Positions 1-29,429 of a stretch of 29,429 nt of DNA are shown here, in pieces. Numbering within the stretch: position 1 is the first letter of the stretch; every line of letters begins with the position of its first letter. Where the stretch lies: positions 1 to 29,429 of the IMG/VR virus record IMGVR_UViG_3300025585_000130. One strand, 5' to 3'. The notes beneath the pieces were generated by a model that did not search any database, was not told where the DNA came from, and saw only the letters and a list, made by a program, of their open reading frames with translations. The stretch comes from a virus. The position numbers and the translations under genes are program-made.

Positions 1-1
1 T

Positions 2-15
2 GTCTCGCGTTCACC
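2..15. repeat. Left copy of 14-bp terminal direct repeat
   Basis: GTCTCGCGTTCACC occurs here and again at 29415-29428, one or two bases from each end of the window. The flanking bases differ (t and t here, g and a at the right end), so it is not a clean circular-assembly overlap. It may mark a cohesive or terminal-repeat end, an attachment core or an assembly junction. The small terminase gene starts just inside the right copy, where lambda-like phages carry cos. Confidence 0.5.
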
Positions 16-30
16 TGTTTTGGCACTGTA

Positions 31-408
31 TCAAGGAGACTCCTTAGTACTATTGATAGAATCCTGTGACAATGGTTTCACTTGTGACAGACGCTGCTCT
101 TTCAATACAGCCTCATGCCCCTTTGCAATTATGTAGGCAACAGAACCAGTCGCCACATGGCAGAACTTCGCCACCTGTTCTAATGTTAAACCGTTTTGCC
201 TGAGCACATAGGCCTGCGTGCACACCTCGGGCGTGTGTTTGGTGATGCGATCATCGAGGTCGTCGTCCGGGTCGATCAATGGCGTGCCGTCGGTGTCGAC
301 GTCGGTACCGTGCGGGTAGGACATCAGGCCAGCCTTGACCGCCTTGGCCACTAGGTACTTCGCCTCGGCCAGTAGCTGGCTCCGTGTTATTTGGTGAGAT
401 GGTTTCAT
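31..408 (-). CDS. Small HTH-containing protein downstream of the helicase
   Basis: This 125-residue protein starts at the ATG at 408, two bases past the helicase stop, so it is the last gene of the replication operon. A longer upstream reading frame would need a large overlap with the helicase gene and is not preferred. Residues about 89-115 (LTLEQVAKFCHVATGSVAYI) look like a helix-turn-helix of the kind seen in phage regulators and terminase small subunits. An acidic stretch (DPDDDLDD) lies before it, and the C-terminus is polar. A DNA-binding role is inferred; the target is unknown. It lies at the opposite end of the linear map from the terminase genes, but next to them if the genome is circularised. 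Confidence 0.75.
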   Translation of the reverse strand: MKPSHQITRSQLLAEAKYLVAKAVKAGLMSYPHGTDVDTDGTPLIDPDDDLDDRITKHTPEVCTQAYVLRQNGLTLEQVAKFCHVATGSVAYIIAKGHEAVLKEQRLSQVKPLSQDSINSTKESP

Positions 409-409
409 G

Positions 410-1705
410 TTAGAAGATTGGTGATGGGTCGGAGAAGCGGCAGTATTGTCCCTCGTAGTGTAGCTTAACGGTGCCGCATTCGCCGTCTCTTTGTTTGGCG
501 ATAATGATCGAAGCCTCGCCGCTCGGCTCTGTTCTGTCACGATTTAGAAGGGCCACCAGGTCACTATCGCGCTCCAGTTGTCCGCTGTCGGCCAGGTCTG
601 AGAGCTTGGGCTGCCTGCCCTTTTCCTTCTCGGATTCCCGGTTTAACTGCGCCAAGGCGAGCATGGCCACGCCTGTCTGGACTGCGATGTCCTTAAGTTT
701 GCCGCTGACCTCTGCCACCTCGTAGGTGCGCTTCTCTGAGCGGTCGGCTGCCTTAACCTTCTGGATGTAGTCGACGATCACCAGTCGCACCTGGTGCTTT
801 CTGACAGCCCTTCTGACGTGGGCGGTAATGCTAGAGATGCTGTGGCTGCTGGGTCCATCGAGGAACCATAGGGGGCTGCCTGCGATCTTAGCGGAGGCGG
901 CAGTCATGGATCTCATATCGCCATCGGTCAGGTCGCCGCTCTTTAGGTTCTGCATCGAGATGCTTCCAATGGTCGAGACCATGCGTCGGAAGATGGCTTC
1001 CCGAGACATCTCCAGGCTGACGAATAGGGTCGGCACCTTGTCCTGGATGGCTGCCTTGTGCGCTATGGCGATGGCGATGGCTGTCTTTCCGATGGAAGGC
1101 CGGGCTGCAATCAGCGCCATCTCCCGGAGCTGCAGGCCATCGGTCTTGTGGTCGAACCAATGGAAGCCGGTGGCGATGCCTGACAGCGTGCCCTTACGGT
1201 TGAACCTGTCCTGCATCTCGTCGATAAAAGATCCAGCCACCTGCTTCGACGTTTGCAGTGTCTCCTTGGAGACATCAATGGTGAGCCCTGCTTCGGCATT
1301 AGCGACGATTTGATCGGGCTGGAGGGTCAGGACAGCAGACTCTCGAATTAGGCGGTCTCCAGCGTCTCTGAGCTGGCGGCGATGGGCTGCCTCAATGATG
1401 CCTTTGACGTAGTACGGCAGGTTGGCCGGAGATGGGCAGACTTCCATGGCCTGGTTCCACTGGTCGAAAGGCATGGGCAGTTGGCCGTAGGCCTTGCGCC
1501 ATTCCTTGCCAAGCTCCTTTAGGGTCGGCTGTTGGTTCTCCTGCACCAGGCCGCGGATGGCATCGAAGGTCAGCCGGAGGTTGTCCTGGGTGATCCATTC
1601 GCTCCGGATGTCTGCCAGGGCATCGGAGCAGGTGTCGATGGAGCCGGTAAGGCAGGCGCCAATCATTCCCAGCTCGTCGTCATTGGGATAGTAGGGGTCG
1701 CTCAT
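410..1705 (-). CDS. dnaB: DnaB-type replicative DNA helicase
   Basis: This 431-residue protein is a RecA-fold hexameric helicase that would unwind DNA at the phage fork. The N-terminal part (to about 110) matches the DnaB helical domain. The C-terminal domain has Walker A ARPSIGKT at 201-208, Walker B LVIVDYIQ at 308-315, the sensor-like LAQLNR at 351-356 and DLADSGQLERDSDLV at 370-384, the counterpart of the DnaB arginine-finger region. The length is close to bacterial DnaB (about 450-470). The start ATG at 1705 overlaps the stop of the initiator or loader gene by four bases, so the two are translationally coupled. The phage appears to bring its own helicase but no polymerase. Confidence 0.95.
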   Translation of the reverse strand: MSDPYYPNDDELGMIGACLTGSIDTCSDALADIRSEWITQDNLRLTFDAIRGLVQENQQPTLKELGKEWRKAYGQLPMPFDQWNQAMEVCPSPANLPYYVKGIIEAAHRRQLRDAGDRLIRESAVLTLQPDQIVANAEAGLTIDVSKETLQTSKQVAGSFIDEMQDRFNRKGTLSGIATGFHWFDHKTDGLQLREMALIAARPSIGKTAIAIAIAHKAAIQDKVPTLFVSLEMSREAIFRRMVSTIGSISMQNLKSGDLTDGDMRSMTAASAKIAGSPLWFLDGPSSHSISSITAHVRRAVRKHQVRLVIVDYIQKVKAADRSEKRTYEVAEVSGKLKDIAVQTGVAMLALAQLNRESEKEKGRQPKLSDLADSGQLERDSDLVALLNRDRTEPSGEASIIIAKQRDGECGTVKLHYEGQYCRFSDPSPIF

Positions 1706-2397
1706 ACGGAGTCCCTCCAGTCGACTTCCTTTTTCGCCGCGCCTTTACATCCAACCAGACCCGAGGCGTCTCCTAGGCGAGACAACCAGTTCCTCAAGGC
1801 AGCAGGCCATGACTTCATCGGGTTCTTGCCAACCTTCCAACCATTGGACTCGTAGTAGTTCCAGAACTTGTCGACCTCTGATAGAGGTAGGCCGATCAGG
1901 GCAGCCTCGGTGTTCAGTTGCTCCAGCGTAGGCTTCTGGAAACGAGCGGTGGGCGGCTTGTCCGCCTGTATCTTCTCTGTCTTATCTTCTCTATCTTCTC
2001 TATCGGTTACCCCATGGGTTAGCCGTGGGTTAACCGGATTCGATTCTGGGTTAACCCGTGGGTTACCCATGGGTTTCTTTGGGCGCCCTCCTTTGCCTCC
2101 ATTGGACCAGGCAGCGATCAGGCTGGCGTTCACCTCGTCCCACTCGTGGGCTATCAGGTATCCGTCCTCGTGCCGGCAGAATGTCTGCATCATTGCAGAC
2201 CAGAACTGGTCGGCATCACCGGGCCACCGGCAGACCGATGCCAGAATGGCCGGGCTCCACTCCGGGAACTTGTTTGTCTTCCGGGTCTGGCAGTGGGACC
2301 AGAGTCGGATGACGTAGTTTGGGGCTGCCTCGGTGTTGAGCAGCCGCATCAGCAGGCGGGTCTTCCAGTGATCTAAGAAGTCGGGTTCGATTATCAT
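1702..2397 (-). CDS. Replication initiator or helicase loader, lambda O/P-like position
   Basis: This 231-residue protein has an N-terminal domain (1-100) rich in Trp and ending in HEWDEVNASLIAAWSNG then GGRPKKP, as in many phage replication organiser proteins. A disordered linker (about 105-150) contains the repetitive NPRVNPESNPVNPR and DREDRED. A C-terminal domain (155-209) has FWNYYESNGW and MKSWPAALRNW, a pattern common in phage loader proteins. The linker DNA carries iteron-like repeats at 2005-2079, like the lambda O gene with its internal origin. The gene overlaps the helicase start by four bases. A strong hairpin with a U tract ends 7 bases before the ATG, suggesting that expression is attenuated or restarted there. 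The initiator/loader role is inferred from domain pattern and position. Confidence 0.8.
   Translation of the reverse strand: MIIEPDFLDHWKTRLLMRLLNTEAAPNYVIRLWSHCQTRKTNKFPEWSPAILASVCRWPGDADQFWSAMMQTFCRHEDGYLIAHEWDEVNASLIAAWSNGGKGGRPKKPMGNPRVNPESNPVNPRLTHGVTDREDREDKTEKIQADKPPTARFQKPTLEQLNTEAALIGLPLSEVDKFWNYYESNGWKVGKNPMKSWPAALRNWLSRLGDASGLVGCKGAAKKEVDWRDSV
2005..2079. repeat. Iteron cluster, candidate replication origin inside the initiator gene
   Basis: On the plus strand TGGGTTANCC occurs at 2015, 2026, 2047 and 2059, with a degenerate fifth copy at 2070 and an inverted related copy (GGTTACCCCA) at 2005-2014. Spacings are 11, 21, 12 and 11 bases, close to whole helical turns. Two copies contain the palindrome GGTTAACC. 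A 9-base tandem repeat (TATCTTCTC) adjoins the cluster at about 1984-2004. The repeats encode a proline/asparagine linker with little protein constraint, as in the lambda O gene. Confidence 0.55.
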
Positions 2398-2403
2398 GGG
2401 TCA

Positions 2404-2475
2404 AATAAAAATCCCCACCAGTCACAGGGTAGGAGATCGCAGGAAGGAGCTGCGAATGCCTGTGGTGGTGGGGAT
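2404..2475 (-). terminator. Three-tier hairpin followed by a U tract
   Basis: Three nested perfect stems can form: 2411-2420 with 2466-2475 (10 bp), 2423-2428 with 2459-2464 (6 bp) and 2437-2442 with 2450-2455 (6 bp). On the minus strand the outer stem is followed at once by TTTTTATTTG, as in a rho-independent terminator. It lies between the exonuclease gene and the initiator gene, whose ATG is only 7 bases further on. This suggests either an attenuator or a terminator that reduces initiator expression. Confidence 0.7.
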
Positions 2476-2487
2476 AAAATTTGTCAT
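2422..2487 (-). CDS. Possible 21-codon leader peptide across the hairpin
   Basis: An ATG at 2487, preceded by GAAGG, opens a 21-residue frame (MTNFIPTTTGIRSSFLRSPT then L) that ends within the descending arm of the hairpin at 2404-2475. Ribosomes on it would disrupt the outer stem, which is the geometry of a translational attenuator. It has no homologue I recognise, and a frame this short is expected by chance. It is listed because of where it sits. Confidence 0.2.
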   Translation of the reverse strand: MTNFIPTTTGIRSSFLRSPTL

Positions 2488-2572
2488 GCCTTCAGTTGGT
2501 TTCGACGCTCACCTCCTACAGCTCACGTCGACGGGCTGCTCCCTAGCTGACAGCCGGTGCGGTGTCCAGCGC

Positions 2573-3235
2573 TCAGTAGGCCGGGATCAGGATATCCGCC
2601 ACCTGCTGGGTGAGCTGCACGTCGCGCAGGCAGTAGTTTATTGCGGCCTCCCGGTCGGTATTCCACAGCAGGCTAAACTCGGCCCCACTGCCTGCCTTCT
2701 CACCGAGCCCAAGGTGCCGGCTGATGGCGCCCAGGCTGCCATGGGCGCGGCTGTCCCCAAGCTGCCACACCTCGCGCAGGTCGACCACCAGGTCGTTCCA
2801 ATAGCGGCCTTGGCGCAACCAATAGGGCGGGGTGATCCGGTGTTTCCAGGACCGTTTGATCAGGAACGGCAGGTCGAAGGCCTTGATGTTAAAGCCGACC
2901 AGCCTAGGCGTTCTCTCGTAGTAATTCAGAAGCGCCCACCATTGCCGGAGCATGGCGGCCTCGCCGTCGGCTCCTGCTGATAGGACGGATGTCTCCTGGT
3001 CCTGCTTCCGGTAACCGATGCAGAGCACCTGGCCCGACAGGGCATCCAGGGCGGCGCTTCGGATGTAGTCCGCGGTGTGAGACTCCTCGGCCTTTTGGAT
3101 CTTTTCGGCGATCAGGTCCGGGTTCTTGATGTTGCCGAGTTTCACGTCGGCCGGGTTGAATGGCGGGATGTGGAGCTGGTCGAGCGGTAAAGGCCCGGTC
3201 TCGATGTCGAAGATGATGGTCGGATTTGCTGGCAT
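2573..3235 (-). CDS. DnaQ-like 3'-5' exonuclease
   Basis: The ATG at 3235 gives 220 residues. The frame runs further upstream, but only with a TTG start. FDIETGPL near residues 9-16 supplies the first acidic pair of the DEDD exonuclease family (Asp10, Glu12). GFNIKAFDLPFL in the middle is the Exo II motif, and YCLRDVQLTQQVAD near the C-terminus is Exo III. The fold is ribonuclease H-like. Such stand-alone phage exonucleases are often annotated as ribonuclease H-like or proofreading nucleases and act in recombination or DNA processing. There is no polymerase partner in the window. It follows the sigma/alpha-CTD-like regulator across a 105-base leader. Confidence 0.85.
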   Translation of the reverse strand: MPANPTIIFDIETGPLPLDQLHIPPFNPADVKLGNIKNPDLIAEKIQKAEESHTADYIRSAALDALSGQVLCIGYRKQDQETSVLSAGADGEAAMLRQWWALLNYYERTPRLVGFNIKAFDLPFLIKRSWKHRITPPYWLRQGRYWNDLVVDLREVWQLGDSRAHGSLGAISRHLGLGEKAGSGAEFSLLWNTDREAAINYCLRDVQLTQQVADILIPAY

Positions 3236-3340
3236 GTTGATAAAACGGTTTGAATTGGTATTTGTGCGCGTTTGTCCGCCGATGCGCGCCCCCGGCTTCC
3301 CATGAGTCCCCGGCGACAACAGGTCACCGGAAGTTGTGTG
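3236..3340 (-). promoter_or_regulatory. 105-base leader with two hairpins before the exonuclease gene
   Basis: This gap holds no gene. On the minus strand an 8-bp stem (3310-3317 with 3323-3330, one G-U pair, 5-base loop) is followed by a second stem GCGCG/CGCGC (3285-3289 with 3266-3270). The leader ends in a CAACATG start without a Shine-Dalgarno sequence. The second hairpin resembles one in the leader at 10468-10555. Function is unknown; a promoter or processing site is possible. Confidence 0.4.
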
Positions 3341-3736
3341 TCAGGTAGGCTTTCCGCAGTGGATGCAGAAGCGCTGCCCCGGCGATTGCGCCCGAACGGT
3401 GGGCACGCCCAGCCATTCGCAGATTTCGTGGTAGCTCACCCAGCCAAAGCCCCGGACGACGCCCGGATGGATGTGGCCCTTGTTGTAGAGCTCGATAGCG
3501 TGCTCCCGGTTCTCGATGCCTAGCTTCTCGATGCAGTTGAAGGTCCGGGCGCTGAAGGGGAATCCCCACACCCGGAGGATGTCCTCGTGACGCTGGGCCG
3601 CCTGTTCGATCTGGCAGATGCGCTGCCTCGATAGCTGCAGGCGCTCGCCGATCTCCTCGAATGTCAGGCCCTCCGAGCGCATCCGGACCACATCTGGCAC
3701 CAGATGCATCAGGCGGCAGTTCTTGCGTGTTCTCAT
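3341..3736 (-). CDS. Regulator with sigma-70 region 4-like HTH and RNAP alpha-CTD-like domain
   Basis: Residues about 23-48 (LTFEEIGERLQLSRQRICQI) closely follow sigma-70 region 4, the -35-binding helix-turn-helix. Residues about 60-112 (FSARTFNCIEKLGI ... VRGFGWVSYHEICEWLG) follow the pattern of the RNA polymerase alpha-subunit C-terminal domain, with helix-hairpin-helix spacing. The C-terminus carries CIHC, half of a possible metal site. The whole is 131 residues. No core sigma region 2 is present, so it is not a full sigma factor. It could appropriate host polymerase or read promoter elements for the phage. It lies three bases after the SSB-like gene stop. Domain assignment is by motif; function is inferred. 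Confidence 0.7.
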   Translation of the reverse strand: MRTRKNCRLMHLVPDVVRMRSEGLTFEEIGERLQLSRQRICQIEQAAQRHEDILRVWGFPFSARTFNCIEKLGIENREHAIELYNKGHIHPGVVRGFGWVSYHEICEWLGVPTVRAQSPGQRFCIHCGKPT

Positions 3737-3739
3737 GGC

Positions 3740-4480
3740 TTAGAAAGGCACGTCGTCAAAGCTGGGATCCTCGGCCTTCTCGATCTCCTCGAGGCGCTTG
3801 GTCACCGCGGCGATCAGGATGATGTCTTCAGGCGTCTTCCCAGAGTTGACCTTGGCCTTTGGTAGCCAGTGCTCGGCCAGGCCGCGCACGGCGTCGGAAG
3901 TCAGCGCCGACAGCGGCGTGCCCTTGAACTTGCCGACGTGGACCTCCACCTCGGCCAGCTTCACAGGCGCCGCGGAGGCCGGCACCACGGTCTTCACCTG
4001 GTCGTCGTCCTTCGGAGGCCTGTCTTCCAGTCGCACCCAGAGGCCCGATGGCTTCAGGGCCTCGCCGTGTTTGTGCGGCATGATCAGCTTGATGTTGGCG
4101 AACGTCTTGGTGCCGTCCTGGCTCTTCTCGTGGACGATCACCACGGTAGCTGGCCTGCCGATCAGGCTGTCGAGATTGAGACTGGTGGTCTCCTCGGCAG
4201 TGAGGGCTCGACCGTGCCAGTCCTTAAGGAACTTGGTCAGGCCGGCCTTCTCATGCAGTGATGCCGTCATTGGGGCCGTCATGACCACCCAGGGCTGCAC
4301 CGGGTTGCGACTCTTGTCGATCATGTCCAACTCGAACGCGATCTTGAACTTTTGCTTGGTGCCGTATTGCGTCTCGTAGGCCTTGAGCGGCGTGATATCG
4401 ACGCAGACCGCGCGGCCTGTGTATTCCGGGCACGGCTCGAAGTTGCCGCCGCCCTTGTTGCTTGTGACTGTGATTCCCAT
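3740..4480 (-). CDS. Single-stranded DNA-binding-like protein
   Basis: The ATG at 4480 gives 246 residues. The C-terminus PSFDDVPF resembles the acidic, phenylalanine-ended tip of SSB proteins, which recruits replication and repair partners. The N-terminal two thirds have the alternating hydrophobic pattern of an OB-like fold with PCPEYTGRAVCVDITPLK near the start, as in many phage SSB-like proteins. The position among helicase, exonuclease and resolvase genes agrees. The upstream in-frame extension runs through a CAA-repeat tract and into the previous gene, so it is rejected. The leader has no Shine-Dalgarno sequence. An alternative is a generic phage replication accessory protein. Confidence 0.7.
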   Translation of the reverse strand: MGITVTSNKGGGNFEPCPEYTGRAVCVDITPLKAYETQYGTKQKFKIAFELDMIDKSRNPVQPWVVMTAPMTASLHEKAGLTKFLKDWHGRALTAEETTSLNLDSLIGRPATVVIVHEKSQDGTKTFANIKLIMPHKHGEALKPSGLWVRLEDRPPKDDDQVKTVVPASAAPVKLAEVEVHVGKFKGTPLSALTSDAVRGLAEHWLPKAKVNSGKTPEDIILIAAVTKRLEEIEKAEDPSFDDVPF

Positions 4481-4512
4481 GTGTTGCTGTGTTGTCGTTG
4501 TTGTTGTTGTGT
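4481..4512 (-). promoter_or_regulatory. CAA-rich leader of the SSB-like gene
   Basis: These 32 bases between the previous stop and the SSB-like ATG read as tandem ACA/CAA triplets on the minus strand and end in CACAGCAACACATG. No Shine-Dalgarno sequence is present. CAA repeats are unstructured and act as translation enhancers in some bacteria. Similar CAGCAA tracts precede the genes starting at 10467 and 10696. Confidence 0.5.
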
Positions 4513-4704
4513 TTATCTCGAGGCTTGTTTTTCGACCTCGGAAAGTTGCTTCGCCATGCGGGCATATTGACTCCAGTAGTCCGGCCAAGTCGCCTTGATC
4601 TTCGCCAGATTCTCCGGGTCGGCCACCAAGGCAGCGGCACCCAGTTTCCTTACAAAGCTGCCGCCGTATTCCATCATGGTGTTGATAATCTGCCTGTCGT
4701 TCAT
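4513..4704 (-). CDS. Small protein, unknown
   Basis: This 63-residue protein is not recognised. It is helical and mildly charged (LAKIKATWPDYWSQYARMAK). Its ATG overlaps the previous stop by four bases (ATGA), and it is the last member of the chain of coupled tiny genes before the SSB-like gene. Its tight coupling, and the absence of any better frame on either strand, support it as real. Confidence 0.65.
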   Translation of the reverse strand: MNDRQIINTMMEYGGSFVRKLGAAALVADPENLAKIKATWPDYWSQYARMAKQLSEVEKQASR

Positions 4705-4853
4705 TTTGTGGCCTTTCCGCGTTTACGGTTCCAGTAGGTTGCGTCCGGGCTTTTGACTGCCTTGGCAGCCTTGGCGATCTCGCCGGCCTGTTTACGGGTC
4801 ACGCGATACACACCGTCGCCCGCCTGATTCACCGATTGGAACTTTTTGCTCAT
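4701..4853 (-). CDS. Small basic protein, unknown
   Basis: Fifty residues from the ATG at 4853, which overlaps the previous stop by four bases. The frame is open further upstream but would run over the previous gene. It is lysine-rich, with TRKQAGEIAKAAKAVKSPD in the centre and WNRKRGKATK at the end, so nucleic-acid contact is possible. It is coupled to both neighbours by ATGA overlaps. No family is recognised. Confidence 0.6.
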   Translation of the reverse strand: MSKKFQSVNQAGDGVYRVTRKQAGEIAKAAKAVKSPDATYWNRKRGKATK

Positions 4854-5041
4854 TGGATGATGAAATCGAAGTTGGTCTTCCAGGTGTCGCCGAGGCGGTT
4901 GAAGGTGTCGGCCTTGATCTTCCATGTCCGAGGGTCCCGGGTGGCGCCGGTGTGGCGGCACCGGATCCTGACGTCGATGTCCTGGATGGCGATGTTTCGC
5001 AGCCGGTGATCCGGAGGCAGCTCGTGCAGGTGCTTGGTCAT
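4850..5041 (-). CDS. Small protein, unknown
   Basis: This 63-residue protein starts at the ATG at 5041, overlapping the previous stop by four bases. A central stretch alternates hydrophobic and charged residues (IAIQDIDVRIRCRHTG), suggesting beta strands. No family is recognised. It sits in the chain of coupled tiny genes. Confidence 0.6.
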   Translation of the reverse strand: MTKHLHELPPDHRLRNIAIQDIDVRIRCRHTGATRDPRTWKIKADTFNRLGDTWKTNFDFIIQ

Positions 5042-5226
5042 TCCTCGACCTTCCTCTTGATCTCAGTTAGGACGGACTCCAGCACCTCGGCACGTTTCTC
5101 GACGGCGTAGAGCATCCGCTCAATGTTGCGGCAGACTTCAGCCGGTGCCACCTGGTTTGCCGGGTGTTTGTCTCCTGGGATCAATGGCCAGCAAACGGCG
5201 TCTGTCATAGGTGTGTCGGTTCTCAT
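5038..5226 (-). CDS. Small protein with C-terminal coiled-coil tendency
   Basis: Sixty-two residues. The N-terminal half has MTDAVCWPLIPGDKHPANQV, and the C-terminal half is a heptad-like helix (RMLYAVEKRAEVLESVLTEI). Its ATG overlaps the previous stop by four bases. No function is assigned; it is one of several small coiled-coil proteins made by this gene chain. Confidence 0.6.
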   Translation of the reverse strand: MRTDTPMTDAVCWPLIPGDKHPANQVAPAEVCRNIERMLYAVEKRAEVLESVLTEIKRKVEE

Positions 5227-5426
5227 GGTTTCTCGCTTAGTTCTTTGATGATTTTGGTCCGCTCGCGTCCCTTTGCTCGCACGATGAGTTGCAGGATGAT
5301 GATGGGGTTCACGGTTGAAACGTGCTGCCAGTATGGTCTGGCTGCGTCGAGTTCTCGTGCGCGATCGATGTCCACCACAAGCACCTCGCTGGTCATCTTG
5401 TGCCGGTAGATGAATGCGGGGTTCAT
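5223..5426 (-). CDS. Small protein, unknown
   Basis: The ATG at 5426 (67 residues) is chosen because it overlaps the previous stop as ATGA and has GGAGGG four bases upstream. A more upstream ATG at 5441 would lengthen the overlap. The middle, SEVLVVDIDRARELDAARPY, suggests a small alpha/beta unit. No family is recognised. Confidence 0.6.
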   Translation of the reverse strand: MNPAFIYRHKMTSEVLVVDIDRARELDAARPYWQHVSTVNPIIILQLIVRAKGRERTKIIKELSEKP

Positions 5427-5638
5427 CGTCCCTCCAACCATTTCACCAGATCACCAAGCTCGTCGATCTGTAGTTCCAGCCTCTTTATCTTCTCGTTCGC
5501 ACCAGCCAGTTGCCGCTCCAGTTGTCTTGCGAAACCGATCTTCACGAACTGATTGAATCCCGCCGTGATGTATGGCTGACGGTCTGTGCGCGGTGTTTTG
5601 CTGACGACCTTTTTGTTGGCGTTAACAAGATGGCTCAC
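5423..5638 (-). CDS. Small coiled-coil protein
   Basis: Seventy-one residues from a GTG at 5638 that overlaps the previous stop (GTGA). The previous gene's last codons hold a strong AAGGAGG seven bases upstream of the GTG. The C-terminal half is a coiled coil (ARQLERQLAGANEKIKRLEL) that resembles the 66-residue protein at 7466-7666, so the two are probably paralogues. Function is unknown. Confidence 0.65.
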   Translation of the reverse strand: MSHLVNANKKVVSKTPRTDRQPYITAGFNQFVKIGFARQLERQLAGANEKIKRLELQIDELGDLVKWLEGR

Positions 5639-5997
5639 GGCCTCACCTCCTTCCCAATCTTAGCGTCGTCCCATCCTTGCAACAGGTTGTCCATTCGGAT
5701 GGTCCTCATGCTCGGAGATGGAGGGTTGATAAATGTGTACATTGCGTTGCCAGCTATTTCGAGTTCTCGGATGCGCTCATCGTAGAACTTCCTCTCCCCT
5801 TCGAGCTTGTCCCACAGAGCGCGGAGACGGTTTTCGAGTTCGGTGACGTGTCCATTCAACCTGTTAATCTCCTTACGCTGCTCGTAGCATTGGAGCTGTA
5901 GGCTGTTGTATCTTGCGTTGGTCGGATCAGCCTCATACATCGGTTTCCCGAATGCGTCGTTAATTTGGCTCATGTGATTTGTAACTTTACCACTCAT
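5635..5997 (-). CDS. Coiled-coil protein sharing a duplicated segment
   Basis: The ATG at 5997 gives 120 residues and overlaps the previous stop (ATGA); AAGGAC lies just upstream. The middle (VTELENRLRALWDKLE) is nearly identical to part of the protein at 6666-6932, and the underlying 46 bases are identical (5804-5849). The rest differs, pointing to recombination through a shared block. It is mostly helical with a coiled-coil core. No function is known. Confidence 0.65.
   Translation of the reverse strand: MSGKVTNHMSQINDAFGKPMYEADPTNARYNSLQLQCYEQRKEINRLNGHVTELENRLRALWDKLEGERKFYDERIRELEIAGNAMYTFINPPSPSMRTIRMDNLLQGWDDAKIGKEVRP
5804..5849 (-). repeat. 46-bp direct repeat, copy 1
   Basis: These 46 bases are identical to 6826-6871, in the same orientation and reading frame, inside two different small coiled-coil genes. 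Flanking sequence diverges at once. They encode VTELENRLRALWDKL. Confidence 0.85.
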
Positions 5998-6218
5998 GGT
6001 TTGTCCTTCTTTGCTTTGTCCCACTCTCTAACTTTTTCGTGATAATCGGTGCTGTTTCGATGACTCAATAAGCAGTCACCGGCTTGAACCAGCCGCTTGA
6101 TGCGCTCGTTCAGCCGATGGATTTCATCAGCCGCTGCGGTGTACATCTTGGCGCGGTTGAACCACCCCACTTCTCGAAGTGACTGAGCGTCATTTCGCAA
6201 TTGTTCTTCGAGACTCAC
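5994..6218 (-). CDS. Small coiled-coil protein
   Basis: Seventy-four residues from a GTG at 6218 inside a GTGA overlap, with GGAGG seven bases upstream in the previous gene's last codons. Central sequence AAADEIHRLNERIKRLVQAG shares the IKRL..AG pattern of the proteins at 6433-6669 and 7466-7666. It ends WDKAKKDKP. It is probably one of a family of diverged paralogues; function is unknown. Confidence 0.65.
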   Translation of the reverse strand: MSLEEQLRNDAQSLREVGWFNRAKMYTAAADEIHRLNERIKRLVQAGDCLLSHRNSTDYHEKVREWDKAKKDKP

Positions 6219-6436
6219 GGCTTGGCCTCCCTCGCTTTTAGCATTGCGTCGGCCACTGCGTATGCATCTTTGGCCGCTTTATTCCATGCATCTTTGCCTT
6301 CGTAATAGCCAACATCGACTGATTGTCCTGCTAGATTCCCCTGCAACGCCGCCGAGGCAAAGTAGTCGCGAAGGGTCATTCCCCACTCTGTTTCACTTGG
6401 AAACGCCGGTCCTCCGTCGTTGATTGGTGCGCTCAC
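6215..6436 (-). CDS. Conserved phage small protein, DGGPAFP/GMTLRDYFA type
   Basis: The GTG at 6436 (73 residues) is preferred over an ATG at 6463 because it sits in a GTGA overlap with AAGGAGG seven bases upstream. The sequence INDGGPAFP then GMTLRDYFASAALQG and a C-terminal YAVADAMLKAR follows a pattern I know from many phage accessory regions, where it remains of unknown function. It belongs to the chain of coupled genes. Confidence 0.75.
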   Translation of the reverse strand: MSAPINDGGPAFPSETEWGMTLRDYFASAALQGNLAGQSVDVGYYEGKDAWNKAAKDAYAVADAMLKAREAKP

Positions 6437-6669
6437 AGCTTGGCCTCCTTGGCTTCGCGCCATTCACGTTGTGCAATAAGCAGTTTCTCAAACCCATTCG
6501 GATCCTCTCCTGCCTCTGATATTACGGATGCGTATTCAAGCTTGTCCCCTGCTTCCTCCAGCCGCTTGATGTGGTTTATCAAGTCTTCCAGTTCATCGAA
6601 TGCTTCATCTGCTGAGATGTCTCGAAGCCACAACTGACTCAGCAGTTCACGGAGTTTGTCTTTGTTCAC
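6433..6669 (-). CDS. Small helical protein
   Basis: Seventy-eight residues from a GTG at 6669 in a GTGA overlap, with AAGGAGG seven bases upstream. It is acidic and helical (ADEAFDELEDLINHIKRLEE). The IKRLEEAGDKL segment resembles neighbouring small proteins, and the C-terminus REAKEAKL is dictated partly by the next gene's Shine-Dalgarno sequence. Function is unknown. Confidence 0.65.
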   Translation of the reverse strand: MNKDKLRELLSQLWLRDISADEAFDELEDLINHIKRLEEAGDKLEYASVISEAGEDPNGFEKLLIAQREWREAKEAKL

Positions 6670-6932
6670 AGCTTGGCCTCCTTGGCATACATTTCACGCA
6701 GCGAATCAATCGCTTCATTTTGCCGTTTGTTCTGCTCTTTCAACCGTTCGTTCTCCCGCTCAATTTCAGAAACGAGTTCTTCATTCAACTGGAGATGCTC
6801 CATGTAATGCTTCCGCTCGTACTCTAGCTTGTCCCACAGAGCGCGGAGACGGTTTTCGAGTTCGGTGACGTACTTTTCGCGTTCTCTCAGAGAGTTTGAA
6901 AGCGATTCGATTTCCTGAAGGTGCAAGTTCAT
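6666..6932 (-). CDS. Coiled-coil protein sharing a duplicated segment
   Basis: The ATG at 6932 (88 residues) overlaps the previous stop as ATGA, with AAGGAG upstream; an ATG at 7013 would overlap by about 85 bases and is not preferred. Almost the whole protein is coiled coil (LNEELVSEIERENERLKEQN). It contains the 46-bp block shared with 5635-5997. No function is known. Confidence 0.65.
   Translation of the reverse strand: MNLHLQEIESLSNSLREREKYVTELENRLRALWDKLEYERKHYMEHLQLNEELVSEIERENERLKEQNKRQNEAIDSLREMYAKEAKL
6826..6871 (-). repeat. 46-bp direct repeat, copy 2
   Basis: Identical to 5804-5849 in sequence, orientation and frame; see that entry. The two copies lie 1,022 bases apart, so recombination between them would delete four complete small genes and fuse the two coiled-coil genes in frame. 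Confidence 0.85.
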
Positions 6933-7177
6933 CGCTTGTTCTCCTTTGCTCGCTGCCATGCATTGGCCAGCAGCCGATAGTTTGAGTCGGAAATAGTTCC
7001 GTCCTTCAGCCATTCAAGCAGCTCGTCTCCAGTACTCTTCATCAACTTGATCCGATCTTGCAGATACTCCACCAGCTCCTTCAGCTCGTTCACATCGGAT
7101 TGAAGCTCGCGGATCTTTGTGGCCTGTGGGTCGATTGTAGTCACCGTATTCGACGTTGGTATTGTGTAGTCGCTCAT
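6929..7177 (-). CDS. Small coiled-coil protein
   Basis: The ATG at 7177 (82 residues) overlaps the previous stop as ATGA and has GGAAGGAG upstream. An ATG at 7192 is an alternative. The centre is a coiled coil (KIRELQSDVNELKELVEYLQ), followed by a helical tail ending WQRAKENKR. It belongs to the same coupled chain and size class as its neighbours. Function is unknown. Confidence 0.65.
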   Translation of the reverse strand: MSDYTIPTSNTVTTIDPQATKIRELQSDVNELKELVEYLQDRIKLMKSTGDELLEWLKDGTISDSNYRLLANAWQRAKENKR

Positions 7178-7362
7178 TTGCACTCCTTCCATTTGAACTG
7201 TGGTTTACCGCTCTTGTCGGCCACCCACTCTGCATGGCCAGCAGCGACTGCTTCACGCTGTTGTACGTCTCTTTGTGCCTCACCTCCGATGAATCCACCC
7301 AAGATGATTGATCCAATTATCAGTCCAAACATCAGCGCATATGGGAAATCTGAGTCACTCAC
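7174..7362 (-). CDS. Small single-pass membrane protein
   Basis: Sixty-two residues from a GTG at 7362 in a GTGA overlap, with AAGGAGG seven bases upstream. Residues about 7-27 (YALMFGLIIGSIILGGFIGG) form one membrane segment, followed by a charged tail. It could be a membrane-targeted accessory such as a superinfection or lysis modulator, but nothing shows which. Confidence 0.65.
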   Translation of the reverse strand: MSDSDFPYALMFGLIIGSIILGGFIGGEAQRDVQQREAVAAGHAEWVADKSGKPQFKWKECK

Positions 7363-7469
7363 GGCTTCACCTCCTTCTTTCTACACTTGTGCAAGAACGG
7401 GAACATGAATCGACCAATCCACCCGATCAGTTCTCCGCACTTCTGGCAGCAATAGCTTGGGTGCTTCAC
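7359..7469 (-). CDS. 36-residue Cys-rich zinc-ribbon-like microprotein
   Basis: A GTG at 7469 within a GTGA overlap opens 36 codons ending in a second GTGA overlap. The start has AAGGAGG seven bases upstream. The sequence has CCQKC near residues 7-11 and HKC near 27-29, a possible zinc site. It is too short for usual length cut-offs, but coupling at both ends and its own Shine-Dalgarno sequence support it. Function is unknown. Confidence 0.6.
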   Translation of the reverse strand: MKHPSYCCQKCGELIGWIGRFMFPFLHKCRKKEVKP

Positions 7470-7666
7470 GGCTTGGCCTCCTTGGCTTTAATCCACGTTT
7501 GCAGACGTATGTAGGTGTCTTCTTCTGATACCATATCGCGACACGCCTCCTCCAGCCGCTTGATTCGCTCGTTTGCTGCGTTGAGTTGTCGTTCGAGTTT
7601 GCGGCACAGCATACCAAGGTCTGCTACGTTGTGCGGAGTTGAGTCTGATATCGGGGTGTCACTCAT
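7466..7666 (-). CDS. Small coiled-coil protein
   Basis: Sixty-six residues from the ATG at 7666, overlapping the previous stop. LCRKLERQLNAANERIKRLE is a coiled coil closely resembling the one at 5423-5638. The C-terminus WIKAKEAKP is encoded by the next gene's Shine-Dalgarno region. It is a probable paralogue within this cluster; function is unknown. Confidence 0.65.
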   Translation of the reverse strand: MSDTPISDSTPHNVADLGMLCRKLERQLNAANERIKRLEEACRDMVSEEDTYIRLQTWIKAKEAKP

Positions 7667-7890
7667 CTGCTGTTTCTCCCATGCTCAATGATTGCCTGAA
7701 CTCCACGCCGGCTGCATCCGACAGCCCGTGCGATCTGCTCCCGGCTGGCTCCGTTGTCGTACATCCGCCAAGCCAGACCGGAGTCGAAGGCCTCCGCGGG
7801 TTGCGCTAGGCTGCGCGACATCTGCCGTGCCTTCACCTCTACCGGAAAGCTGATCCAACCAGCCTTCACGCCTGCAGCGATTGGATTCAC
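7663..7890 (-). CDS. Small HTH DNA-binding protein
   Basis: Seventy-five residues from a GTG at 7890 in a GTGA overlap with the resolvase stop. Residues about 45-70 (MYDNGASREQIARAVGCSRR) form a helix-turn-helix of the resolvase/Hin or Cro-like kind. An N-terminal tail precedes it. It may regulate the phage early region, or bind branched DNA with the resolvase; both are inference. Confidence 0.7.
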   Translation of the reverse strand: MNPIAAGVKAGWISFPVEVKARQMSRSLAQPAEAFDSGLAWRMYDNGASREQIARAVGCSRRGVQAIIEHGRNSR

Positions 7891-8342
7891 TGGAGGCCCT
7901 CCGCAATCATGGCGTGCTCCAAGATCAAGATGGCATCCGCTGTCTTCAGCGTGATACCTAGCGACGGCTGACGCTGCTGCGCCAGTTGCTTCAGGTGGGC
8001 TTTCCAGCGTGTGCCGTGGGTCTTGCTGTTGCCGGCCTGTATCGTCTTCTGCCAGCGCTGTGGGGGCACCTCAATGCAGCGTGTAAGCATGGAGGCTATG
8101 AGGCCGTGCAGGAATCCTACGTTGCGCCCAAAGTTGAACATGGCGCTGCCCGGTGCTCCCTTGCCGCCGATGTAGCCTCCCACTTTTTCAATGTACACCA
8201 CGTCACTCTGCGACAGGTAGTTGATCATCACCTCACGCACGTCGCCGTCGGTGTCGGGCATAGGCTCAACAACCACACGGTTGTTTGCGAAGTGCGCGAT
8301 GCCGCCGCTTGCACCCGGGTCGATTGCAAGGATCCGCTTCAC
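7887..8342 (-). CDS. ruvC: RuvC-like Holliday junction resolvase
   Basis: A GTG at 8342, inside a GTGA overlap with the upstream gene, gives 151 residues, close to RuvC size. The RNase H fold acidic residues are in place: Asp8 in ILAIDPGASGG, Glu52 in VVYIEKVGG and Asp136 in TADAILI. The enzyme would cleave four-way junctions made during phage recombination or replication, clearing DNA for packaging. The longer frame upstream would run across the previous gene and is rejected. It shares the cluster with a small HTH protein. Confidence 0.88.
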   Translation of the reverse strand: MKRILAIDPGASGGIAHFANNRVVVEPMPDTDGDVREVMINYLSQSDVVYIEKVGGYIGGKGAPGSAMFNFGRNVGFLHGLIASMLTRCIEVPPQRWQKTIQAGNSKTHGTRWKAHLKQLAQQRQPSLGITLKTADAILILEHAMIAEGLQ

Positions 8343-8476
8343 TTGGCCGCCTTTCTCAGCCAGGCCTGAATAGCCTTGTCGGCCACGGCTTGCAATTTGA
8401 GTCCGGCAGCGAGGCAGTAGTCGCGCAGGGCCTTGTGTGTGGTTGGTGTCACGTTGATTGTTTTGGGTTTGGTCAT
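8339..8476 (-). CDS. 45-residue small protein, ribbon-helix-helix-like
   Basis: The ATG at 8476 overlaps the upstream stop (ATGA), and the stop overlaps the resolvase GTG. The order KTINVTPTTHKALRDYC then a helix (LQAVADKAIQAWLRK) matches the strand-helix-helix layout of small ribbon-helix-helix DNA-binding proteins. It is short, but coupled on both sides. A regulatory role is inferred. Confidence 0.6.
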   Translation of the reverse strand: MTKPKTINVTPTTHKALRDYCLAAGLKLQAVADKAIQAWLRKAAK

Positions 8477-8949
8477 TGGGTGATCTGCTTTGCAATATCC
8501 TGGCCAAGGCCAGCGTTCGACCGACCCAGCAGAGCCAGCCTGTGGGCCATCTTCTCGGTGACTGCCTCGTGCCGTTTGCGCTCGCAGTCTGACAGCAGAC
8601 TGAGGTTAGTCCTGGTGCCCAGGATCACCGAGGCCTTGAGGCTGTTCAAGGCCACCCGGTTCAGGTGCTCCATTTCGTCTGCGTTAGTGTTGGGTGGCAG
8701 GATCTGGAAGCCAGCCCCGCGGAGGCCCCGCTGGCTGAAGTTCATGCCTCGGTGACGTAGCTCCCTCCGGATGTTGTGGACCTCCATGTTAAACGAATGG
8801 GTTTCCCTGATGCCATCCAAGGCCTCTTCCATTTCCTCCATCGTCACGGTGAGCCCATGAGCGATGCGGTGCTCGTTGCGGTCGATCCAGTCCTTCCAGA
8901 GCGGAAGGCGCCGGACTTCTTCTTCGTTGATCATGTCTTGTGTTTCCAT
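8473..8949 (-). CDS. Conserved phage hypothetical protein downstream of repeat array A
   Basis: This 158-residue protein begins at the ATG at 8949, 12 bases after the last repeat unit. It is helical and highly charged. A central part (NIRRELRHRGMNFSQRGLRG) is basic, and the C-terminal part (LSLLSDCERKRHEAVTEKMA) is helical; together they resemble a phage hypothetical family whose name I cannot give. It is the first gene after the repeat array that follows the RAMP-like gene, so its message would carry the repeat RNA as a 5' leader unless processed. Confidence 0.7.
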   Translation of the reverse strand: METQDMINEEEVRRLPLWKDWIDRNEHRIAHGLTVTMEEMEEALDGIRETHSFNMEVHNIRRELRHRGMNFSQRGLRGAGFQILPPNTNADEMEHLNRVALNSLKASVILGTRTNLSLLSDCERKRHEAVTEKMAHRLALLGRSNAGLGQDIAKQITQ

Positions 8950-8960
8950 TTGCTGAAAGT

Positions 8961-9061
8961 TGCCCGGTGTTACCGCACACCGGAAAGCGTTGTTGCCATG
9001 CCACGCCTAGCCCCGCCGCACCAAGCCTTGCCCAGCCGGACCGGGCCATGCCTTGAAAAAT
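8961..9061 (-). repeat. Structured pentamer element, array A unit 2
   Basis: On the minus strand this starts with ATTTTTCAA, then 12 in-phase pentamers GGCNN (8993-9052; two have GGT in place of GGC, at 9018 and 9038) ending in GGCAA. It then reads CAACG and a hairpin CCGGTGT-GCGGTA-ACACCGG (8964-8983), followed by GCA and CTTTC-like sequence. The 5-base phase is unbroken over 60 bases. No protein frame fits. Confidence 0.85.
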
Positions 9062-9153
9062 TGTCCCGGATACCGCGCCGGGTCGCGTGTTGCCTTGCCA
9101 TGCCGCGCCAGGCCCCGCCTAGTCCGGCCTAGCCATGCCCAACCTCGAGAAAT
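9062..9153 (-). repeat. Structured pentamer element, array A unit 1
   Basis: This 92-base unit starts at the base after the RAMP-like stop codon with ATTTCTCGA. Eleven in-phase pentamers follow (9090-9144; imperfect at 9120 and 9140), ending in two GGCAA. Then come CACG and the hairpin CCCGG-CGCGGTAT-CCGGG (9065-9082) and ACA. Same length as unit B1. The hairpin stem differs from the other copies but stays paired. Confidence 0.85.
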
Positions 9154-9729
9154 TCAAACCACCTCGACGGTGAACCGGCCGAACTTAGGCCGCCAGTCGC
9201 CCAGGCCGACCAGTCCGCCAGCCTCGCGTGATGCGTCGATCACCTGTTCCTTCGAGACAACCGATTCATCGAACTCGATGGTGCATGTCGTCCACCAACC
9301 GGAAGGAACCATCGGCCGGACTCGAATGATCCCGAGGTCGACTCGCTTCCGCAGTGTGAAGGCTGGGTCGGCGTAGATCTGCTCCTTGGTCTGGCCGATT
9401 CTTCGGTGATGAATCACAGCCTCGGCCTCAGACAAAAGGACAGCGGCGTCGAACTTCTTGCCGAGGCGAGCCTTTTTGGCGCCGTCCTTGAGACATTTCT
9501 CGATGTTGTCGCACGGCAGAACCAGTCCTCCTTCAGCCTCGGACCAGTAAAGGCCGGCCTCCCACTCCAGACGGTCGCGCTCGTCGTGATCGCTTGGAGT
9601 CATGTTTTTGCTGCCTTTGGCTGTGATGCGTTTGATCGCCATGACGTATGGGTTCTTGTGATCCACCATGTCGCCGTTGTGCATGATGAGGGGCCGGAGC
9701 CCGGTGAGTTTGACTTTGATTTGCTTCAT
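9154..9729 (-). CDS. RAMP/Cas7-like protein flanked by pentamer arrays
   Basis: This 191-residue protein starts at the ATG at 9729. Three features recall the RAMP (Cas5/6/7) RNA-binding superfamily. The N-terminal strand is VKLTGLRPLIMHNGD. LPCDNIEKCLKDGAKKA at about 71-87 matches the place of the RAMP 'P-G-S-S-L-K-G' helix. The glycine-rich GLGDWRPKFGRF at 175-186 near the C-terminus matches the G-rich loop. Similar proteins occur in other phages as hypotheticals. There is no cas gene or CRISPR array here. The gene lies exactly between two arrays of a structured repeat, which begin one base after its stop and end about 28 bases before its start, so the repeat RNA is a natural candidate ligand. 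The fold assignment is by motif only. Confidence 0.65.
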   Translation of the reverse strand: MKQIKVKLTGLRPLIMHNGDMVDHKNPYVMAIKRITAKGSKNMTPSDHDERDRLEWEAGLYWSEAEGGLVLPCDNIEKCLKDGAKKARLGKKFDAAVLLSEAEAVIHHRRIGQTKEQIYADPAFTLRKRVDLGIIRVRPMVPSGWWTTCTIEFDESVVSKEQVIDASREAGGLVGLGDWRPKFGRFTVEVV

Positions 9730-9757
9730 ATTTTGCCTTGGTTGTTACTGACGAAAG

Positions 9758-9857
9758 TGTCCGGTGATACCGCCCACCGGCAGGCGTTTTGCCGGGCCGC
9801 GCCCGGCCACACCCAGCCGCGCCAAGCGGTGCCGCGCCGCGCCTTGCCCTGAAAAAT
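9758..9857 (-). repeat. Structured pentamer element, array B unit 2
   Basis: On the minus strand ATTTTTCAG leads into 12 in-phase pentamers (9789-9848; imperfect at 9824 and 9809) ending in GGCAA. It then reads AACG, the hairpin CCGGTG-GGCGGTAT-CACCGG (9761-9780), and ACACTTTC. It is the last unit before the RAMP-like gene start and corresponds to unit A2, also with 12 pentamers. Confidence 0.85.
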
Positions 9858-9949
9858 TGTCCCAGTTGCCGTACTGGGGAACGTGTTGCCGTGCCAGGCC
9901 ATGCCGCGCCACGCCTTGCCGGGCCTTGCCAAGCCGCGCCCTGAAAAAT
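9858..9949 (-). repeat. Structured pentamer element, array B unit 1
   Basis: This 92-base unit begins immediately after the lysozyme-like gene's stop codon with ATTTTTCAG. Eleven perfect GGCNN pentamers follow (9886-9940), ending in GGCAA, then CACG and the hairpin CCCAGT-ACGGCA-ACTGGG (9861-9878) and ACA. It is the counterpart of unit A1. Its loop is ACGGCA against GCGGTA elsewhere. Confidence 0.85.
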
Positions 9950-10279
9950 TCATTTGAGGTGTTTCTGCACCTTCCGCCAGTAGCCCAGCGTCGCCGTCTT
10001 GCGGTCCCCAGTCGGCCCCCCGTTCCATTTCCGGGCCTGCTGCTCGGTGGTCTTGCCGCTGCCGTAGTGCCGCAGGTAGGCCTCGCACACAGCCCGGGCT
10101 GCCACGCGGTTGGTCATGTCCTGGTGCCGGTAGTTGCTCCCGGTGATCCGGTTCACATCCAGGACCACGCCGCGGTGGATCTGCAAGGGGCCTAGGGCGC
10201 GTCCGTTGTCGCCGATGGCCTGATCGTTCCCGGAGGACTCCACGATGATCAGGGCGGTGATTAGGTTGGTCAGGTTCAT
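9950..10279 (-). CDS. Lysozyme/transglycosylase-like endolysin
   Basis: These 109 residues have the lysozyme-like fold signature of SLT-type enzymes. LITALIIVESSGNDQAIGDN carries the likely catalytic Glu14, and ALGPLQIH follows as the usual G-x-x-Q-I motif. A C-terminal KWNGGP is typical of the substrate-cleft end. The hydrophobic start is too short to be sure of a signal. It would cleave peptidoglycan at lysis. It is separated by about 10 kb from the holin-like genes at 20.0-20.4 kb and adjoins the repeat/RAMP-like locus. The start ATG overlaps the previous stop by four bases. It is short compared with typical lysozymes (about 150). Confidence 0.8.
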   Translation of the reverse strand: MNLTNLITALIIVESSGNDQAIGDNGRALGPLQIHRGVVLDVNRITGSNYRHQDMTNRVAARAVCEAYLRHYGSGKTTEQQARKWNGGPTGDRKTATLGYWRKVQKHLK

Positions 10280-10467
10280 GGCTGGACGTAGCAGATCATT
10301 CCATTGACCAGGATGGCGCCGGTGTCACCTGCTGACTCGCTGGCTTCGGCCTCGGCCTCGGTGGCCCGGCGGATAAACTCACCGGTGGCCAGGTCGTGGA
10401 GGCTGCCGCAGTCGTCTCCGGTGGATCCGAAAGGTGCCAGGGTGTATTTGGTAAGAGTCGCTGTCAT
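10276..10467 (-). CDS. Small protein upstream of the lysin, unknown
   Basis: The ATG at 10467 gives 63 residues; an upstream TTG start would overlap the previous gene and is not preferred. It contains LHDLATGEFIRRATEAEAEA and ends LVNGMICYVQP. Its stop overlaps the lysin start (ATGA). The leader, CAGCAACATG, has no Shine-Dalgarno sequence. No family is recognised. Confidence 0.6.
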   Translation of the reverse strand: MTATLTKYTLAPFGSTGDDCGSLHDLATGEFIRRATEAEAEASESAGDTGAILVNGMICYVQP

Positions 10468-10555
10468 GTTGCTGTGGTTTGCTGTGGTGTTGGTTGATTG
10501 CGCGTTGGCCAGTCGCGCCCCTGGTTGGATGGTATTCGCCCCATCCGGGCGTAAA
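10468..10555 (-). promoter_or_regulatory. 88-base leader with a GCGCG hairpin and CAA-rich end
   Basis: No clear gene. On the minus strand a GCGCG/CGCGC stem (10514-10518 with 10500-10504, 9-base loop) sits in a context like that of the leader at 3236-3340, and a CCACAGCAAACCACAGCAAC tract leads to the ATG. A 26-codon frame from an ATG at about 10545 ends by overlapping the next start, but looks like chance. Confidence 0.35.
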
Positions 10556-10696
10556 TTATTCCTCGTCGTTTTCGATGGCCTCAATGAGCTGGCCGTTGAC
10601 GATGGTGATGCCGTGATCGGCCAGCATGGCGAAGATCGAGAGGTTGGTTTCGGCCTGTTTGGCGGCGATCTCTGCGATTTTTTCGTTCTTGCTCAT
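10556..10696 (-). CDS. 46-residue helical protein, unknown
   Basis: The ATG at 10696 opens 46 codons, mostly one or two helices (NEKIAEIAAKQAETNLSIFA) with an acidic C-terminus (ENDEE). The leader is CAAACCAAAGCAAAACATG, without a Shine-Dalgarno sequence but like other leaders in this genome. It is the first gene after the structural operon. It is too short for length cut-offs but lies in an otherwise empty stretch with sensible codon use. Confidence 0.55.
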   Translation of the reverse strand: MSKNEKIAEIAAKQAETNLSIFAMLADHGITIVNGQLIEAIENDEE

Positions 10697-10835
10697 GTTT
10701 TGCTTTGGTTTGCTGTTGTTGCTTTCGACGTGATCAAGATGGCCTATGTTCTGCCTTCCGTCTACAGAGAAAACTGTTTTTCTGTAGATTTTGAAGAAAA
10801 CCCAATGTTTACCGAGTCGGAAATGGTGTCGGAAA
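10697..10835 (-). promoter_or_regulatory. Junction region between structural operon and lysin/repeat region
   Basis: This 139-base gap is more AT-rich than its surroundings and holds a 28-base inverted repeat (10761-10788) and a short direct repeat TTTCCGAC (twice, about 10816-10835). No gene fits. A terminator for the structural operon, a promoter for the next genes, or both could lie here; I cannot pick out a convincing -10/-35 pair. Confidence 0.45.
10761..10788. terminator. 28-base inverted repeat with 12-bp stem
   Basis: Bases 10761-10772 pair with 10777-10788 (11 Watson-Crick pairs and one G-U) around a 4-base loop. The plus side is followed by only TTTT; the minus side, which faces the genes, has no U tract. 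So it may be a bidirectional terminator, an RNase site or an operator. It is the strongest hairpin in this junction. Confidence 0.45.
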
Positions 10836-13610
10836 CTAGGCTCCGAGCTCGTTAGGCAGCCGCAAGTCGACGTACCTGATGGACAGATACTTGTCGGCGC
10901 CGGCCGTCACGTCGAAGTAGCCGCCCGACTGGCTGCGCTCGCCGGTGCCGTAGTTCCGGAGCGGTATGTAGGCTGTCGAGGCCACGGGCACGGCGATGTT
11001 CGGCTCACCGTTCTCGGTGTCGAAGTTCCAGGAGAAAAAACCACGGCTGTCGCAGTAGGTGGCCAGATTCACCGCTGGGACGTGCCAGTAATCATTCCCA
11101 CCTGCGTCCTGGTCGCGGTAGGCAACCACCCCATTGGCGATCAGGATGTCGTAGCCAGCCTCGCTGACGTAATAGGACGGGATGGTTCCGCCGGATTCCT
11201 GTCCTGTTCCAAAGGTCAGGAGATCCCCTACGCGGTACAGGTTGCCGGCGTCGTAAATCGGGCAGACACCCTGAGCCAAGCACAACGGAACCGCGCGGGT
11301 CCATGACCGGACGGTCCATTCCAGCAGGTTCCACAGCCAGGCCGACTTCGGGATCTTGTGGAAGAACGGGCCGCCTCCGGGCTGATATGGGTTCTCGATG
11401 GGATTGTACGGCAGAAGGAATCCGACCTGCTCAACGCCACCCGTCCAGGAGATGGTCGTCATGTTGTCCCGGTATGGCGGCGAATAGGTGGAGCTGGCAA
11501 ACGGCACCGTCGAGGCGAATGAGGCCTGCCGCTGGTCCTTGAAGATATCGTCGGCGCCGGCCTCGGTTAGGTCGACGAATGACGAGTTGTTGGCCTCGGG
11601 TATGAAAGCGAACTGCTGGGTTTGGTTGGGGCTGCCTGGAATCCGCACCGAGGCGTCGGATCCATTCGGGCCGCCCCATTTGTTGCGCCAGAAGTCGCCG
11701 CCCCAAGGCCTGTCGTCGGTGCTGCCGATGGCCATGTCGATCTGGTAGGCTCGAACGAGGTCGAAGTCGTAGACGCTGGATGAAAACCCCCAAGGGCCGC
11801 CCGGCGGGATGAAGGCCGAATTGACCGCCTCGACCTGCTGGATTGCTCCGGATGTCGATGTGCAGCTCCGGGCCGGAAGAATGTTGCCCCATTGCAAGGC
11901 CGTGGATGCCCCTGGGACAGCGAGAAGGAACGACTTGGTGCCTGAGGTGAACCGGAAGTTCTGCCACGGTCCTACACCGAATCCGACCGGCCTGCTGTCA
12001 ATCCAGAGGCTGTCATTGGTTGCCGTGGTCTCGAAGTTAACCAACAGGTTACCGTCGATACCTTCTGATGTTGAACCACGCACAGACAGCCCGGCTGGCG
12101 TCATGGTTACAAGGCTCACCTTCTCCTCGGAGATATCGACCTCCTCGTCGTAGGTGCCAAGGAAGCCCAGCTCGACAGCCACCCGGCGCCGGAGATCGCG
12201 CATCGACTCGAAAATGGTCGGCTCGTTGCCTCCGGTCCATGTGACCGCCCCGGTTCCGGATCCCGGTGTCTCGGTGGTGTATTGGGCCGGATAAATCGTC
12301 GAGATCGTGGTGCCGGCTGTGGTGATCTCCCAGAACGGGTCCGTGGTTGTGGTGAAGATGTTGGCGTCGACCGGATAGATCCGAATGGTGCCGCGGCGGC
12401 TGACCATTGTGATGTCGGTCGGGTTCACCGTCACATCCACACCCAAGGCCTTGATCTGGTCGGCAAAAGCGATTGTCCCGGTGAAGATCCGGATTTGATC
12501 GTCGTAAACATCGCCAGCCGCGTTGGTGTAGGTCACCCGGGCACGCCCCCAGGTGAACACGGCATTGCCTATCGTGGTGTTGGCGTCAGTCGGGTCGGCG
12601 TAGACGCCTGAGTAAACCTGCCGGATGTCGTATGGCAGGTACGGGTCGTAAACGGCCTGCATCACCCGGCGCCATTCGTTGATGATGAACGGGTTGGCGA
12701 CGTTGTTGGCCTGGCTCGACCGTTCGAGCGACAGGAACTCCGATTGGGTGCTCGTCTTCGACCAGGAGGGCGGGCCTTCAGCCAGGAACGGGATGTCGCC
12801 GGAAAAGTACGGGAAGAAGTAGCGGCTAAAGTCGCCACCCGGCCAGCGGTAGGCCCAGGTGCCGTCAGGACGGCGCCGGAAGGTACGGCAGGCCCCAGCA
12901 GCCACGAATTGCCTGTCGGTGCTCCCGTCGGGCATTTGGAGATACACCACGGCCGCCTTCGGGTTGCAGTTGTGGACACGCCAGCAATCGTACCGCTGGT
13001 ACGATCTCGGGATCCGGAAGTCGAGCTGCCCCTCGAGGGCGATCTCGGCCACGGCCAGCCGGTGTTTGTGGATCCGCCCGGGCGGCAGTGTGGGGTCGGT
13101 GGCTGCACCTAGGCTGCCCCGGACGTAGGACGTGCCGTTGCCGTCGTCCGGATCCCAGCCAAGATGGATGTCGTACCGGATTCCATTGATCTCTCGGGTC
13201 AGTAATTCGAAGCTGAAGTGAATGGTTCCAATGTCACAGGTGAACGGGTCGGCTCCGATGATCGGATGGTCGACGTAGACCTGGCCGCCTTGGGTGTCGA
13301 GGTACTGGTTCTCCAGCTTCGACAGCTCGATGGCTACCTGCGTCTGGTCGTGGTTGTCCCGGTAGATGGCACCGATACCTGGGATGCCTGTTCCCGTGTC
13401 TCTGAGGCGCCTACAGGAGGCTGGATCATTCCGGAAGACATACCACACCCCATATGGGTATTGCCCCTCCCAGACGCCTGCCGCGGAGTTCGCGAACAAC
13501 GGCGATTTACCATCGAGCACCCTGGCGCATTTCTGGTCGGCTCGGCCATAAAGGTTGTTCAGGTTCCGGGCCGTGAACATCCGGTCGGTCCGGCTGGTGG
13601 CGAATGGCAT
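10836..13610 (-). CDS. Large structural protein, probable tail tip or receptor-binding
   Basis: At 924 residues this is the largest protein in the window and the last gene of the structural operon. It is rich in Trp, Tyr, Gly and Asn, with many short beta-like segments and no coiled coil. It contains early motifs such as TARNLNNLYGRADQK and a C-terminal GYFDVTAGADKYLSIRYVDL. I do not recognise a named family. The position after tape measure and small tail-tip genes suggests a tail-tip or host-binding protein. No catalytic motif was seen. Start ATG at 13610, three bases after the previous stop. Confidence 0.7.
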   Translation of the reverse strand: MPFATSRTDRMFTARNLNNLYGRADQKCARVLDGKSPLFANSAAGVWEGQYPYGVWYVFRNDPASCRRLRDTGTGIPGIGAIYRDNHDQTQVAIELSKLENQYLDTQGGQVYVDHPIIGADPFTCDIGTIHFSFELLTREINGIRYDIHLGWDPDDGNGTSYVRGSLGAATDPTLPPGRIHKHRLAVAEIALEGQLDFRIPRSYQRYDCWRVHNCNPKAAVVYLQMPDGSTDRQFVAAGACRTFRRRPDGTWAYRWPGGDFSRYFFPYFSGDIPFLAEGPPSWSKTSTQSEFLSLERSSQANNVANPFIINEWRRVMQAVYDPYLPYDIRQVYSGVYADPTDANTTIGNAVFTWGRARVTYTNAAGDVYDDQIRIFTGTIAFADQIKALGVDVTVNPTDITMVSRRGTIRIYPVDANIFTTTTDPFWEITTAGTTISTIYPAQYTTETPGSGTGAVTWTGGNEPTIFESMRDLRRRVAVELGFLGTYDEEVDISEEKVSLVTMTPAGLSVRGSTSEGIDGNLLVNFETTATNDSLWIDSRPVGFGVGPWQNFRFTSGTKSFLLAVPGASTALQWGNILPARSCTSTSGAIQQVEAVNSAFIPPGGPWGFSSSVYDFDLVRAYQIDMAIGSTDDRPWGGDFWRNKWGGPNGSDASVRIPGSPNQTQQFAFIPEANNSSFVDLTEAGADDIFKDQRQASFASTVPFASSTYSPPYRDNMTTISWTGGVEQVGFLLPYNPIENPYQPGGGPFFHKIPKSAWLWNLLEWTVRSWTRAVPLCLAQGVCPIYDAGNLYRVGDLLTFGTGQESGGTIPSYYVSEAGYDILIANGVVAYRDQDAGGNDYWHVPAVNLATYCDSRGFFSWNFDTENGEPNIAVPVASTAYIPLRNYGTGERSQSGGYFDVTAGADKYLSIRYVDLRLPNELGA

Positions 13611-13613
13611 GGG

Positions 13614-13817
13614 TCAATAGAACCAAGACTCCTCGGCTGTCTGGGTGACGGCCGGCTGTGTCTTTAGCACCGTGCCGTTGGCATTCTGTTCCACCCTCTG
13701 ACCGGGGCCGGCGACGAGCTGCACCCGTCGCACGGCCTCGATCAGTTGGTTAATGGCCCGGGCATGGTCTGCCTTTAGACCGCGCTCGGATAGCTTGGCT
13801 GGCAGTTGTAAAGCCAT
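13614..13817 (-). CDS. Small tail-region protein, unknown
   Basis: Sixty-seven residues. It opens with a helical, basic part (ERGLKADHARAINQLIEAVR) followed by a polar tail rich in Gln and Thr. It lies between the paralogue pair and the 924-residue protein in the structural operon, so it may be a virion or assembly component. No family is recognised. Confidence 0.6.
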   Translation of the reverse strand: MALQLPAKLSERGLKADHARAINQLIEAVRRVQLVAGPGQRVEQNANGTVLKTQPAVTQTAEESWFY

Positions 13818-13820
13818 AGC

Positions 13821-14204
13821 TTACAGCTCGCAGAACTGCACCATGATCTTGACCGTGCCGGCGCTGGATTTGACCAGTGTGGTCCAGCCTGAGTCGATGC
13901 GCGGAATCAGGCAGAACTCGCCGGGGGCGATTCGGATGGGCCAGACGATATTCGGCGTGATCACCGAATCGTACCCACCCACCAGCACGCTGTTGATGGT
14001 GTCCAGGTTGCGGATTAGCACGCGGTAGGGCGTCGAGAGGTCTGCCGTCAGGTCGAGTGCCTCGGAGCCTGTGCCGACGTCCTGCGTCTGCTGGCCCATA
14101 TCGGTTCCGGTCATATTGGCCGTCACCGTGTAGGTTGTACCGTCGATGGTGGCCCCGCCCTTGGCGGCGAACAGCCTGGCCGACATTTGAACTTCGTTTG
14201 CCAT
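13821..14204 (-). CDS. Tail-region structural protein, paralogue 2
   Basis: 127 residues, clearly related to the gene just upstream (14218-14583). Both begin MA-x-E-x-QM-x-ARL-x-AAKGGA, share GTDMG-x-QTQ and EALD, and end QATFCEI or QFCEL. It is beta-rich with no membrane segment. It arose by tandem duplication and has since diverged. A small virion protein, perhaps at the tail tip, is likely from position; the fold is not recognised. Confidence 0.7.
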   Translation of the reverse strand: MANEVQMSARLFAAKGGATIDGTTYTVTANMTGTDMGQQTQDVGTGSEALDLTADLSTPYRVLIRNLDTINSVLVGGYDSVITPNIVWPIRIAPGEFCLIPRIDSGWTTLVKSSAGTVKIMVQFCEL

Positions 14205-14217
14205 GGCGGGTGGTTCG

Positions 14218-14583
14218 TTAGATTTCGCAGAAGGTGGCCTGCACAGTTACCGCGGCGGTATCGGCTCGGAAGTAGAGCGTTTGGCCCGATGCAACGTAAG
14301 GGATCAGCATGGTCTCACCGGTCGGGATTCGCATGGTGTAGGTGCCGCTGACGAAGCCTAGGTCGACGAAGTTGGTGGAGTCCAGGTTGCTCACTAGGAG
14401 CTTGTAGGGGGCTGTGACATCGACGGGCACATCCAAGGCCTCGACGGTGGTGCCGATCACTTGGGTTTGGCTGCCCATGTCGGTGCCGGACATGGTCACG
14501 CTCTTGGTGTAGGTAACGCTGGGGAGGTAGGCGCCGCCTTTGGCTGCGTACAGCCGGGCCGTCATTTGGATTTCGTCTGCCAT
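14218..14583 (-). CDS. Tail-region structural protein, paralogue 1
   Basis: 121 residues, paralogous to 13821-14204; similarity runs from end to end. It contains QMTARLYAAKGGAYLPSVTY and PYKLLVSNLDSTNF, matched by PYRVLIRNLDTIN in its partner. It is mostly beta strand. The gene lies after the 278-residue tail protein with a 21-base gap. Role inferred from the neighbourhood only. Confidence 0.7.
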   Translation of the reverse strand: MADEIQMTARLYAAKGGAYLPSVTYTKSVTMSGTDMGSQTQVIGTTVEALDVPVDVTAPYKLLVSNLDSTNFVDLGFVSGTYTMRIPTGETMLIPYVASGQTLYFRADTAAVTVQATFCEI

Positions 14584-14604
14584 AGATTGTGGGGGTGTTG
14601 GGGG

Positions 14605-15441
14605 TTAAACGAACGGGTAAATGAGGATGTCGTATGGGGCAAACGTCCAGGAGATCGTTTGTTCGACTTGGTTTGTCTTGATGATCAGGCCGGTCGAATA
14701 GTTGGTTTGCTTCCAGCCCCAGGCCGTGCCGGATGGCGTCAAATACGGCTCCGATGGCGGAACAGGAAGCATCGACTGAATCGACTGCAGTCCCCAGACA
14801 GCCACGAACGTGGCCGGTAGATAAATTGGAGGCACCGCGGAAGGCACCTGGGGCAGGCCGTTATTGCCTGAGAAGGTGGCGATTCGGGTGAGGTTCACTC
14901 GGGCCACCTGAAAACTATCCACGCCACGTCCCAGAATGGTGATGAGTTGTTTAGCCACCGGGAAGCTGGCGATGTTGCTTTGGTTGATCTCGCCGGGATT
15001 CTTAGCGGCACCTTCAACCACGAGACGGTATACTATAGGATCACCAAACTCGATTGCCTCTCTGACAACCGAAGGCATGGCGAACAGAGAAACATCGGCA
15101 TAATCCGTACGGAACTCGTATCGGATCTCCGGTGTCTCTGTGCCTGCTGCAGGTGTAAACGCCGTATTGATCGGGTCGGCTGGGTTGGTCGATTGGCCAG
15201 AATAGACAACCGTGGCCTCTGAGTATGGGCCGGACTCGGTGATCGTGACCTTGGCTCCGGAATTTACCCATTGAAACGAAGCAACCCGCAAGGCGTCTTT
15301 GCTTCCGCGATAGGTAAACGTCCAGACTGGGCCGGTTCCGGATCCGGCATTGTCAAACTGCCGGGAAACCTCGACGTAAGACAGCGGAGCATTTCCGGAC
15401 GTCGGTGTGACTATTGAGATGTCGCCTTGAATCGTTGCCAT
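14605..15441 (-). CDS. Tail protein after the tape measure, unknown
   Basis: 278 residues, beta-rich, beginning MATIQGDISIVTPTSGNAPL. It follows the tape-measure gene directly (one base apart), a position often taken by distal tail or tail-tip proteins. No transmembrane segment or enzyme motif was seen, and I do not recognise the family. A distal tail role is inference. Confidence 0.65.
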   Translation of the reverse strand: MATIQGDISIVTPTSGNAPLSYVEVSRQFDNAGSGTGPVWTFTYRGSKDALRVASFQWVNSGAKVTITESGPYSEATVVYSGQSTNPADPINTAFTPAAGTETPEIRYEFRTDYADVSLFAMPSVVREAIEFGDPIVYRLVVEGAAKNPGEINQSNIASFPVAKQLITILGRGVDSFQVARVNLTRIATFSGNNGLPQVPSAVPPIYLPATFVAVWGLQSIQSMLPVPPSEPYLTPSGTAWGWKQTNYSTGLIIKTNQVEQTISWTFAPYDILIYPFV

Positions 15442-15442
15442 A

Positions 15443-16438
15443 TCAGTTGCCGTTGATGGCAGAAACCGTGCTGCTGGTGTTCTTGTTGATCGACTTCAAG
15501 TCGGCCGTCTGGAGCCTGACTTGACCCATGAAGGTGTCGACCCATCCGTTTGAAGATGTAAAACCGCCCATGCGGTCCTTGTTCCTTGAGTCGATACGGC
15601 CAATGGTGCCCCTTGGAATAGGCAGAGCCTCGAATCTTCCAGCCGCTTCTTCGGGTTTGGCAAACGCCTCTTGAAACGCTGCTTTCACAATGGAGCCCTT
15701 GCCTCCAAGTTGCTGCAGAATCCCGGTGATTCCATCGGAAACACCTTTTTCATCTTTTGCTGCCCTTTCCAGTGCGTCAGCCCAAAAGGTCATTTCTGGA
15801 ACAGCAGAAACCACCATCTGGCGGGTGATTTCGTCCAGCCTATCCGCCAGTTTTCCAAGGGCGTCAATTTGCTCTTTAGAGATCAGGTCAATGGGGCCGA
15901 GTTCGTTGATCTTTGTGAGAGCGCCGGCAGCCTTGAAGGCTTTCACTCCCAAAATCTCAATCATGGCGGCCTGAGTCTGGGCGCTGTTTCCTGAGTTCTG
16001 ATGGGCTTTACCCATCCGGGTGATCAGGTCGATATTTGAGATGCTCTTGTCGTTGAGCTCTGCCACCGAGATTCCGAGTGCCTTGAAGTAGTCCCGGGCC
16101 TTTCCACCTTCCTCGACCGCCTTTAGGCGCTCCTGGCTCACCGCGGTGATCGACTTGGCCATGGCCTCGAATGAGACGCCTGTTTGGTTGGCTAGGATCT
16201 GCAGGCGCTGCACGTCGTCCGTGCTGATGTTGAGCTGTTCTGATAGGTCGCCAATAGCATCGGCGGTTTGAACCACCTTGGAGGCGAAAGCACCCACCGC
16301 GGCAACAGATAAGGCGGCACCAAGTTGTCCGCTGATAGAGTTTCGGAACTTGTCAGTCAGGCTCGACGCCTTCTTTAGGCCTGTCTCATAGGCCGCGCCG
16401 TCCAGGCCGAGCTTTGCAATGAGTGAGAAGATGGCCAT
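15443..16438 (-). CDS. Tail tape measure protein (short)
   Basis: 331 residues. The N-terminal LIAKLGLDGAAYETGLKKAS is characteristic of tape measures, followed by a helical region and a hydrophobic segment (GAALSVAAVGAFASKVV, about 40-56). It then has DLSEQLNISTDDVQRLQILA and SFEAMAKSITAVSQE, a pattern widespread in phage tape-measure proteins. It sets tail length in siphoviruses; at roughly 1.5 angstrom per residue it would give only about 50 nm. The position after tail tube and chaperone genes fits. It is far shorter than usual (700-1,500 residues). Confidence 0.85.
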   Translation of the reverse strand: MAIFSLIAKLGLDGAAYETGLKKASSLTDKFRNSISGQLGAALSVAAVGAFASKVVQTADAIGDLSEQLNISTDDVQRLQILANQTGVSFEAMAKSITAVSQERLKAVEEGGKARDYFKALGISVAELNDKSISNIDLITRMGKAHQNSGNSAQTQAAMIEILGVKAFKAAGALTKINELGPIDLISKEQIDALGKLADRLDEITRQMVVSAVPEMTFWADALERAAKDEKGVSDGITGILQQLGGKGSIVKAAFQEAFAKPEEAAGRFEALPIPRGTIGRIDSRNKDRMGGFTSSNGWVDTFMGQVRLQTADLKSINKNTSSTVSAINGN

Positions 16439-16441
16439 GGT

Positions 16442-17008
16442 TCAGTTCGTCAAAGTTGCCTGTTCCTGAGCGTAACGCCAGAGAGCATCGTTGTCACTGC
16501 TCCACAGCTCGACTTGTCCCTGCATTTCGGCATGAGTCAGGAACATCCGTTCCGCATCCATGACAGGCATTCTCAGCACCGTGTCCTCGGTGAACCCGAT
16601 GCCAACAAGACCGACCAGGATCCGCTCGGGCCATGGCATTGCCGGTTTCTTGCTTCGACCGCCTGGCTCTCGGAGAACTTCAGGGCAATCCGACTGGTCC
16701 CCAATCCATTCCTGCATGACCTGACATTCCTTGATCAAGTCAGCCTTTAAGATCCGGCGGCGCATCATTCGGAGCGGAATCCATCGGAAGATTGACTCCA
16801 TGGCCTTCACCGACTGCTGAGCATCCTGACTGCACACGATAACGGCTTCCACTAGGTCGTTGGCGGTGGCTTGTCCGCCGTGAACGAATGGAGATCCGAG
16901 TCGGTGCAATAGGATAGCGTGCCCGACAGTAAAAGGCTCCATTCGGAGCCCCATGACCACCGGGCAGGGCTTGGCTGTCGCCGTCAGGATGTCGGCCAGT
17001 TGGCTCAC
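16442..17008 (-). CDS. Probable tail assembly chaperone
   Basis: The frame is open further upstream, but the best start is a GTG at 17008 in a GTGA overlap with the tail-tube stop, giving 188 residues. It includes EPFTVGHAILLHRLGSPFV near the N-terminus and DAERMFLTHAEMQGQVELWS near the C-terminus, in line with lambda-G-position chaperones that coat the tape measure. No slippery sequence or frameshifted extension was found. The assignment rests on position and helical character. Confidence 0.65.
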   Translation of the reverse strand: MSQLADILTATAKPCPVVMGLRMEPFTVGHAILLHRLGSPFVHGGQATANDLVEAVIVCSQDAQQSVKAMESIFRWIPLRMMRRRILKADLIKECQVMQEWIGDQSDCPEVLREPGGRSKKPAMPWPERILVGLVGIGFTEDTVLRMPVMDAERMFLTHAEMQGQVELWSSDNDALWRYAQEQATLTN

Positions 17009-17484
17009 AGGGCGGTGGCGGCACCGGTGGCGGTGATGTTGGTGTACCGCTTCAGCGTGATGGTGCCGGTAGCCTTGCCGGTGGCAGTGGTCTTGATGGA
17101 ACCACCGCCGGCGTAGATCCAACGGTTGCCGGTGGCGGCATTGATGGCGTCGGCGTATCCACCAACCTCGATGACCGGGGCGCCGGTGATGACGCAGGTG
17201 CCGTTCACGTCGGGCAAGGCAGCTGAAAGGAGGGCGTTGGCCACGCTGGTCGTGTTGGCCGGGATGAAGTTGACGGTCAGGGTCAAGCGGTTGTTGTAGC
17301 CGATGTGGCCGACCACCTCGCCGCTTGAGTTCCGCACCTCCTCGGTGTCGGCCTCATGGGTGATGTCGTAAGATTCCATATCGGGCGAGACGTACCCGGT
17401 GACAACGAGGGCGCCTGCGGCGTCGTAAAGCGCCAGGGTCGCCGGTGATCCGAAAATGTATTTGCTGCCTTGTGTGTTAGCCAT
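17005..17484 (-). CDS. Major tail (tube) protein
   Basis: 159 residues in the lambda V position, between tail terminator and chaperone. The sequence is beta-rich with alternating hydrophobic positions (RLTLTVNFIPANTT) and Gly, Thr and Ala-rich loops (GGGSIKTTATGKATGTITLK), typical of tail-tube proteins. It would polymerise into hexameric rings around the tape measure. No Ig-like C-terminal extension is present. Identity is inferred from order, size and composition. Confidence 0.75.
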   Translation of the reverse strand: MANTQGSKYIFGSPATLALYDAAGALVVTGYVSPDMESYDITHEADTEEVRNSSGEVVGHIGYNNRLTLTVNFIPANTTSVANALLSAALPDVNGTCVITGAPVIEVGGYADAINAATGNRWIYAGGGSIKTTATGKATGTITLKRYTNITATGAATAL

Positions 17485-17496
17485 GTGGTTTTGGTG

Positions 17497-17979
17497 TTAG
17501 GTGGTTGCGCTGCAGTAAAGGGTGAATGTCCGGGTGAACGTCCTAGACCGATTGGAGATTGAGGCAGCCCCAAAGTCCAGAGGGGCGGCGAACTGGGCCG
17601 TAAACGGGCCGCTGGCGTCGTTTGTTGCGGCGTCCAAGGCGGAGGCCCCGGCGTCGTCAAAGAGCGGCAGGATCCGATTGTCGAGCACCTGCACGGTGGT
17701 CAGGACGGAAGCCTCGTCGGTGTCGTCGGCCGATAGCTGCAGCTCGACAGAAACCTCGACCTCATTCGTCAGATCCACCCGTTGAACAGGCCGGGCCGAG
17801 TTGGTCGAGACCACCAGCCTCGGGAAGTTGGGCATGACGTCCTCGAGGTCCGGGTCGTCGTAGAGGCCGCGGCTGTAGGAAGTCAGGCAGGTAGGCGTGC
17901 CGGATCCGGAAGCCGACCAGTCGGCGGCTGCCAGGTAGTCTGCCACGGCCTTCTCTGCTCTGAGTGCTACGGCGTTCAT
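17497..17979 (-). CDS. Tail terminator/minor tail protein, lambda U position
   Basis: 160 residues. It follows the Z-position gene with a four-base overlap and precedes the tail-tube gene by 12 bases. The middle (EVEVSVELQLSADDTDEASV) alternates as beta strands, as in tail terminators that cap the tube and connect it to the head. No specific motif was recognised, so the call relies on the FII-Z-U-V order of lambda-like genomes. Confidence 0.65.
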   Translation of the reverse strand: MNAVALRAEKAVADYLAAADWSASGSGTPTCLTSYSRGLYDDPDLEDVMPNFPRLVVSTNSARPVQRVDLTNEVEVSVELQLSADDTDEASVLTTVQVLDNRILPLFDDAGASALDAATNDASGPFTAQFAAPLDFGAASISNRSRTFTRTFTLYCSATT

Positions 17980-18755
17980 TTGATGGCGATCCCGTTTTCC
18001 TCCAGCACCTTGCCATTGGCAAGCATGGCCTCGGTCATGTGGCTTGTCAGCTCGACCAGCTCGTCGTCCATGGCCTTCTGCATTGCGGTGTTGTAGATGG
18101 TAGAAACTCGGTTGTATTGGTTATCGGCCACGCCGGCAGTCATTACCACCGATGCCGTCGGGTTGAAGCCCGGGACTGCCTGGATGCCTCGGGCCTTGGT
18201 GCCCTTGTGCACGGCCACGTTCTCCTCGGGCAGGCCGTACTGGTTGGCAAGGGCCACTAGGGCGGCGTTCGTCTTCTTGGGCGCCTTGTAGCCTGCAGGC
18301 TTCGACAGCGGTTTCCACTTCGGGCTTTGGAACTGGGTGAAGCCCCGATTGTAAATCCGGATCACCTTAACCACGCCGGAGCGTAGGTATCCCACCGAGC
18401 CGATGGCTTTACGCATCAGGGCCGAGGCGGCTGCCTTCATCTCCTCGCCGTAGAGACCGCGGCGGCCTGCCTTGGCTTCCTTGGATTGGGCGATCAGGTG
18501 CACCCGTCGAAGCAGGCGGGACTTGCCGATGCGTTTGCCGGTCTTCTTGCTCTTCCGGTTCACGTCACCGAGTGGCTTGCCTAGATAGTCGGCAATGCGG
18601 CGCCGTTCTTGTCCCGGGCTCTTAGGCGGCACCAGGACGAACAGCCGGACCATCAGGAAGAAAAACCGGGCGTTGATGGCCTTGTGAAGGTCTCGGCTGG
18701 TTGATAGCAGGTAGGCCTTCATTGCCGCATCGAAGCGGCTGGAATCCACCGTCAT
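17976..18755 (-). CDS. Tail completion/minor tail protein, lambda Z position
   Basis: The ATG at 18755 gives 259 residues; a longer frame upstream would overlap the previous gene completely and is rejected. It is basic and helical in the first half (KSKKTGKRIGKSRLLRRVHL) and ends with a helical part (AMQKAMDDELVELTSHMTEA). The place in the operon corresponds to lambda Z, which activates tails for joining to heads. The longer-than-usual size (Z is about 190) and lack of recognised motif leave uncertainty. Confidence 0.65.
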   Translation of the reverse strand: MTVDSSRFDAAMKAYLLSTSRDLHKAINARFFFLMVRLFVLVPPKSPGQERRRIADYLGKPLGDVNRKSKKTGKRIGKSRLLRRVHLIAQSKEAKAGRRGLYGEEMKAAASALMRKAIGSVGYLRSGVVKVIRIYNRGFTQFQSPKWKPLSKPAGYKAPKKTNAALVALANQYGLPEENVAVHKGTKARGIQAVPGFNPTASVVMTAGVADNQYNRVSTIYNTAMQKAMDDELVELTSHMTEAMLANGKVLEENGIAIK

Positions 18756-18769
18756 GTTTACGACAGGCC

Positions 18770-19225
18770 TCACCGGGTTTTCGCTCCTAGTTCGAGGCTG
18801 TAGTAGGCGCCCGAGGCATCCACACGGCAGGACAGGATCCGCAGGGTCCGGCCCTGGTAGACCAGCGTGCGGCCGACCACGGGGCGGGGCTTGCAAAAGG
18901 TCAGGGCGATGCGGTCGGTGTTCTCCTGGAGCAGATAATAGCCGTCCTCCTTCAGCAGCCGGGAGAACTCGGTGCCTTGGTCCAGCGTGTAAAGCGTGGT
19001 GTCCATCGTGACCAGGGTGCTGTCCCAGGTCTTCCAGTCGCTGAACTTGACCAGGATCCGGGATGCCACGTTGTCCTGGAAGCCACCTGCCACCGGGGTG
19101 TTGGCGTCGGTGACGGCTGCCGGGATGCATCGAATCGACGAGCCCTCCCAGATGAACATGGGCGCCCCCAGCATCTGCTGGAGCACCGTCATGCCCTGCT
19201 GGAGACTGGAGCCGATGATGGTCAT
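18770..19225 (-). CDS. Head-tail joining protein, lambda FII position
   Basis: 151 residues, beta-rich, with GRTLRILSCRVDASGAYYSL at the C-terminus in the manner of head-completion proteins (SPP1 gp16/lambda FII class). It contains a Trp-rich middle (KFSDWKTWDSTLV). It lies before the Z-position gene and just after a fibre-like gene whose stop overlaps its ATG. The call is by gene order and general pattern. Confidence 0.6.
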   Translation of the reverse strand: MTIIGSSLQQGMTVLQQMLGAPMFIWEGSSIRCIPAAVTDANTPVAGGFQDNVASRILVKFSDWKTWDSTLVTMDTTLYTLDQGTEFSRLLKEDGYYLLQENTDRIALTFCKPRPVVGRTLVYQGRTLRILSCRVDASGAYYSLELGAKTR

Positions 19226-19729
19226 TTACGCGGTGAAATAGGTGCCGGAGATTAGGATCCGGCTGGTTGCCTGGATCTGGCTGGCCATGCTGGTGATGTC
19301 TCCGGTCTCGTAATGGTACAAGGCGGCGTAGGATGTACCGCCGACAGCCTTGCCGATCACCGCGGTCTTGGCCTGAGCCGTGGCGTTGTCCAGCCAGATG
19401 GCCAGGGCGGCATCGTAGGAGACAGGATCAGGCAGACTGATGCGGAGGTCTCCGGTGGCGGATCCGCTCACCGAGTTCACGGTGATGTCGACCGTGAAAG
19501 TGGCAACGAATCCGATGGAGGTATGCCGCGCTGTGTTGATCGTGTAGCTGTAGGTCCGGCCACCGCCCGAGTCGGTCAGCGTAGGCACCCAGGTGGCCGG
19601 GGCTGTGTCGATTGGCAGGTTTCCATACAGCTCGTCGAAGTTGTCGTTGATCTTCTGCCCGGCGCCTCGGAGCGTGTCCCCGGTGTTGTCGTTGGCGATG
19701 GTGCCGATGTTGATGATTTGCTGGGCCAT
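19226..19729 (-). CDS. Virion-associated protein, fibre or whisker-like
   Basis: 167 residues beginning with INIGTIANDNTGDTLRGAGQ then KINDNFDELY, a motif common in phage fibre and virion-associated proteins. The rest is beta-rich with Ser/Thr/Gly (SIGFVATFTVDITVNSVSGS). It probably decorates the virion or neck. It lies between the lysis-type block and head-tail joining genes. Exact role unknown. Confidence 0.7.
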   Translation of the reverse strand: MAQQIINIGTIANDNTGDTLRGAGQKINDNFDELYGNLPIDTAPATWVPTLTDSGGGRTYSYTINTARHTSIGFVATFTVDITVNSVSGSATGDLRISLPDPVSYDAALAIWLDNATAQAKTAVIGKAVGGTSYAALYHYETGDITSMASQIQATSRILISGTYFTA

Positions 19730-19730
19730 A

Positions 19731-19949
19731 TCAGTTCTTGGGCAGGACGTACCAGCCGGCAGGCAGCGTCACCTTGGACGGCCCCACCAGCTTCTTGTTG
19801 GCATCGAAAGCATAGACGCTGGCTTTCACAGGCTTCGCCAGCATCACAGGGTCACCGTGCGGGACCATCACCACCTTTGTCTGGCAGCCCAGGCAGATCA
19901 GCGACACGGCCAGCCAGGTCGTTTTTGAGAGCCTCGGGTGCTTTTCCAT
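19731..19949 (-). CDS. Small lipoprotein, outer-membrane spanin candidate
   Basis: The ATG at 19949 gives 72 residues; the frame is open upstream but only with a TTG start. It begins with a basic end, a hydrophobic stretch (WLAVSLICLGC) and a cysteine at 22 preceded by C-L-G, close to a lipobox though Cys replaces Leu at -3. It goes on with VMVPHGDPVMLAKPVKASVY and ends PAGWYVLP, a pattern seen in small phage lipoproteins. It overlaps the 56-residue gene by 98 bases in another frame, similar to Rz/Rz1. Outer-membrane disruption is inferred. Confidence 0.65.
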   Translation of the reverse strand: MEKHPRLSKTTWLAVSLICLGCQTKVVMVPHGDPVMLAKPVKASVYAFDANKKLVGPSKVTLPAGWYVLPKN

Positions 19950-20022
19950 GTTCGATCTTGGTGGGTGGTGTTGCTCGGATCCAATCAAGGAATGCCAGGA
20001 CGATCTGATAAACCCAGCTCAT
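19852..20022 (-). CDS. 56-residue membrane-anchored protein overlapping the lipoprotein gene
   Basis: The ATG at 20022 overlaps the previous stop. The first residues (WVYQIVLAFLDWI) could form a membrane anchor, followed by a Pro/Lys/Gly-rich tail. If it is the inner-membrane spanin partner of the overlapping lipoprotein, it is unusual in having no coiled coil. The overlap with 19731-19949 is out of frame. Function unknown. Confidence 0.55.
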   Translation of the reverse strand: MSWVYQIVLAFLDWIRATPPTKIEHGKAPEALKNDLAGRVADLPGLPDKGGDGPAR

Positions 20023-20201
20023 TCTGGTTTCTTCTCGGCATCCTTCGCCATGATCAGGCCGATTCCGGCGCTGACAGCAGCAATCATAGCAGTAAGGTCG
20101 ACCGAGGTGCTGGGGTCGCCGTCGAAGATAGCCTTCAACGTGCCGCCGACAGCAACGAGGATGGCGCCAATGCCGGCCAGTGTGGTCTTGGTGTTCTTCA
20201 T
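20019..20201 (-). CDS. Holin-like small membrane protein 2
   Basis: Sixty residues from an ATG at 20201 overlapping the previous stop by four bases. Two hydrophobic segments (LAGIGAILVAVGGTL, about 8-22, and LTAMIAAVSAGIGLIMA, about 36-52) are separated by an acidic turn, and a lysine-rich tail follows. This is typical of small phage holin-like proteins. Together with the gene at 20198-20374 it could form a holin pair or holin/antiholin. Not proven as holin. Confidence 0.65.
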   Translation of the reverse strand: MKNTKTTLAGIGAILVAVGGTLKAIFDGDPSTSVDLTAMIAAVSAGIGLIMAKDAEKKPE

Positions 20202-20374
20202 TTCTTGATGGCTTTGTAGAGTGCAACACAGGCCGCAATGAGGCCGACCACGGCGGAGATGAATCGGATGCCGTCGGTGAGCTGAGGAAGCATCGAGGCT
20301 GCTGTGGCTGCTGCCGCGGTGCCCAGCGACAAGGCTAGGCCGTTCGTTCCACCGCCGTGGTTGGTTGCGTCCAT
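20198..20374 (-). CDS. Holin-like small membrane protein 1
   Basis: The ATG at 20374 opens 58 residues with a hydrophobic segment near 16-30 (LGTAAAATAASMLP) and a second at 38-54 (FISAVVGLIAACVALYK), and a basic end. It starts directly after the preceding stop and overlaps the next gene by four bases. It is below common length cut-offs but clearly part of the chain. Holin function is inferred. Confidence 0.6.
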   Translation of the reverse strand: MDATNHGGGTNGLALSLGTAAAATAASMLPQLTDGIRFISAVVGLIAACVALYKAIKK

Positions 20375-20539
20375 TTACTCTGAGGGTTTGGGTGTCTGTG
20401 AGTTGATGAGTGCGGCCTCGATGATGTCGTAGATAGGCTGGCCGACCCTGATGTTGGGAACGCCTCCAGCCTTCATGGCGATTTCTACGAGTTGAGCGAG
20501 CTGCTGGGCCTGCTGCGGTGTAAATTCGATCTTGATCAT
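20375..20539 (-). CDS. 54-residue helical protein, unknown
   Basis: The ATG at 20539 overlaps the upstream stop by four bases; the frame is open upstream but runs across that gene. Mostly helical (TPQQAQQLAQLVEIAMKAGG), with a second helix near the end. No family is recognised. Coupling to both neighbours supports it. Confidence 0.6.
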   Translation of the reverse strand: MIKIEFTPQQAQQLAQLVEIAMKAGGVPNIRVGQPIYDIIEAALINSQTPKPSE

Positions 20540-20904
20540 ACGGTCGGAGCATCGGCAACCGCAGCTTCTTCGGCAACAACAACCGGAGCGGGCGGCACCC
20601 ACGGCAGCGGCAGCACCACAACCGGCGGGTCGATCTGCGCTTCGATCTGCGCGGTGACGTTGGCTTCGATGGCCGCTTGATCGACTCCGTTGGCGAAGCA
20701 CCAGTCGAGAACCTGCTGCTCGGTCAATTCGTTGTACGGAGTGAATGATCCGGTGGGCGGTTGGAACGAGCAGGAGCCGTAGCAGGTTCCGCTGTAGCTG
20801 TCCTGCGAGCCGTTGCACCTCCAGTCGGCGGTGATGACGACATCGGTGAGTGTGCCTTCAACCGGCTTTGTCAGAAGGCGTTCGATGATCCAAGAGATAG
20901 TCAT
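20536..20904 (-). CDS. DUF7936-like small virion-region protein
   Basis: 122 residues. The start (ISWIIERLLTKPVEGTLTDV then VVITADWRCNG) and the central FTPYNELTEQQVLDWCF resemble a short family common in marine phages that I recall as DUF7936, usually beside fibre and holin genes. The C-terminal 40 residues are Pro/Val/Ala-rich and variable. Four cysteines occur in the centre. Function unknown; the family name is from memory. Confidence 0.6.
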   Translation of the reverse strand: MTISWIIERLLTKPVEGTLTDVVITADWRCNGSQDSYSGTCYGSCSFQPPTGSFTPYNELTEQQVLDWCFANGVDQAAIEANVTAQIEAQIDPPVVVLPLPWVPPAPVVVAEEAAVADAPTV

Positions 20905-20908
20905 GGGA

Positions 20909-21811
20909 TTAGGCTAGGGTGATGTTGGCAACACGGGTAACACCGTCAGTTCCACGAACCGAGATGCGGAGGTTGGTGTTGCTGGTCAGGTTGAAGACCA
21001 TCTGGCTGTTGGTTGCCAGCGTCGGAGCGGTGCCGGTGACGTTTGAGATGACGTTGCCGGAGGTGTCGATTAGCAAACGTGTTGCCGAATTGTTGACATC
21101 GTAGAAACGAATCGACTCAGCACCAGCAGAGCCGGTAAGAGACAATGACCAGCGATTGGTGCTGGCAGTGCGGAAAACGACACCGGGGTTTCCACCACCG
21201 GAAACGGTCGATGTGAAAATGCCGCCAAGACCTGAACCAGTTCCAGATTCCTGAACTTCAAACTTACCAGCGGAAGGAACAACCCCCACGCCCAAGCCGG
21301 TGGCGTTCAAAGTCATGGCGGTGCCAGCGACTCCGCCGACGTTCGACCATGTGGCTACGCCGTCGGAGGCCAAGCGATAACGCTCGCTGCTGTTGACGTT
21401 TACAGTGAGCGGCTGCGCTCCTGTGCTGGTAATTTGATTGAATCCAGAACTAGCGTTTGCAGTAAACGAAATACCATTTCCAGAACTATCATAAAAACGG
21501 CCAACCTCACCAAAGGTGGCAGCAGGAAGAGCCGCATGAAACAAAACCGCCGGACTCGCCGTACCAATACCCACCCGATTGTTCGCGCTGTCCACCTTCA
21601 GCGTGTTCGTGTCCACCGTCAGGTCGCCGGTGATGGTGGCGGAGGCGAGGGTGGCGGTGCCGCCGGAACCGAGAAGTTGATTGATCGTCGACTTCTTGGT
21701 CGTGCCGCTGGCGGCCATTGACGTATCGGAGACGTCTACAATCACCAACGGGTCGGCCGTGGGATCGACTGTTGAGATGGCCGTTAAGGCCGTAATTTTG
21801 GAGTCTGCCAT
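20909..21811 (-). CDS. Fibre-like structural protein
   Basis: 300 residues. The N-terminus (ADSKITALTAISTVDPTADP then LVIVDVSDTSM) is a pattern of phage fibre/appendage attachment domains. Next come repeated beta motifs with VGIGTASPA and LKVDSANNRVGIG, typical of trimeric fibre shafts, and a C-terminal beta part ending VANITLA. Surface attachment or host binding is likely. DNA around 21420-21550 is less GC-rich than the rest, suggesting mosaic origin. Confidence 0.75.
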   Translation of the reverse strand: MADSKITALTAISTVDPTADPLVIVDVSDTSMAASGTTKKSTINQLLGSGGTATLASATITGDLTVDTNTLKVDSANNRVGIGTASPAVLFHAALPAATFGEVGRFYDSSGNGISFTANASSGFNQITSTGAQPLTVNVNSSERYRLASDGVATWSNVGGVAGTAMTLNATGLGVGVVPSAGKFEVQESGTGSGLGGIFTSTVSGGGNPGVVFRTASTNRWSLSLTGSAGAESIRFYDVNNSATRLLIDTSGNVISNVTGTAPTLATNSQMVFNLTSNTNLRISVRGTDGVTRVANITLA

Positions 21812-21812
21812 A

Positions 21813-22049
21813 TCAGTAAACGGTGAGGATGAACTTGTCGGAGTTTTCGGTTAGTAAAAGGTCGGTGCCGTCTTCCAAAGCGATTCGGTCGTAGGTGCCG
21901 AACGAGAAAACGATCTTGCCGGAGGCATCTTCCTGCAGGACGAAGAACTCGTCCTCCTGCAGCATATCGCGCCGCAGGATCGGCAGATCGAAGCCGCCGG
22001 CCTCGCCGGAGGGCGCTCGATTGGTTCCGATGCCGATGCCGAGTCTCAT
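21813..22049 (-). CDS. Small structural-region protein, unknown
   Basis: Seventy-eight residues. It has short beta repeats of the type LLLTENSDKFILTVY and VLQEDASGKIVFSF, and similar 'LQED/LTEN' hairpins occur three times, suggesting an internal repeat. It lies between the fibre-like gene and an 87-residue gene. It may be a small virion component. No family is recognised. Confidence 0.65.
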   Translation of the reverse strand: MRLGIGIGTNRAPSGEAGGFDLPILRRDMLQEDEFFVLQEDASGKIVFSFGTYDRIALEDGTDLLLTENSDKFILTVY

Positions 22050-22052
22050 GTG

Positions 22053-22316
22053 TTAGGCGGTGCGAGCTAGGAATGCCACGGCCTTGCCAGAAGCCAGTTG
22101 AAAGCCGGTGATGTCACCGCACAGCGGGAAGCCGGCCGGCAGGGTGATGCCAGTCCAAGTTCCAGAGATCCCGGTGCCGGTGATCGAGGTGAAGACGGTC
22201 GGCTCGGTCGGAATTACGGCCGAGAAGTTGCCAGTCTGGGCAGCCGTGGTGGTCACCGGGAAGAATCCCTGGCGCCCCATGCTGTATTCCATCGAGATGT
22301 CTGCTTGAACGGCCAT
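22053..22316 (-). CDS. Small structural-region protein, unknown
   Basis: Eighty-seven residues, rich in Thr, Gly and Phe, with no charge clusters (TGTGISGTWTGITLPAGFPL). Probably beta-fold; a head-decoration role like lambda D is possible from position three genes after capsid, but sequence similarity was not recognised. The hairpin at 22334-22367 precedes its start. Confidence 0.6.
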   Translation of the reverse strand: MAVQADISMEYSMGRQGFFPVTTTAAQTGNFSAVIPTEPTVFTSITGTGISGTWTGITLPAGFPLCGDITGFQLASGKAVAFLARTA

Positions 22317-22333
22317 TTTGTTTTTCGGTTAGA

Positions 22334-22367
22334 GGGGAGGCCACCGAGATTTCCCAGCAGCCTCCCC
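22334..22367. terminator. Hairpin downstream of the capsid genes
   Basis: Eight bases GGGGAGGC (22334-22341) pair with GCCTCCCC (22360-22367) around an 18-base loop. On the minus strand no U tract follows, whereas AATTTT follows on the plus strand. It may act as a partial terminator or mRNA stabiliser that keeps capsid message in excess over downstream genes. Confidence 0.45.
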
Positions 22368-22378
22368 AATTTTAACGG

Positions 22379-22555
22379 TTAACCTTTTCGGATCTTCGGT
22401 GCAACGCTGCCCTGTATCCACAGGATCAGCTTCGAGCCCTCTGCAATCTTCGCGGTGTTGAAGTCGGTGCGCTGGGCGGCTGCATCGACTTCGGGACCGG
22501 CGACAATCTTGGATTTGCCTGCCTTGTCCACCGAGATGGTTGTGGCGATTCTCAT
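22379..22555 (-). CDS. 58-residue protein after the capsid gene, unknown
   Basis: The ATG at 22555 is 11 bases beyond the capsid stop; the frame ends with TAA just before the hairpin at 22334-22367. It begins MRIATTISVDKAGKSKIVAG and continues with a short beta/helix mix, ending KLILWIQGSVAPKIRKG. Below common length cut-offs, but clearly coding by position and codon use. It could be a head decoration or stabilisation protein. Confidence 0.6.
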   Translation of the reverse strand: MRIATTISVDKAGKSKIVAGPEVDAAAQRTDFNTAKIAEGSKLILWIQGSVAPKIRKG

Positions 22556-22566
22556 GGTTCAGCCTA

Positions 22567-23703
22567 TTAGGCGGTCACGAGAACTTCGGCCTGCGTGGTG
22601 TCCGCGGCAGCGGCGCCGAACATGATGTCGTAAGACGCCATATGCGAGCGGCTGGCGCGGCTGTACCACACAGACAACAGGGCGGAGAGGCCGTTGTTGG
22701 TGGTGACCGTGCGCTGCTCAATGAACTCGCCGGCGATCATTCCGACCGGCAGGCCGGAGGCGATGGCGATGGAATCAGGGCCGCACACAAAGCCAACGGC
22801 GTTGGTCTCGGCCGAGGTCCAGCGGTTGTTCTCGGCGATCACATCGAAGCCGAACCGGCCGTTGTTGAGCGCCTCGTAGCGTGCATCCGGGAAGGTGCTG
22901 GTCGCCGCGGAGAACTGCAGGCGGGCCAGGTGGCCACCGTCGAGGATCAGGTTCTTCGAGCGGTAGTTCTTCGCCAGGGCGAGGATCGCAGGCAAGTCGC
23001 TGGTGTCGAAGTTCGCGGCCGTGCCGATAGCGGTGGCGGCGCCGTAGTTGCCGGAAACCATCAACGCGGTCAGGACGTCGCTGATGCCGTAGGCGAACAG
23101 GTCCGCAGAGCCGGCGGCCAAGTCGGCCAAGCTGAAGCCCTGGTTGAGCTCCTGCTGCGTCACGGTGAAGTTCTTCGAGATCTGGTTCACGGTGACCGAG
23201 GTGGCGGCCAGCGTGCTGTCGTTGTTGGTTTCCCAGCTCGTGGGGTTGGTCTGGGCGGCGGTTCCGGTGGTGTACTTCTTCACCTGGACCGTCGCGCGGG
23301 GGCGGAGGTTGTCCAGGCCGACGTTGCGGCTGAAGGCGGAGACCAAGGCCAAGCGGTTGGCGGCCACGGTGATCACGGCGTCGGCGAGGTAGTCGACAAC
23401 CAAGCCAGAAGCGAACGTGTTCGCGTTCTGCGGGGCGTGGATGGCGCTTTGGCGCAACAGCTCGCTGTGGTTGGAGACCAGCCAGGAGCGGCGCTCAGCA
23501 CCAGCCTGCATCTTCTTGTGAGCCTCGAGCAACGGGTTGCCGAGGTTCTCGATGCGAACCGGGGCGATGGGCTCCGGAGCGGGGGCGGCGGTGGGAGCCT
23601 TGGCGCTGATGGCAGCGGCAACGGCCTTTGCGACGATGGCGTCGATGTCGAGGGCGGTCGGCGCACTAGAAGCGGCCGCCACCACGGTGTTTGATTCAGT
23701 CAT
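22567..23703 (-). CDS. Nested in-frame start for major capsid protein (candidate)
   Basis: Within the protease-capsid fusion, an ATG at 23703 (residue 330) would yield a 378-residue capsid precursor. It is preceded by CAGACACCACACAACATG, closely similar to the CAA-rich leaders of other genes in this genome (for example CAGCAAACCACAGCAACATG at 10467). The residues around it are low complexity. In lambda the scaffold Nu3 likewise starts inside protease gene C. Residues 330-395 are alanine-rich and helical, as expected of a scaffold or delta segment. Confidence 0.45.
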   Translation of the reverse strand: MTESNTVVAAASSAPTALDIDAIVAKAVAAAISAKAPTAAPAPEPIAPVRIENLGNPLLEAHKKMQAGAERRSWLVSNHSELLRQSAIHAPQNANTFASGLVVDYLADAVITVAANRLALVSAFSRNVGLDNLRPRATVQVKKYTTGTAAQTNPTSWETNNDSTLAATSVTVNQISKNFTVTQQELNQGFSLADLAAGSADLFAYGISDVLTALMVSGNYGAATAIGTAANFDTSDLPAILALAKNYRSKNLILDGGHLARLQFSAATSTFPDARYEALNNGRFGFDVIAENNRWTSAETNAVGFVCGPDSIAIASGLPVGMIAGEFIEQRTVTTNNGLSALLSVWYSRASRSHMASYDIMFGAAAADTTQAEVLVTA

Positions 23704-24690
23704 GTTGTGTGGTGTCTGCTGTGATGTCGGCGCGGTTGTCGCGCCATCGGCGGCAGCGGGAGTGCTGCCGGTCGAAAGTTTGTCCTCAGTCTCGGAGAGC
23801 TCTTGCTCCTGGTCGATCTGAATGGCTAAGGCGGTGAACCAGTCACGGCCAGCGGCGCCTCCCCAAAGGTTAGCGGCCACGTCGGCCGGTGTGTTTGGAT
23901 CGGCCTCGAGGAAGCGCTCATTGCGAGCCCACCAGGCCACAGCCTTCTTCACCTTCTCGATGCTGGGCTCTTCGCCCTTTGCCATGTTGCGGGCCTCAAT
24001 CACGGTGGCCTCTTCCAGACCGTCGCCACCAAGGCCGGCCTCGTATTGCTGAATACCGCGCTCGAGGTTGCGGCGAACAGTCGGAGGGGCAGAGCGGGTG
24101 ACGGCTCGAGGATGCCAGCAGGCAGCCATGGCCGGGAGCTCGGTGCATTTGTCGATCAGGCCGAACTGCATGGCCTCCTGGGCGGTGAACCAAGTCTCGG
24201 CAGTCATTGCTGCCCGAATCTGAGCCATGGGCTTTCCGGTGCACTTGGCATAAATTGAGGCGAGCACTTCGGCATGCTGGTCGAGAGCGTCGGCCATCTT
24301 CCGCATATCCTCCGAGGTGCCGGCCACCATTCCGGATGGGTCGTGAATCATCAGCAGCGAGGCGTCGGCCATTTCCACCGTGTCACCGGCCAAGGCGATG
24401 ATTGAGGCAATGGAGGCAGCAATGCCGACCACCCGGGTTGTTACGGGCGCCTGCCGGCCTCGAAGCATGTTGTAAATGCTCAGGCCGTCCCACACGTTGC
24501 CACCGGGGCTGTTGATCTCGACCACCAGGGGGCCTTGACCGATATCCTGCAGGGTTTGGCTGAAGGCCTTTGCAGACAGGCCCGAACCACCGAACCAGTC
24601 CTCGCCGATTTGGTCGAAGATTTGGATGGTGGCCGGCTCCATGGCCGAGGCCCGGGGCTTGTAGGAAAGCCAGTTGGTTACTTTAGTCAT
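22567..24690 (-). CDS. Prohead protease-major capsid protein fusion
   Basis: 707 residues in one frame. Residues 1-190 are a ClpP-like (S14/S49-related) protease: INSPGGNVWDGL at 60-71, catalytic Ser93 in GIAASIASIIALAGD, His116 in LLMIHDPSG. A module with WWARNERFLEADPNTPADVA and LWGG follows (about 250-290), known from other phage protease C-termini. A Thr/Ala/Gln-rich linker leads to Met330, the start of a scaffold-like helix and the capsid domain ending at 707. The protease would cut scaffold and itself during maturation. The ATG at 24690 overlaps the portal stop by four bases. Such fusions are known; product ratio must be solved by cleavage or by internal initiation. Confidence 0.9.
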   Translation of the reverse strand: MTKVTNWLSYKPRASAMEPATIQIFDQIGEDWFGGSGLSAKAFSQTLQDIGQGPLVVEINSPGGNVWDGLSIYNMLRGRQAPVTTRVVGIAASIASIIALAGDTVEMADASLLMIHDPSGMVAGTSEDMRKMADALDQHAEVLASIYAKCTGKPMAQIRAAMTAETWFTAQEAMQFGLIDKCTELPAMAACWHPRAVTRSAPPTVRRNLERGIQQYEAGLGGDGLEEATVIEARNMAKGEEPSIEKVKKAVAWWARNERFLEADPNTPADVAANLWGGAAGRDWFTALAIQIDQEQELSETEDKLSTGSTPAAADGATTAPTSQQTPHNMTESNTVVAAASSAPTALDIDAIVAKAVAAAISAKAPTAAPAPEPIAPVRIENLGNPLLEAHKKMQAGAERRSWLVSNHSELLRQSAIHAPQNANTFASGLVVDYLADAVITVAANRLALVSAFSRNVGLDNLRPRATVQVKKYTTGTAAQTNPTSWETNNDSTLAATSVTVNQISKNFTVTQQELNQGFSLADLAAGSADLFAYGISDVLTALMVSGNYGAATAIGTAANFDTSDLPAILALAKNYRSKNLILDGGHLARLQFSAATSTFPDARYEALNNGRFGFDVIAENNRWTSAETNAVGFVCGPDSIAIASGLPVGMIAGEFIEQRTVTTNNGLSALLSVWYSRASRSHMASYDIMFGAAAADTTQAEVLVTA

Positions 24691-26228
24691 TCGGTTTTTT
24701 TGGCCCTAGGTTTGCGTTTCTTCGGGGCGGCCACGGCAACAACCTCTTGGATGGGCTCGGCAGGGATTTGTTCAGGCATAGTGCCCGAGGGATCCTCCTG
24801 CATTGCCATGTCGGCCGGCTCCGGTGCGATCGGCTGCTTCTGGGCGGTCGAGATTTGCGAAACGTCGATGCCGTACTTGCCGGCCAGGTCTTGAATGTAT
24901 TTGGCCTGCTGGGCTTTGGACTCCAGAGCCGAACGCCAGTCGATACCGCGGGCGCCGTAAATCTCGTCGTAAGTCGTCACACCGGCCTCGAGCTCGGCGA
25001 GCTGGGCGGCCGAGTTGCGGCCGACATCGACATTCGGAGCCCGGGGCGCCTGGATGGCCACCTCGTACCAGTCGTCCGGTGAATCGCGCAAACTGGGATC
25101 CACCCGGATGGCGTACTCCATGACGTATTCCCATATCCGACGGGCGGCCGAGGCCATCACCTGATGGCGGCTCCGGAACCATACCGACGACATATCCAAG
25201 GCGCCGCGGTAGACGGTGCCCTGCATACCTTCAGGGAATACCAGAACGTAAGGAATGCCGACGCCGGCGCACACCTTTTCGGTCAGGTTGCGCCAATATT
25301 CGCGCATGTTGACGTTGGGGCGGTCGGCTTGGAACTGCTCGAACTCGTCCCCGGTCTTCAGGACTTTGACGGTGCTGCCGAAAATGTTTTCGTAGTACGT
25401 CTGGGCGGTGCCTTGTGATCCGGCCACACCGGAGCGGAGGCTCGTCGCCTGCACCTCACCGGAGCTGGTCTTGATTACCTGCGCCACGCTGGAGGCCAGC
25501 TTGCAGGATTCCATCTCCAGCTTCTGAAGGTCGTCTAGGTCGTGCAGGTCGTTAATGACGCACGCCACGAACGGGAGGCCGCGGAGCTGGCCTGCACGTT
25601 GGGGCTCGTAGATGTGGACGATGGAGTCGGAAGAGATCGACCGGATGTCGGTGAGCTGTCCCTGCTGCTGCTCCTGGCCGATGTAATACGAGATTGCCCG
25701 GCCTGTCTTAGGATCGAACCGAACGCCATCGAAGACGTCCGGCTGATTCTCCTGTCCGGTCGGGGTGGAGACCTGCTGCGGCTCAATGAGCTGCAGGCGG
25801 GGCCGGCCGGTCTCGCCCTTGGTCAGGAGGAGAAAAGATTCGCCATCGTAGAACCAGCCACGGGCAGCCAATGACATCAGGGTGCCGAATGACTGCCGGG
25901 ATCCGATGTCTGGGTAGCGGCACCAGATATCCCACCATTTCTTTGCCTTCAGGTTCCATTCCGGATCCGATGAGGCAGGCTGTACCGAGAAGTTGCTGCC
26001 GACCGTGTAGTTCTCGAAAAGGTCGCCCAGGCGGTTCATCACCGCATTGTTCTGCTCGAAGAACCGGGACTTCCGGACGATCTGCTGGCGGGTGCTGCTG
26101 GTGACATCGAACCGCACCGAGGTGTAGCTGGTGTCGAGGAATGAGCGCCGGATCGAGTTAGACGCGCCCTCGTAACGGTCGACGGGTGCCGACCGGAACT
26201 TGTTTAGGATGGTGTCGAGAAATCCCAT
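24687..26228 (-). CDS. Portal protein, lambda type
   Basis: 513 residues, in the size range of lambda-type portal proteins. The N-terminal SSTRQQIVRKSRFFEQNNAV then MNRLGDLFENYTVG is the family hallmark, and GVGIPYVLVFPEGMQGTVYRG is the conserved stretch seen in lambda gpB relatives. The protein forms the dodecameric ring through which DNA is packaged. A polybasic tail (APKKRKPRAKKTE) ends the protein. It lies between the connector and the protease-capsid fusion, overlapping both by one or four bases. Confidence 0.93.
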   Translation of the reverse strand: MGFLDTILNKFRSAPVDRYEGASNSIRRSFLDTSYTSVRFDVTSSTRQQIVRKSRFFEQNNAVMNRLGDLFENYTVGSNFSVQPASSDPEWNLKAKKWWDIWCRYPDIGSRQSFGTLMSLAARGWFYDGESFLLLTKGETGRPRLQLIEPQQVSTPTGQENQPDVFDGVRFDPKTGRAISYYIGQEQQQGQLTDIRSISSDSIVHIYEPQRAGQLRGLPFVACVINDLHDLDDLQKLEMESCKLASSVAQVIKTSSGEVQATSLRSGVAGSQGTAQTYYENIFGSTVKVLKTGDEFEQFQADRPNVNMREYWRNLTEKVCAGVGIPYVLVFPEGMQGTVYRGALDMSSVWFRSRHQVMASAARRIWEYVMEYAIRVDPSLRDSPDDWYEVAIQAPRAPNVDVGRNSAAQLAELEAGVTTYDEIYGARGIDWRSALESKAQQAKYIQDLAGKYGIDVSQISTAQKQPIAPEPADMAMQEDPSGTMPEQIPAEPIQEVVAVAAPKKRKPRAKKTE

Positions 26229-26635
26229 CAGGTCATTCCCGTTCTGATGGTGCCCTCTCGACGAAAGTTCGAGAAGTCGCCGCCGTATGACGTCGCAGCC
26301 ACAAGGACCACGGCCATCATCTTGTTGTAAATCTGGGTATCGGTCGGGCTGCTGATGCCGTCTTGGCCGAGGTAGTAGACAGCCAAGTCGTAGTCATCAA
26401 GGAGGCTTTCCCACATCTCGACCATCTCGGACGGGGTGGGGGCGCCTTTGCCGGGTTCCGCGAACTCGACCGAAACATCCGACGATGAAGTCGACCGGAC
26501 AACCTGGCCGGACTCGATCACCGCGGAGGCCGCCACGGACTTGGCAGCCAAGGCAGCCAGCAGGGTCACACCACCGAGCGTCGAATAGACAGCCCGGAGG
26601 TAGCTCCTTTTGATGGCCACCGTGAATGTGAACAT
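26228..26635 (-). CDS. Head-tail connector, gpW position
   Basis: 135 residues between large terminase and portal, the position of lambda W. A helix (LAALAAKSVAASAVIESGQV) followed by a strand-rich segment (DVSVEFAEPGK) and another helix (SEMVEMWESLLDDYD) is reminiscent of gpW-type folds but longer (W is 68). The exact start is uncertain: an internal GTG codon about seven residues in is possible. Its stop overlaps the portal ATG. Confidence 0.6.
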   Translation of the reverse strand: MFTFTVAIKRSYLRAVYSTLGGVTLLAALAAKSVAASAVIESGQVVRSTSSSDVSVEFAEPGKGAPTPSEMVEMWESLLDDYDLAVYYLGQDGISSPTDTQIYNKMMAVVLVAATSYGGDFSNFRREGTIRTGMT

Positions 26636-26687
26636 TCCGGGCGGGACAATGCATAACAGCCCGGCCGGTGCAATGGGTTAGCAAAAG

Positions 26688-28535
26688 TTAGTTGTCGGGC
26701 GTAGGAACCAGATCGTTCCACAGCATCACCATGGCAAGCTGCATGATTTCGCAGTCGTGCAGATGGTCGGGCCATTTTTGGTTCCGTTTCACCCAGACGT
26801 GTTTGATCCGGCCTGCCCGGTTGGCCTGTGGCCGCAGGACATGAGAGTCGAGGTGACGCCAGTAAAGGTCGGGCTCTGCCAGGTAGGCGCCTTCGGCCTG
26901 CACGGTGGGCGGCTCCTGGTGGACTCCCCATTCCCGGTCAATGTCGCCTTTCCGGAGCCTCGAGAGCATGTCCCGGAGGTGCTCGGTGTCGAATACCAGG
27001 AGCGGCTGCACCACATCGGTCCGCATCGAGGAGGAGGTCGACAGGCCGAATGGGTGGACAGCACCGGAGGCCGAGGTGAACCGGGCGCCGGTCTCCCGAC
27101 CTTTCAAAGGCATCCAGCCGATCACCATGGGCTTCCGGAGGCCGCCATCGGGCGGGTAGCGCAGGCCGCACGGGAACGTGATCGGGTTGGACGTCACCGA
27201 GGAAAAGGAGGCGCAGGCGTCGTAGACCGTCTGCGTGTTGAATCCGGAGTCGATGCCGACATCCATGTCGTGCACCTCGAGGGCCACCTGTACCCGGCGG
27301 AGGGCTGCGAAGTCATCGGCATGGCCGGCTGCGATCAGGGTGGAGTTGCCGTCCTTCCATTCCCGGCACACCCACCACAGGAACGGGGCCACGGCCTGGA
27401 CGTCTGCCGTCAGGTAGCGGCGGCCGCCGTCGATGGAGACCGAGGCCGATGTCTCGGGGCGTTCCTGCTGGATGTCCTGCTGTTCCCAAGGCTCGGCCAG
27501 GTTGCCGTTGATGAATCCCTGCAGGCCGGCCATGGATGATTTCGCCTCGAGGAAGGCAACGGCCAGATGCCCCCAGGTGCACTTGCGGTCGGGGCTGTAG
27601 AGGCTGCTGAGATGGTAGGACCGCACGCCGGGCATGGCGTTGGGATTCTCCGGGCGCCAATGGCCGTGCCGAAGGGCTGCCACCTTGTGGGCGTCGGTGA
27701 TGTGCCCGAGGCAGAGCTGGCAGACGTAGTGGGCGGAGGCCCGGACCTTGGCGAGGTCAGGCCGGCCGTCCTCCGTCCTGGCGTCGTCCCATGTGACCTG
27801 TGACCAAAGGAGCTTGATGGGCTCCTTGCAATGGGGACAAGGCAGGTAAAACCGGCGCTGGTCGCCGCGGAGGAAGCGCTGCCAGATCCGGCCTTCGACC
27901 ACGGTGGGCGTCGATGTCATGAAGGCCTTCGAGCTGCTGAAGCTCTTCAAACGCTGTTCAGCCAGGTCGAGGGCGTCGGCTTCTTTGGCTGTAGCCTCGG
28001 CAAACTTGTCTACCTCGTCGGCGATCAGCACCCGGACGGGTCGGGAGGCTAGGTTGGCCGGGCTGTTGGATCCGACAAAAGTCAGGGTCGACCGGGTAAA
28101 GTTCTGCTCGAGGTTGGTGATCTTGTCCGCCTCGGCCGGGAAACACTCCAGCATGGTCGGGCTGTCCTCGAGCATAGGCAGCCAGCGGGACTTGCTGAAC
28201 GACCGGGCCAAGTTCTCGGATGGCATCAGCCACAAGGCCGGGCTGGGTTCGTTGGCGATCAGCCAGGCAAGGCCGGCCATCAGTGTGGTCGTTTTGCTGG
28301 TCTGGGATCCCCAGCACAGCGTCACCTCGGAGACCGAGGGGTTCTTCCAGTCCTCCATGGGCTCCCGGGTGTAGGGCCGGACAGAGGTGGAGAACGGCCC
28401 AGGGTGCTCGGTCTGCCGCTGGGTCAACCGGAGGTTGGCCTCGGACCATTCGACCACCGTCTGTTGTGGGGTCGGCCGGTACAGGTTGCGGCGGTAGTCC
28501 AGGAGGGAGCGCTGCAGGTCGGTCAGGATTTCCAT
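26688..28535 (-). CDS. Terminase large subunit, GpA family
   Basis: 615 residues, the size of lambda GpA (641). Walker A-like GSQTSKTT at 76-83, Walker B VLIADEVD at 169-176 with Asp173/Glu174, and a zinc-ribbon (CPHC ... CQLC) in the middle belong to the ATPase and linker. The C-terminal nuclease begins with VGIDSGFNTQTVYD, carrying a catalytic acid. It packages DNA into proheads and makes cos-type or headful cuts. The N-terminal WSEANLRLTQRQTEHPGPFS is a family motif. It overlaps the small terminase stop by 13 bases. Confidence 0.95.
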   Translation of the reverse strand: MEILTDLQRSLLDYRRNLYRPTPQQTVVEWSEANLRLTQRQTEHPGPFSTSVRPYTREPMEDWKNPSVSEVTLCWGSQTSKTTTLMAGLAWLIANEPSPALWLMPSENLARSFSKSRWLPMLEDSPTMLECFPAEADKITNLEQNFTRSTLTFVGSNSPANLASRPVRVLIADEVDKFAEATAKEADALDLAEQRLKSFSSSKAFMTSTPTVVEGRIWQRFLRGDQRRFYLPCPHCKEPIKLLWSQVTWDDARTEDGRPDLAKVRASAHYVCQLCLGHITDAHKVAALRHGHWRPENPNAMPGVRSYHLSSLYSPDRKCTWGHLAVAFLEAKSSMAGLQGFINGNLAEPWEQQDIQQERPETSASVSIDGGRRYLTADVQAVAPFLWWVCREWKDGNSTLIAAGHADDFAALRRVQVALEVHDMDVGIDSGFNTQTVYDACASFSSVTSNPITFPCGLRYPPDGGLRKPMVIGWMPLKGRETGARFTSASGAVHPFGLSTSSSMRTDVVQPLLVFDTEHLRDMLSRLRKGDIDREWGVHQEPPTVQAEGAYLAEPDLYWRHLDSHVLRPQANRAGRIKHVWVKRNQKWPDHLHDCEIMQLAMVMLWNDLVPTPDN

Positions 28536-29152
28536 GGATCAGTCTGGTGTAGAGTCTTCAAGGCCACCTCCTGCACCCAGCGGTCGAGCTCCTTCTCACA
28601 GTGCTCGGGGTCGTGTGGGGCAATCCGGCCGGAGAGCTGTTTCGGCATGGCCTTGAGAAGGGAGGCCACCGAGCCGTCGTGCTCCTGCATCACCCGTTTC
28701 ACCCAGTCGCCGGAGACAAGGCGCCGTTCCTTCTCGGCCTGGGCGATCACCTCGTCACGGGCCGACGTGAGGTTCTTGGCGGCAGCGGCGTGGATGGCCA
28801 CCAGCCGCCCGGCGTCGGCCCGGCCTCCCCGGAGGGCTTCGACGGCCAGGTCGTAGGCTGCACGCTCGATTTGCCTTTGTCTTTCGTAGGCGCCTTCTGG
28901 CGAGTCGGTGGCGGCTGCGGCTGTGTCGATAGGGTTCGAGGCTTCCGCAGGCCTGTAGGGGCCTTCCTGTTCGATTGCGGTGGGGTCTGGTGTGGGTTCC
29001 TGTTTAGGAACAGACTTTGAGCGTGTTCTGATATTCTTCGCGCGCCATTCATCGGCAGCCTCGGGGCTGGTCATGGGCATTCCCTGGGCGATAAGCTGGG
29101 CCACCCGGGGCTGGCTTATGCCGATCCTCTCGCCGTACTCACGCTGGGTCAT
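28523..29152 (-). CDS. Terminase small subunit, Nu1-like
   Basis: 209 residues. The N-terminal winged-helix (MTQREYGERIGISQPRVAQL then EAADEW) is typical of lambda Nu1 and its relatives, which bind cosB. A linker rich in Pro, Thr and Ser (60-85) and a helical C-terminal half (AYDLAVEALRGGRADAGRLV) for contact with the large subunit follow. It is directly upstream of the large subunit, as in lambda. The start ATG at 29152 overlaps the previous stop by four bases. Confidence 0.85.
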   Translation of the reverse strand: MTQREYGERIGISQPRVAQLIAQGMPMTSPEAADEWRAKNIRTRSKSVPKQEPTPDPTAIEQEGPYRPAEASNPIDTAAAATDSPEGAYERQRQIERAAYDLAVEALRGGRADAGRLVAIHAAAAKNLTSARDEVIAQAEKERRLVSGDWVKRVMQEHDGSVASLLKAMPKQLSGRIAPHDPEHCEKELDRWVQEVALKTLHQTDPWKS

Positions 29153-29373
29153 GGCTTCAAGGCTTTGGTGATCTCCTCGGGCATCATCGAGTCAGGCAGG
29201 GTGGATGCGTACTGGAGGGCTCGAAACACGCCGTCCCTGCGGGAATCGCCTTCCTTGGGCACGCAATAGCTTACAAGCTGTTCTGGTGGTGTTCCACGCT
29301 TCATCAGGCGGATAAACCACGCGACATTTGCCAATCCATATTGGTCGACGAGGAATTGTATTTGTGTTGGCAT
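29149..29373 (-). CDS. Small protein upstream of the small terminase, unknown
   Basis: An ATG at 29373 gives 74 residues; a GTG at 29400 would add nine. The ATG is preferred because a -10-like TATGAT at 29406-29411 would put transcription start near 29399. The sequence (MPTQIQFLVDQYGLANVAWF) is helical; the C-terminus overlaps the small-terminase ATG by four bases. It could be a DNA-binding packaging accessory. No family is recognised. Confidence 0.6.
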   Translation of the reverse strand: MPTQIQFLVDQYGLANVAWFIRLMKRGTPPEQLVSYCVPKEGDSRRDGVFRALQYASTLPDSMMPEEITKALKP

Positions 29374-29405
29374 AAGGTATTTGTTGACAGCATTACTCAC
29401 ACAGA

Positions 29406-29411
29406 ATCATA
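29406..29411 (-). promoter_or_regulatory. Candidate -10 box for the packaging/structural operon
   Basis: TATGAT on the minus strand matches TATAAT at five of six positions, just upstream of the first gene. The matching -35 would lie 17 bases further, past the window end, so it cannot be seen. Only suggestive. Confidence 0.35.
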
Positions 29412-29414
29412 GCG

Positions 29415-29428
29415 GTCTCGCGTTCACC
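29415..29428. repeat. Right copy of 14-bp terminal direct repeat
   Basis: Identical to 2-15; see that entry. It lies immediately upstream of the small-terminase side of the map. Confidence 0.5.
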
Positions 29429-29429
29429 A

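Follow-up and report, generated by a model that had tools for sequence, protein, structure and literature searches.

A probable VIPR locus with paired guide arrays around its RAMP gene in an uncultivated phage

VIPR (Viral Interference Programmable Repeat) was described in a 2026 preprint that is not known to have been peer reviewed (PMC13142463), and our literature search found no further paper on the system. As described there, a VIPR locus consists of Vipr, which is a RAMP protein, the accessory protein vap, and vrRNAs made up of 9–16 YNNGG repeats followed by a structured tail. The NN letters are reported to recognise double-stranded DNA, with one base skipped between pairs, and the complex to silence transcription, its natural targets being satellites, prophages and other VIPRs. 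Seven types have been published, the VIPR of Escherichia phage SUSP1 (KT454805) being type II, and the system, whose guide code is unlike any other, has been proposed as a viral forerunner of CRISPR (PMC13142463).

Here we analyse a locus in a 29,429-nucleotide stretch of viral DNA (IMG/VR record IMGVR_UViG_3300025585_000130), which as a whole is referred to below as the window. The locus was singled out from raw sequence without prior knowledge of VIPR, and our searches match the description given in the preprint: every testable sequence or structure feature that defines VIPR is found at the locus. We are confident that it is a VIPR locus, in which vrRNAs would guide Vipr to silence rival DNA with the assistance of vap. 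Contrary to the sequence-only reading, which knew of no named system like it, the system itself is thus already known from the preprint; the window very probably holds a further member, distant from the characterised ones, and its clade contributes dozens of loci and about 99 different guide arrays from uncultivated phages, together with a covarying tail structure.

The closest described counterpart is the VIPR of SUSP1. Like SUSP1, the window carries a Vipr homologue (32% identity over the full length, E 1e-33), a putative partner of the vap1 family and GGY/NN vrRNAs with a hairpin/pseudoknot tail, all in a short phage-borne operon. The two differ in layout: in SUSP1 a single vrRNA precedes the two genes and three follow them, whereas in the window two vrRNAs precede vipr and the other two separate it from vap. 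They differ also in the arrays themselves, which are mostly GGT in SUSP1 but mostly GGC in the window, where they fill the intergenic DNA, and in the sequence of Vipr, which in the window is far diverged.

Layout of the locus and linkage of arrays to vipr

All elements of the locus lie on the minus strand, which is also the coding strand of the neighbouring genes. Read along this strand, a lysin-like gene (10279-9950) is followed by vrRNA1, vrRNA2, vipr, vrRNA3, vrRNA4 and vap. Each vrRNA opens with an ATTTTTC or ATTTCTC box, continues with 11 or 12 GGYNN pentamers, the last of them GGCAA, and closes with a hairpin tail. In vrRNA1 (9858-9949, 92 nt) the box and first NN occupy 9949-9941, the 11 pentamers 9940-9886 and the hairpin/pseudoknot tail 9885-9858; in vrRNA2 (9758-9857, 100 nt) the box is followed by 12 pentamers (9848-9789) and the tail (9788-9758). 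The vipr gene (9154-9729) encodes a 191-aa protein assigned to the RAMPs (Cas7 fold) and to PHROG 4652. Beyond it, vrRNA3 (9062-9153, 92 nt) comprises the box, 11 pentamers (9144-9090, the first being GGTTG) and the tail (9089-9062), and vrRNA4 (8961-9061, 101 nt) the box, 12 pentamers (9052-8993) and the tail (8992-8961). The last element, vap (8473-8949), encodes a 158-aa putative accessory protein that is vap1-like and kin to PHROG 5926. The pentamer numbers, 11, 12, 11 and 12, fall within the 9–16 GGY/NN pentamers of VIPR, and the four vrRNAs occupy nearly all of the non-coding DNA at vipr and vap.

A period-5 scanner detected 264 arrays across the loci scanned and 0 in locally shuffled copies, which places the arrays beyond chance; in the window it found none besides the four at vipr. 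This agrees well with the sequence-only reading, which had seen two paired arrays around 9154-9729, with coordinates, unit counts, lengths and gaps that the scan reproduced, and had found the element nowhere else in the window. Its suggestion that the pair had been duplicated as a whole is only partly borne out: the terminal units of both pairs have the longer tail type, which speaks weakly for it, but the NN letters of the two pairs are unrelated and relatives differ in the number of units per side (2 + 3 in L010).

We recovered relatives of Vipr, with 25-100% identity, at 62 IMG/VR loci, as well as in 129 named phage records (including felixounaviruses, LESphi2, LittleE and Trine), in 13 bacterial contigs and on 7 plasmids. 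Treating protein and arrays as a unit would be at odds with homologues that mostly lack arrays, or with arrays that mostly occur without the protein, and neither was observed. Arrays were detected at most 1.5 kb from vipr in 60 of the 62 relatives; of the remaining two, one (L051) has arrays that by eye are degenerate and in the other (L067) the protein is shortened to 117 aa. When loci were collected by the repeat motif alone, 7/7 contained a Vipr homologue, five of these being contigs also found by protein match and two (L003 and L007) carrying a remote homologue (E 4e-14). The linkage extends to orientation, with 223 arrays of the relatives on the vipr strand and 0 on the opposite one, and to the bacterial contigs, where an array lies just 3' of the gene in 13/13. 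As a control, 80 terminase loci of related phages (700 kb) contained 0 arrays, and a pattern search of 22 whole records gave matches on one strand per record and 0 with the reversed pattern. Arrays linked to vipr and carried by a phage, as in the window, correspond to the mainly viral carriage that characterises VIPR.

Vipr and its partner vap

The window Vipr belongs to PHROG 4652 (E 1.7e-41), the function of which is unknown, and searches of Pfam, NCBIfam and PADLOC returned no name for either Vipr or vap. Against the PDB, it matches entry 36pp ('SUSP1 Vipr protein') with E 7.1e-53 by profile and 8.4e-26 by single sequence, making SUSP1 Vipr its closest solved relative by sequence; the profile search found no Cas protein at E 1. 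An alignment of 28 sequences shows an invariant glycine-rich loop, GxGDWRPKFGRF, near the C-terminus. When the AlphaFold (AF2) model of Vipr (pLDDT 92.6, pTM 0.86) is compared with the PDB by Foldseek, the top matches are the Csm3/Cas7 subunits found in CRISPR complexes of types III, VII and IV (best E 4.8e-6), and VIA-align superposes it on Csm3/Cas7 with Z 11.0 and 3.3 A over 148 residues. Judged by this model, the window Vipr is a RAMP, and the earlier assignment of a RAMP-like protein to 9154-9729 is upheld by both the homology to SUSP1 Vipr and the fold matches.

With Csm3/Cas7 of class 1 CRISPR-Cas the system has in common the RAMP fold, the glycine-rich loop and an RNA guide that is in part variable and in part constant. 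Unlike class 1 CRISPR-Cas loci, the locus lacks CRISPR repeats and spacers, its guide code is broken every five bases, and it contains just two genes, for a RAMP and an accessory protein.

The sequence-only reading had taken the gene and its arrays for the whole system, and the interval that it flagged left out the second protein gene at 8473-8949. This gene recurs after the arrays in most relatives, and PHROG 5926 adjoins PHROG 4652 in LittleE, LESphi2, Trine and wV8. A vap profile built from the clade aligns with the profile of the partner proteins of SUSP1, wV8, LittleE, LESphi2, prophiBWHA-1 and Medea1 (probability 96.5, E 7.8e-10), while its comparison by hhalign with just the SUSP1 vap1 sequence was unconvincing (probability 2). 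Judging from the profile match, the gene is the accessory gene vap, of the vap1 family, and this kinship suggests that the locus may belong to type II. The cassette is indeed self-contained, as had been proposed, with vipr, the arrays and vap together making up the putative VIPR locus. Note that the PHROGs, which place vipr in 4652 and leave vap a distant kin of 5926, give neither family a name or a function and draw no link to RNA guides. The vap model is of modest confidence (pLDDT 70), with an N-terminal part that resembles a winged helix (Z about 7) and a helical C-terminal part, and Foldseek gave no PDB match for it at E 0.001; the winged-helix-like part would be in keeping with a DNA-binding role, while falling short of proof.

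Guide letters, targets and competing explanations

Across 99 distinct arrays of the clade, entropy is low at unit positions 1-3 (0.33, 0.30 and 0.69 bits) and near-maximal at positions 4-5 (1.96 and 1.98 bits), which indicates that GGY is kept while NN is free. Seven consecutive NN are common to another, non-identical array in only 37/99 arrays; guide turnover in the clade is fast. The tail is a hairpin, the loop of which pairs with CGU or CGC just upstream to form a pseudoknot (CGU/ACG or CGC/GCG). Among 12 tail variants 98.1% of cells are paired and four pairs are altered on both sides, i.e. compensatorily, whereas sliding the pairing partners as a control lowers pairing to 43.5% or less. 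The window vrRNAs thus have the constant structured 3' tail of VIPR, which in the SUSP1 clade is a pseudoknot. Neither the window, searched with Rfam at gathering scores, nor seven other loci, searched at E 0.1, yielded a match, arguing against a described RNA family or a hammerhead at the loci searched. We also considered intrinsic terminators, as the first tail of each pair is terminator-like, and rejected them: we counted 5 sites where 2.7 would be expected, and the T run is the box that opens the following unit.

Under the VIPR reading, the four arrays would be transcribed along the minus strand together with vipr and vap, and the transcript would be cut into vrRNAs of about 92-101 nt. By homology to SUSP1, Vipr subunits are expected to coat one vrRNA, gripping GGY and leaving NN exposed; we infer that there is probably one subunit per GGYNN pentamer. 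By the same homology, the NN letters would read double-stranded DNA as NNxNNx..., and the bound complex, assisted by vap, would silence a rival phage, satellite or prophage at the level of transcription. The earlier guess of a defence against other phages comes close to the published role of VIPR. The idea that the RNA is bound for its structure does not hold for VIPR, where the NN letters guide recognition of double-stranded DNA (PMC13142463). We found neither array pair to have a sigma-70-like promoter (host promoters may differ from the sigma-70 model), and since the arrays also fill the intergenic DNA, the operon transcript is probably what the guides are cut from. A tentative extension, which we consider rather less probable than not, is that the locus represents a VIPR subgroup not described so far, with vrRNAs that occupy the intergenic DNA of the operon, guides that are cut from the message of their own effector and fast turnover against prey.

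We searched for targets in several ways. When 186 vrRNAs were compared with the collected loci of related phages at skips of 0, 1, 2 and 3, no excess over shuffled guides was seen at any skip, so the related phages in these loci do not stand out as prey. In IMG/VR, the four window guides gave no credible match when searched as exact patterns of 18-20 letters. The sole exact 20-letter match, of the vrRNA2 pattern at L157:848-876, lies inside a 531-aa ORF of an unrelated phage contig, and as the adjoining NN letters mismatch on both sides we rejected it as probably due to chance. The composition of NN matches codon positions 1-2 of phage genes more closely than other codon phases or a uniform distribution. 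The idea of a skipped wobble base predicts such a fit and is weakly supported by it, an independent-position fit being slightly better. Strand coherence of the codon reading was positive at all three codon phases, and the coherence test is therefore not specific.

Empty target searches, NN letters that are near random and arrays in every intergenic gap of the operon could all be accommodated by an autoregulatory or structural role, in which Vipr would control the operon by binding the arrays of the message that encodes it, NN being irrelevant. We consider this improbable: the locus is homologous to a system in which DNA reading through NN has been demonstrated (PMC13142463), the NN composition deviates from uniform in the manner of codon positions 1-2, and the number and place of arrays vary among relatives, unlike those of a fixed regulatory site. 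Still more improbable is a decayed VIPR locus, formerly functional and of no present use to the window phage. The lack of targets would suit such decay, as would the few pentamers that depart from GGY (CGCTT at 9828-9824 and GACTA in vrRNA3), but the reading frames of vipr and vap are open, Vipr is identical or nearly so among close relatives, tail pairing has been kept through compensatory changes and GGY is retained while NN turns over. Least probable of all is a remnant of a type III/IV-like CRISPR locus, a lone Cas7 beside a degenerate CRISPR array, which the nearness of the Vipr model to Csm3/Cas7 would suggest, but against which stand a period-5 grammar in place of constant repeats with unrelated spacers, a sequence closer to SUSP1 Vipr than to any Cas protein and the absence of a Cas family match for Vipr, vap or the upstream neighbour in the libraries against which each was scanned, on a contig that may be incomplete.

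Observations at related loci and elsewhere in the window

We also note several features of other loci. In three actinobacteriophages, tRNA-like half molecules, each with an acceptor-like stem joined by a 10-11-nt linker to a canonical T-arm whose loop reads TTCGANY, lie 3' of vrRNA arrays: in LittleE at L072:2750-2791, 2886-2925, 4206-4247 and 4350-4390, in Trine at L074:3579-3619, 3700-3740 and 3809-3849, and in prophiBWHA-1 at L171:2388-2427. A minihelix scan of all collected loci found 10, 8 of them beside GGY arrays, against 2 in shuffled sequence; neither Aragorn nor Rfam reported the halves, which may be processing sites for RNase P or RNase Z. The main text of the preprint describes staggered, hammerhead-interspersed and single-vrRNA layouts, and tRNA-like punctuation is absent from that main text (PMC13142463).

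Two gene annotations in these phages look wrong. Trine gp40 (L074:3585 onward) starts before an array, its vap homology beginning only at residue 111, and LittleE gp35 (L072:2563-2952) runs antisense over two arrays. In wV8 (EU877232), the 58-nt DR_4 repeats annotated around the gene pair (L075:2759-2816 and 4152-4209) are vrRNA tails at the ends of GGT/NN arrays; a mobile element with direct repeats was rejected on the grounds that the repeats sit at array-tail junctions. The motif-only matches at L003:2145-2429 and L007:996-1280 comprise three long arrays (12-15 perfect GGC units), and with their very remote Vipr homologue they are possibly another VIPR type.

Elsewhere in the window, a run of small minus-strand ORFs at 5223-7666 may form a local family that arose by gene duplication, since they share similar coiled-coil-like segments, e.g. 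ELENRLRALWDKLE at 5635-6024 and 6666-7013.

Follow-up and report, generated by a model that had tools for sequence, protein, structure and literature searches.

A conserved probable internal start behind a covarying hairpin in a phage protease–capsid fusion gene

We analysed a stretch of DNA of 29,429 nt from an uncultured virus (IMG/VR record IMGVR_UViG_3300025585_000130, positions 1 to 29,429; called the window in the following), in which a head-maturation protease and a capsid protein share one reading frame. This frame very probably gives two products: a minority of a 707-aa protease–capsid fusion and a majority of a 378-aa capsid protein that would be started at the internal Met330 without a Shine-Dalgarno (SD) sequence. 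The internal start codon, the leader in front of it, the pairing of a hairpin just upstream and the fused frame itself are conserved among the relatives. Protease–capsid fusions pose an old stoichiometry problem, and a family with hundreds of uncultured relatives offers a concrete and testable answer to it. The family is also a rare case where a non-SD initiation signal can be read from covariation.

Results and discussion

Layout of the fused gene

The fused gene lies on the minus strand and comprises the following parts.

22567..24690, minus strand: fused ORF of head-maturation protease and capsid, 707 aa, a single open frame shared by relatives
24142..24633, minus strand: ClpP-type protease domain, residues 20–183 (PF00574, phrog_94 and others, NF045542)
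23800..24093, minus strand: helical region, residues about 200–297, seen in the full-length model and with discordant pairwise distances
22570..23703, minus strand: capsid frame nested in the fused ORF, 378 aa beginning at Met330 (internal Met, phrog_283, HK97-type fold matches)

The genes upstream encode TerS, a gpA-type TerL and a lambda-type portal, and the start of the fused ORF at 24690 overlaps the stop codon of the portal gene. A protease–capsid fusion had been predicted for positions 22567–24690 from the DNA alone, and this prediction is borne out: the 707-aa ORF combines a protease recognised by PF00574 and NF045542 with a capsid half recognised by phrog_283. The Pfam match of the protease half to PF00574 has an E-value of 4.6e-34, and the score against NF045542 (ClpP-related head maturation protease) is 183.1 bits, which passes the curated cut-off of 120. 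Ser93 and His116, the putative catalytic residues of this ClpP-type fold, are unchanged in 15 of 15 aligned sequences.

The full-length AlphaFold model is poor (mean pLDDT 43.6); its sole long stretch with pLDDT mostly between 75 and 90 is the helical region at residues about 200–297. Among relatives, the pairwise distances in this region show a correlation of just 0.42–0.58 with those in other segments, as if it were a module swapped independently of protease and capsid, and it is a possible candidate for a scaffold module. Mosaic exchange is also seen between the two halves of the gene, where the distance correlation of protease half versus capsid half is 0.57–0.69 compared to 0.89–0.92 within halves. 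The helical region and the capsid half are connected by a linker, with 41–50 codons from GRDWF to Met330 and changes by whole codons only. Upstream of codon 313, both the amino acids and the length of this linker vary.

The capsid half is recognised by phrog_283 ('major head protein'), with an E-value of 1.9e-5 in the window and with matches at E<=0.1 in 46 of the 72 relatives scanned. The match starts at residue 94 of the nested protein, which leaves about 90 residues ahead of the recognised core that could be an HK97-like removable N-terminal domain. No capsid match was found in Pfam, NCBIfam or PDB sequences, and tblastn against 50,697 phage records returned none at E<=1. A weak structural model of the capsid (mean pLDDT 50.5) resembles phage capsids and encapsulins among the 50 PDB matches listed (Foldseek probability 0.92–1.00, TM 0.24–0.46). 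Judged by its sequence, the capsid half is a major capsid protein, probably HK97-like, with the fold matches as supporting evidence only. An antisense ORF of 384 aa on the plus strand (22540–23694) spans the capsid half, as is expected in GC-rich coding DNA; the capsid part under it shows no added synonymous constraint.

Relatives and integrity of the fused frame

In IMG/VR, the search with the whole protein gave 536 confirmed matches. We took the best 80 of these 536 and added more search rounds. This resulted in 387 loci, including the window, that were compared jointly and whose contigs are partly redundant. Sets of distinct relatives were defined by sequence, such that a few members are possibly overlapping pieces of one contig, and the sets of 79, 102 and 195 distinct sequences used below overlap one another. 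Two partial matches (L007, L011) were left out of the set of 79 and one locus with an open 3' end (L118) out of the set of 102.

The capsid ORF is present in 383 of the 387 loci, the other four being cut at the 3' end, and protease and capsid share one ORF in 356 of these 383. Among the 27 loci that have the capsid without the protease, 24 lie on contigs that end upstream. The remaining three rows correspond to two contigs. In one of them, a stop codon interrupts the frame within the linker, ahead of the hairpin; the other has a frameshift in the protease. Both keep the hairpin, the leader and the capsid frame, and intact relatives exist. As each of the two contigs (that of L420, on which L299 also lies, and L470) is a single metagenome assembly, the breaks are possibly errors. 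As the fused frame is open nearly throughout and the linker changes length in frame only, it is under selection and the full-length fusion product is probably made. We furthermore searched the family for split relatives, with a separate protease and a capsid starting at the homologous Met, and found none.

When bacterial genomes were searched, the capsid query gave no match and the full-length query gave 17 loci, 11 of which were inspected. These 11 include one complete fusion (L480), one fusion cut by the contig end (L479) and one cut locus (L489); the other eight have a protease ORF of 231–315 aa, and in seven of the eight a further, separate ORF of 150 codons or more comes after it. The closest bacterial match is a contig in an Akkermansia metagenome-assembled genome (MAG), with 55% identity in the protease. 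This contig likewise carries a fusion, in which an A/C-rich run precedes an internal Met located between the protease and capsid parts. Protease matches at E<=1e-25 occur in 14 of the 387 genomes searched around this MAG, and the only close one is in the MAG itself.

The internal start and its leader

The internal in-frame ATG that had been pointed out at 23703 is confirmed as Met330 of the fused ORF. We observed that Met330 is kept in all sequence-distinct fused ORFs of the three sets (79/79, 102/102 and 195/195). It is preceded by the following leader.

23704..23728, minus strand: A/C-rich unstructured leader of 25 nt without Shine-Dalgarno, identified by A+C content compared to controls

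Across the 195 relatives, the mean A+C content of the 25 nt before Met330 is 0.88, compared to 0.50 before 2,918 other in-frame ATGs. The leader in the window has an A+C content of 0.90 over 20 nt, which only 0.3% of minus-strand positions reach. The SD cores GGAG, GAGG and AGGA are absent at −18 to −4 from all 19 minus-strand starts examined in the window, including the internal start (background 11.9% per site).

According to the original prediction, the leader is A/C-rich and of the same type as those of other starts. The composition is as described, whereas the same type occurs at only 4 of the 18 other starts examined in the window (A+C of at least 0.80: orf159 with 0.95, orf121 with 0.90, orf87 with 0.85 and orf127 with 0.80) and 14 fall below 0.80. 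Over 20 nt, the family means are highest at orf159 (0.84), the protease start (0.76), orf87 (0.73) and orf121 (0.71); TerL (0.63), the ORF that follows the capsid (0.59), the portal (0.57) and orf135 (0.50) lie lower. A/C-rich leaders are a minority among the genes of the window and belong mostly to the structural region; the leaders of portal, TerL and orf135 are ordinary. From its position before the tape measure, orf159 is probably the tail tube.

Synonymous constraint around the internal start

The leader is embedded in a conserved block with two hairpins.

23656..23754, minus strand: block of extreme synonymous constraint, codons 313–345, identified by observed/expected synonymous diversity
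23729..23745, minus strand: hairpin P2 (GGCGCG-ACAAC-CGCGCC), a covarying stem present in 195/195, with two-sided changes
23751..23770, minus strand: upstream hairpin P1 (CGGCAGC-loop-GCTGCCG), weakly supported

The linker that codes for the leader had been supposed to be unconstrained. We found the reverse: codons 313–345 are the least variable of the gene at synonymous sites and contain a covarying hairpin. Their observed/expected synonymous diversity is 0.047 in clade A (n=80) and 0.161 in clade B (n=115), compared to 0.57 and 0.59, respectively, for the whole ORF, and in both clades the six lowest 12-codon windows of the ORF begin at codons 315–320. Among 64 distinct close relatives, the 12-codon windows from codons 315 and 316 have no synonymous variation at all, with the ORF at 0.55 of expectation. 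As the two clades differ in the element, the contrast weakens when they are pooled (0.368 for the block versus 0.74, n=195). Ahead of about codon 310, the level of synonymous variation is close to ordinary.

Such constraint could be caused by an overlapping gene in another frame, and one antisense frame is open across the block in 195 of 195 sequences. However, 40% of random blocks have this frame open as well, and both its start codons and its ends vary among the sequences. As openness is common by chance and neither ends nor starts are conserved, we rejected an overlapping gene, which is hardly conceivable as the cause.

A covarying hairpin upstream of the leader

The P2 stem has 5–7 pairs and ends 22–32 nt ahead of the ATG in 195 of 195 sequences. 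In 50 distinct segments, 92% of the cells are paired, compared to 26–48% when the alignment is slid by one to three columns. In the same segments, 52 cells are changed on both sides (GC>AU, CG>UA and CG>AU were seen), a number that none of 500 shuffles matches. Among 128 longer segments, each of the six pairs is kept in at least 125 and up to all 128. Most of the two-sided changes separate clades or subclades from one another, such that few of them are independent events. A hairpin of the size of P2 is found under lax criteria in 514 of 5,504 control windows; the presence of a hairpin alone is thus not decisive, whereas its covariation and position are.

The peptides encoded by P2 differ between relatives: G-V-D-S-T-P, G-K-V-S-L-P, G-M-D-S-M-P and G-V-T-N-T-P occur in one clade and D-G-A-T-T-A-P in the other. 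Owing to base pairing, codons in one arm change along with those in the other, so that selection at the RNA level overrides the protein sequence there. That the pairing stays while the sequence of the stem changes is more in line with an RNA hairpin than with a palindrome in the DNA that is read by a protein.

These changes bear on two further explanations. One holds that only the 707-aa product is made, that the protease cuts the capsid out of it and that the conservation of the linker reflects a cleavage site. This agrees with the fused frame being almost always open, and known phages hold protease and capsid in one gene. However, a cleavage site would constrain amino acids, yet here the synonymous sites are frozen and the amino acids swap between clades in base-paired couples. 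A single product would furthermore yield protease and capsid 1:1. We thus regard the polyprotein as improbable. The other explanation is that the block is a recombination seam for swaps of protease and capsid modules, conserved through homologous exchange, as might be expected from the discordant distances of protease, helical region and capsid. Yet what a seam needs is sequence identity, whereas the stem regains its pairing through two-sided changes; a seam also leaves unexplained why the ATG is invariant and the leader A/C-rich where the sequence differs between clades. A seam therefore seems slightly less probable still.

The second hairpin, P1, has three core pairs that are kept in 127–128 of 128 segments, the outer two of them with two-sided changes; it is longer only in clade A. 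A third hairpin that encloses the ATG, seen in four single folds, was dropped since at least four pairs spanning the ATG occur in just 37 of 128 folds. No Rfam family was found in the window at its gathering score.

A similar arrangement is present at another gene of the window.

22317..22367, minus strand: second hairpin and A/C-rich leader before orf87 (22053–22316), a strong hairpin followed by a 17-nt leader and ATG

The stems of the orf87 hairpin vary in relatives, and its anatomy is the same as at the internal capsid start, but it is intergenic.

Hairpin and leader could alternatively belong to a separate transcript. An internal promoter or an RNase site would then produce a capsid transcript with its 5' end at P1/P2 that is translated from Met330, a possibility that overlaps with the nested start. 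A hairpin at the 5' terminus with a free leader behind it could plausibly stabilise the end of an mRNA, and the anatomy shared with orf87 also fits. Against it, a search that covered the sigma-70 type alone found no such site in 23400–24700, and synonymous variation upstream of the block is nearly ordinary. We consider a separate transcript rather unlikely. More generally, the element of P1/P2 and leader may instead act in transcription or RNA processing or be bound by a protein.

Proposed mechanism

Two starts in one frame remain the preferred reading. Ribosomes that initiate at 24690 would make the 707-aa protease–capsid fusion, and those that initiate at Met330 (23703) would make the 378-aa capsid precursor. 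Given the size of the ribosome footprint, this distance from the ATG puts P2 just past a ribosome sitting there. P2 would close just upstream of this footprint, such that the 22–32 nt of single-stranded A/C-rich leader and the AUG stay exposed. Without an SD sequence, ribosomes probably land on the free A/C-rich leader, which the hairpin may keep unpaired. The capsid would thereby be made in excess of the fusion. A few fused subunits could co-assemble and bring the protease into the procapsid, where it would free itself and mature the shell. We infer the existence of both products, their ratio, the role of the hairpin and the co-assembly from the conservation described above. That the capsid is made separately from a nested start, as had originally been proposed, is hence strongly favoured, albeit on the ground of nucleotide-level constraint at the internal start and not of a lax linker. 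The template may be the shared message, as also proposed, or an RNA that arises by internal processing or from an internal promoter.

HK97-type maturation often trims the N-terminus of the capsid. Thus, an N-terminus far from residue 330 in mature virions would be compatible with the nested start.

Akkermansia muciniphila and another Verrucomicrobia bacterium have been reported to be SD-scarce (PMC10783764). As Akkermansia is SD-scarce and the closest bacterial match lies in an Akkermansia MAG, a Verrucomicrobiota host is plausible, with one MAG as the link.

Comparison to known systems

Protease–capsid fusions and nested starts in head protease genes are already known. What is new here is the capsid as the putative nested product and the covarying hairpin with an SD-less leader inside a coding sequence. 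We found no report of a capsid nested in a protease–capsid fusion in the open-licence literature searched, which omits most subscription journals. For annotation, this means that these phages show no separate capsid gene and that fused head genes are worth searching for internal starts.

In phage lambda, an in-frame nested start in the head protease gene C gives Nu3 and sets the ratio of the two products, and the same is known for I and Z of phage Mu. The window resembles lambda C/Nu3 in having a conserved in-frame internal start (195/195 here). In lambda, however, the nested product is the scaffold and the capsid is a separate gene, whereas the nested frame in the window is the capsid half. 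Retroviral Gag and Gag-Pol follow the same logic of excess, with the structural protein exceeding the protease-bearing fusion. There, the excess is achieved by frameshift or readthrough, whereas the proposed route in the window is a second start.

The gp5 protein of Pseudomonas phage MD8 has been described as a protease–capsid fusion, and the section on it does not mention an internal start (PMC8508860). Like the window, gp5 and its relatives (F10, Fels-1, mEp460) have a ClpP-type protease, a middle region and the capsid in one gene, which also follows a lambda-type portal. The capsid halves differ: that of the MD8 type is PF25209, whereas that of the window has no Pfam match. Because of this difference, the window fails the cut-off of NF045540 ('ClpP-like prohead protease/major capsid protein fusion protein'), reaching 179.9 of 475 in the protease part only. 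In the MD8-type loci (L310:4371-6452, which is phage MD8, and its relatives L311–L398), an invariant Met comes just after the protease. It is accompanied by an SD-like core in all 68 distinct ORFs examined, and a start there would give scaffold plus capsid. Synonymous constraint at this Met is ordinary (rank 131 of 765), which argues against generality.

Fusions of protease and capsid have also been reported for the thaumarchaeal proviruses Nvie-Pro1 and NCAV2-Pro1; the text on these proviruses does not discuss an internal start (PMC6563490). Their proteases are of other families (chymotrypsin-like and S78-type) than the ClpP-type protease of the window.

It is possible, though we would not call it probable, that the window represents a phage counterpart of Gag/Gag-Pol, in which hairpin and SD-less leader drive the excess of capsid while the rare fusion delivers protease and scaffold. 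Other fusions would then use the start signals of their own hosts, namely an SD in L480, an SD-like core in the MD8 type and an A/C leader in the Verrucomicrobiota type. The internal starts of L480 and of the MD8 type are leads and not proof. L480 (L480:2986-5046) is a fusion of ClpP and Phage_capsid in a Deltaproteobacteria MAG, where a perfect SD (AAGGAGG) with a 5-nt spacer precedes the internal ATG of Met262. Capsid proteins of other phages align to L480 from residues 267–305 on, just past this Met (among the 40 of 1,535 matches listed).
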